Below are positions 1-41,221 of a stretch of DNA of 41,221 nucleotides, piece by piece. Both the position numbers and the translations under genes were made by a program. Under the pieces are notes generated by a model. That model was not told where the DNA came from, ran no database searches, and was given only the letters and a program-made list of their open reading frames with translations. Numbering within the stretch: position 1 is the first letter of the stretch; each line of letters starts with the position of its first letter. The DNA is taken from assembly GCA_902790375.1 (NCBI GenBank), contig CADARY010000020.1, positions 1 to 41,221 of the forward strand, in the 5' to 3' direction. The DNA comes from Oscillospiraceae bacterium. Lineage in GTDB: Bacteria > Bacillota > Clostridia > Oscillospirales > Oscillospiraceae.

Positions 1-41
1 CTGCTGACTCCAGTCGGGCTACGCCCTCCCTCCGTCAGCAG
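1..41. repeat. Imperfect inverted repeat at window edge
   Basis: Outer arms CTGCTGAC (1-8) and GTCAGCAG (34-41) enclose an inner GGGC-TAC-GCCC stem (16-26). It could be a REP-like intergenic element or the terminator of a gene lying to the left. The window edge prevents a decision. Confidence 0.35.
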
Positions 42-170
42 CTAACGCGCTTTTCTTTCAAACTCAATCTCTCGGTCTCACATCATTGACAAACGTACAT
101 ATTTTCGGAGATCGTTCCGGACAGGGAAAGGCAAAGAACGGCAGCCGGGCTGCCCCTGCGGCTTTCGCGC

Positions 171-199
171 TTGACAAGCGCAGGGCCCATGATTATACT
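171..199 (+). promoter_or_regulatory. Sigma-A promoter for the esterase-like gene
   Basis: TTGACA (171-176), 17-bp spacer, TATACT (194-199). It implies a leader of about 120 nt before the ATG at 330 and argues against any start upstream of it. Apart from this promoter, a possible second TTGACA at 86-91 without a good -10, and the edge hairpin, positions 1-329 hold nothing I recognise. Confidence 0.75.
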
Positions 200-329
200 T
201 TTCATAATAATACGGCGTTTTATGGAAAAGCGATATCAGAGGGCAGGCCGCTTCTGTGTATACCCGGCGATTTGCGCCCTATACCGCCGCAGATGGAACC
301 GGCATCAAAAGCCGTTGTTGAGGGAAAAG

Positions 330-2309
330 ATGAAAAAAATATTTACGCTTGATGATTTTATGATTGCCTTCATCTCCGCACTGGGCTACGGCCTCGGCGC
401 TGAGATCCCGCTGCTTCTGGGCTGGCCGGGCTGGACGAGCACGGTGATCAGCATGGCGGCCGGCATGGCGTTGGAAGAGCTGATCGGCAAAATCGTTTTC
501 AGCAAGCCGATTCAGAAAAACAAGGTGAACCGAATCGCGGCGTTTTGCATGATTTTTCTCGTCTTCGTTCTTTTCCAGCTTCTCCTCTCCAAGTGGTCGA
601 ACATCTCTCTTTTCAAGTATGTGATGGAAGAGCAACGGAGCATCATCCTGTTTCCGATCCTGGGCTTTGTCCTGAACATGCTGATACGCTGGTACAAGGT
701 CCGTAAGGTGCGCGGGCAGTACGGTGACGGAAGCAAGGGCTTTGTCTTTGCGCTCAGGCAGGAGGATGTTGCAGAGGTCAACCGGGAGAATCAGCCCGTT
801 GAGGGCGAATATGATGCCGCGTGTGCGGTCAGAACAAGAACCGGCACCTTTGTCGGCGTGAAGGCGGAGAAGAGCCTTTTCTTCTCCGGCATCCCCTATG
901 CCATGCCGCCTGTCGGGGAACGCCGCTGGAAAGCGCCCGAGGCGCTCCCCGCGTCCGAGGCCGTGTTCGAGGCAAAATACCCCGGGGCCTCTGCCGTGCA
1001 GGTGGAATTTGAGGGCTCCATCCTGAAGCACCACCGGCAGAGCGAGGACTGTCTGACGCTCAATATCTGCGTCGGCTGTGAAAAGGAAGAGGAAAAAAAG
1101 AAGAAAAGACCGGTCCTGGTGTTGTTCCACCACGGCGATTTTTCCTATGGCGGCTCTGCCGATCCGCTGATGTACGGCGACAGCTTCTCCGAAGCGCACC
1201 CGGACATCGTGCTTGTGAGCTTTAACTACCGCCTCGGCATTCTCGGCTTTATCGACTTCTCCGACGTACCAGGCGGGGAGGCCTGTCCCGATGCGCTGAA
1301 CCTCGGCCTGCTTGACCAGATCGCCGCCCTGCGATGGATCAGGGAAAACATTTCGGCCTTCGGGGGCGACCCCGAAAAAATCACCGTGATGGGCTTTGAA
1401 TCCGGGGCGACCTCCATCAGCCTGCTTGCCGCCTGTGAGGAGGCGAAGGGCCTGTTCCGGCGGGCCTTTGTCTTCTTTGGCAGTCCCGAAACCGCCTATA
1501 CCACGCCGGATGCCGCGAGGGATCTGGCACAGGCGCTCATGAGAGAGACCTCGACTTCAACTATGGCGGAGCTTCAGCAGCTCACAAGCGCCCAACTGAA
1601 GGAAGCGGCGCAGAAGCTCTGGCTGCACATGGCCGCGCCGACCTGCGACGGGAAGCTGATCCCGGTCGATGTATACGACGCCTATCAGAAGGGGGCCGCC
1701 TCCGGCATCCAGTTTATCATCGGTATCCCCAGCAACGAAAGACAGATTTACAGATCGACGATCGGCGCGCAGAATTACGAGGCATTTATTGAGGGCAGCT
1801 TCGATGCGATCATGCGCTCCCTTGACGAGGAGCGTGCAAAAGCCGTCGCAGACTATGTGCAGGCGCAGACGGCGTCCATATCGGAGCTTGAAGCGAAGGC
1901 GAAGGTCTTTGAGCAGATGAGCGCCCTGTACATGTACCGCAGCGCCCTGAAGCTTTCCGCAGGCGGGAACATGGTCCATCTTCTGTACTGGAACGCAAAA
2001 CCGCTGATCGAAAATCTGGGCTCGGGCACGGTCGATGTGGCGGCGACCTTTTTCGGAAACGGCGACGCCTCACAGATGTACGGCAATGTGATGGACTCGG
2101 AACTGTCGGAGATCCTGCAGAGCTTTCTGTCAAAGTTTGTCTGCGGGAATGCGCTGCAGCTTTACAATAACGAAATCAAAGGCATTGATGCCATTGAATG
2201 GAAGAAATATCCCAAGGCGCTCTTCGTATCCAGCGATGCTCTGAAGTGCGAGCCGATTGCGGACAGGCTGACAGAGATCAAGGGCCTGCTGGATTTTTTC
2301 TCGCAATAG
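330..2309 (+). CDS. Membrane-anchored carboxylesterase-type (type B) protein with degenerate catalytic triad
   Basis: This 659-aa protein has three or four hydrophobic segments in its first ~125 residues and then a carboxylesterase type B (alpha/beta hydrolase) domain from about residue 160. The fold is recognisable from the FSGIPYAMPPVGERRW and SEDCLTLNI family blocks. The nucleophile elbow, normally G-E-S-A-G, reads GFESG (355-359), so Glu357 sits where the Ser should be and Ser358 is one place late. The acid Glu470 (SNERQ) is kept. The usual catalytic His is Asp569 (GTVDVAATF). The HGGG oxyanion strand reads HHGD. I chose ATG 330 because GAGGG lies 5 nt upstream and the promoter at 171-199 precludes earlier starts. 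Likely enzymatically inactive or altered, perhaps a surface-binding pseudo-esterase. Family assignment is firm; function is unknown. Confidence 0.8.
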   Translation: MKKIFTLDDFMIAFISALGYGLGAEIPLLLGWPGWTSTVISMAAGMALEELIGKIVFSKPIQKNKVNRIAAFCMIFLVFVLFQLLLSKWSNISLFKYVMEEQRSIILFPILGFVLNMLIRWYKVRKVRGQYGDGSKGFVFALRQEDVAEVNRENQPVEGEYDAACAVRTRTGTFVGVKAEKSLFFSGIPYAMPPVGERRWKAPEALPASEAVFEAKYPGASAVQVEFEGSILKHHRQSEDCLTLNICVGCEKEEEKKKKRPVLVLFHHGDFSYGGSADPLMYGDSFSEAHPDIVLVSFNYRLGILGFIDFSDVPGGEACPDALNLGLLDQIAALRWIRENISAFGGDPEKITVMGFESGATSISLLAACEEAKGLFRRAFVFFGSPETAYTTPDAARDLAQALMRETSTSTMAELQQLTSAQLKEAAQKLWLHMAAPTCDGKLIPVDVYDAYQKGAASGIQFIIGIPSNERQIYRSTIGAQNYEAFIEGSFDAIMRSLDEERAKAVADYVQAQTASISELEAKAKVFEQMSALYMYRSALKLSAGGNMVHLLYWNAKPLIENLGSGTVDVAATFFGNGDASQMYGNVMDSELSEILQSFLSKFVCGNALQLYNNEIKGIDAIEWKKYPKALFVSSDALKCEPIADRLTEIKGLLDFFSQ

Positions 2310-2339
2310 GCAATTTGTGAACATGCAGCACGGTCGGAC

Positions 2340-2368
2340 TTGACAAGTTTGGCTCTGTTCCGTATAAT
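2340..2368 (+). promoter_or_regulatory. Consensus sigma-A promoter for the P1 peptidase gene
   Basis: TTGACA (2340-2345), 17-bp spacer, TATAAT (2363-2368), a perfect match to consensus. It lies 31 bp after the esterase-like stop and about 70 bp before the next ATG. Confidence 0.85.
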
Positions 2369-2439
2369 TTCCGCATTGGAAGAAGAATCCTGCCGCGTCG
2401 GCTTTGCCGGCGCGGCTTTGCAAAGAGAGGAACGCGCAA

Positions 2440-3411
2440 ATGGAAATGCGAGAGATCCCGGTCACAGAGATCGGGGTAAAGATCGGCCAGACGGAGGACC
2501 CTGTCGGGGGGACCGGGTGCACGGTCTTCCTTGCCGAGCAGGGGATGTGCGCCGGGCTTGATGTCAGCGGCGGCGGCCCGGCATCCAGAGAGAGCGAGCT
2601 GCTGCACCCGCTCGCCGCGGCGCAGCGCATCCACGCGATCGTGCTCGCCGGCGGCAGCGCCTTCGGCCTGGGCGCGGCAAACGGCGTCATGTCCCTTCTG
2701 GAAGAGCGGCATATCGGGATTGACGTCGGCGTGACGAGGGTGCCGCTTGTGGTCCAGTCGGATCTTTTCGACCTGACCGTGGGCGATCCCTTTGTCCGCC
2801 CGGATCCCGCCATGGGCTATGAGGCGGCAAGGCGCGCCCTGGAGGCGCCGAACTACCGGGACGGCAACTACGGTGCCGGCTGCGGCGCAACGGTCGGCAA
2901 ATGCGCGGGAATGGATACCTGCATGAAAAGCGGCATCGGCAGCTGCGCCGTGCAGCTCGGGCCGCTCAAGATCGGCGCGGTCGTCGCGCTCAACAGCTTC
3001 GGGGACATCTTCGACTGGAAGACGGGCCGGAAGGTCGCGGGTCTCCTGAAAGAGGACAAAAGCGGCTTTCGCTCCGCAGACGACGTGATGAAGCAGCGCA
3101 TCTCCCCGATCGGGAACAAGTTTGTCGGCAACACCACGCTCGGCGTCGTGATGACCAACGCCGCCTTTGACAAGACGCAGCTCTGCAAGCTTGCCGCCAT
3201 GGCGCGCAGCGGCTATGCCCGGTCGATCCGACCGGTCGGCGCCTCGGTGGACGGGGACAGCATCTACGCCGTGTCGGTCGGCCAGGTGCAGGCCGATCAG
3301 GATCTCATCGGCGCGCTTGCGGCCGAGCTCATGTGTGAGGCGATCCTGCGCGCTGTATACAGCGCCGAAAGCGCCTTCGGCTATGTCGCGGCCAGAGACC
3401 TGAGGCTGTGA
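2440..3411 (+). CDS. P1 family (DmpA/NylC-type, S58) self-processing aminopeptidase or amidase
   Basis: The 323-aa product belongs to the P1/DmpA family of N-terminal-nucleophile hydrolases, which cleave themselves and then hydrolyse beta- or D-aminoacyl amides. Family hallmarks are VLAGGSAFGLGAANGV, NYGAGCGATVGK and, at 230-237, GNTTLGVV. In NylC-type members self-cleavage falls between Asn and Thr, so Asn231/Thr232 are the expected cleavage site and new nucleophile; this is by family analogy. There is no signal peptide, so it is cytoplasmic. ATG 2440 has AGAGAGG nine bases upstream and gives the normal N-terminus; an earlier in-frame start at 2404 lacks a ribosome site. It is followed after 46 bp by the MscS-like gene and may be co-transcribed with it. 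The substrate cannot be deduced. Confidence 0.88.
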   Translation: MEMREIPVTEIGVKIGQTEDPVGGTGCTVFLAEQGMCAGLDVSGGGPASRESELLHPLAAAQRIHAIVLAGGSAFGLGAANGVMSLLEERHIGIDVGVTRVPLVVQSDLFDLTVGDPFVRPDPAMGYEAARRALEAPNYRDGNYGAGCGATVGKCAGMDTCMKSGIGSCAVQLGPLKIGAVVALNSFGDIFDWKTGRKVAGLLKEDKSGFRSADDVMKQRISPIGNKFVGNTTLGVVMTNAAFDKTQLCKLAAMARSGYARSIRPVGASVDGDSIYAVSVGQVQADQDLIGALAAELMCEAILRAVYSAESAFGYVAARDLRL

Positions 3412-3457
3412 CGGGGCGGATGATCCATTTCGAGAAATAAAAAGAAGGTGGGATATT

Positions 3458-6076
3458 ATGAATTCATTTGACCAGATTTTAGCCCCCTTGCGGGAAAAGA
3501 GCGGGAAAAAGCTTACAGCCTTTACGATCGGCGTCTTTCTGATCATCACGATCATTGTATTTGCCGCGGCCTTTGTGCTCAGCAGGAATATCGAGCTGAA
3601 GACGATGGATCAGGCGCTTGAGGACATTCCGCGGATTGCTGAAAACACCATGAACAAGCTGAGCATGCGCAGGCGGGTGTACGAGTATGATATCCAGAAC
3701 CGCGCAGAGCTCGGCCTGAAGCTCTATGAGGAGGAGAACACGCTTGCGCAGGCGCAGAAGCTGGAGCAGGTGCGCAGCATGATTTCCGCGGAAGCGGCTT
3801 TCCTGGTGGACGAGCAGCGACAGATCCTGGCCTCCGCCGGCACGGGCGCGGAGGAGGCCCTCGGCGCGTGCATCCGGACGCTTGAGCCGCACGTGCCTCA
3901 TATAGAGCTCTATTCTGTCCGCTCGACCGACGGGGTGGAGACAGTCGAGCAGGACGGCAAGGGCTTCGTGCTGATCCCTCTGTCGGAAAACAGCGGAAAC
4001 AGCCTGGTCTTTGCGTTCTCCGGCGAGATGATGATGGAGATATACAACGCCTTCCGTAACTGGCCCAACGTGCTCGAGAGCCTCCTCTACGGGCGTGAAG
4101 CGCTCGCCTTTGCCAAATCCGGCGATATGCTGGAGGGGTATTCGACTGAAAAGCTCACGCCGGAACAGTACGCGCAGCTTCGGGAAGAGGCCATGAAGCT
4201 TTTCCAGGACAGCGGCAGCTTCCGGACAAGGAACAGCAAAAGTCCCTCCAGGATAGTCAAGCTGCTCGGAGAGATGCATCTTGCTGCGATGCTGAACTAT
4301 CCGGAACAGAATACGGATATCCTGATCGCGGTACCGGTGAGAAAGGTGATCGGAACCGGAATTCACTGCGCCATTACGATTTCGGTCGTCATCGGCTTGG
4401 GGATGGTGCTGCTCCAGATCTACGTGATGCGCAGGCTGTCCCGGGAAAAAGCCCTGGGAGAGGGCAAGGAGTTTCGGAGTCTGGTGCGTCGGGCAACGAC
4501 GCCGGGACTGCTGGTGATGCTTGTGTTCACCGTCCTCTTTGCGGGCATGCTTCTCATGCTGGAGAGCCGGACAAACTCGTCCTATACGGCCATGAGCAAG
4601 CTGGACAGCATCCAGTATGAAATCAACTGGCAGGAGGAACAGAAGGGGACGGTCCGCAGCACCTTTGCTGAGCTCTACCGGACACGGACGCAGGTGATTG
4701 CCGATTATCTGGCAGATCATCCGGAGAGTATGACACGCGAAGGCCTGCAGGAGATGAACAGCATCGCCGGGACCGACTATCTCATGTGCTTTGACCGCAG
4801 CGGACGGGAGCGAGTCTCCAGCAACAGCTACACAGGCTTCTCCGTCGGCGCGAACCTCAGCGAGGAATACCGGGCGGTACTGCTTGGCTATCCCTATGCG
4901 GTCGTCGGCCCCGCGGCGGATCCCTATACGGGCCGCGTACAGCTTGGCACGGCGATCCTGATGCCGGACAAGCAGGGAAATCCGGACGGCTTCCTCCTGG
5001 CTGTATACAGCACGGATGAGCTGAACGCGGAGCTCAAGCGGATGAGCCTTGAGAACACGGTCAACAGCTTCGCCGTGCAGCCGGGCCATGTCGCGGCTGC
5101 GATCAACAACGAGGACGGCTGCTTCATCGCCCACTCCGACCCCGACATGATCGGGCAGAAGGTGGAAGATTATGTGGAAGATTATGAGCCCGGCACCAGC
5201 TATGAAGGCTTCGCCACATATAAGGGGAAGGATGTTTATATATCTGCCAGAACGATGGACGGGAAGACCCTCCTGTATATGGTGCCTGAGGGATGGGATG
5301 CGCATGCGCAGGGCATCTCCGCCCTGATGGCCCTGCTCGTCGTGCTGATCCTGGTGCTGGCGTATTATCCGGTGGCGAGCGAACTGAGCGCGAAGGCGAT
5401 GCTGGAGGCGAAGAACAAGCTCCCGGCATCTCTGGGCCAGGGAAGCCCCATCAAGATCTTCTACGACGGTTATGTCATTTTCCTGACGATCTTTGCGACC
5501 TTCGCGCTGTTTGCCTCCTCCAGGGGCTGGTGGCCGTCCTTTGCCTATGTCTTCAGCGGGCAGTGGTCCAAGGGCCTGCATCTGTTTTCCCTCTGGGCGG
5601 CCCTGTTTGTCACGGCTGTCACGTTCTGCCTCGTCTTCTTGATCCGGTACATCCTGCGCGTTGCGGAAAAGCGTCTCAGTCTCCGGGGAAAGACGATCAC
5701 GAGGCTTATCGACAGTCTCATCGCCTACCTTGCGGGCGCCTTCCTTATCTTCTGCCTGCTCGATATGTTCGGCGTCAACACCACGGCGCTGTTGGCCTCT
5801 GCCGGTATCGTCACCATCGCTGTCGGCATGGGCGCGCAGAGCATGGCGTCTGACCTGCTTGCGGGCTTCTTCATGATGCTTGAGGGCTCCATCCATGTGG
5901 GCGACCATGTGTCTGCCGGGGGCATCACAGGCTATGTCACGGACATGGGGATCCGAACCACGGAGATCACCGATGAAAACGGAAACGTCATGATCCTCAG
6001 CAACAGCCGGGTCGGCAACATCCTGAACATGAGCCGCAAGGAAACCGAAGCGGAAAACAAAATAAGCCTTACCTGA
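3458..6076 (+). CDS. Cache-like sensor / MscS-type mechanosensitive channel fusion
   Basis: This 872-aa membrane protein has TM1 at ~19-42, an extracytoplasmic region to ~298, two TMs (~300-322 and ~349-368) and a second extracytoplasmic region (~370-615). The second region contains Cache-like text such as NNEDGCFIAHSDPDMIG. TMs follow at ~619-640, ~664-687, ~708-731 and ~749-770. The C-terminus (~776-860) is a typical MscS pore and beta domain: ASAGIVTIAVGMGAQS, then FFMMLEGSIHVGDHV and ILSNSRVGNILN. MscS channels open under membrane tension; here the pore is attached to two probable ligand-sensing ectodomains, so gating may respond to a solute as well as to tension. That is inference. AAGGTGG precedes ATG 3458. 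The length is far above the ~280 aa of a simple MscS. Confidence 0.85.
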   Translation: MNSFDQILAPLREKSGKKLTAFTIGVFLIITIIVFAAAFVLSRNIELKTMDQALEDIPRIAENTMNKLSMRRRVYEYDIQNRAELGLKLYEEENTLAQAQKLEQVRSMISAEAAFLVDEQRQILASAGTGAEEALGACIRTLEPHVPHIELYSVRSTDGVETVEQDGKGFVLIPLSENSGNSLVFAFSGEMMMEIYNAFRNWPNVLESLLYGREALAFAKSGDMLEGYSTEKLTPEQYAQLREEAMKLFQDSGSFRTRNSKSPSRIVKLLGEMHLAAMLNYPEQNTDILIAVPVRKVIGTGIHCAITISVVIGLGMVLLQIYVMRRLSREKALGEGKEFRSLVRRATTPGLLVMLVFTVLFAGMLLMLESRTNSSYTAMSKLDSIQYEINWQEEQKGTVRSTFAELYRTRTQVIADYLADHPESMTREGLQEMNSIAGTDYLMCFDRSGRERVSSNSYTGFSVGANLSEEYRAVLLGYPYAVVGPAADPYTGRVQLGTAILMPDKQGNPDGFLLAVYSTDELNAELKRMSLENTVNSFAVQPGHVAAAINNEDGCFIAHSDPDMIGQKVEDYVEDYEPGTSYEGFATYKGKDVYISARTMDGKTLLYMVPEGWDAHAQGISALMALLVVLILVLAYYPVASELSAKAMLEAKNKLPASLGQGSPIKIFYDGYVIFLTIFATFALFASSRGWWPSFAYVFSGQWSKGLHLFSLWAALFVTAVTFCLVFLIRYILRVAEKRLSLRGKTITRLIDSLIAYLAGAFLIFCLLDMFGVNTTALLASAGIVTIAVGMGAQSMASDLLAGFFMMLEGSIHVGDHVSAGGITGYVTDMGIRTTEITDENGNVMILSNSRVGNILNMSRKETEAENKISLT

Positions 6077-6082
6077 TCGCAC

Positions 6083-6126
6083 AAAAAAAGCCGGGGCAGT
6101 GAAGAAAGCTCTTCACTGCCCCGGCT
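6083..6126 (-). terminator. Strong intrinsic terminator between convergent genes
   Basis: A perfect 16-bp stem, AGCCGGGGCAGTGAAG (6089-6104) pairing with 6111-6126, has a 6-nt loop. Reading on the minus strand it is followed by seven T's, so it mainly ends the HAD lipoprotein transcript. It lies 12 bp beyond the MscS stop and may also stop plus-strand transcription. Confidence 0.9.
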
Positions 6127-6134
6127 GCTGCTTC

Positions 6135-7586
6135 TTATGCGGCGCTGCCGCTGTAAAACTCAGCCTGCACGGGAATGGTATGGATCAGAACCGAGCTCTG
6201 CTGGAAGGTCTCGATCAGCTCGTCGGCTGCGGCGTGCACGGCCTCCGGCGTCGTGTCGGCGAGATAGATCACAAGCGTATATTCCTGGTAGAGCGTACCA
6301 TCGCCCATCCAGCCGCCGCTTGCCTCCTGAATGGTGTAGCCGCCGAAGTGGCGCACCAGGATCTCCTTGGCCTTCTCCTGGGCCTCTGCCTGGGTAAACA
6401 CAGGCTTGTTGGTGTCCTTGTGATTGGTGCCGAGATACATGACGTACTGGTAGCCGGCCACGGCTTCAGGCTCTGCCGCGGTCTCGGCCGGGGCGGCGTC
6501 CCGGGTGTCTGCCATATCGTTCAGCCAGTTGAAGGTCCCGGTCTTGACCACCTTATCGCCGTAGATGGTACGGAAGTCGTCGCGCATGGAGATCACCTGG
6601 AAGCCGGCGTCGGCCCACTGGGCTTTCAGGCTCTCGCCCTTCACGGGATCGCCGTAGTCGCGCACATCATCGTCTGCCACCAGCATGAAGGCGGCGCTGC
6701 GATAGGGGTTGTTGCTGATGGTGTACATGTGCATGCTCACGTCTCCGCTGGAGTTGCCGAAGGAGAGCACCGGCTTGCGGCCGATCTCCTGAACGATCTG
6801 CTCGACCTTGTTCATTTTCAGGTTCTTGATGAGCAGCTTGTCGGTGCGGATGATGTCGTCCCCGGCCTTGAAGACATAGTTCAGACCGTCTTCACCCTGC
6901 TGGCCGGTCGCCTCGACCCCGACATCCATGCCGATGATATTTTCGTAGGGAATGTCCAGCATACCCTCAATGAAGGTGCGGCACACGAAACGGTCGCTGC
7001 CGGAGCAGATGAAAACCTTGAAATCGTGGTCCTGCAGGTACTCCACGACCTCGATCATGGGGGTGAAAAAGGAGGTGGCGTAGGTCATACCCTCAAAGCC
7101 GTCCACATTGCGGATGAGGCAGCCGGTCACAAAGTCGGCAAACTCCTTGAGCGTCATGCCGGCATAGGCCTTTGCCGCGTGCACGGCGTGCAGCATGTCC
7201 ATGTTGTCGGGGAAGGACTTGTCGAGCGTGTGATCCCGCAGCATGCGTCCAAACTCCAGCATCTCCGCGTCCGGGGTGTAGTTGGGATCCTTCAGGATGC
7301 GCCAGGCGAGCAGGTAGTACTCCAGATAGCCCGGGCAGAGCTCGGCACAGAGGGTGCTGTCCATATCGAATACGGCGATACGGTCGGCGGGCGGGATGTA
7401 GTCGGGCGAGGACTGATCCGTCACCGCCTCCACGTACTCGATCAGCGCCCCGAGGGCGGGCGCGCCGTCGTTCCAGTCGGCAAAAATTTCCTCGGTCTCC
7501 GCAGTCTCCTCGGCGGAGGCCTTGATGCAGGAGCACAGGCCCAGCAGCAGGAAAAGAACCAGGCACAGTGCGATCAGCTTTTTCAT
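6135..7586 (-). CDS. HAD-superfamily phosphatase lipoprotein with C-terminal DUF3574-like domain
   Basis: The 483-aa product begins with a lipoprotein signal ending LCSC (Cys20 lipidated), so it sits on the outer face of the membrane. HAD motifs are complete: DMDST (74-78, nucleophile Asp74 and acid Asp76), CSGS (194-197), a candidate motif-III Lys (250-260) and GNSSGD (277-282). The pattern is of the phosphoserine-phosphatase-like class. Residues ~390-480 form a separate domain containing YLGTNHKDTNK and GGWMGDGTLYQEYTLV, which resembles DUF3574; that match is from memory. GAAAGGAGAT lies just before the ATG. It starts 45 bp after the amylase gene and is probably transcribed with it. The substrate is unknown; an extracellular phosphate ester is likely. 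Confidence 0.82.
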   Translation of the reverse strand: MKKLIALCLVLFLLLGLCSCIKASAEETAETEEIFADWNDGAPALGALIEYVEAVTDQSSPDYIPPADRIAVFDMDSTLCAELCPGYLEYYLLAWRILKDPNYTPDAEMLEFGRMLRDHTLDKSFPDNMDMLHAVHAAKAYAGMTLKEFADFVTGCLIRNVDGFEGMTYATSFFTPMIEVVEYLQDHDFKVFICSGSDRFVCRTFIEGMLDIPYENIIGMDVGVEATGQQGEDGLNYVFKAGDDIIRTDKLLIKNLKMNKVEQIVQEIGRKPVLSFGNSSGDVSMHMYTISNNPYRSAAFMLVADDDVRDYGDPVKGESLKAQWADAGFQVISMRDDFRTIYGDKVVKTGTFNWLNDMADTRDAAPAETAAEPEAVAGYQYVMYLGTNHKDTNKPVFTQAEAQEKAKEILVRHFGGYTIQEASGGWMGDGTLYQEYTLVIYLADTTPEAVHAAADELIETFQQSSVLIHTIPVQAEFYSGSAA

Positions 7587-7631
7587 TGGGATCTCCTTTC
7601 TATGTTCGGCTGTATGGCTTGCGCGGACTAT

Positions 7632-9308
7632 TCAGCGGAAGCTGTTGGCCCAGTTGACCAGGGAGTTGTGCCAGATGTTCTCGATCACGTCCTGGCGCAT
7701 GCGTTCGGTGACGGGGCCGTTCTTCGCCATCTTTTCAAGGATCACAGTCTGCAGCTGCTCGACCGTCATGAGATCATAGGGAATGTCGGGGATCTCCACA
7801 TCCTCGGGGCGGGCGGCGGCCTTCTCCGCGGGGGCCTTGACCGGAGCCTTGGGGGCCTCCGCCTTGACCGCGGGCTTTTTCACGGACTTCTTCTCCGCCT
7901 TCGCGGGGGCCTCCTCAACAGGCTTCGCGGGGGCCTCCTCAACAGGCTTCGCGGGGGCTGCCTCAACAGGCTTTGCCTGTCCGTCGTCGGGGGCAAGAAT
8001 GTCGCCGCTGCAGCCGGCAAGGCTGAAGCTCAGCCGTCCGCCGCTGCTCTCGATGCGCCTGCCGCTGAGAAGGCCCACATAGGCGGGGGCCTGCGCCTCC
8101 ACGTTGATCCAGCCTTCGCCGTCGCTGTTGTTCACGGCGACGATGAGCCTGCCGCGCTGGTAGGCATACTGCTGGTTCGTCAGGCAGAGCTGACGGAAGT
8201 CACCCCAGACCAGATCCTGCTTCCACTCCCGGTGGATGCGGCCGAGGGCGATGATGAGCAGGGTGTAGGGGTTGTTCAGGTAATCGTCAAGATGCTCGTC
8301 GAGCTCAATGCTCGGGCGCAGCGAATCGTCCGAGCCGCGCTCCTTGCGCCCGTCGATGCCGAACTCGCTGCCGTAGTAAACCGACGGGATGCCCGGCAGG
8401 GTATAGAGCAGGATGTGGACGGGGATGTAATGGGCCTTGTTCATGAGCTTGGTGTGGATGCGCTCCACATCATGGTTGTCCACAAAGTTATAGAGCTTGA
8501 TGTGGGGAGGGATCATCCCGTTGGTGCGCTGAACGGTGTGGGCGATCTCAAAGTAATTGTGGTCGTTGTGCCCACTGTACAGGGCCTTGTGCAGCGCGTA
8601 GTTGGTGACGGAGTGCAGGGTGTTCTCGTTTGCCCAGCGGGAGTAGTCCCCGTGGATCACCTCGCCCATGAGCCAGAAGTCCGGCTTGACCTCGTCGGCA
8701 GTGCGGCGCAGGGCCTTCATGAACTCAAAATCCAGCACGTCGGCGGCGTCGAGACGGATGCCGTCCACGTCGAACTCACTGACCCAGAAGCGGATCACGT
8801 CACAGATATAATCCCGGACGGCGGGGTTTCTCTGGTTGAGCTTTACCAGCAGGTTGTAGCCGCCCCAGTTGTCGTAGGAGAAGCCGTCGTTATACTCGTT
8901 GTTGCCCCAGAAGTTCACGTTGCAGTACCAGTCCCGATAGGCGGAGGCCTCCCGGTGGGCCTGCAGGTCCTTGAAAGCAAAGAAATCACGCCCGGTGTGG
9001 TTGAAGACGCCGTCAAATATGACCCGGATGCCCTCCGCGTGGCAGGCTGCGACAAAGTTCTTCAAATCCTCGTTCGTGCCGAGGCGGCTGTCCAGAAGCC
9101 GGTAGTCGGTGGTCTCGTAGCCATGCCCCACGGATTGGAAGAGCGGGCCGATATAGAGGGCCGTGAAGCCCGCCTTCTTCAGCTCCCCGATCCAGGGCAG
9201 CAGGGTATTGAGCCGATGCACCGGCTCGCCGTAATCGTTCTGCCTGGGGGCTCCGGTGAGACCCAGCGGATAAACGTGGTAAAATACCGCCTCATCATAC
9301 CATGCCAT
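7632..9308 (-). CDS. GH13 alpha-amylase family glycosidase with Lys/Ala/Pro-rich linker and C-terminal helical tail
   Basis: The 558-aa enzyme carries the GH13 (beta/alpha)8 barrel: VIFDGVFNH (97-105), DGIRLDAADVLD with nucleophile Asp187, LMGEV with acid/base Glu216, and FVDNHD with Asp280. GH13 enzymes hydrolyse or transfer alpha-glucans. There is no signal peptide, so it acts in the cytoplasm, probably on imported malto-oligosaccharides. After the beta-domain (to ~420) comes a charged linker with KPVEEAPA repeats, then a ~60-residue predicted helical tail (TVEQLQTVILEKM...). The linker and tail are unusual for this family and may bind another protein. GGAGAG lies 8 nt before ATG 9308. The exact subfamily is uncertain (neopullulanase or amylase type). 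Confidence 0.88.
   Translation of the reverse strand: MAWYDEAVFYHVYPLGLTGAPRQNDYGEPVHRLNTLLPWIGELKKAGFTALYIGPLFQSVGHGYETTDYRLLDSRLGTNEDLKNFVAACHAEGIRVIFDGVFNHTGRDFFAFKDLQAHREASAYRDWYCNVNFWGNNEYNDGFSYDNWGGYNLLVKLNQRNPAVRDYICDVIRFWVSEFDVDGIRLDAADVLDFEFMKALRRTADEVKPDFWLMGEVIHGDYSRWANENTLHSVTNYALHKALYSGHNDHNYFEIAHTVQRTNGMIPPHIKLYNFVDNHDVERIHTKLMNKAHYIPVHILLYTLPGIPSVYYGSEFGIDGRKERGSDDSLRPSIELDEHLDDYLNNPYTLLIIALGRIHREWKQDLVWGDFRQLCLTNQQYAYQRGRLIVAVNNSDGEGWINVEAQAPAYVGLLSGRRIESSGGRLSFSLAGCSGDILAPDDGQAKPVEAAPAKPVEEAPAKPVEEAPAKAEKKSVKKPAVKAEAPKAPVKAPAEKAAARPEDVEIPDIPYDLMTVEQLQTVILEKMAKNGPVTERMRQDVIENIWHNSLVNWANSFR
7905..7975 (-). repeat. In-gene 24-bp tandem repeat coding for KPVEEAPA units
   Basis: About three copies of a 24-bp unit (GGCCTCCTCAACAGGCTTCG on the plus strand) encode KPVEEAPA-type repeats in the amylase linker. 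The copies are almost identical in DNA, suggesting recent slippage expansion, so copy number probably differs between strains. Confidence 0.8.
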
Positions 9309-9366
9309 TTGAACATCTCTCCTTCAAAACAGGTGTAATTATGCGCAAGAGTAAGAATACTTTCGC

Positions 9367-9395
9367 ATTATACCAAGATGGGAGAGGCATTTCAA
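9367..9395 (-). promoter_or_regulatory. Sigma-A promoter for amylase/HAD operon
   Basis: On the minus strand TTGAAA (9395-9390), 17-bp spacer, TATAAT (9372-9367). It lies about 60 bp upstream of the amylase ATG and is divergent from the SCP2 promoter. Confidence 0.75.
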
Positions 9396-9439
9396 GTGAA
9401 AGTTCGGACGGGAGTATGGAGCGGGGGTGAAATTGGGAC

Positions 9440-9468
9440 TTGCGAAAGGGGAGAACATCTCCTATAAT
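9440..9468 (+). promoter_or_regulatory. Sigma-A promoter for SCP2-domain gene
   Basis: TTGCGA (9440-9445), 17-bp spacer, TATAAT (9463-9468), about 40 bp before the ATG at 9507. Confidence 0.7.
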
Positions 9469-9506
9469 ATCGTTTGGTCAGTATTAATCAAGTTGGAGGA
9501 AACGGA

Positions 9507-9845
9507 ATGAAATTTGCAAGCATCCTCAAGCGCGCCAGAACCCTGGCCGCGGAAGCAGACATCTCCCAGGTGGATTTCCTGGCCGTGCAGATCAACATCG
9601 AGGGGGAAGAAAACGGCGTGTTTTACGTCGAGGTCAAGGACGGCCGCATTTCTGTGGAGCCCTATGAGTACTACGACCGGCAGTGCGCCGTCACCATCAG
9701 CGACGCTGATTTTTCCAAGCTCACCCGCGGCAAGCTCGACACGGCCAAGGCCTATGACGAGGGCAAGCTGCGCGTGGAGGGCGATCTCGGCAGGGCGGTG
9801 CAGTTCGCGGAGCTTCTGCAGAGCGGGATCAAGACGCAGCAATAA
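9507..9845 (+). CDS. SCP2 sterol-binding-domain family protein
   Basis: The 112-aa protein is a single SCP2-like domain, a small alpha/beta fold with a hydrophobic tunnel that binds lipids or other apolar ligands. The family's C-terminal block is visible in CAVTISDADFSKLTRGKLDT followed by the helix around LRVEGDLGRAVQFAELL. There is no signal peptide or membrane segment, so it is cytoplasmic. ATG 9507 was chosen because GGAGGA ends 6 nt upstream and an earlier possible start at 9474 would sit right at the -10 box. It is monocistronic, with its own promoter and terminator. A role in carrying fatty acids for the neighbouring acyl-assembly genes is possible but not shown. Confidence 0.82.
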   Translation: MKFASILKRARTLAAEADISQVDFLAVQINIEGEENGVFYVEVKDGRISVEPYEYYDRQCAVTISDADFSKLTRGKLDTAKAYDEGKLRVEGDLGRAVQFAELLQSGIKTQQ

Positions 9846-9855
9846 GATACGGCAG

Positions 9856-9888
9856 ACAGGGCAGTGGGCTTCCCACCGCCCTGTTTTC
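9856..9888 (+). terminator. Intrinsic terminator after SCP2 gene
   Basis: ACAGGGCAGTGGG (9856-9868) pairs with 9872-9884 with one mismatch, 3-nt loop, followed by a short T run. Confidence 0.75.
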
Positions 9889-9928
9889 AAAAAAGCGCCG
9901 GAAGGCTTGACTTTTTTGCCCACTGCTC

Positions 9929-9957
9929 TTGTCAAGAAATCCGCGGCGGGTTATAAT
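9929..9957 (+). promoter_or_regulatory. Sigma-A promoter for hydrolase / C-T-A operon
   Basis: TTGTCA (9929-9934), 17-bp spacer, TATAAT (9952-9957). Transcription from here would run through the alpha/beta hydrolase and on to the terminator at 14284-14322. Confidence 0.75.
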
Positions 9958-10055
9958 GCATATTATGAATATACCGATGCGCTCTGCGCAGTCGTGAACA
10001 AACCCATGGAAGAGCCGGGCCGCATTTCGGCGTCGGCGCTGGAAAGGATGATCAA

Positions 10056-11033
10056 ATGAATAAAAACCTGAAGAACCTGCTTTTGACCGGCGGCACCCTG
10101 GGTGCGGCCGGGGTCGGCTCCGGGATTACGGCGGGGGTCGCTTCCCTGATCCTCTTCAACAAGACGCTGCCGCGCCCCAAGGGGACCGACCCGGCGATCA
10201 TTGACGAGTTTGCCGACCGGGCCAGGATGGAGGAGTACACCGTCCGGATGGCCCCGGTGGGGGAGTGGATGGAGCGGCAGCGCTTCGAACATCTGTTCCT
10301 CCTGTCCCGTGACGGGCTGCATCTGCACGGCCTTTACCTCGCGGCCGAAAAGCCCTCCGACAGACTTGTGATCCTCCACCACGGCTATACGAGCCACGCC
10401 GTCGATAACGCCACGCACGCCAAATTCTTCCACGAGCTGGGCTATGAGGTGCTGCTGCTGGACCTGCGCGCCCACGGGGAGAGCGAGGGACAGTATGTCG
10501 GCTTCGGCATTCTCGACCGCTATGACACGCTGGAGTGGGTGCGCTGGGCCCGGACGCGCTTCGGCAAGGACGTGAAGATCGTGCTGCACGGCACCTCCAT
10601 GGGCGGGGCGACGGTGCTGATGGCGCTGGGCCTGCCGGAGATCCAGGAGGCCGTGTCCGCCGTGATTGCCGACTGCGCCTACACCTCGCCGGCGGACATT
10701 TTCGCAAGCGTGATCCGCAAGGACTACCATCTGCCGCCCGAACCCATCATCAAGCTCACGAACGTGCGGGCAAAGCGGGCGGCGGGCTACCGCTTCGACG
10801 AGTATTCCACCCTGGACGCGCTGCGCTATAACCGCGTGCCGGTCCTGTTCATCCACGGGCGGGAGGACAAATTCGTCCCCACCTGGATGAGCCAAAAGAA
10901 CTATGAGGCCTGCCCGTGCAAAAAGCAGATCCTCCTGGTGGACAATGCCGGCCACGGCTCGAGCGTGTTTGAGAACCAGCCCCTCTATGAACAGACCGAA
11001 AAGGCGTTCCTGGCCGACGCGCTGGGAGAGTAA
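10056..11033 (+). CDS. Alpha/beta hydrolase with N-terminal membrane anchor
   Basis: The 325-aa protein has a hydrophobic N-terminal segment (~9-34, Gly/Ala-rich) and then a serine hydrolase domain. The nucleophile is Ser181 in GTSMGG, the acid is Asp271 (HGREDKFVP) and the base His300 (NAGHGSS). LHHGYTSHA carries the oxyanion region. AAAGGATG precedes ATG 10056. It is the first gene of the probable operon with the condensation, carrier and ligase genes (58-bp gap). By position it could act as an esterase or thioesterase that supplies fatty acids or releases or edits acyl-carrier intermediates; this is inference. It resembles general Firmicute acyl esterases (YqkD/BAAT-like). Confidence 0.85.
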   Translation: MNKNLKNLLLTGGTLGAAGVGSGITAGVASLILFNKTLPRPKGTDPAIIDEFADRARMEEYTVRMAPVGEWMERQRFEHLFLLSRDGLHLHGLYLAAEKPSDRLVILHHGYTSHAVDNATHAKFFHELGYEVLLLDLRAHGESEGQYVGFGILDRYDTLEWVRWARTRFGKDVKIVLHGTSMGGATVLMALGLPEIQEAVSAVIADCAYTSPADIFASVIRKDYHLPPEPIIKLTNVRAKRAAGYRFDEYSTLDALRYNRVPVLFIHGREDKFVPTWMSQKNYEACPCKKQILLVDNAGHGSSVFENQPLYEQTEKAFLADALGE

Positions 11034-11091
11034 CACACGGATTCAGAAGAGAAAGCAAACGGATCAGGATCAGAAAAAGAAAGGACGAAGA

Positions 11092-12507
11092 ATGAAAGAG
11101 CTCAGTATTAACGGCGCGGTTGTACAGACCTACCCGCTGACCGCAGCCCAGCGCATCCACTTCTACACCGTATCCGCCTGCCGGAGAGAGGAACTGCTGA
11201 ACATTGCCACCGGCTTTTACATCGAGTTTGCCGACGTGGACTTTGACACCCTGCGCGAGTGCATCCGCGACGGGTATGAGAAATTTGAATCCATGCGCCT
11301 GCGCTTCACGAAGGACGAGGACGGCAATCTTGTCCAGTACCTGGTGCCCACCGAGGACCGGGAGATCAAGCTTGTGGACTTCTCACACTGGCGGGAGGAG
11401 GACGCCCATGAGGAAATGAAGCGCTGGAGCCGCATCCCCCTGCACATGGACGGCAGCCCTATGAGCGAGATCGTCATGATCCGCCTGCCGGGAAACTTCA
11501 ACGGCCTTTATATGAAGGTCCACCACATGACCATGGACTCCACCGCCATCATGAGCTTTTACAGCTATGTGCTCAATCTCTACTGCTATAAGAAGTTTGA
11601 GAACATCGAGCCGCCGAAGCCCCCGAAGAGCTACCTGGCCCAGCTCAAGCTGGACCTCCAGTACGAGGACAACAGCCCCGCCCTGGAGCGGGACCGGAAG
11701 TTCTGGCTCGAGCAGCTGGAGGCGCCGGAGCCCATCTACACCCCCTTCAGCCCCCGCAACCGCCTGCTGGAGCTGCGCGAGCAGACAGGCAACCCCAATC
11801 TCCGCGCCTGCTACGGCACCGGGGACATCGAGGCCGACATCAAGGTCTATGACCTGGAGGACGACCCGTCGAAGGCCCTGATCTCCTTCAGCAGGGAATA
11901 CCGCATCCCGGTCGCGTCCATCCTGCTGCTGGGGCTGCGCACCTGCTTTTCCAAGTTCTCGGGCGGGGAGAAGGACGTGAGCGTCAAGAACGCCGTGGCC
12001 CGCCGCGGCACCCTGCTGGAGAGCCAGTCCGGCGGCACGCGCATCCACTTCTGGCCCCTGCGCACGATCATCGAACCGGAGACCAGCTTCCTTGACGCAC
12101 TCAAGATCGTCCAGGCCAAGGAGAACGCCCTCCTGCGCCACGCAAATTACGACCCCATCCGCTACATGGGCGAGACTGCGGCCCACTACGGCTGCCCGCA
12201 GGGGACGGGCTACGAATGCACGACCCTGACCTATCAGCCGGTGTCCGCCGCGTCGCTGAAGGGCCGCCAGCTCCCCGACATGAACTTCAAGAGCATGTGG
12301 TACTCCAACGGCGTCGCCATGCAGCTCATCTATGTCACCGTCATGCACCGGCCCACCGACAACGGCTTCAGCTTCCATTTTGAATACGAGAAAAACTCCG
12401 TCTCCCTCGACGAGATCGAAAAGCTCTACTACTACCTCTGCCGCGCCATTTTCCGCGGCATCGAAGATCCGAACCGGACCATCGGGGAAATCCTCGATTG
12501 GATGTAA
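11092..12507 (+). CDS. Stand-alone NRPS condensation-domain protein
   Basis: The 471-aa protein is a condensation (C) domain that joins a carrier-bound acyl group to an amine. The active-site motif is HHMTMDS at 144-150 (family HHxxxDG, with His145 and Asp149 kept and the last Gly replaced by Ser). The early block YPLTAAQRIHFY resembles motif C1. AAAGGAC precedes ATG 11092; an in-frame open stretch back to 10903 lies inside the hydrolase gene and was ignored. It is followed by a free carrier protein and an AMP-ligase. Separate C, T and A genes like this are the layout reported for fatty-acid-amide clusters of gut Clostridia, where the C enzyme acylates a free amine. The amine used here cannot be read from sequence. 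Confidence 0.85.
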   Translation: MKELSINGAVVQTYPLTAAQRIHFYTVSACRREELLNIATGFYIEFADVDFDTLRECIRDGYEKFESMRLRFTKDEDGNLVQYLVPTEDREIKLVDFSHWREEDAHEEMKRWSRIPLHMDGSPMSEIVMIRLPGNFNGLYMKVHHMTMDSTAIMSFYSYVLNLYCYKKFENIEPPKPPKSYLAQLKLDLQYEDNSPALERDRKFWLEQLEAPEPIYTPFSPRNRLLELREQTGNPNLRACYGTGDIEADIKVYDLEDDPSKALISFSREYRIPVASILLLGLRTCFSKFSGGEKDVSVKNAVARRGTLLESQSGGTRIHFWPLRTIIEPETSFLDALKIVQAKENALLRHANYDPIRYMGETAAHYGCPQGTGYECTTLTYQPVSAASLKGRQLPDMNFKSMWYSNGVAMQLIYVTVMHRPTDNGFSFHFEYEKNSVSLDEIEKLYYYLCRAIFRGIEDPNRTIGEILDWM

Positions 12508-12525
12508 AAAAAGGAGGAACCAAGC

Positions 12526-12753
12526 ATGCTGGATAAAATCAGAGAGATCATGACCCGCTACGTGGAACTGAACCCGGAGGACATTCATGAGGATTCAAGG
12601 CTTAGTGAGGATCTGGCCCTGACCTCCTTTGCCGTCATGAGCATGATGGGCGATTTTGAGGAGGAGTTCGGCATCACGGTGGATGAGAACGAGCTGACCG
12701 ACATCCATACCGTGGGCGACATCATGGCCTATATCAAGAGCAAGCAGGCCTGA
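12526..12753 (+). CDS. Acyl/peptidyl carrier protein
   Basis: The 75-aa acidic, four-helix carrier protein has its phosphopantetheine attachment at Ser34 in LALTSFAVM, a variant of the usual DSL motif with Thr before the Ser. It would carry the activated acyl group from the AMP-ligase to the condensation protein. AAGGAGG lies just upstream of the ATG, 18 bp after the C gene. It is unlikely to be the housekeeping fatty-acid ACP, because it sits between C and A genes and lacks the DSLD sequence. Confidence 0.88.
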   Translation: MLDKIREIMTRYVELNPEDIHEDSRLSEDLALTSFAVMSMMGDFEEEFGITVDENELTDIHTVGDIMAYIKSKQA

Positions 12754-12839
12754 GGACGCGGCCGGCCGGGGAACGGCCCAATAAGGTCTGGCTGCGCGAG
12801 AAGGCGGGCAAGGACATCGCCGAGAAGCGCTTCGGCGAG

Positions 12840-14252
12840 ATGCTGGAGGACTGCCGCAGGGTGTCCTCTTACCTCCGCCGCGAGGGGGACGGCCCGGTCC
12901 ACGCGGGGCTTGTGGGCTCGTCCTCCATCGCCTACCTCACCTGCCTCTTCGGCACGGTCATCGACGGGAATGTGGCTGTGCCCATCGACCCGCAGCTGAG
13001 CGCGGAGGAGATCGCGGACAACCTGAACCGGGCCGACGTGACGGTGCTGTTCTACGACGCGCGCTTTCAGGCGCTGGCCGACGGCATCCGCGAGAGCTGC
13101 CCGCAGATCAAAGCCTGCGTCTGCTTTACGCCGGGGGAGGGGCGCTTCTCCCTGCCGGAGCTTCTGGCGCAGGAGAGCCCTGCGGCGCTTCGTCCGGTCG
13201 AGCCGGATCAGTGCGCCTGCATCCTCTACACCTCCGGCACCACGGGCAAGAGCAAGGGCGTCATGCTCTCCCACCGCAATCTCATCGACAACGCTACCTG
13301 CTGCGACCGTGAGGGCAGCGACGCGGACGTGCTGCTCTCCGTCCTGCCGATCCACCACGCCTACTGCCTCACCTGCGACGTGCTGCTCTCCCTGCGCTAC
13401 GGGGCGACGCTGTGCCTGAACGATTCGCCCATGCGCCTTGTGCAGAACATCAAGCTCTTTAAGCCCACGATGCTCCTGCTCGTGCCGCTCATTGCGGATA
13501 CGATTTACCGGCGCATTATGGCGGAAAAGAAAAAGAACCCGCTGCTGCCGCTGCGCATGGCGGGCCGCGCGGTGTTCGGGCGGGATCTGCGCGTCATCTT
13601 CTGCGGCGGGGCCTACCTTGCGCCGGAGCTCACGCGCGCCTATGAGAAAATGGGCATCCCGCTTCTGCAGGGCTACGGCATGACGGAGTGCGCCCCGCGC
13701 ATCACCTCCTCCAGCGAGGCCGATCCATCCACCGGGACGGACGTGGGCCGCGTGGTGAAAAACTGCGAGGTGAAGATCGAGGACGGCGAGATCATGGTCA
13801 AAAGCCCCTCGGTCATGCTGGGCTACTACCACAACGACGAGGCCACCCGGGACATGTTCACGGAGGACGGCTGGCTCAAGACCGGCGACCTCGGCTATGT
13901 GAAGGACGGGCGCCTCTACATCACCGGACGCCGAAAAAACCTCATCATCCTCTCCAACGGCGAAAACGTCTCCCCCGAGGAGCTGGAGAACCGCTTCGCG
14001 GGCTGTGACTGGCTTTCGGAGATCATGGTCTACTCGGAGGACGAGCAGATCACCGCCGAGGTCTATCCCTTCCCGGAGTACGCGGCGAAGGCCGAGGCGC
14101 TCTTCCGCAAGAAGGTGGACGAGATCAACCGCTCGGTGCCCTCCGCCCGGCGCATCGTGCGCCTGCGCCTGAGAGACCGGGAGTTTGAGAAGACCACCTC
14201 CCGCAAGGTCAAGCGCCGGCAGAGCGGCGAAAAGGGCCGCCTCCTGGACTGA
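12840..14252 (+). CDS. AMP-dependent acyl ligase (adenylation enzyme) of C-T-A cluster; start uncertain
   Basis: The protein from ATG 12840 has 470 aa and is an ANL-superfamily enzyme that activates a carboxylic acid with ATP and loads the adjacent carrier protein. Motifs: LYTSGTTGKSKGVMLSHRNL (A3), GYGMTECAP (A5), TGDLGYVKDGRLYITGRRKN (A7-A8) and catalytic Lys in TSRKVKRR (A10). LPIHHAYCLTC is of the fatty-acyl ligase type rather than the amino-acid type. Family-like sequence (GERPNKVWLREKAGKDIAEK) lies in the same frame upstream of ATG 12840. Between the in-frame stop at 12684 and 12840 there is no ATG, GTG or TTG. Translation may begin at a CTG (12750 or 12792), or an indel may have removed the start. 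ATG 12840 also lacks a clear ribosome site. Confidence 0.82.
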   Translation: MLEDCRRVSSYLRREGDGPVHAGLVGSSSIAYLTCLFGTVIDGNVAVPIDPQLSAEEIADNLNRADVTVLFYDARFQALADGIRESCPQIKACVCFTPGEGRFSLPELLAQESPAALRPVEPDQCACILYTSGTTGKSKGVMLSHRNLIDNATCCDREGSDADVLLSVLPIHHAYCLTCDVLLSLRYGATLCLNDSPMRLVQNIKLFKPTMLLLVPLIADTIYRRIMAEKKKNPLLPLRMAGRAVFGRDLRVIFCGGAYLAPELTRAYEKMGIPLLQGYGMTECAPRITSSSEADPSTGTDVGRVVKNCEVKIEDGEIMVKSPSVMLGYYHNDEATRDMFTEDGWLKTGDLGYVKDGRLYITGRRKNLIILSNGENVSPEELENRFAGCDWLSEIMVYSEDEQITAEVYPFPEYAAKAEALFRKKVDEINRSVPSARRIVRLRLRDREFEKTTSRKVKRRQSGEKGRLLD

Positions 14253-14283
14253 GAACGTATAAGCAAAAGCATACAGAAACAGC

Positions 14284-14322
14284 ATTCCCACGCCGACGCA
14301 CCTGCCCGGCGTGGGAATTTTT
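14284..14322 (+). terminator. Intrinsic terminator ending the C-T-A operon
   Basis: A perfect 12-bp stem, ATTCCCACGCCG (14284-14295) with 14307-14318, is followed by TTTTT. The T-run overlaps the stop codon of the convergent guanine deaminase gene. Confidence 0.88.
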
Positions 14323-15622
14323 ATGCAAGCGGCGGACTTTCAAGCCCGCGCTTCATGCCGCGGATGAATTTCTCCCGGATGCCGCCGCGGTCGAGGCCCA
14401 GGTACACCGCCCGCTCCACGCGATCCTGAAGGGTGAGCGGCTGGGGGTGCGGCGCCAGGGAATCGTCCAGCACCACGGCGTCAAACTCAAAGCCCTCTTC
14501 AAAGCTGCCGACCTGCCCGAAAAAGGAGCCGCCGCCTTTGGTGGCGAGATAAAAGCCCTCCGAAAAGCTCAGCGGCCGGGCGCTGTGGTCGTAGCAGCGC
14601 CAGTAGAGCTTGGAGACCTGAATGGCGTCCGTTATGGCGCGGAACATGGATTCCGTCTGCCCGCCCGCCACGTCGCTGCCGAGGCCCACGCGCAGGCCGT
14701 CGTCGACATACTTGCGGATGGGCGCAATGCCGGAGGCCAGGTTCGTGTTGGACGCGGGACAGTGGGCAATCCAGACGCCGCGCTCCCCGATGCGCTCGAT
14801 CTCCTCCGAGGAGGAGTAGACGCAGTGGGCCATGATGGTCCGGGCATCCCCGCCGAAGAGACCGAAGCGGTCATAGCCGTCGCCGTAGAAGGCCGCCTGC
14901 GGCATCAGGAGCTTGATGAGCATGACCTCCTCCGGGTTTTCGGACAGGTGGGACTGCACCGGCAGGTCGTATGTCCGCCGGACCTCGGAGAGCTCATTGA
15001 GGAGCTCGTCGCTGCAGGTCGGGATGAAGCGGGGCGTCAGGATAGGCATGGTCCGCCGGTAGCCGCGCCTGCAAGCTGCGTTTACGAAGCCGAAGGTGTC
15101 AAAGGCGGAGGTGTGCGCGTCCTTCTCGGTGAGAGCAGGGGACGCGTTCCGGTCCATGTTCACCTTGCCCACGTAGCTTATGATGCCGGTGCCCTCCATG
15201 TATTCCATGAGGCAGAGCGTCGCTTCCCGGTGGATGGTGGCGAAGATGGAGGCGCGGGTGGTGGCGCTTTTGTCCATGGCGTCGGCAAAGATGCGGTAGG
15301 CGCGTTCGGCGTATTCGAGATCGGCATAGCGGGCTTCCTCGGGAAAGGTGTATTTATACAGCCATTCCAGAAGCTGCTCGTCCATGCCGGTGCCGCGGTA
15401 GGCAAACTGCGAGGCGTGGATGTGCAGGTCCACCATGCCCGGCAGGATCAGACAGTCGCCGTAATCCAGAACCGGGACAGAACGCAGGGCGGGGGGCGGC
15501 GCGTCGAAGATGCCGCCGCAGCGCCCGTTCTCGCACAGCAGATACGCCCCCTCGTGCACGTCCAGGCTGTCCTTTAAGGGGGTGTGACAGATATTCCCTT
15601 TTAGGAAAAAGATGTCGTTCAT
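14321..15622 (-). CDS. guaD: Guanine deaminase
   Basis: The 433-aa amidohydrolase converts guanine to xanthine plus ammonia. The N-terminal metal motif is DLHIHASQ (family HxH, zinc). The guanine-deaminase block ILTPRFIPTCS, the substrate-strand motif QSHLSENPEEV and the later HCVYSS and GSDVAGG blocks are all present. It is cytoplasmic and lies 17 bp after the E2-like acyltransferase gene, so the two are probably one transcript. The ribosome site before the ATG is weak (AAAAAGAG), suggesting low translation or coupling. Guanine breakdown supplies nitrogen; no other purine-catabolism genes are seen nearby. Family assignment is firm, other aryl-amidohydrolases being unlikely because of the PRFIPTCS signature. 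Confidence 0.9.
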   Translation of the reverse strand: MNDIFFLKGNICHTPLKDSLDVHEGAYLLCENGRCGGIFDAPPPALRSVPVLDYGDCLILPGMVDLHIHASQFAYRGTGMDEQLLEWLYKYTFPEEARYADLEYAERAYRIFADAMDKSATTRASIFATIHREATLCLMEYMEGTGIISYVGKVNMDRNASPALTEKDAHTSAFDTFGFVNAACRRGYRRTMPILTPRFIPTCSDELLNELSEVRRTYDLPVQSHLSENPEEVMLIKLLMPQAAFYGDGYDRFGLFGGDARTIMAHCVYSSSEEIERIGERGVWIAHCPASNTNLASGIAPIRKYVDDGLRVGLGSDVAGGQTESMFRAITDAIQVSKLYWRCYDHSARPLSFSEGFYLATKGGGSFFGQVGSFEEGFEFDAVVLDDSLAPHPQPLTLQDRVERAVYLGLDRGGIREKFIRGMKRGLESPPLA

Positions 15623-15639
15623 CTCTTTTTCAAATGCTC

Positions 15640-16530
15640 TCAGGCCTTGCGGGGCTTGTCCTCGTGATACTCACACTCTTTGTCGAAGCGGATCTTCTCA
15701 GGCGGAGTCTCCAGCAGCTCGGGATGGTCGAGATAGCGGCGCATGTCGTTGAAGAAGCGGCCGTAGTGCGCGCCGGAGCATACGCGCTCGTCGGCGGTGA
15801 TGCCGATGGGCAGATAGCGCTTCATGCGCGTCTCGCCGTCCTCCGCCACGGCCACCGTTTCCGGGGTGCCCATGCCGAAGAAGAGACCCACGTTGCCCCA
15901 GTTATAGAGGTGGTGGTTCACATCATGCAGGCCGATGGAGGCGGTGTTGGTGATGTACATGCCGACGTAAAAGGGCAGCTCCTCCATCAGCACACCCGGG
16001 GCCAGGCCGTAGCGGTCCAGGAAGCGCACCAGGCCCACCACCACCGTCGCAAGGCCCGGCACCGCGAAGAGAAAGCGCAGCAGCTTATCCACGAAGCCCG
16101 CGGGCTGGTCGATGCGGTTGGCGGCGACGGCGGCGCTCATGCGGTCGCGCACGTCATAGATCGTATCCGTGAGGTCGAACTTGATCTTGACCACGGCCTC
16201 GCCCTTGTCCGCGTCGGCGGGGTCCTTGAGGATGGTGAAGGCGGCGGAGCAGTTGTTGCGGGCAAAAAGCTGCTTGTTCATGATGAAGCGGTTGACCTCA
16301 GGGTTGCGGGCGATGGCGCGCACATAGGCCGCCACGACGATCTGCATGTAGGAGATCTGCTCGTTTTTCTCTTTCTTCTGGCGGCGGATGTATCTGGACA
16401 TGATCTCCAGATCTGCCCGGTGCTTCAGGAACACCTGCGCGTCGCAGCGCATGGGCATGACGTAGGGCGTGATCTTCATGACGGGATCAATGCCGTCGAT
16501 CCTGCGCCCGTCCGGTCTTCTTCCAAACAT
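15640..16530 (-). CDS. 2-oxoacid dehydrogenase E2/CAT-fold acyltransferase-like protein
   Basis: The 296-aa protein has the chloramphenicol-acetyltransferase/E2 catalytic fold but no lipoyl or E1/E3-binding domain. The usual active-site motif HRxxDG is replaced by ERVCSG in ITADERVCSGAHYGRFF, so both catalytic His and structural Asp are missing. From memory, clostridial relatives often read DERxCDG, so loss of the His may be a family property; the Ser in place of Asp goes further. A hydrophobic stretch (~155-175, FAVPGLATVVVGLVRF) is notable. AAGGGAG precedes ATG 16530. First gene of the minus-strand pair with guaD. Function unknown; it may be a non-catalytic or differently reacting acyl-binding protein. 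Linkage to the C-T-A genes is positional only. Confidence 0.72.
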   Translation of the reverse strand: MFGRRPDGRRIDGIDPVMKITPYVMPMRCDAQVFLKHRADLEIMSRYIRRQKKEKNEQISYMQIVVAAYVRAIARNPEVNRFIMNKQLFARNNCSAAFTILKDPADADKGEAVVKIKFDLTDTIYDVRDRMSAAVAANRIDQPAGFVDKLLRFLFAVPGLATVVVGLVRFLDRYGLAPGVLMEELPFYVGMYITNTASIGLHDVNHHLYNWGNVGLFFGMGTPETVAVAEDGETRMKRYLPIGITADERVCSGAHYGRFFNDMRRYLDHPELLETPPEKIRFDKECEYHEDKPRKA

Positions 16531-16606
16531 GGTGTGCTACTCCCTTACGTTTTTTCAATCTCATACAGAAATCGTTTTGTCGCCTGCGAGCATGCCGGCT
16601 CACAGG

Positions 16607-16627
16607 CAATGGCGCATTGCGCCATTG
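16607..16627. promoter_or_regulatory. Perfect palindrome, candidate operator
   Basis: CAATGGCGC (16607-16615), ATT, GCGCCATTG (16619-16627). It lies immediately downstream of the expected start point of the minus-strand E2-like/guaD transcript, where a bound repressor would block it. An RNA hairpin in the 5' leader is the alternative. Confidence 0.5.
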
Positions 16628-16639
16628 AAGAGCAGTATC

Positions 16640-16668
16640 ATTATACAGCGTCAACGCCAAATGCTCAA
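16640..16668 (-). promoter_or_regulatory. Sigma-A promoter for E2-like/guaD pair
   Basis: Minus strand: TTGAGC (16668-16663), 17-bp spacer, TATAAT (16645-16640). The palindrome 16607-16627 covers the region just after the start site. Confidence 0.7.
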
Positions 16669-16709
16669 GGAATATTTGAGCGCCGCTTCTTAATATTTCC
16701 AAACTACCG

Positions 16710-16738
16710 TTGATTTTCAGTCCGGTCTATGCTATGCT
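16710..16738 (+). promoter_or_regulatory. Sigma-A promoter for the peptide importer operon
   Basis: TTGATT (16710-16715), 17-bp spacer, TATGCT (16733-16738). It gives a ~205-nt leader. I see no riboswitch or terminator fold in 16739-16948, and nothing else in this 418-bp gap beyond the two promoters and the palindrome. Confidence 0.6.
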
Positions 16739-16948
16739 TGCACCTGCCCAATGGCAGCGCCGCGCAATACGACTGCGGCATCTTCCGGAAAACCGCGATC
16801 TGATTTTGAGCCTTTTTCTTGAAATGCACAAAGGATTCCTGTGAAAGACTCCCTTCATCAGAGCCCGCCTTTTCCCGGAAGCTGCTCTTGCTGCATGATG
16901 CGGCGTCGCCCAAACAATTTCATATTGGAGCCAAAGGAGAAAAACGCT

Positions 16949-18493
16949 ATGAAAAAAAGGTTACTCGCGCTCGTTCTGGCTGTGCTGATGACTGCGGCAC
17001 TCTGCGCATGCGGAGGCGGCAAGTCCCAGACGGTGCAGGCCACGGACAATCCCACCGGCTCCGCCGGCGAACAGGCCCCCGGTCAGGAACTCACCGTGGG
17101 CATCGCCGCAGATCTGGACACGAGTCTTGACCCACACGTATCTTCGTCGTCGGCAGGAACCAGAGAGGTCCTTTTCAACATCTTTGAAGGGCTTGTAAAG
17201 CCCGACACGGACGGAAACCTCATCCCCGCCATTGCCGAAGAGTATACCGTGAACGAGACAGCAGACACCTACACCTACACCCTGCGTGAAGGCGTCCGCT
17301 TCCACAACGGGAAAACGGTGACGGTCGGGGATGTTGTCTATTCTCTCACCAGAGCTGCGGGACTGGAAACCGGCGAGCCGCTTGTCAGTGAGCTCGGCGG
17401 CATCGCCTCCGTCGAGGCAAAGGACGACAGGACCGTCGTCGTCAGGCTCAAGGCCTCCGACGCGGAATTCAACGCCTACATGCACGCCGCCATCATCCCC
17501 GAGGGCATCGACCCCAACGCCGAGGTCGTGGGCACCGGCCCCTTCCGCTTTGCCTCCCGCACACCGCAGGACAGCATCGTGCTTGAGCGGTTTGCCGATT
17601 ACTGGGGCGAGGGCGCGAAGGCGGACAGGATCACCCTGAAGGTCATCCCCGACGGGCAGACCATGGTCATGAGCCTGCGCTCCGGCGCGATCGACATGAC
17701 GAACCACCTCTCGGCAAGCCAGATCGCCGACCTTTCCGATCTCACGATCCTCGAGGGCGGCAGCAACATCATCCAGGCCCTCTATCTCAACAACGATTTT
17801 GAGCCCTTCCGCGACCTCCGGGTACGGCAGGCCCTGTGCTATGCCATCGACCGGCAGGGCGTCATCGACCTTGCCAACGACGGGCACGGCATCCCCCTCG
17901 GCAGCAGCATGATCCCCTCCATGGGCAAGTACGTGGTGCCGGAGCTGCTGGATGTCTACAGACCCGATGCCGAGAAGGCCAAAGCCCTGCTGAAGGAAGC
18001 CGGCTGCGAAAACCTCAGCTTCTCCATCACGGTGCCCTCCAACATGCCCGCCCATGTGGACGCCGCCCAGGTCATCGTTGAGCAGCTTCGCGCCGTCGGC
18101 GTCAACGCCGAGATCAAGCTCGTCGAGTGGGCGACCTGGTATGACGAGACCTACAAGGGCCGCAGGTTCGAGTCCACCGTCGTCGGCATGGACACCCACA
18201 GCCTCGCCGCCTCCGGCTGTCTTGCCCGCTTCGTGAGCGACAGCGGCAAGAACTTCATCAACTTCAAAAACGACGAGTATGACGAGACCTACCGCAAGGC
18301 CCTCGCAACGGTGGATGAGCAGGAGCAGACGGAGCTTTTCAAACGCTGCGAGACCATCCTGACCGAGCAGGCCGCAAACGTCTACCTCCAGGACGCCGCG
18401 TCCTTCGCCGTCATGCAGAAGAACGTGAGCGGCTACCGCTTCTATCCCGCGCTGTACATCATGGATCTCTCCACGCTGGAGCGCACTGCGTAA
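16949..18493 (+). CDS. Peptide ABC transporter substrate-binding lipoprotein (DppA/OppA type)
   Basis: The 514-aa SBP_bac_5 family protein captures peptides, or in some members nickel or glutathione, outside the cell and hands them to the permeases encoded downstream. It has a lipoprotein signal ending LCAC (Cys21). Family blocks include YTYTLREGVRFHNGKTVT, VVGTGPFRF and LRVRQALCYAIDRQ. AAAGGAG lies 8 nt before ATG 16949; the frame is open back to 16841 but without a better start. It is the first gene of a five-gene operon with two permeases and two ATPases. Dipeptide or oligopeptide specificity is inferred from family and operon layout, not from binding-site residues. Confidence 0.92.
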   Translation: MKKRLLALVLAVLMTAALCACGGGKSQTVQATDNPTGSAGEQAPGQELTVGIAADLDTSLDPHVSSSSAGTREVLFNIFEGLVKPDTDGNLIPAIAEEYTVNETADTYTYTLREGVRFHNGKTVTVGDVVYSLTRAAGLETGEPLVSELGGIASVEAKDDRTVVVRLKASDAEFNAYMHAAIIPEGIDPNAEVVGTGPFRFASRTPQDSIVLERFADYWGEGAKADRITLKVIPDGQTMVMSLRSGAIDMTNHLSASQIADLSDLTILEGGSNIIQALYLNNDFEPFRDLRVRQALCYAIDRQGVIDLANDGHGIPLGSSMIPSMGKYVVPELLDVYRPDAEKAKALLKEAGCENLSFSITVPSNMPAHVDAAQVIVEQLRAVGVNAEIKLVEWATWYDETYKGRRFESTVVGMDTHSLAASGCLARFVSDSGKNFINFKNDEYDETYRKALATVDEQEQTELFKRCETILTEQAANVYLQDAASFAVMQKNVSGYRFYPALYIMDLSTLERTA

Positions 18494-18520
18494 TACTATA
18501 GAAACCGGACGGATTCTCTC

Positions 18521-19462
18521 ATGCACTATGTCCTGAAAAAAACCGGGGTGCTGCTGGCAACCCTGCTGCTGGTGTCGCTGTTTGCCTTTCTGGCCTTTGA
18601 GATCATCCCCGGCGACCCCACCACCATGCTGCTCGGCAGCGACTATACGCCCGAACGGGCAGAGGCTCTGCGTCAGTCCCTGGGGCTTGACCGCAATGTG
18701 TTCCTGCGCTTTTTTGACTGGCTCTGCGCCTTCCTGCGGGGGGATATGGGCACAAGCTACAGCTATGCCATGCCCGTGCGGGAGGTGCTGCGCGGCAAGA
18801 TCGCCGTGACAGCCGTGCTCTCTCTGATGAGCTGGGTGCTGGTCGTGTCGGTCAGCGTCCCCCTCGGCATCGCCCTGGTGCGGTATCAGAACAAGGCCTT
18901 CGGCCGGATCTGCAATCCCCTCAACCAGGTGATCATGGCGATCCCCACCTTCTTTCTCGGCATCCTGCTGACCTATCTGTTCGGCCTGGTTTTGAAGCTC
19001 TTCACGCCGGGGCGCTTCATCCCGTTTCGGGAGAGCGTCTCCGGCTGCCTGCGGTATCTGCTGTTTCCGGCCCTGGCGATCTCCCTTCCGAAGATCGCCA
19101 AGACAGCCCGGCTCCTGCGCGCCTCCATCCTCGGGGAGATGAAGCAGGACTATGTCCTCACGGCCTACAGCCACGGCAACTCCCGCTGGCTTGTGATCCG
19201 GAACCATGTGGTGCGAAACGCCCTTTTGCCGGTGGTGACCTATCTTGCCATGTCCCTGGCGGATATTGTGGCAAGCTCCATCATTGTCGAGCAGGTCTTC
19301 GTGGTCCCGGGCCTCGGGCGGCTTCTGGTGGCCAGCATTTCCAACCGGGACTACCCTGTGGCGCTCAGCATCGTGGTGATGATCGCCTCGGTGGTCGTAG
19401 TGATGAACTATCTGGCGGACATTCTGACGCAGGCCATCGACCCGCGTGTGCGTCTGAGCTGA
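18521..19462 (+). CDS. Peptide ABC transporter permease (DppB type)
   Basis: The 313-aa inner-membrane permease has about six TMs and the N-terminal TM plus large loop typical of DppB/OppB. IIPGDPTTMLLGSDYTPE is the conserved loop. The EAA-type coupling motif is in YVLTAYSHGNSRWLVIRNHVVRNALLP, near residues ~207-233. It pairs with the next permease to form the channel. It starts 27 bp after the binding-protein stop with a weak ribosome site (CGGACGGA), so coupling to the upstream gene is likely. Confidence 0.92.
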   Translation: MHYVLKKTGVLLATLLLVSLFAFLAFEIIPGDPTTMLLGSDYTPERAEALRQSLGLDRNVFLRFFDWLCAFLRGDMGTSYSYAMPVREVLRGKIAVTAVLSLMSWVLVVSVSVPLGIALVRYQNKAFGRICNPLNQVIMAIPTFFLGILLTYLFGLVLKLFTPGRFIPFRESVSGCLRYLLFPALAISLPKIAKTARLLRASILGEMKQDYVLTAYSHGNSRWLVIRNHVVRNALLPVVTYLAMSLADIVASSIIVEQVFVVPGLGRLLVASISNRDYPVALSIVVMIASVVVVMNYLADILTQAIDPRVRLS

Positions 19463-19471
19463 GGGGGAGAC

Positions 19472-20275
19472 ATGATCAATACGAAAGACAAAAGCTTCCG
19501 CATCGGCGCGGGCATCACGGGCTTCATGCTGCTCGTGATCCTGCTCGGCCTGCTCTGGACCCCCTATGACCCCAACGCCATGCACGCAGCCGAGAAGATG
19601 GCCTCGCCCAGTCTGCGCCACCTCTTCGGCACCGACAACTTCGGGCGGGACATTTTCTCCCGTGTCGTTCAGGGCAGCGGCGCCACCTTCCTGATCGCCC
19701 TGTGCTCGGTGGGCCTCGGCCTTCTGTTCGGGCTTCTGATCGGGGGCCTCACAGGCTACTACGGCGGCTGGGTGGACGAAGTGCTCATGCGCCTCAACGA
19801 CAGCATCACCGCCTTTCCGAGCCTGCTGCTGGCGCTGGTGCTGATCGCTGTTTTCCACAGCGGCAAATATAATATCATCCTGGCCCTCGGCATCATCTTC
19901 ATCCCCTCATTCGCGCGCATCGTGCGCATGGAGGTGGCGAAGCAGAGAACCCTGGACTATGTACAGAACGCAAGGCTGATGGGCGTGAAGGACATGCGCA
20001 TCCTCTTTGTGCACATCATGCCGAATATCCTGCCGGTGCTTTTAAGCGCCGTGGCCATCGGCTTCAACAACGCCGTCCTGGCCGAGGCCTCCATGAGCTA
20101 TCTGGGCCTCGGTGTGCAGCCGCCCGATCCCAGCCTCGGCCGTATGCTGAGCGAGGCGCAGTCCTACCTGCTGCGCGCACCCTGGTACGCCCTGTCTGTC
20201 GGCGGCGCCATCGTGCTGCTGGTGCTGGGCTTCGGTTTACTCAGCGAGGGGCTTGGAGGTGAGAGCCATGCTTGA
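19472..20275 (+). CDS. Peptide ABC transporter permease (DppC type)
   Basis: The 267-aa permease carries the DppC/OppC signature HLFGTDNFGRDIFSRVVQGS after its first TM. The EAA loop reads YVQNARLMGVKDMRILFVHI, with LGLGVQPPDPSLGRML near the C-terminus, another hallmark. GAGGGGGA lies 5 bases before the ATG, 9 bp after the preceding gene. The 3' end overlaps the ATP-binding gene by 8 bp, indicating translational coupling. Confidence 0.93.
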   Translation: MINTKDKSFRIGAGITGFMLLVILLGLLWTPYDPNAMHAAEKMASPSLRHLFGTDNFGRDIFSRVVQGSGATFLIALCSVGLGLLFGLLIGGLTGYYGGWVDEVLMRLNDSITAFPSLLLALVLIAVFHSGKYNIILALGIIFIPSFARIVRMEVAKQRTLDYVQNARLMGVKDMRILFVHIMPNILPVLLSAVAIGFNNAVLAEASMSYLGLGVQPPDPSLGRMLSEAQSYLLRAPWYALSVGGAIVLLVLGFGLLSEGLGGESHA

Positions 20276-21056
20276 GATACGCGATCTGCATGTCACCTTC
20301 AAATCCACCGGCAAGGAGGCCGTGCGCGGCATCGACCTCTCCATCGCCCCGGGCGAGCGCCTGGGCCTGGTCGGGGAATCCGGCTCCGGCAAGACCGTGA
20401 CGGCCATGGCCCTCACGGGACTCATCGAGCGCAGCAACGTCATCATGACCGGGCAGGTCCTCTTTCAGGGGCGGGATCTCGTCACCTGTACGCGAAAAGA
20501 GCTGAGAGGCATCCACGGCCGGGACATCGGCGTGGTGTTCCAGGAGCCCATGCGAAGCCTCAATCCCCTCATGCGCATCGGCGAGCAGATCGAGGAATCC
20601 CTGAAGCTCCACACGGACAAGACGCCCGCCGAGCGCCGCGCCCTGGCCCTGGAGGTCATGGAGCAGGTGAGCCTGCCGGACCCCGAGGCGACCTACCGCA
20701 AATACCCCCACCAGCTCTCCGGCGGACAGCGGCAGCGCGTCATCATCGCCTCCGCCATGATCATCCGCCCGAAACTGCTGGTGTGTGACGAGCCCACCAC
20801 GGCGCTGGACGTGACGGTGCAGAAGCAGATCCTGGAGCTGCTGCGCTCCCTCAGCGAGGAGTACGGCGTGGGCATCCTGCTCATCAGCCACGACATGAAC
20901 GTGGTGCGCCGCCTCTGCGAGGATGTGGCCGTCATGTACAAGGGAAAGATCGTCGAGCGGGGCCTCACCGAGGATATCTTCCATCACCCGCAGGACGAAT
21001 ACACCAAACGGCTCATCGCCGCGATCCCAACGAGGAGACGCCATGGATCAGATTGA
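20268..21056 (+). CDS. Peptide ABC transporter ATP-binding protein (DppD type)
   Basis: The 262-aa ATPase powers import. Walker A is GESGSGKT (~36-43), the Q-loop is [12 protein letters not shown], the signature LSGGQRQRV, Walker [13 protein letters not shown] and the switch His in ISHDMN. I set the start at ATG 20268 because GGAGGT ends 7 nt upstream; a TTG at 20253 would place the ribosome site inside the gene. It overlaps the next ATPase gene by 14 bp. The usual C-terminal oligopeptide extension (Cys-rich in many DppD/F) is short here. Confidence 0.93.
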
Positions 21057-21789
21057 AAATGTGCTGGAGGTCGAAAAGCTCTCCGTCGTCTATGAGGATC
21101 GGGGCCTCTTCGGGAAGAAGTCGAGCTTTCAGGCGCTCACGGATGTGAGCTTCCATGTCAGGCGCGGGGAGATCCTGGGCCTGGTGGGCGAATCCGGCTG
21201 CGGCAAGTCCACGCTGTCCAAGGCGATCCTCGGCATGCTGGACAGGGCGCAGATCACGGGCGAGGTCCGCCACTTCACGCCCCGGCCCCAGATGGTGTTT
21301 CAGGACCCCTTCGGCAGCCTTAACCCCGCCAAGACCGTCGGCTGGATTCTGGAGGAGCCGCTGCGGGTCTACGGCAAATACGACGCCGCCGAGAGAAAGC
21401 GCCGGGTGCTCGACATGCTCGAGCGCGTGGGGCTTGAGCGCAGCCAGGCCGAACGGCGGCCCGGCCAGCTCTCCGGCGGACAGCGCCAGCGTGTCTCCAT
21501 CGCCGCGGCCCTGATCCGCCGCCCCCGCTTTATCATCGCCGACGAGCCGGTTTCCGCCCTCGATGTGACCATCCAGGCCCAGATCCTGGATCTGCTGTGG
21601 GATCTGCACCACGATCTGAATCTGAGCTATCTCTTCATCAGCCACGACCTCAATGTGGTCTACTCGCTCTGCGACAGGGTCATGGTCATGGAAAAGGGCC
21701 GCATCATTGAGCAGGGGAGCGTGGACGAGGTCTACGACCACCCGCGGGAGGAATACACGAAAAAGCTCCTGAGCGCCGTACAGTTTTGA
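21043..21789 (+). CDS. Peptide ABC transporter ATP-binding protein (DppF type)
   Basis: The 248-aa ATPase is the partner of the upstream one. Walker A is GESGCGKST, the Q-loop [12 protein letters not shown], the signature [10 protein letters not shown], Walker [13 protein letters not shown], and the switch His lies in [14 protein letters not shown] lies 5 nt before ATG 21043; an open stretch back to 20923 lies within the previous gene. It lacks the C-terminal Cys-rich oligopeptide extension common in longer DppF proteins. It completes the importer and is followed by a terminator. Confidence 0.92.
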
Positions 21790-21832
21790 AAAGCACGCAG
21801 CGGAGACCATGGATACGGTCTCCGCTGCGTGC
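21789..21832. terminator. Bidirectional intrinsic terminator
   Basis: A perfect 16-bp stem, GCACGCAGCGGAGACC (21793-21808) with 21817-21832, has an 8-nt loop. It separates the importer operon from the convergent fumarase gene; a TTTT run follows on the minus strand. Confidence 0.85.
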
Positions 21833-21845
21833 AATTGTCTGCGTG

Positions 21846-23222
21846 TCAGATCATCTCTTCCGGATGGAAGAGCTCGTCGAAGCGCTCCGCCGTCAGAAAG
21901 CCCAGACGGACGCAGGCCTCGCGCAGGGAAATGTTCTCCGCGAAGGCAAGCTGCGCGGTCTTCGCCGCCTTCTCATAGCCGATCGCGGGGTTCAGCGCCG
22001 TGACGAGCATCAGCGAATCGTACAGGTTCCGCCGCATCTTCTCCCGGTCGGCACGGATGCCGACGGCGCAGTTTGCGGTGAAGGAGCGGATGGACTCCGA
22101 GAGCAGCCGCGTCGATTGCAGAAAGTTATAGGCGACGAGCGGCAGAAAGACATTCAGCTCAAAATTCCCCTGCGAGGCGGCGATGCCGATGGCGGCGTCG
22201 TTGCCCATCACCTGCACGGCCACCATGGTGACCTGCTCGCACTGGGTGGGATTGACCTTGCCGGGCATGATGGAGCTGCCGGGCTCGTTTGCCGGGATCG
22301 TGATCTCGCCCAGCCCGCAGCGGGGGCCGGAGGCGAGCCAGCGCACGTCGTTTGCGATTTTCATCATGTCCGCGGCCAGCGCCTTCACCGCCCCGTGGGC
22401 AAAGACCAGCTCGTCCCGGGAGCTGAGGGCGTGAAACTTGTTCGTCGCCGTGACGAAGGGCTTGCCCGTGAGGGCGGCGATCTCCGAGGCGGCAAGCGTG
22501 TCGAAGCCCGCCGGGGCGTTGAGGCCGGTGCCCACCGCCGTGCCGCCGAGGGCCAGCTCATACAGGGGCCCGAGGGAGAGGCGCAGCAGCTCGCAGTCGC
22601 GCTCCAGGGAGGCGCGCCAGCCGCTGATCTCCTGGGAGAAGGCGATGGGCACCGCGTCCTGCAGGTGGGTGCGCCCGCTCTTGACCACTCCTTTGTGCAT
22701 GCGCTCGAGCTTTTTAAAAACGCCGATCAGCTCCTCCACCGCGGGCAGGAGGCGGTCCTCCACATTCAGCACCGCCGCAATGTGCAGCGCTGTGGGGAAG
22801 GTGTCGTTGGAGCTCTGGCTCATGTTCACATCGTCGTTGGGGTGGCACAGGCGCTCTCCGGCAAGCTCGTTTGCGCGCCGTGCAATGACCTCGTTTGCGT
22901 TCATGTTGGACTGGGTGCCGGAGCCGGTCTGCCACACCACGAGCGGGAAATGGGCGTTCAGGGCCCCGGAGGCGACCTCGGCGGCAGCCCTCTCCAGAAC
23001 GGCGCACTTTTCCGCCGTCATCCGCGCGGGCTGGAGGGTACGGTTTGCCCGCGCCGCAGCCTGCTTGAGGATGCCGAAGGCGTGAATGATCTCCCGCGGC
23101 ATATTCTCGATCCCGGCGCCGATGGGGAAATTCTCAAGGCTGCGCTGGGTCTGGGCGCCCCAGTACCTGTCGGCGGGGACCCTGACCTCTCCCATGGAGT
23201 CGCGCTCGATCCGGTAGTCCAT
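21846..23222 (-). CDS. fumC: Class II fumarate hydratase
   Basis: The 458-aa enzyme interconverts fumarate and L-malate. The superfamily signature GSSIMPGKVNP is present. HPNDDVNMSQSSNDTFPTA, KSGRTHLQDAVP and KIANDVRWLASGPRCGLGEI match fumarase C; aspartate ammonia-lyase and argininosuccinate lyase differ in the last block. I place the start at ATG 23222 because GGGAGG lies just upstream; an ATG at 23237 would swallow that site. It follows the unknown 245-aa gene by 29 bp and is probably transcribed with it from the promoter at 24031-24059. Confidence 0.92.
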   Translation of the reverse strand: MDYRIERDSMGEVRVPADRYWGAQTQRSLENFPIGAGIENMPREIIHAFGILKQAAARANRTLQPARMTAEKCAVLERAAAEVASGALNAHFPLVVWQTGSGTQSNMNANEVIARRANELAGERLCHPNDDVNMSQSSNDTFPTALHIAAVLNVEDRLLPAVEELIGVFKKLERMHKGVVKSGRTHLQDAVPIAFSQEISGWRASLERDCELLRLSLGPLYELALGGTAVGTGLNAPAGFDTLAASEIAALTGKPFVTATNKFHALSSRDELVFAHGAVKALAADMMKIANDVRWLASGPRCGLGEITIPANEPGSSIMPGKVNPTQCEQVTMVAVQVMGNDAAIGIAASQGNFELNVFLPLVAYNFLQSTRLLSESIRSFTANCAVGIRADREKMRRNLYDSLMLVTALNPAIGYEKAAKTAQLAFAENISLREACVRLGFLTAERFDELFHPEEMI

Positions 23223-23251
23223 CTGTTCGCCTCCCATATGCCCGGCGAAAA

Positions 23252-23989
23252 TTATGCCCGGGCCGCGCCGCGAAGCTTCTGCACCTCGGCGGTCATGTCT
23301 GCCATCAGCTTCTTTTCGTAGTCCGCAGGGATCACGGTGCCGTCCGTCGCCTGGCTCATCTGGCCCCCGGCGCTTTGCTCAGCGGTCATATCCGCAAGCT
23401 CGATATCCAGGCCCGCCTGCTGCAGGCCCTCCGTGATGGCGTGCATCAGCTTTTCCTTGATGCGCTGGGTCCCCAGCAGATTGAGACCCTGCTTTTCAAG
23501 GGCAGCGGGGGACATGAGCCTGCCCATGGACAGCATCATCCTGGCTGCGCCCTTGAGAATGCCGTTGTCGCCGCTGATGTTCTCCACGCCCTCCGTCACG
23601 AGGGGGCAGTCCAGAAGCCCGGCATAGTCGATCTCAACCTGAGAGGCAAGCAGCGTCATGCGGCTGCCCGGCTGATCCAGCGCGATGAGGCGGCCGATGC
23701 GCACCAGCTCCCCGCCGAGGAAGGCCGCGAGGTGGCGGTTGGAGGCGTTGCGCAGGCGCTCCTCGTGGGACATGATGAGCCAGATGACCATCTTGTCCTT
23801 TTCGTCAACGCTCATCCGTTCAAGCAGGGCGCAGGCGGCGGGCACGGCGTCTTTCCCGAGTCCGGCCAGGAAAACGTCAAGCTCTCCCGGGTCCTTCTTT
23901 GCCGCGCAGTGCTCCACCAGCGGCGGAAGCATCGCCTCGATGCATCTTTGATAGTTAATGCGTCCGATTTCCAGTCTGATATCCAGCAT
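23252..23989 (-). CDS. Conserved-looking protein of unknown function
   Basis: I do not recognise this 245-aa protein. It appears soluble and mostly helical, without signal peptide or TM. Residues ~1-95 are Leu/Ala-rich helices, including ALLERMSVDEKDKMVIWLIM. The C-terminal third contains AGLDIELADMTAEQSAGG and a charged tail. AGGAGGC lies 5 nt before the ATG. It heads a two-gene unit with fumC, but nothing in it looks metabolic, so the link may be only positional. Confidence 0.75.
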   Translation of the reverse strand: MLDIRLEIGRINYQRCIEAMLPPLVEHCAAKKDPGELDVFLAGLGKDAVPAACALLERMSVDEKDKMVIWLIMSHEERLRNASNRHLAAFLGGELVRIGRLIALDQPGSRMTLLASQVEIDYAGLLDCPLVTEGVENISGDNGILKGAARMMLSMGRLMSPAALEKQGLNLLGTQRIKEKLMHAITEGLQQAGLDIELADMTAEQSAGGQMSQATDGTVIPADYEKKLMADMTAEVQKLRGAARA

Positions 23990-24030
23990 AAGCTGCCTCC
24001 TGTTTATCTGAATTGTCTGAGACGCCTCCT

Positions 24031-24059
24031 ATCATAATCTCTTTCGGAGAGCATGTCAA
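24031..24059 (-). promoter_or_regulatory. Sigma-A promoter for the unknown gene/fumC pair
   Basis: Minus strand: TTGACA (24059-24054), 17-bp spacer, TATGAT (24036-24031). Divergent from the LysM gene promoter. Confidence 0.75.
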
Positions 24060-24107
24060 ATGTCTCTTCCCGTTTTCTGAAGAAGTCTTAAACCGGCCGC
24101 AGACGCA

Positions 24108-24136
24108 TGGACAGAAGGGGAGACCCGTGTTATAAT
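24108..24136 (+). promoter_or_regulatory. Sigma-A promoter for the LysM gene
   Basis: TGGACA (24108-24113), 17-bp spacer, TATAAT (24131-24136), about 44 bp upstream of the ATG. Confidence 0.7.
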
Positions 24137-24179
24137 ACAGCCAACCTGATAAAGGGAACGATGAAAGGAGATTATGAAA

Positions 24180-24416
24180 ATGGCTGAAATGAATAGAGTG
24201 CATGATGATGAAGTGGCCGGCGTTGCCGGCGGCGGCGCAAACGGCCCTGTCTGGACCGAAGGCGGAGCAACCTATTACCGCGTAGTCCGCGGCGATACCC
24301 TCTCTGAGATCGCTCTCAAATACGGCACCACCGTATACAATATCCAGGCCCTCAACCGCGAGCTGATCAAGAATATCGACGTCATCCGCGAGGGCTGGGT
24401 CATCCGCATCAGATAA
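24180..24416 (+). CDS. LysM-domain protein with a double-glycine leader
   Basis: The 78-aa protein has a short N-terminal segment ending DDEVAGVAGG (residues 9-18), which looks like the -LxxVAGG cleavage site of bacteriocin and Nif11 leaders. A linker (GANGPVWTEGG) follows, then one LysM domain (~33-77: YYRVVRGDTLSEIALKYGTT... GWVIRIR), which binds peptidoglycan GlcNAc. It has no Sec signal. I chose ATG 24180 rather than 24174 because AAAGGAG is then 9 nt away instead of 3. If the Gly-Gly is real, a C39 peptidase exporter such as the one at 35292-37442 would cleave and secrete the LysM part. Alternatively it is a cytoplasmic or spore-associated LysM protein and the VAGG is chance. Confidence 0.85.
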   Translation: MAEMNRVHDDEVAGVAGGGANGPVWTEGGATYYRVVRGDTLSEIALKYGTTVYNIQALNRELIKNIDVIREGWVIRIR

Positions 24417-24434
24417 GTTTCCCCCCCTCTGTCA

Positions 24435-24465
24435 AACGGCGCGGCCTTCGGGCTGCGTCGTTTTG
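24435..24465 (+). terminator. Intrinsic terminator after LysM gene
   Basis: AACGGCGCGGCC (24435-24446) pairs with 24451-24462, including two G-U pairs, closing a TTCG tetraloop. A TTTT run follows. Confidence 0.8.
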
Positions 24466-24474
24466 TCTTCTCCC

Positions 24475-24503
24475 TTGACCGCGGCGGCTGGGCGTGCTAT
24501 ATT
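24475..24503 (+). promoter_or_regulatory. Sigma-A promoter for small unknown gene
   Basis: TTGACC (24475-24480), 17-bp spacer, TATATT (24498-24503), about 30 bp before ATG 24535. Confidence 0.65.
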
Positions 24504-24534
24504 GGCGGCAGACAACAGACAGGAGGCGTGGTCC

Positions 24535-24885
24535 ATGTCTATTTTTCATTTCAAAAAGCGTGTGGAACTTTTCAAAAAGCGCGATCGGGAAACCTGGCTC
24601 CAGATCAGGCAGGCCCTCAAGGCTGCCGGTCTTCCCGGCGTCCGCTCCGGCCACTATCTGCAGGAGACCGTCATGGGCGGCGGCTGCGGGGCAAAGCTTG
24701 ACCCCCGCGACTTCGGCGCCAGGGGCAAAATCGACCGGGACATCTATTGGGTCAGCGTCCTTGAGGAGGACGAGGACAGGGCCCGGGAGATCCTGCGGCA
24801 AAACGGCATTGTCCCGGTGGCGCAGGAGGATGTGCTTTTAGACGCGGCGCTTCGCAAAAAGCCGACGGAGGATTACTTCGGATAA
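24535..24885 (+). CDS. Small protein, DUF2007-like in part
   Basis: The 116-aa protein starts with a basic stretch (FHFKKRVELFKKRD) and contains a Gly-rich turn GGGCGAK (~48-54). It then has an acidic alpha/beta segment, YWVSVLEEDEDRAREILRQN, that resembles the small DUF2007 signal-transducer fold; this is a tentative resemblance. It has no TM or signal peptide. AGGAGG lies 8 nt before ATG 24535. It is monocistronic between a promoter and a convergent terminator. No function can be assigned. Confidence 0.75.
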   Translation: MSIFHFKKRVELFKKRDRETWLQIRQALKAAGLPGVRSGHYLQETVMGGGCGAKLDPRDFGARGKIDRDIYWVSVLEEDEDRAREILRQNGIVPVAQEDVLLDAALRKKPTEDYFG

Positions 24886-24890
24886 GGGAG

Positions 24891-24924
24891 AAAACAGGCC
24901 CGGACCAAATGCGGTCCGGGCCTG
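24891..24924. terminator. Intrinsic terminator between convergent small genes
   Basis: A perfect 12-bp stem, CAGGCCCGGACC (24895-24906) with 24913-24924, has a 6-nt loop. On the minus strand TTTT follows, so it best serves the small membrane protein gene. Confidence 0.82.
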
Positions 24925-24939
24925 ATCAATGATACGGCT

Positions 24940-25140
24940 TTACCAGAAGTGCCAGAAGGGGCGCTCTTCTTCCTCCGCTCCGGCGAAGAGAGACTTGACC
25001 TTGCCGACGACTGCGGCGCCGACGATCAGGACAACAGCGCAGATGACGATCGTGCAGACGCGTTTGATCTTCTGCATGCGCAGCTCCTCCTGCCTTTGTG
25101 CCTCCCATGCGGCAAGCAGTCCTTTGATCCAGCTAATCAT
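24940..25140 (-). CDS. Small single-pass membrane protein
   Basis: The 66-aa protein has an amphipathic N-terminus (MISWIKGLLAAWEAQRQEEL), basic residues KIKR, one TM (~27-46, VCTIVICAVVLIVGAAVVG) and an acidic tail EEEERPFWHFW. The frame is open to 25314, but ATG 25140 has AAGGAGG nearby and the promoter at 25181-25209 lies inside the longer frame. I do not recognise a family; small clostridial membrane proteins of this form are common. Confidence 0.75.
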   Translation of the reverse strand: MISWIKGLLAAWEAQRQEELRMQKIKRVCTIVICAVVLIVGAAVVGKVKSLFAGAEEEERPFWHFW

Positions 25141-25180
25141 GTGTGATCCTCCTTGTATGTATTGTGGGTTCCTGTCTGTC

Positions 25181-25209
25181 ATTATAGCGCATATTCCGCC
25201 GCAGGGCAA
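25181..25209 (-). promoter_or_regulatory. Sigma-A promoter for small membrane protein
   Basis: Minus strand: TTGCCC (25209-25204), 17-bp spacer, TATAAT (25186-25181). Confidence 0.7.
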
Positions 25210-25279
25210 GTCAGAATATTGAAGCGGCGTTTCAGCAGAGAAAATGACGGCGCCTGGAAATAAATCCTGAAGGTATGGC

Positions 25280-25308
25280 TTGCAATAGCTTTGGAAATGG
25301 TATACAAT
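25280..25308 (+). promoter_or_regulatory. Sigma-A promoter for 5'-nucleotidase
   Basis: TTGCAA (25280-25285), 17-bp spacer, TACAAT (25303-25308), 46 bp before ATG 25355. Confidence 0.6.
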
Positions 25309-25354
25309 TAACATGCTTACAGCGCAAAAAAATTTTGAAAGAGAGGCTATGCCA

Positions 25355-27022
25355 ATGAAAAAACGCGCGCTCGCACTTGTACTTCTTGTCGTGATGATGC
25401 TGAGCCTGGCCGTCGTGCCGGCTTACGCGGAAGAGAACGACAAGGATCTGGTCATCCTTTACACCAGCGACGTCCACTGCGGCATTGATCAGGGCTGGGG
25501 CTATGCGGGCCTGTATGCCGTGAAGAAGAATCTTGAGAAGAAATACAATGTGCTCCTGGTCGACGACGGCGACGCCATCCAGGGCGAGCCCATCGGCACC
25601 ATGACCAAGGGCGAGGCCATCATCGACATCATGAACACCGTTGGCTACGACGTGGCCATCCCCGGCAACCACGAGTTCGACTACGGCGTGGACCGCTTCC
25701 TGGAGCTGAGCAAGCGGGCGGACTTCCCCTACATCAGCTGCAACTTCAACAAGGACGGGGAGCTTCTTTTCCAGCCCTGGCTCATCAAGGAAGTCGGCGG
25801 CATGAAGATCGGCTTTGTCGGCGTCACCACGCCCGACACGCTGCGCTCCTCCACCCCGACCTACTTCATGGACGACAACGGCAACTATGTCTACGGCTTC
25901 TTCCAGGATAAGACCGGCGAGGGCCTGTACAACGCCGTGCAGAAGGCGGTTGATGAGACACGCGCTGCCGGGGCCGATTACGTCATCGTCATTGGCCACC
26001 TCGGCGACGAGCTGGAAGTCTCCCCCTGGATGTACAGCGACGTGATCTCCCATGTCAGCGGCATCGACGTCATGCTTGACGGCCACAGCCATGACACCGA
26101 ACAGGTCGTCATGAAGGACAAGGACGGTAAGGATGTCGTCCGCACCGCCTGCGGCACCAAGCTCAGCAAGATCGGCGTGCTGCACATCACCCGGGACGGC
26201 GCAATCTCCTCCGAGCTCTATTCCTGGGGCAGCACCAGCTCTCTGCCGGAGCTGCTTGAAATTGAGAACGAGGCCGCAGAGGCCGTTTACAACGGCGCGG
26301 CCGAGCTCAACGCGAAGCTTGCCGAGGTCGTGGCTGTGGCGGATGTTGAACTCTTCTTCTATGATCCCGAGGCTAAGACCGATGAAGGCAAACCCATCCG
26401 CATCATCCGCAGAAGCGAGACCAACCTCGGCGACCTCTGCGCCGACGCCTACCGCGATCAGTCCGGCGCCGACATCGCCTTTGTCAACGGCGGCGGCATC
26501 CGCGTTCCCATCGCCAAGGGCGACATTACCCGCAACGACATTCTGAAGGTCCATCCCTTCGGCAACAGCATGACCGTCATCGAGGTCAGCGGCCAGCAGG
26601 TGCTGGATGCGCTGGAGTGGTCCGTGCACGCCCTGCCAGGCGAGTTCGGCGGCTTCGACCAGGTGTCCGGCATGACCTTTGAAGTGGACACCGGCATCGA
26701 CAGCCCCTGTGTGCAGGATGAAAACGGCTTCTTCGACCATGTGGACGAGAGCATGGAGCGCCGCGTGCGCAACGTCATGGTCGGCGGCGAGGCCCTTGAT
26801 CCCGCCAAGACCTACACTCTGGCCTCCGTCGACTACCAGCTCATCAACCACGGCGACGGCTACACCATGTATGACGGCGCGCCCGTCCTGCAGAATGCCG
26901 TCAAGCTCGACAACCAGGTCCTCCTCGACTACATCACCGGCACCCTCGGCGGTCATGTGGGCGCAGGCTATGAGAACCCCTACGGCCAGGGCCGCATCGT
27001 CGCTGTGAACAGCGCGGCGTAA
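25355..27022 (+). CDS. Secreted 5'-nucleotidase / UDP-sugar hydrolase family metallophosphoesterase
   Basis: The 555-aa protein has a Sec signal peptide ending AYA (cleavage after ~25). The calcineurin-like metallophosphoesterase domain binds two metals through TSDVHCG (Asp39, His41), DDGDAIQGEP, GNHEFDYG, IGHLGDE and DGHSHD. The C-terminal 5_nucleotid_C domain carries FVNGGGIR and HPFGNSMTVIEVSG. Such enzymes release phosphate from extracellular nucleotides for scavenging. No LPxTG or TM anchor is seen, so it is probably secreted. Start ATG 25355 sits 8 nt after GAGAGG; ATG 25349 would be only 2 nt from it. Confidence 0.92.
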   Translation: MKKRALALVLLVVMMLSLAVVPAYAEENDKDLVILYTSDVHCGIDQGWGYAGLYAVKKNLEKKYNVLLVDDGDAIQGEPIGTMTKGEAIIDIMNTVGYDVAIPGNHEFDYGVDRFLELSKRADFPYISCNFNKDGELLFQPWLIKEVGGMKIGFVGVTTPDTLRSSTPTYFMDDNGNYVYGFFQDKTGEGLYNAVQKAVDETRAAGADYVIVIGHLGDELEVSPWMYSDVISHVSGIDVMLDGHSHDTEQVVMKDKDGKDVVRTACGTKLSKIGVLHITRDGAISSELYSWGSTSSLPELLEIENEAAEAVYNGAAELNAKLAEVVAVADVELFFYDPEAKTDEGKPIRIIRRSETNLGDLCADAYRDQSGADIAFVNGGGIRVPIAKGDITRNDILKVHPFGNSMTVIEVSGQQVLDALEWSVHALPGEFGGFDQVSGMTFEVDTGIDSPCVQDENGFFDHVDESMERRVRNVMVGGEALDPAKTYTLASVDYQLINHGDGYTMYDGAPVLQNAVKLDNQVLLDYITGTLGGHVGAGYENPYGQGRIVAVNSAA

Positions 27023-27057
27023 TCCCGGCAGCCGGAAAACAGCAATACAGATACAGC

Positions 27058-27092
27058 AAAAGGTCCGCATTCTTCGGAATGCGGGCCTTTTT
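27058..27092. terminator. Bidirectional intrinsic terminator
   Basis: AAAAGGTCCGCATTC (27058-27072) pairs with 27077-27091 (one G-U pair) around a TTCG loop, with T runs on both strands. It serves the 5'-nucleotidase and the convergent WYL regulator. Confidence 0.87.
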
Positions 27093-27140
27093 GCATGCAG
27101 CAGGGCCTGTCGCCATACGCGCAGCGGCAGCGGGGGAGCG

Positions 27141-28133
27141 CTACTGCCGGTACTGCGCGCTCAGCCTTGCGGCCTCCTGGCGCATCTGCTCCACAAGCTC
27201 CGGGGGCCCTGTGATCGAGATCCCGTCTCCCAGGGCGATGATCCAGGCGAGAAAGTGGCGGCTCACGCGCACGTCGATATGGGCGGTGAAGCGCTCGTTT
27301 TCCTCCGGGATAAGGGTGATGTCCCGCCCGAAACGGTCCAGCAGAGTCCCCACAAGCTCCTGCCGCCCCTGCAGCGTGACGCGCATGGGCTCGCCGCCGA
27401 ACATGCCGAACTGGCTGCGGCTGTAGCGAGCCGGGTCAAAGGCGCCGAAGACCTCCCGCCCGAGGCGCTTTTCCTCCGTGATCGAGAGCTGCACGATCTT
27501 GTCTACCCGGTAATGCTTGATACGCTCCTCCGCCGCGTCGTAGGCCGCGAGGTAGTAGTTCTCATCGTCCCAGATCAGACACCAGGGACTCACCTGGTAC
27601 CAGGCCCCGTCCCGGCGGTATTCCATCTGCTTGTGCACATTCCAGCGGGTATAGCGGAAGCGGATCTGCCGGTCGAGGTTGATGGCCTCGTGCAGCATGT
27701 CCACGTTATAGTAGATGCTCTCGTTCATGGCCTTGATGCGCCCGGAGATCAGCACCTGCCGGTGCAGATGCTTTGCCTCGTGGACGCTGGCCAGACCCTC
27801 CAGCTTGCCGATCAGTTCGCGGGATTTGCGCTCGGTAATGAATTTGGAGGCCTGCACCGAGTCCACCAGAAGCTTGAGCTCCGGCAGCTCAAAGCTCCGG
27901 CCCGCGAGGCGGTACAGCGTGTTGCGCCCGGCCTTCTCCCGCAGGATCTCCATCCCGTAGCGCTCCAGATCCTCCAGATCGGCATAGAGCGTTTTGCGCT
28001 CCACATTGACGCCGAGCTCCTCGAGCCGCGCCATGAGCTCCCGGGCGGAAATGCCGTGCTCCTCGTCGGTCTGCTCGGAGAGAATCTTCACCAGATACAG
28101 CATCTTGAGCTTTTGATTTTCTCCCGCCGCCAT
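27141..28133 (-). CDS. WYL-domain transcriptional regulator
   Basis: The 330-aa protein has an N-terminal winged helix (~8-70: LVKILSEQTDEEHGISAREL... RKTLYADLEDLERYG). A WYL domain (~140-235) follows, with QMEYRRDGAWYQVSPWCLIW and the ENYYLAAYD block, then a C-terminal extension (FGGEPMRVTLQG... FLAWIIALGDGISITGP). WYL proteins bind ligands or nucleic acid and control nearby or global genes. AAAGGGAGG precedes ATG 28133; the longer frame to 28193 overlaps the promoter. It is divergent from the small-ORF pair at 28295-28649, which may be its target; that is inference. Confidence 0.88.
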   Translation of the reverse strand: MAAGENQKLKMLYLVKILSEQTDEEHGISARELMARLEELGVNVERKTLYADLEDLERYGMEILREKAGRNTLYRLAGRSFELPELKLLVDSVQASKFITERKSRELIGKLEGLASVHEAKHLHRQVLISGRIKAMNESIYYNVDMLHEAINLDRQIRFRYTRWNVHKQMEYRRDGAWYQVSPWCLIWDDENYYLAAYDAAEERIKHYRVDKIVQLSITEEKRLGREVFGAFDPARYSRSQFGMFGGEPMRVTLQGRQELVGTLLDRFGRDITLIPEENERFTAHIDVRVSRHFLAWIIALGDGISITGPPELVEQMRQEAARLSAQYRQ

Positions 28134-28164
28134 CCTGTCGCCTCCCTTTCTTCTTCTCCTGTGC

Positions 28165-28193
28165 AGTATAGCAGAAAAAAATCCCCGCCGCAA
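28165..28193 (-). promoter_or_regulatory. Sigma-A promoter for WYL regulator
   Basis: Minus strand: TTGCGG (28193-28188), 17-bp spacer, TATACT (28170-28165). A possible extended -10 (TGCTAAGAT, 28225-28233) for the plus-strand small genes lies upstream without a clear -35. Confidence 0.68.
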
Positions 28194-28294
28194 CGATTGA
28201 GAGAAGTTTTTTGTACAGATCTTCTGCTAAGATACAGACAGAAAGAAAAAAGAGCGCTGAGCACATCGGAGCAAACAACAGGGAGGCGAGTAGC

Positions 28295-28405
28295 ATGCGC
28301 GGTTATTATGTGAGCTCGGGCTATTACGGCCTGGTGGACGGGAGGTATCTGCTCTTCGCGAGCGAGAGCGACTACTTTGAGGCGATGGAGGAGGAAGCGG
28401 CCTGA
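28295..28405 (+). CDS. 36-residue Tyr-rich small protein
   Basis: The 36-aa product begins MRGYYVSSGYYGLVDGRYLL and ends with an acidic helix (SDYFEAMEEEAA). GGGAGG lies 8 nt before ATG 28295. From memory, tiny proteins of the form GYY-SSG-YG-VDG-Y-LF-SE-DYYE recur in gut Clostridia, which supports it as a real gene. It has no signal peptide or TM. Function unknown. It forms a probable operon with the next small gene, 67 bp away, and is divergent from the WYL regulator. Confidence 0.65.
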   Translation: MRGYYVSSGYYGLVDGRYLLFASESDYFEAMEEEAA

Positions 28406-28472
28406 AGGAGAATCGGGACCGGCCTTAACGGGAAGGAAAAACAGGGAAATCAAAAATGGGGGAGAGATCAAA

Positions 28473-28649
28473 ATGAACATCAGAACACAGGCGGAGACAA
28501 TCGGCTTTCAGATCGTCGGCAGCCTGGTCCGCCGCATGGACCGGGAGCCCTCGCATCTGTATCAGTGCTTCTTCGACGAGGCGGAGAACGAGTACATCCT
28601 GCACCTCGGCATCCTCACCATCGTCGCGGCAGACGGCAGCGTTTACTGA
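28473..28649 (+). CDS. 58-residue protein of unknown function
   Basis: The 58-aa product (MNIRTQAETIGFQIVGSLVR...) looks like a small alpha/beta protein ending in a beta-hairpin (EYILHLGILTIVAADGSVY). A GGGGGAGAG ribosome site precedes ATG 28473. Its stop overlaps the LanM stop on the other strand by 7 bp. I see no double-glycine or leader-like features, so it is probably not a precursor peptide. Function unknown. Confidence 0.6.
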   Translation: MNIRTQAETIGFQIVGSLVRRMDREPSHLYQCFFDEAENEYILHLGILTIVAADGSVY

Positions 28650-31375
28650 AAGGCGTCCAGCGCGTCTGCATAGACCAGCAGGGCATAAGCGACGCCGGAG
28701 AGGCCGCGCCAGAAGGAAGGATCGGGGACGTTGCGCAGACGCCGTGGGAGAGAGCGATAACCGCCGTCCCGCCTTGCACGGACGGAAGCCTCGGCAAGGC
28801 GCACACCCGAGGCGCGCAGGAGGGACGGGTCCCTGCGGCGGAGCGCGGTCTCGGTCAGCGCCAGGGCAACGCCCGCGTTGCCGCAGGCCAGATCGTCCGT
28901 CTCGAGAAACGGAAGCGAGAGCGTCCCGGCAAGGGCCTTGTCTGCAAGCGCTTCGGCAGCGGGCACGGCGTCCTCGCACAGAACCGCAGCCAGGGCGATC
29001 CCCGGCGCGCCGGCCTCCAGCCCCTCGCCGCGGATGACGGGCAGGGAGGACTTTTCATAATCCGGCCAGCCGTCCAGCAGTGTGCGGTGCTGCGCGCTCT
29101 CATAGAGAAATGCCTTTTCCGCGGCGTCCAGGCAGGCGGCGTTGCCGGTGAGGCGGAAGCTCCGCACCAGGGCGAGGCCGGTGCCCGCCATACCCTTGCC
29201 GAGTCCGGAGACCGGGCCGGGCTCGTTGACGTGCTCCGCCGCAAGGGGCGTCAGACGCTCGATAAGCTGCAGGAGCGGCTTCGGCGCGCCCGTCGGTCCG
29301 AGCCGCTCCGCCGCCGCGAGACAGCCGAACAGCAGTCCGCCGATCCCGGCGTAGAGGCCTGCGTTCTCCTCTTCAAACGAACGGGCGGAGAGCGTCAGGC
29401 TCGATATGACGTCTTCGATCCCCTCAGCGTCCATGCAGGGGGAGAGCAGCAGACCGCCCACGCCCTTGCGCAGGCCCGGATGCAGAACAGCGCGGAAGGC
29501 CGCGCTCATCTGACGATAGGTCCGTCTTGCGCGCAGAAGGTCGTCCCGCGTATCCCTGAGCCAGCCCAGGGCCCAGGCTTCCCGGCCGAGGGCGTCGGTC
29601 CTCCGGACGCGGTCGAAAAGGACGCTCATACCGGGCAGACCCCGTTCAAAATTCGGGTGATAGGTCGGGACAAGATGCCGGTCCGCACTCAGCAGGATGC
29701 GGCTGCCGTCGGTGAGCGTCAGGGCCATCTGCTCCAGGGCATCGAGAATGCGGCCCGCCTCGGCGCGGGCCTCCCGGGCGGTGAGGGGCTCCGGCTCCGG
29801 TTCGGGCTGAACAGCCGGCGCTGGCGCCGCAGTATCCGGCCCCTGCTCAAGACGCCGCCGCAGGTAATCCAGCTCAAAGCGCTTTTCCTCCGGGCCGGAG
29901 CGCTCCAGCGTCATCAGGCACAGCTCGGTCGCCGGGATGCGGAAATACCCCTCGAGCAGCACTTCGCCGCGCGGGTCCCCATAGAGATTGCCGCTGCCTG
30001 CGCGGAAGGAGAAATAGGGGATATCGCCCTCCAGGAGGCAGGCGCGCTCCCACTCCACCACCGGCATATACTCCGGCGCTTTTTCAAAGTGCCGCTTGAG
30101 ATCGCTGAGGATCTTCTCCCGCGCCTCCGGGGACGCGCAGCCCGCGGGGGCGTGCAGCTCCCGGAGCGTCAGAGCGTAATAGGCCGAGGCCCTGAGGACA
30201 AAGCGGGCGCTCATCTCCTCCGCCTCGCGCACGAGCTGCGCAAGCTCGTCCCGCCGCAAAAGCAGGCGGTCATACTGGCTCTCAAAGCCCCGGAGAAAGT
30301 CCTCCTCATAGCCGTAAACGGGGATCTGCCTGCCGTCGAGAACCGGGAGGCAGTTTGCCGTCTCCGTCCCGCCGCGCAGCAGAGGGCTGATCTGCGCCTT
30401 GCCCTGGAGCATCATGGGGAGCACCAGGGTGTTCTGCGCGGAGAACATCATGTCCCGCCATACCGGGTTCATCTCGTCGGGCGAGTGGATCTCGCAGCCC
30501 TGGTAGGGGTCCGAGGCAGGGGTGAAGAGGGTTTCCATGTCGATGGCGGTCGGGTAGACGCCGCAGGCAAGGATGTTCTCAAAGTGCATGTCGGAGCTGC
30601 CGAGGAAGCGGAAGAGCGCCGTGAGCGCGCCGAAGTTCCGGTAATACTGCGCAAGCTCCGCCGTACTCTCTACGGGCAAGGTCTGCATGCATTCGAGAAA
30701 GCCGAAGCCGTCGGCACACACGACACGGGGCGCCAGGGTCTCGTCGGGGCAGAAGCGGGCCACGATCTGCCGATAGAGCAGATCGAGCCGGCTGTCGCGG
30801 GGCTTGTAGTAAAATACGCCGCCCTCGCACACAACGCGCATGGCGCACTGGCCGTACAGATGCATGTCGGCCCCGGAGGCGCCGAGGGAGAGAAGCCTGC
30901 CCATGGAGCGGCCCGCCAGAAGCTCCTGCTCGATCTGCCCGGCGTGTGCGCTCACCCGGCGCAGGAAGGTCGTAAAGAACGCGCGGAAGTTTGCTGAGAC
31001 GCGCTCGGCGTCCTGCCGGAGAAGGGGATAGCGTTCAAAGGGACTGCCGCCGGGCGCGGAGAGGCGTTGAAGCGTCTCAGCCCGCGCCTCGGCGCGGTCA
31101 CTGTCCGAGGCAAAGTGCGGCGAGAGCTGGACGGCGGGGTTGATGCGGCAAAGGGCCTCCTCCAGCGCGGCCTGAACCGTGGGCTCGGCAAGCGCCCTGA
31201 GGCGCCCGAGCAGGAGCTCACGCCCGAGGGCGGCGGATTCACGCAGCGGAAGCTCCGGCAGGCGGGAGATCGCGTCGATCTCCGCCTCCGCCATGGGGCG
31301 GAGAAACGCGAAGAGATCCGCCGTCTCCTCTGTGGAGGCCTGCCTGTTTTCCGTGTTCTCAGGGGTCCTGCTCAT
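28643..31375 (-). CDS. Class II lanthipeptide synthetase (LanM) with intact dehydratase and degenerate cyclase site
   Basis: This 910-aa LanM is the modifying enzyme of the RiPP locus. The N-terminal DUF4135 domain phosphorylates and eliminates Ser/Thr. Its expected residues are present with CylM-like spacing: Lys191 (FYYKPRD), Asp262, His264 and Asn267 (SDMHFENIL), Asp279 and Glu281 (AIDMETLF). The C-terminal LanC-like domain (~550-910) keeps the barrel text, such as LYAGIGGLLFG, GAPGIALA, CGNAGVALAL and GLSGVAYALL. The four catalytic positions are changed: the general-acid His is Lys727 (GLGKGMAG), the WCHG zinc Cys is Glu787 (GLEAGAPG), and the second zinc pair Cys-His is Ala830-Cys831 (LACGNAG). 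Ring closure by zinc is therefore unlikely. The start overlaps the flavoprotein stop (ATGA), with AAGGAGG upstream, so translation is coupled. Confidence 0.9.
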   Translation of the reverse strand: MSRTPENTENRQASTEETADLFAFLRPMAEAEIDAISRLPELPLRESAALGRELLLGRLRALAEPTVQAALEEALCRINPAVQLSPHFASDSDRAEARAETLQRLSAPGGSPFERYPLLRQDAERVSANFRAFFTTFLRRVSAHAGQIEQELLAGRSMGRLLSLGASGADMHLYGQCAMRVVCEGGVFYYKPRDSRLDLLYRQIVARFCPDETLAPRVVCADGFGFLECMQTLPVESTAELAQYYRNFGALTALFRFLGSSDMHFENILACGVYPTAIDMETLFTPASDPYQGCEIHSPDEMNPVWRDMMFSAQNTLVLPMMLQGKAQISPLLRGGTETANCLPVLDGRQIPVYGYEEDFLRGFESQYDRLLLRRDELAQLVREAEEMSARFVLRASAYYALTLRELHAPAGCASPEAREKILSDLKRHFEKAPEYMPVVEWERACLLEGDIPYFSFRAGSGNLYGDPRGEVLLEGYFRIPATELCLMTLERSGPEEKRFELDYLRRRLEQGPDTAAPAPAVQPEPEPEPLTAREARAEAGRILDALEQMALTLTDGSRILLSADRHLVPTYHPNFERGLPGMSVLFDRVRRTDALGREAWALGWLRDTRDDLLRARRTYRQMSAAFRAVLHPGLRKGVGGLLLSPCMDAEGIEDVISSLTLSARSFEEENAGLYAGIGGLLFGCLAAAERLGPTGAPKPLLQLIERLTPLAAEHVNEPGPVSGLGKGMAGTGLALVRSFRLTGNAACLDAAEKAFLYESAQHRTLLDGWPDYEKSSLPVIRGEGLEAGAPGIALAAVLCEDAVPAAEALADKALAGTLSLPFLETDDLACGNAGVALALTETALRRRDPSLLRASGVRLAEASVRARRDGGYRSLPRRLRNVPDPSFWRGLSGVAYALLVYADALDAFQ

Positions 31376-32124
31376 GTGGCCGACCCTCCTTTCTTCAGCA
31401 GCGCCTCGCGCAGGGAGGCGCAGTTCATCAGGCCGCGCTGCCGGAAGGTGTCCACCTCATCGGGGCAGCGCCGGCCCATGAGGGTGCGGAAGGTTTCAAT
31501 ACCGCGGAAGCTTTTCAGCATGGCCTGAAATTGGGCCTCGGCAAGCTCGGAGAGATAGTTTTCGGGCTGCCTGACCGCGTCCAGGAGCTTCCCGGCGGCC
31601 TCCGACAAGGCAGCCTGCGCTTCCTCGCTCCCGACCAGAAGACCCTCGCCCTGCCGCTGCATGGGAAGCCGCGCCGCGACGCAGCAGCCCATGGTCTCCA
31701 GACACTCGGAGAGATAGTCGCAGGCGCGCGCCGCGCCGGTCTGGCCGGTCACGCTGAGCGCCACGCAGGGCTTTCCGAGCAGCTCGAACACATGGCACCA
31801 GCGGGCGCAGCGGTCCAGAAAATTCTTGCACCAGCCGCTGACCGAGTACATGTATACGGGCGTCGCGGCGATCAAGGCGTCGCAGTCCCGGAGCTTCTGC
31901 CGGAGCACGGCCATGCCGTCCGCCCCGTCCTGGGGGCAGAAGCCCTCCCGAAAGCAGGTTTTGCAGCCGACGCAGGACAGCACGGGCAGCTCGCTCATGG
32001 TGACGATCTCAAGCTCCGCCCCAGCGCTTCGCGCGTGGAGCAGGCCGCAGAGCTCCTCCGTCACCTGCAGGGTCACAGACTTGCCCTCCCGGCGCGAGGC
32101 GAATACAAGCGCCAGTATTTTCAT
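31372..32124 (-). CDS. Iron-sulfur flavoprotein / NADPH-dependent FMN reductase-like protein
   Basis: The 250-aa protein has a flavodoxin-like fold: N-terminal phosphate loop ASRREGKSV, then ATPVYMYSVSGWCKNFLDRC for flavin binding. A cysteine cluster CVGCKTCFREGFC (~51-63) is typical of the 4Fe-4S site in iron-sulfur flavoproteins. It is the first gene of the minus-strand unit and overlaps the LanM start by ATGA, so the two are made together. In some lanthipeptide clusters (carnolysin, bicereucin) LanJ reductases, including flavin-dependent ones, reduce dehydroalanine or dehydrobutyrine to D-amino acids. A similar role here is a reasonable inference but unproven; a general redox role is the alternative. 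GGAGGG precedes ATG 32124. Confidence 0.82.
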   Translation of the reverse strand: MKILALVFASRREGKSVTLQVTEELCGLLHARSAGAELEIVTMSELPVLSCVGCKTCFREGFCPQDGADGMAVLRQKLRDCDALIAATPVYMYSVSGWCKNFLDRCARWCHVFELLGKPCVALSVTGQTGAARACDYLSECLETMGCCVAARLPMQRQGEGLLVGSEEAQAALSEAAGKLLDAVRQPENYLSELAEAQFQAMLKSFRGIETFRTLMGRRCPDEVDTFRQRGLMNCASLREALLKKGGSAT

Positions 32125-32172
32125 ATCGCATCCCTCCGTGTTTTTTCAGAGTAAGTTTTTATTCACAACGGC

Positions 32173-32201
32173 ACTATAGCATTTTTACACGCTCACCGCA
32201 A
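32173..32201 (-). promoter_or_regulatory. Sigma-A promoter for reductase-LanM operon
   Basis: Minus strand: TTGCGG (32201-32196), 17-bp spacer, TATAGT (32178-32173). The divergent precursor promoter begins 58 bp away. The intervening stretch (32202-32259) is strikingly A/T-rich, and AGTAAGT occurs at 32150-32156 and again at 32248-32254, a possible regulator site. Confidence 0.75.
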
Positions 32202-32259
32202 GATTTTCAGTTCGTTTTTGCGTTTTTATTAAGATTATTTAACATAAAGTAAGTAATTA

Positions 32260-32288
32260 TTGACAGAGGAAAAACGCAATGCTATAAT
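32260..32288 (+). promoter_or_regulatory. Perfect-consensus promoter for the precursor gene
   Basis: TTGACA (32260-32265), 17-bp spacer, TATAAT (32283-32288), with an A/T-rich UP-like tract just upstream. High expression of the precursor is expected. A small hairpin (32314-32331, GCCCTG/CAGGGC) sits in the leader. Confidence 0.88.
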
Positions 32289-32380
32289 CGGAGTCGGTAA
32301 TTGAAGGAAGCAAGCCCTGCTTTTTCAGGGCGGATAAACAGTTGATTTCGGCTCAGGCCGAGGAAAGGAGATCATATACA

Positions 32381-32665
32381 ATGACACTGAAAGAATTCTA
32401 TGAAAAAGCTGCGAACAACAGCGAACTGCAGGCAAAGGTTGCCGAGGCTGCCAAGAGCGGCAAGCCCCTGGAGAGCGTTCTGAAGGAGCTGGGCATCGAG
32501 GCCACCGTCGATGAGCTCAAGGCCTTCGTCAACGCCAACGCTGCCGAGGGCAAGCTCGACAAGAGCCAGCTCGACGAGGTCGCCGGCGGCACCACCCCCA
32601 CTGTCGCCACCATCGTTCCTGCTGCGGGCGTTACCATTTCCGTTTCTTCCCTCGCTACCTGCTGA
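32381..32665 (+). CDS. Nif11-type leader RiPP precursor with single-Cys core
   Basis: The 94-aa precursor has a Nif11-like leader (residues 1-70: MTLKEFYEKAANNSEL... to DEVAGG) and a 24-residue core starting TTPTVATIVP after Gly69-Gly70. The core has six Thr (71, 72, 74, 77, 85, 93), three Ser (87, 89, 90) and one Cys, the last residue (94). AGVTISVSS (82-90) resembles AGVTVSAS of lichenicidin-type beta peptides. The following Cys-Pro-Thr-Thr-Lys-Cys ring region of those peptides is missing. At most one thioether ring is possible. ATG 32381 lies 10 nt after AAAGGAG; a TTG-like start at 32342 is not needed. It is likely modified by the divergent LanM and exported by the C39 transporter downstream. 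Confidence 0.9.
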   Translation: MTLKEFYEKAANNSELQAKVAEAAKSGKPLESVLKELGIEATVDELKAFVNANAAEGKLDKSQLDEVAGGTTPTVATIVPAAGVTISVSSLATC

Positions 32666-32677
32666 TTGTTCGTCCAC

Positions 32678-32734
32678 CGGGCAGGAAGCAGCCTGCCCGC
32701 AACTGCCGGCAGCCGGGTTTCGGCTGCCGGTTTT
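32678..32734 (+). terminator. Tandem hairpins, probable attenuating terminator after precursor
   Basis: The first stem is CGGGCAGG (32678-32685) with CCTGCCCG (32692-32699). The second is CCGGCAGCCG (32706-32715) with 32721-32730, followed by TTTT. Partial read-through would keep the precursor in excess over the maturase and exporter encoded downstream. Confidence 0.75.
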
Positions 32735-32798
32735 GCTTTAGGGCAAAGCCGCATAATTCGACTGCGGTATTGCCTCATATCCGGGAGGAGAGTGTCCT

Positions 32799-34730
32799 AT
32801 GAGTTCCGAACTGCACAAGAACCCCAGCGAAGAAGAGCGGCTTGACGTCGTCCTGCTGTCCCCGCCATACGATTTTCCGCCGCGCCCGTCGATCGCGCTG
32901 TCGATCTTCCGGCAGTGCCTGAACGAGGCGGGGATGCGCTCGCGCGTCCTCTACCCGATGTTTCGCCTGTCCCATCTGCTCGGCATTGAGACCGCGAGGA
33001 AGATCGACGCCATCCCCTATACGGGAGGCCTGCAGGAGTACCTCTTCGCCCACATGACCGACGCGGAAAACACATACGACGATGAGACCTTTGCCCGGCT
33101 TGTGTGCCGGGAGTACCCGGTCTATCCCGTGGAGGAGCTGCTTGCGCTGATCGCCGATGCCAGGGAAAAGGCCCGGCAGTGTGTGGAGGAGCTTGCGCAG
33201 GAGATCGTGCGGGCCCGGCCCGGCGTGCTCGCGGTCAGCACCATCTTTTCGCAGAATAACGGCGCGCTCGCCGTCATCCGGCGCGTCAAGGAGCTTGCGC
33301 CGGAGATCGCCACGATCCTCGGCGGCACCAACGTGTCCGGCGAGGCGGGAGCGGCGGTGCTGCGCCATTATCCGAGCGTGGACTACGTCTTCTTCGGCGA
33401 GGGGGACGAGGTGTTTGCCGAGGTCTGCCGCATCGCCATGGGCGCCGTGCCCGGCCCCATGCCCTACGGCGTGATCCGGCACGGGGAGGAGATCCCCGAC
33501 CCGATCCCGCACCGCATGACGCAGGATATGAACCGGGTCTGCTATCCCGATTATTCCGACTTTATCGACGCCTGGGAGCGCGAGCAGGCGGGGGAGTACG
33601 GCCCGCCCATGTTCGGCTCGGAGTTTGTCGAGGAAAACAAGCAGCTGCTCTATTTGTCGGGCGCAAACTACGCCCTGTACCTGGAGGGCTCGCGCGGCTG
33701 CTGGTGGGGGCAGAAGCACCCGTGCAGCTTCTGCGGCCTGAACGGGCGCAAAAACGTCTACCGCTACAAGAGCGCCGGGCGCCTGTATGAGGAGATCCTG
33801 GCGCTCAGCCGCAAATACGATAACCAGCTCATCCAGCTCACGGACAATATCCTGAGCTTTGACGCGATGGAAAAGCTCCTGCCCATGCTCGCTGAGAGCG
33901 GAGAGAAGCTGCAGCTCGTCGGCGAGGTCAAGACGAACCTGAAGGAGCGGGACATCGAGCGGCTTGTGAAGGCGGGCTTCTGCATCGTGCAGCCCGGCAT
34001 CGAGAGCCTGAACGACCACCTGCTGGAGCTGATGAACAAGGGCAACAACGCCGCTTCCCACGTGGCCTTTCTGAAATACTGCCGCAAGCACAATCTGGGG
34101 CTTTCCTGGAACCTGCTGATAGCCATGCCGGGCGAGCGGGAGGAGGACTACGAGGAGATGATCGAGCTCATCCCGAAGCTCGTGCACTTCCATCCGCCGA
34201 CGGGCACCTTCCCGATCATGTTCCAGCGCTATTCGCGTTACCTCGAAAACCCGGCGCAGTACGGCCTGGAGCTCGAACCGTATGAGATATACCGCTGCAT
34301 CTACGGCGACAACGACGACCGGGTCGAGAGCATGTGCATGTACTACCGCCTGACGGGCGGCACTTTTCAGGCGTCGCTGGAGCATATGCAGCCCTGGTAT
34401 AACCGGCTCTACACGGCGGTGTATGAATGGAAAAGGAACGCGGCGTCCGGGGAAAAGCGCGGCCTTGTGATGGCCGAGACCGAAAGCGGGCTTCTGCTGC
34501 TGGACTCGCGGCCCTGCATGGTGCAGCCCTTCATCCTCCTGACCGGGGTGGACAGGGCGGTATACCTCGCCTGCGACGAGGTGAAGACGGAAAAGCAGCT
34601 TCTCAGCGCCTTGGGCGGGGAAGCGAGCGGCGAGGAGATCCTTGCCTCGGTGGAAAAGCTCACCGCGCTGAATGTTCTGGCAAAGCTGGGCGGGCGCTGC
34701 ATATCCCTGGCGCTTCCCGCCTCGGCCTGA
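32799..34730 (+). CDS. B12-binding radical SAM RiPP maturase (RiPP maturation radical SAM protein 1 type)
   Basis: The 643-aa enzyme has an N-terminal cobalamin-binding-like Rossmann domain (~10-215: DVVLLSPPYDFPPRPS, ILGGTNVSGEAG, YVFFGEGDEV). A radical SAM barrel follows, with Cys301, Cys309 and Cys312 in SRGCWWGQKHPCSFCGLNG. The spacing CX7CX2C and this sequence match the RiPP maturation radical SAM protein 1 family, usually found with Nif11 or NHLP leaders. The C-terminal ~180 residues form a possible peptide-binding domain. B12 radical SAM enzymes often C-methylate unactivated carbons; the reaction here is not determinable. GGGAGGAG lies 8 nt before ATG 32799. Its presence beside a LanM suggests a doubly modified product. 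Confidence 0.88.
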   Translation: MSSELHKNPSEEERLDVVLLSPPYDFPPRPSIALSIFRQCLNEAGMRSRVLYPMFRLSHLLGIETARKIDAIPYTGGLQEYLFAHMTDAENTYDDETFARLVCREYPVYPVEELLALIADAREKARQCVEELAQEIVRARPGVLAVSTIFSQNNGALAVIRRVKELAPEIATILGGTNVSGEAGAAVLRHYPSVDYVFFGEGDEVFAEVCRIAMGAVPGPMPYGVIRHGEEIPDPIPHRMTQDMNRVCYPDYSDFIDAWEREQAGEYGPPMFGSEFVEENKQLLYLSGANYALYLEGSRGCWWGQKHPCSFCGLNGRKNVYRYKSAGRLYEEILALSRKYDNQLIQLTDNILSFDAMEKLLPMLAESGEKLQLVGEVKTNLKERDIERLVKAGFCIVQPGIESLNDHLLELMNKGNNAASHVAFLKYCRKHNLGLSWNLLIAMPGEREEDYEEMIELIPKLVHFHPPTGTFPIMFQRYSRYLENPAQYGLELEPYEIYRCIYGDNDDRVESMCMYYRLTGGTFQASLEHMQPWYNRLYTAVYEWKRNAASGEKRGLVMAETESGLLLLDSRPCMVQPFILLTGVDRAVYLACDEVKTEKQLLSALGGEASGEEILASVEKLTALNVLAKLGGRCISLALPASA

Positions 34731-34748
34731 TAAGAGGAGAGGCTTACG

Positions 34749-35273
34749 ATGGCAAATAGTGAAAACCTGTTTCGCAAGGAGAGTATGGACCAGTTGAGCC
34801 AGCAGACCAAAACCGGCCCCTATGTAAGCGCAACGCGCCTCATGCCGTGGATGACGCTGGTGGCGGTACTGATCCTGGTGCTGTCCTTTCTGATCTGGGC
34901 CTTTGCCGGCAAGCTGCCTGTCACGGTGGCCTGCAAGGGCTTTGCCCCGAACACGGGGAACGAGTGTATCCTCTTCCTGACGCCCCAGCAGATGCAGACA
35001 TATGAGACAGATCAGGGGGATGACGTGCGTGTTACCCAGCCCAACGGCGGCATTCTTCGGGGCAAGGTGGTCGGCGTCTCGGACAAGCCCCATTCCCAGG
35101 AGGAAATGTCGAATATCATCGAGAGCGACTGGGTCTTTAACGAGGTTGCCAAAGCGGATTACAACTACTATGTCACCGTCAAGGTGAATTCGCCCCTGCA
35201 GAAGGAAGATCTGGTGGACGCGGTCATTACGGTCGACCATGTGCGGCCCATATTCCTGATGCTCAATCCCTGA
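34749..35273 (+). CDS. Short HlyD-like (NHLM) secretion adaptor
   Basis: The 174-aa protein has an N-terminal cytoplasmic segment (ENLFRKESMDQLSQQ), one TM (~32-54, MPWMTLVAVLILVLSFLIWA) and an extracytoplasmic domain of ~118 residues with beta-rich, HlyD-like text (QGDDVRVTQPNGGILRGKV). The start LFRKESMDQLS resembles NHLM-system HlyD proteins. It lacks the long coiled-coil hairpin, being well below the usual size. In a single-membrane cell a short adaptor could suffice. It lies 18 bp after the maturase and 18 bp before the exporter gene, with a GAGGAGAGG ribosome site, so all are co-transcribed. Confidence 0.78.
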   Translation: MANSENLFRKESMDQLSQQTKTGPYVSATRLMPWMTLVAVLILVLSFLIWAFAGKLPVTVACKGFAPNTGNECILFLTPQQMQTYETDQGDDVRVTQPNGGILRGKVVGVSDKPHSQEEMSNIIESDWVFNEVAKADYNYYVTVKVNSPLQKEDLVDAVITVDHVRPIFLMLNP

Positions 35274-35291
35274 GCGGCGAGGACGGGAACG

Positions 35292-37442
35292 ATGAAATAT
35301 TCACATGTAAAAGTACCGATGATCATGCAGATGGAGTTCGTCGAATGCGGGGCGGCCTCGCTGGCCATGATCCTCGCGTATCACGGGAAATACGTTCCGC
35401 TCGAGCAGGTGCGCCGGGACTGCGGCGTATCCCGGGACGGGTCGCGCGCGTCCAACATTGTCACCGCGGCGGAGAACTATGGCATGATCGCCCAGGGCTA
35501 TCGCTGGTCGGTGGAGAGCGTGATGGAGAAGGCGCACATCCCCTGCATCATCCACTGGAACATGGCGCATTTTGTGGTGCTGCGTGGCTTCGGCAGGAAC
35601 AAGGCCTATCTCAATGATCCGGGGCGCGGTGAGATCACCGTGAGCATGGAGGAATTTAACAGCAGCTTTACCGGCATCGTGCTGGAGTTTACCCCCGGAG
35701 AGAACTTTGTCCGGGACGGGAAAGCGCCCACGGTGCTCGGATATCTGCGCGAGAGGGCGCGGCAGTACCGCTCGGGCCTGCTGTTCCTGGCGCTGGATAC
35801 CCTCGCGGTATCGCTCGCGGGGCTGATGGTGCCCGTATTCCAGAGGATCTTTACCGATATGATCCTGGAGGGGCGGCAGGCCTGGCAGAGACAGTTTTTC
35901 CTCATGCTGCTGCTTCTGGGCGCAGTGGAGCTTGTCGCGGATCTTTTGCGCGAAATGTATATTTATCGGATACAGGGCGACATGTCGATCCGGACGAACA
36001 CGGCGTTCTTCGCGCACCTGCTGAGGCTTCCCATTGAGTTCTACCAGCAGCGCTCCGCGGGGGATCTGATCTCGCGGCTCACGATGAATTCCACCATTGC
36101 CGAGCTTCTGGTGCGCAGGATCACGCCGACGGCGATCCAGCTTGTGATGGTGGTGATCTATTTCGCGGCGCTCCTGGCCCTGAACCTCCGTGCGGCCTTC
36201 CTGGGGGGCTTTGCGCTCTGCGTCACCGTGTTCGCGGCCTGGTTTCTGGCCCGCTTTACGCTTCAGTCGCAGCAGCAGCGCATGAACAGCAAAATGCGCA
36301 TGGATGCCACCATGATCTCGGGCATCGACATGATCGAGACCATCAAGTCCTCGGGCGTGGGCAACGGGTATTTTGCCCGCTGGGCCAGCCAGCAGGCGGA
36401 GGTCAACGAGGGCAAAACCAGGGAAAACGACGTCTCGGTCTATCTGACCGGGCTCTCGGTTTTCCTGCTGGATCTGACAAACGCCCTGGTGCTGGCCGTG
36501 GCCGCCTGGTCCATCATCCACGGCAGGACCACCGTGGGCCTCATCCTCGTGCTGCAGACCCTGATCCAGAAGCTGACGGCCCCGGCCCAGGAGCTGGCGC
36601 AGGTCAGCCGGAACACCCGGGAGCTTGCAAGCTCCATCCAGAAGGTGGAGGACGTAAGGTGCTATGAGGAGGACAAGGCCTTCCCGCTCAGCGCCATGGA
36701 AGCGGACACAACGCTTGCCCCCCTGCAGGGAGGCGTCGAGTTTCGGCACGTCACCTTCGGCTATACGCATCTGGGCCCGCCGCTGCTGGATGATTTCTCC
36801 TTCAAAATCGAGCCGGGCCAGCGCGTGGCCTTCGTGGGGGCGTCCGGCTCGGGCAAATCCACCGTCGCAAAGCTCATGACCGGCGCGGTGCTCCCCTGGT
36901 CGGGGGAGGTGCTGTATGACGGGGTGGACCGCTTCAAGCTGCCGAAATCCCTCTTTGCTGACAGTGTGGCGGTCGTGAGCCAGGAAAGCACGCTCTTTGA
37001 GGCGACCGCGCGCAACAACATCTGCCTCTGGGACAGCAGGATCCCCGGTCCGGAGATCTCCCGGGCTGCCCGGGAGGCCTGCATCGAAGAGGATATCCTG
37101 ATGCATCCGGGCGGCTACGACTATCTGGTCCGCTCCGGCGGAAAGAACTTCTCCGGCGGTCAGCGCCAGCGCATCACGATCGCGCGCGCCCTGGTCCGAA
37201 ATCCGAAGGTGCTGATCCTGGACGAGGCGACCTCGGCGCTGGACGCCGTGACCGAGCATAGAATCATGGAGAACATCAAGGCGCGCGGCATCACCACGAT
37301 CATCGTGGCGCACAGACTTTCCACCGTGCGCGACTGCGACAGGATCATCGTGCTGTCAGGCGGGAAAATTGTCGAGCAGGGCACACACGACGAGCTGATG
37401 AGACGGCAGGGGAGCTATTACACCCTGGTCTCATCGCAGTGA
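35292..37442 (+). CDS. C39 peptidase-containing ABC exporter (NHLM peptidase/ATP-binding type)
   Basis: The 716-aa exporter cleaves double-glycine leaders and exports the product. The N-terminal C39 peptidase (1-~130) has Gln13, catalytic Cys19 (MEFVECGAASLAM), His93 (NMAHFVVLRGF) and Asp109 (LNDPGRG). The membrane domain (~150-450) and the ATPase follow, with GASGSGKST, ILDEATSALD and FSGGQRQRI. It is complete, with no missing key residue. Probable substrates are the Nif11 precursor and possibly the 44-aa peptide at 39799 and the LysM protein at 24180. A GAGGACGG site lies before ATG 35292. Confidence 0.93.
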   Translation: MKYSHVKVPMIMQMEFVECGAASLAMILAYHGKYVPLEQVRRDCGVSRDGSRASNIVTAAENYGMIAQGYRWSVESVMEKAHIPCIIHWNMAHFVVLRGFGRNKAYLNDPGRGEITVSMEEFNSSFTGIVLEFTPGENFVRDGKAPTVLGYLRERARQYRSGLLFLALDTLAVSLAGLMVPVFQRIFTDMILEGRQAWQRQFFLMLLLLGAVELVADLLREMYIYRIQGDMSIRTNTAFFAHLLRLPIEFYQQRSAGDLISRLTMNSTIAELLVRRITPTAIQLVMVVIYFAALLALNLRAAFLGGFALCVTVFAAWFLARFTLQSQQQRMNSKMRMDATMISGIDMIETIKSSGVGNGYFARWASQQAEVNEGKTRENDVSVYLTGLSVFLLDLTNALVLAVAAWSIIHGRTTVGLILVLQTLIQKLTAPAQELAQVSRNTRELASSIQKVEDVRCYEEDKAFPLSAMEADTTLAPLQGGVEFRHVTFGYTHLGPPLLDDFSFKIEPGQRVAFVGASGSGKSTVAKLMTGAVLPWSGEVLYDGVDRFKLPKSLFADSVAVVSQESTLFEATARNNICLWDSRIPGPEISRAAREACIEEDILMHPGGYDYLVRSGGKNFSGGQRQRITIARALVRNPKVLILDEATSALDAVTEHRIMENIKARGITTIIVAHRLSTVRDCDRIIVLSGGKIVEQGTHDELMRRQGSYYTLVSSQ

Positions 37443-37452
37443 GGGGGCAAGC

Positions 37453-39636
37453 ATGAGCGACAACTGGAAGGAGCGAATCCTGCAGCGTCAGATGGCCGAC
37501 GCCGAACGGCTGGAGAACGCGGAGGACAAGCTTTTCGGCGTCACCGCCAACGGCGCGTCCGAGGATCGGCAGAAAAGCAGCGACCGTTCCCTTGACCGCG
37601 CGTTCGCGCTGCGGGAGATCTGCACCTTTTACGGCATTTCAACACCGGAGTTTCATCCGGATCGTATCGGAAACGAAGCCTATGTGGAAGATCTGCTGCG
37701 CAAAAACGGCATCATGTCCCGCGTGTGCCTGCTCTCCCCGGGCTGGGAGAAAAATGCCTTCGGGCCGTATCTGTGCAGGCTCACAAGCGGCGTTACCACG
37801 ACGCTGCTGCCCGGAAACTACGGGCACTATTCCTACAACGACCCCTCGAGCGGGGAGCTTATCCGTGTTGACAAGAAAAACAGCGCGCTGATCGAGCGCG
37901 AGGCTGTGCTCTATTATCGCTCTCCGCCCCAGACCAGGCTGAGCCTCAGGGAGCTGCTCGGTTTTATGATGAGCTGCGTCACCGGCGGCGAGTGCTTTTT
38001 GATCCTGCTGTGCGCCGTGGCGGTGATCCTGCTCGGCATTTACTATCCGATCGCAAGCAAGTGGATGATGACGCTGGTCATCCCCTCCGGCAACGCCGAG
38101 CTCATCTACTCGCTGATGGTCTTTCTCCTGGGCTGCGCCGTTTCCAAGTATCTCTTCTCGGTCGTGCAGGCGCGAGCGGTTGCACGCGTCAGCCAGAAGA
38201 TGAGCCTGTTTCTGCAGAGCTCGCTTTTCGCGCGCGTGCTGGATCTGCCGGTTGAGTTTTTCCGCAAAAACAAGACGGCCGACATCTACGGCAGCCTGAA
38301 TCTGGTGGAGCCCTTATGCACGGTGCTCTGCTCCCTCTTTTTCTCCACAGGCCTGGCAGCGCTTTTGTCCCTGGTATACGTGCTTGAGCTGAAAACCGCC
38401 GCTCCCCGGATGATCGGCCCGGCCCTGCTGGTGCTGGGCATCCAGCTTGTGCTGCAGCTGCTCGGCGTACTGGGCCAGGTCCGCAACGCCATGGACCGCC
38501 TGCGCGGGCAGATGGAGACGAACGAGCGGGCGCTCGACACCCTGTGGGGCATCGCCGAGGTGAAGAACGCGAACGCTGAGTCGCGGGTGCTGGCCCGCTT
38601 TATGGAGGCCTACCACCGCCAGGCGGACGCGGAGTTTCGCCCGCCTCTTTTCGTGAAGCTGCAAAACGCCCTCGGTCCCGCCGCGGGCCTTTTCGGGATG
38701 GCGCTGCTTTTCTGGATGGCCCTCCGGATCGGCCTGAGCGATGATCTCTTCATCTATTTCTTCGCGGCCTACAGCATGAGCAACACGGCCATCGGCCAAC
38801 TGAGCGGCCTGGGTTCCCAGATCGCGGCCATTCGCCCGATCCTGCTGCTGCTGAAACCGATCCTGGAGGAGGTTCCCGAGATCTCGTCTGCCGGGCGGGA
38901 CCCGGGAAAGCTCAGCGGGGCCATCGCCCTCAAGGAGGTGTCCTTCCGCTATGGTGAAACCGCGCCCCTGGTGCTGGATCACCTGAGCATGCAGGTGAAG
39001 CCCGGGGAGTATCTGGCCATCGTGGGCAGCTCCGGCTCCGGCAAATCCACCCTTGTGCGCCTGCTGCTGGGCTTTGAGCAGCCGCAGACCGGCGCGGTCT
39101 ACTATGACGGCGAAAACCTGCTCCACCTGGACAGCGCGGCCGTCCGGCGGCAGATCGGGGCCGTGCTGCAGCAGGGCAGGATCTTCTCCGGAAACGTGTT
39201 TACGAACATTGCTATCTCGCGGCCCGATCTGACAGAGGAAGAGGCGTGGGCGGCGGCAGAGGCCGCGGGCCTGGCCGACGATATACGGGCTATGCCGCTC
39301 GGAATGCAGACGATCCTCTCGGATGACGCTGTAACAATATCCGGCGGGCAGAAGCAGCGCCTGCTCATTGCCCGCGTCATTGCGCAGAAGCCCTCCATCC
39401 TCATCCTGGACGAGGCGACCTCGGCGCTGGACAATGTGACGCAGAAGAAGGTGACAGACGCCCTGGAAAAGCTGCACTGCACGCGCATCGTCATTGCCCA
39501 TCGCCTGAGCACGATCCGGGACTGCGACCGCATCCTGATGCTCGACAGGGGCCGCATCATCGAGGAGGGGAGCTATGACGAGCTGCTTGCCAAGGACGGC
39601 GAATTTGCAAAGCTCGTGAAATACCAGCTCATGTGA
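37453..39636 (+). CDS. NHLM-type ABC exporter ATP-binding/permease, no peptidase
   Basis: The 727-aa protein has an N-terminal region (~1-170) that is a degenerate, non-catalytic module (LREICTFYGISTPEFHP) without C39 residues. A six-TM ABC domain (~175-460) follows, then an ATPase with GSSGSGKST, ISGGQKQRL and ILILDEATSALD. This matches the second ABC protein of NHLM systems, which are usually longer. It probably forms a heterodimer with the peptidase-ABC protein. GAGGGGG lies just before ATG 37453, 10 bp after the previous stop. Confidence 0.9.
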   Translation: MSDNWKERILQRQMADAERLENAEDKLFGVTANGASEDRQKSSDRSLDRAFALREICTFYGISTPEFHPDRIGNEAYVEDLLRKNGIMSRVCLLSPGWEKNAFGPYLCRLTSGVTTTLLPGNYGHYSYNDPSSGELIRVDKKNSALIEREAVLYYRSPPQTRLSLRELLGFMMSCVTGGECFLILLCAVAVILLGIYYPIASKWMMTLVIPSGNAELIYSLMVFLLGCAVSKYLFSVVQARAVARVSQKMSLFLQSSLFARVLDLPVEFFRKNKTADIYGSLNLVEPLCTVLCSLFFSTGLAALLSLVYVLELKTAAPRMIGPALLVLGIQLVLQLLGVLGQVRNAMDRLRGQMETNERALDTLWGIAEVKNANAESRVLARFMEAYHRQADAEFRPPLFVKLQNALGPAAGLFGMALLFWMALRIGLSDDLFIYFFAAYSMSNTAIGQLSGLGSQIAAIRPILLLLKPILEEVPEISSAGRDPGKLSGAIALKEVSFRYGETAPLVLDHLSMQVKPGEYLAIVGSSGSGKSTLVRLLLGFEQPQTGAVYYDGENLLHLDSAAVRRQIGAVLQQGRIFSGNVFTNIAISRPDLTEEEAWAAAEAAGLADDIRAMPLGMQTILSDDAVTISGGQKQRLLIARVIAQKPSILILDEATSALDNVTQKKVTDALEKLHCTRIVIAHRLSTIRDCDRILMLDRGRIIEEGSYDELLAKDGEFAKLVKYQLM

Positions 39637-39798
39637 CGTCCGCGCCCGGGCGGGAGAGCAGGCAAGCCCCGTGCCGCGCGCAGACCGAACGTGCGTGCGT
39701 CTTCTGTGACAGTCGGTGTGTTATTCTCAGGCTGTCCTTGAGGGACAGAACAAAAGAAAAAACACCTGATGATATACAGAAGAAAGGGGAGTTTCAAA

Positions 39799-39933
39799 AT
39801 GAAAATGCTTATGGATCTTGAACTTGAATTTGTTGCCGGCGGCCGCATCTCCATCATCTCTCCCGGAGAGGGCATACCGAACGAGGATATCGAAGCGCGC
39901 GACCGCAGCGGCGGCGCGACCGGCGGCTGGTAA
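39799..39933 (+). CDS. 44-residue double-glycine peptide
   Basis: The ORF encodes a 44-aa peptide: MKMLMDLELEFVAGG (1-15) followed by RISIISPGEGIPNEDIEARD and an SGGATGGW end. VAGG after an acidic LELEF run looks like a C39 cleavage site, so the mature peptide would have 29 residues, no Cys and two Gly-Gly pairs near its C-terminus. AAGGGGA lies 8 nt before ATG 39799. A strong terminator follows. It sits directly after the two ABC exporter genes, so it is likely a substrate of that exporter. It could be a signal, an immunity-related peptide or a second product. No family is recognised. Confidence 0.72.
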   Translation: MKMLMDLELEFVAGGRISIISPGEGIPNEDIEARDRSGGATGGW

Positions 39934-39935
39934 AA

Positions 39936-39980
39936 AGAAAAAGACCGGAGGGCTTTTGCAGGCCCTCCGGTTTTCTTTTT
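39936..39980. terminator. Bidirectional intrinsic terminator at the end of the RiPP locus
   Basis: ACCGGAGGGC (39944-39953) pairs with 39962-39971, with an 8-nt loop. It is flanked by A-rich sequence on the left and TTTTCTTTTT on the right, so it ends transcripts on both strands. Confidence 0.9.
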
Positions 39981-39983
39981 GCT

Positions 39984-41012
39984 TCACTTCTGCCGCAGCT
40001 TGTATTCCGTATCCTCGTCGATCATATCCAGCATGGCCTTGGCGAACACGGGGTCGAACTGGGTGCCGACGCCCTTTTCGATCTCGTCCCGGGCGACCTT
40101 CTGGGGCAGCACGTCACGATAGCTGCGCCGGGAGGTCATGGCGTCGTAGGAGTCCGCCACGGCGATGATGCGGGCCTCGACCGGGATATCGCTGCCGGAG
40201 ATCCCGTCCGGATAGCCCTTCCCGTCGTAGCGCTCATGGTGCCAGTGTGCGCCGATGGCGAGCTCGGGGAACTCCGGGATGTTCTGCAGGATATGCCAGC
40301 CCAGCTCCGGGTGCTGCTTGGTGATCTCGTATTCCTCGTCGGTCAGCTGGGTGGGCTTGTTGATGATGGTGTCGGGGATGCCGATTTTCCCCACGTCATG
40401 CAGCAGACCGATGAGATAGATCTTTCGGGCCGCTTCCGCGTCAAAGCCGCAGCGGCGCGCGATCTCGCGGGAATAATCCGCGACGCGCCGGGCGTGGCCG
40501 TTTGTGTACTTGTCCTTGGCGTCCACCGCGCCGGAGAGCGTCATGACGATCTGCACGTTCAGCCGCCGGAGCTTTTCCTGCTGGGCGACAACCTCCGCGG
40601 TCTTCTCCCGGACCTGACTCTCAAGATCGTTCTGCAGGCGCGTCAGCTCAATGATGTGGCGCACGCGGGTCAGCAGCACCTCCGGGACAAAGGGCTTTTT
40701 GATGAAGTCCATGGCCCCGGCCTCCAGACCGCGCGTCTCGGATTCGCTGTCCTCGTCCGCCGTCAGGAACACAGCCGGGATCGCCGCGGTCTGCTCGTCC
40801 AGGCGGATGCGGCGCAGGGTCTCAAAGCCGTCCATCTCCGGCATGTGGATATCCAGCAGGATGAGATCCGGCCGTCTGCCCCCCTCCAGGAAGCGGAGCG
40901 CATCCTCTCCGGAGCGGACACAGCTTGCGCGCATGCCGCTTTTCACCAGGATATGGCTCGCGGCCTTCAGGTTGTTGGCATCATCGTCAATTACAAGAAT
41001 CCATTCGTTCAT
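39984..41012 (-). CDS. Response regulator with receiver and HD-GYP domains
   Basis: The 342-aa protein has a CheY-like receiver (1-~120: VIDDDANNLK, phospho-acceptor Asp54 in LLDIHMPEMDG, Lys in FIKKPF). A coiled-coil linker (~125-155) follows, then an HD-GYP phosphodiesterase domain (~160-342). HARRVADYS, LLHDVGKIGIPD, AHWHHERYDGKGYPDG and VADSYDAMTSRR are all present, including the HD pair and the GYP. HD-GYP proteins degrade cyclic di-GMP (or related nucleotides). Its ATG overlaps the stop of the upstream gene (ATGA), suggesting a two-component operon. It is separated from the RiPP locus by the terminator at 39936-39980, so no link is proven. Confidence 0.93.
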   Translation of the reverse strand: MNEWILVIDDDANNLKAASHILVKSGMRASCVRSGEDALRFLEGGRRPDLILLDIHMPEMDGFETLRRIRLDEQTAAIPAVFLTADEDSESETRGLEAGAMDFIKKPFVPEVLLTRVRHIIELTRLQNDLESQVREKTAEVVAQQEKLRRLNVQIVMTLSGAVDAKDKYTNGHARRVADYSREIARRCGFDAEAARKIYLIGLLHDVGKIGIPDTIINKPTQLTDEEYEITKQHPELGWHILQNIPEFPELAIGAHWHHERYDGKGYPDGISGSDIPVEARIIAVADSYDAMTSRRSYRDVLPQKVARDEIEKGVGTQFDPVFAKAMLDMIDEDTEYKLRQK

Positions 41013-41221
41013 TTTTCTAACCTCTCCATGATGGCGTCCAAGGCTTCCTCAGCGGTGAAGCTGTCGAAGCCCTCCAGGGCGTCTATGATTTTTTGCAGCG
41101 CATCTCCGACGGCGGCGTCGGGAAAGCTGTGCGCCGCCAGGGGCTTGAGGATTTCCAAAGCGCTCTCCGCCTCAAAGTTGTCGATGCTTTTTTTGGCGTC
41201 GCCGAGCTTCGCGCGAAGCTC
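41009..41221 (-). CDS. C-terminal fragment of upstream gene (probable hybrid sensor kinase)
   Basis: Only 70 C-terminal residues lie inside the window, the gene running off the right edge. The fragment is acidic and helical (FEAESALEILKPLAAHSFPD, then ALEGFDSFTAEEALDAIMER). It resembles the tail that follows the Hpt region in clostridial hybrid histidine kinases. The stop overlaps the ATG of the HD-GYP regulator. A partner kinase for that regulator is the likely identity. Confidence 0.55.
   Translation of the reverse strand, partial: ELRAKLGDAKKSIDNFEAESALEILKPLAAHSFPDAAVGDALQKIIDALEGFDSFTAEEALDAIMERLEK

Follow-up and report, generated by a model that had tools for sequence, protein, structure and literature searches.

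What does a LanM-type synthetase make when its dehydratase is complete and the zinc site of its cyclase is gone? The question is raised by a gene in the window, that is, the whole stretch of 41,221 nucleotides analysed, from contig CADARY010000020.1 of an Oscillospiraceae bacterium. The features are collected in Table 1, and the loci of related LanMs are given L numbers.

Table 1. Features of the LanM gene cluster in the window
Feature	Position	Strand	Remarks
LanM-like synthetase, 910 aa	28643..31375	-	Intact ORF; dehydratase residues complete, cyclase site lost
LanC-like half	28646..29785	-	Residues 531-910; retains the fold but has substitutions at two of the three CCG-type zinc ligands and at both acid/base residues
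Ala830-Cys831, position of zinc ligands Cys330-His331	28883..28888	-	Cys-Cys in CCG-type sisters
Glu787, position of zinc ligand Cys284	29015..29017	-	Alignment
Lys727, position of NisC His212 (acid/base)	29195..29197	-	Alignment
Gly673, position of NisC Asp141	29357..29359	-	Alignment
Dehydratase half (DUF4135-type)	29831..31030	-	About residues 116-515; K191, D262, H264, N267, D279, E281, R391, S397
FMN_red flavoprotein (putatively LanJB-like), 250 aa	31372..32124	-	CX2CX2CX5C motif; stop overlaps LanM start (ATGA)
Nif11-leader precursor, 94 aa	32381..32665	+	Core TTPTVATIVPAAGVTISVSSLATC after GG
Cobalamin-binding radical SAM C-methyltransferase	32799..34730	+	TIGR03975, 506.1 bits (cut-off 281.85); B12-binding and Radical_SAM
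HlyD-like (NHLM_micro_HlyD) short secretion protein	34749..35273	+	Weak: 30 bits (cut-off 156.2)
C39 peptidase/ABC exporter (NHLM_micro_ABC1-like)	35292..37442	+	826.5 bits (cut-off 853.3)
Second ABC exporter (NHLM_micro_ABC2-like)	37453..39636	+	617.1 bits (cut-off 709.4)

The two halves of the synthetase

The LanM reading frame, which the first-pass annotation of this DNA had placed correctly, has no internal stops. It matches Pfam DUF4135 (7.6e-61) and LANC_like (1.8e-10) and reaches 292.9 bits against TIGR03897, slightly below the curated cut-off of 304; as for class II membership, the DUF4135 half and the kinase/lyase residues are present. These residues (Lys191, Asp262, His264, Asn267, Asp279 and Glu281), which the annotation had reported as complete, are invariant in an alignment of 10 LanMs, and they occur in all rows of at least 750 aa of a 63-row alignment except L101, which lacks the kinase residues and is not a LanM. 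Counted on the CylM alignment, Arg391 and Ser397 correspond to CylM Arg506 and Thr512, which we take to have a role in phosphate elimination. The Ser at the Thr512 position, common to the clade of the window, raises the thought that the enzyme could phosphorylate without eliminating and so release a phosphopeptide, as with phospeptin and EmbM, where a cyclase-less LanM relative is described as acting on a peptide with a Nif11-type leader (PMC9505594). We consider this very unlikely, given that the arginine is kept throughout the clade, that serine retains the hydroxyl, and that the neighbouring putative Dha/Dhb reductase would be left without a substrate.

In the LanC-like half, the family profile aligns the LicM2 motifs GFSHG, YWCHGAPG and SLCHG with GLGKG, GLEAGAPG and DLACG of the window. 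This places Lys727, Glu787, Ala830 and Cys831 at the cyclase positions to which the annotation had assigned them. Four of the five cyclase positions are thus replaced, and the fifth, Cys831, is gone in L024. Where class II enzymes have C-C-H or C-C-C and an acid/base His, E-A-C and a Lys are found. The nearest relatives with an intact zinc site (L030, L048 and L049) are of the CCG type, to which ProcM also belongs, so Cys831 is the third ligand of these sisters, kept here. The claim that every canonical cyclase residue is replaced therefore stands against CCH enzymes and fails against CCG enzymes, while the narrower claim of at most one remaining ligand stands, Cys831 being the sole possible one.

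The substitutions are not due to chance. Each of the five close homologues, counting the window with its four congeners, has Glu787, Ala830 and either Lys or Arg at position 727, and four have Cys831 (Leu in L024). The E-A-C pattern that the annotation looked for in homologues is seen in this group but not in the sister group L025-L027, which carries other non-ligands. A search for alternative ligands within residues 780-835, the region named in the annotation, found no Cys or His common to all five; those common to all five in the LanC half are His567, His573, His632, Cys647 and Cys685. The AlphaFold model retains the alpha/alpha torus of LanC in the C-terminal half, in agreement with the annotated fold. 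At the level of sequence, these observations fit the proposal that this LanM would dehydrate without zinc-dependent thioether ring formation; because it has no zinc site, thioether formation through the LanC mechanism is not expected of it.

A LanC half could also cyclise without zinc in the manner of the class III LanKC enzymes, giving a single small ring at the C-terminus that links the last Cys to a preceding Dha or Dhb. Zinc-free cyclisation has been described for the class III enzyme ThurKC (PMC10604976), four of the five close cores end in Ala-Thr-Cys directly preceded by Ser-Ser, and the class III profile gives 47.5 bits on the LanC half alone. However, the better score comes from the class II profile (67.3 bits), and ThurKC uses Phe770-Asp771 at the Cys330-His331 position (PMC10604976), a pair described for ThurKC and not a demonstrated class-wide rule, where here Ala-Cys is found, or Ala-Leu in L024. 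Furthermore, the core of L023 has no Cys, although its LanM is 76% identical to that of the window and has the same E-A-C. We therefore regard such a ring as unlikely.

Kinship and selection

Intact LanM copies are present in three congeners at 76-79% identity, and in the fourth, L024, the frame is broken into two ORFs. The enzyme represents a lineage: the intact frame and the conserved dehydratase half that the annotation had asked for in homologues are both found in the congeners, with L024 as the exception. Identity to the window in the LanC half (76.6, 78.2 and 75.8% in the three intact congeners) is near that in residues 1-530 (79.6, 77.6 and 76.4%). In six pairs, dN/dS was 0.15-0.24 for residues 100-520 and 0.19-0.38 for residues 540-910, so that the LanC half lies slightly above the dehydratase half. 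Purifying selection is acting on both halves. That the cyclase half, or the entire gene, is decaying seems to us highly improbable: the broken gene of L024 and the slightly higher LanC-half dN/dS, 0.38 in the closest pair, would agree with it, but the frames are intact in the window and in three other species, dN/dS is well below 1, the identities of the two halves are similar and the torus is retained in the model.

In the tree, from which L024 was left out, seven zinc-dead LanMs cluster (90/90, 92% of bootstrap trees; not a starred branch), three more distant LanMs sharing the zinc-less clade with the window and its congeners. This clade is nested in one that includes the zinc-intact L030, L048 and L049, and the loss of the zinc site looks derived. 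With zinc-intact sisters that are about 30% identical to them and occur within one genus and family, these natural cyclase-dead LanMs make a role of LanC besides cyclisation testable.

A separate cyclase working in trans is extremely unlikely. The source assembly, at 88.6% completeness, may lack a gene; but its one LanC-like match is this LanM, located in this cluster together with the one Nif11-leader match of the genome, and at L021-L024, queried with the proteins of the window, the only LanM-like matches are the LanMs already described.

Gene cluster and proposed product

The FMN_red gene overlaps that of LanM by 4 bases, and its product contains the sequence CVGCKTCFREGFC, corresponding to the compact motif CX2CX2CX5-7C described for iron-sulfur flavoproteins (PMC3164229). 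All 21 FMN_red matches carry the CX2CX2C motif with 5 or 6 spacers; seven of them come from loci with zinc-intact LanMs (L068, L069, L072, L075, L076, L077 and L099). An FMN_red gene also adjoins LanM in L025-L027, there downstream and not upstream. LanJB belongs to the FMN reductase family (PMC7268733) and is reported to reduce both Dha and Dhb (PMC11519912). Membership in FMN_red, an NAD(P)H-dependent family, and the position beside LanM lead us to infer a LanJB-like protein, with the activity assigned by family only and FMN_red being a broad one; among proteins of solved structure, those closest in sequence are chromate reductases and 1sqs, which is uncharacterised.

The precursor, the radical SAM enzyme and the exporters form an arm divergent from LanM and FMN_red. 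The precursor scores 32.9 bits against TIGR03798, above the cut-off of 32.3, and 23.5 against Pfam Nif11, slightly below the cut-off of 23.8; a GG site is present. Its core contains nine Ser/Thr and one Cys, and there are two Cys in L022. All seven genes, the weakly matching HlyD-like one included, recur at L021-L024, the loci of all four close relatives, with a broken LanM gene in L024. None of the seven encodes a YcaO protein; YcaO genes lie near the LanMs of L025 and L031. An alternating D/L core, with Ser/Thr at every second position in the manner of beta-helical peptides, was considered and rejected after shuffling (parity p 0.21-0.67, lag-2 p 0.62-0.84, seven cores).

The reading that we favour, and hold to be reasonably probable, is that the LanM dehydratase feeds the FMN_red reductase, leading to a mostly linear, hydrophobic, C-methylated peptide with D-residues, and that LanC serves as a scaffold. 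From its complete active-site residues, LanM would phosphorylate Ser/Thr of the precursor and eliminate the phosphate to give Dha and Dhb, which the FMN_red protein, judging by family and linkage, would reduce to D-Ala and D-Abu. The cobalamin radical SAM enzyme would methylate carbons of core residues, as its family suggests, and the C39 exporter would cleave after GG and export the product. The LanC fold may be retained as a scaffold or core-binding domain required for dehydration; CcaM is reported to need its zinc-free LanC-type half for that step (PMC10676384). Because the neighbours of LanM are a flavin reductase and a methylating enzyme, the peptide is probably mostly ring-free with mirror-image residues, but it may hold a ring, since Cys is the last residue of four of the five close cores and occurs twice in that of L022.

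More speculatively, and in our view less likely than not, the locus could represent a distinct type in which a zinc-dead LanM with an iron-sulfur LanJB replaces both lanthionine synthesis and radical SAM epimerisation. It would place several D-Ala/D-Abu in a linear Nif11-leader peptide that is then C-methylated, polytheonamide-like by another route; cyclase loss would recur where LanM is committed to the reductase, and the LanC torus would be a platform for holding the core or docking the reductase. A LanM/LanJB-like pair acting on a short core with one Cys or none could be of use for D-residue peptides.

Known systems and related LanMs

The annotation had called such a LanM little described, which is too strong: zinc-less LanM-type dehydratases (CcaM/LanMbC) have been published (PMC10676384), and linear peptides from LanM and LanJ have been proposed in Nostoc. 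As described there, LanMbC/CcaM (carnazolamide, dehydrazoles) resembles the window in its DUF4135 dehydratase joined to a LanC-type half that lacks the zinc ligands, and in a product that is dehydrated and free of lanthionine, as predicted here (PMC10676384). By that description it is a class III cyclase fusion defined with YcaO and an NHLP-type leader, whereas the LanC half of the window scores best as class II, its leader is of the Nif11 type, and a reductase and a C-methyltransferase stand where LanMbC has YcaO (PMC10676384). LahM1 and LahM2 of Lachnospiraceae are likewise atypical class II synthetases from anaerobic Bacillota (PMC10676384, PMC10373908), which PMC10676384, as worded, counts among LanMs without zinc residues; they are set apart, by these descriptions, by YcaO (implied in PMC10676384) and the carboxylate methyltransferase LahSB. 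The absence of zinc ligands that marks LanMbC is also found here, with two of the three CCG ligands replaced and Cys831 kept in four of five.

The D-residues of the Poy pathway are reportedly made by a radical SAM epimerase, where the window has a LanJB-like reductase. The enzyme PoyD is named in PMC10676384. PoyF (polytheonamides) and EmbM (phospeptin) are described as LanM-type enzymes without a cyclase domain, whereas the window keeps the domain and has lost the site; Poy shares cobalamin radical SAM C-methyltransferases with the window, and Emb the Nif11-type leader (PMC9505594).

The CCG-type L030, L048 and L049 have Nif11-like leaders as in the window, but keep the His and three Cys, and their cores hold 2-5 Cys; no FMN_red was found at these loci (7.2-18.4 kb each). 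Among LanMs paired with LanJ, BsjM is said to serve a lanthionine-containing peptide as well. The Nostoc NpnJA cluster and bicereucin/BsjJB resemble the window in combining LanM and LanJ towards D-Ala or D-Ala/D-Abu, and linear D-peptides have been proposed from Cys-free Nostoc prepeptides; NpnJA is described as a LanJA-type reductase that depends on NADPH, whereas that of the window is FMN_red (PMC5808125, PMC11519912). The gene cluster of the window was not seen among the literature matches listed.

Across related LanMs, 52 of 63 rows were scored, 12 as zinc-dead (at least one of the three ligands replaced) and 40 as zinc-intact. Left out were L031, where the zinc region is missing (its FMN_red matches lie 5.9 and 7.2 kb off, same strand), L107 second, L112 and L113 second (contig ends), L101, and the shortened L026 second, L027 second, L028, L066, L078 and L080. 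Among the zinc-dead rows, L067 retains one ligand Cys, the His and the Asp, and L037 one Cys; the zinc-intact set takes in L081 (Tyr for His212) and the partial 707-aa ORF of L072, whose FMN_red is on the opposite strand and was scored as absent. Near-copies occur (L075/L076, L035/L036).

An FMN_red gene on the same strand, no more than about 1.1 kb away, accompanies 11 of the 12 zinc-dead LanMs (none was found at L102) and six of the 40 zinc-intact ones, with a Fisher p of 2e-6 that ignores kinship; when kinship is considered, four independent pairs remain, about two agreeing and 0.3 opposed, which is not significant. It should be noted that the FMN_red profile was seeded from clusters whose LanMs are zinc-dead or lack the zinc region, and that some zinc-intact loci are short (4.6-7.3 kb; L038, L113, L049, L030), both of which favour the link. 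Furthermore, the sample is not random because it was gathered largely by likeness to zinc-dead queries. A genome-mining rule, a zinc-dead LanM beside FMN_red, needs a larger and phylogenetically balanced set.

Ten cores of zinc-dead LanMs or L031 have 0-2 Cys versus 2-5 in 10 zinc-intact cores, a descriptive contrast among kin. The core of L102, without a clear GG site, was given a start by hand. The count omits L037 and L100, whose candidate precursors each have one Cys but no clear GG site; L067, where no precursor stands out; L025, on whose contig none was seen; and zinc-intact loci with unsettled precursors, L075-L077 and L099 among them.

Regarding distribution, and including the source genome, matches were obtained at the rank of genus (12 of 102 genomes), family (6 of 400), order (1 of 394) and class (12 of 391), the last two with profile A1 at E <= 1e-20, and of phylum (4 of 398; TIGR03897, E <= 1e-30). 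One contig scan gave 10 loci. The LanM of L067, used as query, matched 13 of 150 genomes in the family of G1210 (own genome not included), and 14 regions were fetched from these matches.

A conserved LanM with a degraded zinc site

The first-pass annotation had described a LanM with an intact dehydratase half and all cyclase residues replaced. The gene is intact, a domain search recovered both a DUF4135 dehydratase and a LanC-like domain, and the LanM model score (292.9 bits) is slightly below the cut-off of 304. All kinase/lyase residues are indeed present, and they are invariant across 10 aligned LanMs. In the alignment, Glu787, Ala830, Cys831, Lys727 and Gly673 occupy the zinc-ligand and acid/base positions of NisC. 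Replacement holds for Lys727, Glu787 and Ala830; Cys831 is best read as the one remaining ligand of three, since the nearest zinc-intact relatives are of the CCG type (Cys-Cys-Cys). Ser397 is also Ser in L021-L023 and L031 and Thr in most other LanMs (CylM Thr512), the position being unreadable in L024.

A match to this LanM was found in 12 of 102 genomes of the genus, its own included. Among loci of close congeners, L021, L022 and L023 carry intact genes 76-79% identical to it, with the Glu-Ala-Cys pattern and a conserved dehydratase half; the L024 gene is broken into two ORFs and has Leu for Cys831. Over the five loci, Glu787 and Ala830 are kept in 5/5, Lys/Arg727 in 5/5 and Cys831 in 4/5. 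Identity to the window protein is about equal in both halves, and dN/dS was 0.19-0.38 in the LanC part vs 0.15-0.24 in the dehydratase part (six pairs, four intact genes). The intact genes, the shared residues and these ratios bear out a lineage rather than a single decayed copy. A dead LanC half held under selection would fit two precedents, in the accessible text of the sources: CcaM, whose zinc-free half is required for dehydration and whose product lacks lanthionine (PMC10676384), and ThurKC, where cyclase-half changes impair dehydration (PMC10604976).

Gene cluster and proposed pathway

Searched with the window proteins, L021-L024 contain all seven cluster genes, in synteny. The WYL regulator, the response regulator and the small ORF (28377-28649) next to the cluster had no match in these loci, which suggests where the cluster borders lie. 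The precursor core has nine Ser/Thr and a single, terminal Cys (two Cys in L022, none in L023). Beyond the cluster, no further LanC-like or Nif11-leader match was found in the window's genome. We infer that the precursor would be dehydrated by LanM, reduced by the FMN_red protein, C-methylated by the radical SAM enzyme, and cleaved and exported by the C39 transporter.

Features of the window and of other LanM loci
Locus	Position	Strand	Feature
Window	28377-28649	+	Small ORF; meets LanM stop codon from opposite strand
Window	28643-31375	-	LanM, 910 aa
Window	31372-32124		FMN_red gene; ends in ATGA overlap that begins LanM
Window	32381-32665		Nif11-leader precursor; divergent from FMN_red gene
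Window			TIGR03975 cobalamin radical SAM C-methyltransferase; precursor's divergent arm
Window			Short HlyD-like protein; divergent arm
Window			C39 ABC exporter; divergent arm
Window			Second ABC protein; divergent arm
L025	10428-12245		YcaO gene (a)
L031	5482-8208; 15926-17806		YcaO genes (a)
L026	7107-9062		Shortened LanM (b)
L027	5211-7298		Shortened LanM (b)
L028	2796-4820		Shortened LanM (b)
L027	7136-8992	-	618-aa ORF, FMN_red + radical SAM/SPASM
L075	12392-12586		Precursor-like peptide
L076	12257-12442		Precursor-like peptide
L102	8070-8318; 8409-11525		Zn-dead LanM beside Ser-rich, Cys-free precursor-like ORF with His/Ser repeats; no FMN_red match
(a) One fused to a methyltransferase domain. 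(b) 651-695 aa; kinase residues intact, aligned middle of LanC domain absent.

As far as the accessible text of the sources goes, zinc-less LanM-type enzymes occurring with YcaO (PMC10676384), the cyclase-less LanM-type enzymes PoyF and EmbM (PMC9505594), Cys-less precursors associated with LanM (PMC7268733) and, as a proposal for Nostoc, linear D-peptides from LanM and LanJ (PMC5808125) are each already in print. The literature matches listed, mostly outside subscription journals, showed no case of a single Nif11 precursor served jointly by a zinc-dead class II LanM, an FMN_red reductase encoded beside it and a cobalamin radical SAM C-methyltransferase.

Zinc-site loss and the FMN_red reductase in other loci

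A second group of the same genus (L025-L027), about 30% identical, also lacks the zinc ligands, with substitutions different from those of the window clade. In a tree of 22 chosen rows that used only the dehydratase half, the full-length LanMs of these two zinc-less sets, seven in all, form one group (bootstrap/SH-aLRT 90/90; 92% of bootstrap trees), and a 56-row quick tree agrees (SH-aLRT 97). This group is nested in a clade (100/98) whose other members are three shortened LanMs and the zinc-intact L030, L048 and L049, so loss of the zinc site probably took place inside that clade, in one or two events. The shortened LanMs of L026 and L027 share their neighbourhood with a full-length zinc-dead LanM.

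FMN_red, the flavoprotein family including LanJB reductases, is encoded near LanM on the same strand in 11/12 zinc-dead (at least one ligand replaced) vs 6/40 zinc-intact cases of 52 scored, a link that both sampling and profile seeding favour. A test that takes kinship into account has only four contrasts to work with, of which about two agree with the link, and is not significant, so we treat the association as a lead. Outside the genus, zinc-dead LanMs of L037, L067 and L100 have FMN_red, and that of L102 does not. FMN_red precedes LanM in the window clade and follows it in L025-L027; therefore, the pairing either survived a rearrangement or originated twice. All 21 FMN_red matches (21/21) in the surveyed loci carry CX2CX2CX5-6C, matching the motif of iron-sulfur flavoproteins in the accessible text of PMC3164229.

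The FMN_red and radical SAM/SPASM domains fused in L027 are two separate adjacent genes in L026. YcaO genes lie, with FMN_red, near LanMs that are zinc-dead (L025) or lack the zinc region (L031), loci that could possibly make azole-plus-reduced-residue peptides. The peptides of L075 and L076, beside a zinc-intact LanM and FMN_red, have Thr at about every second position by eye.
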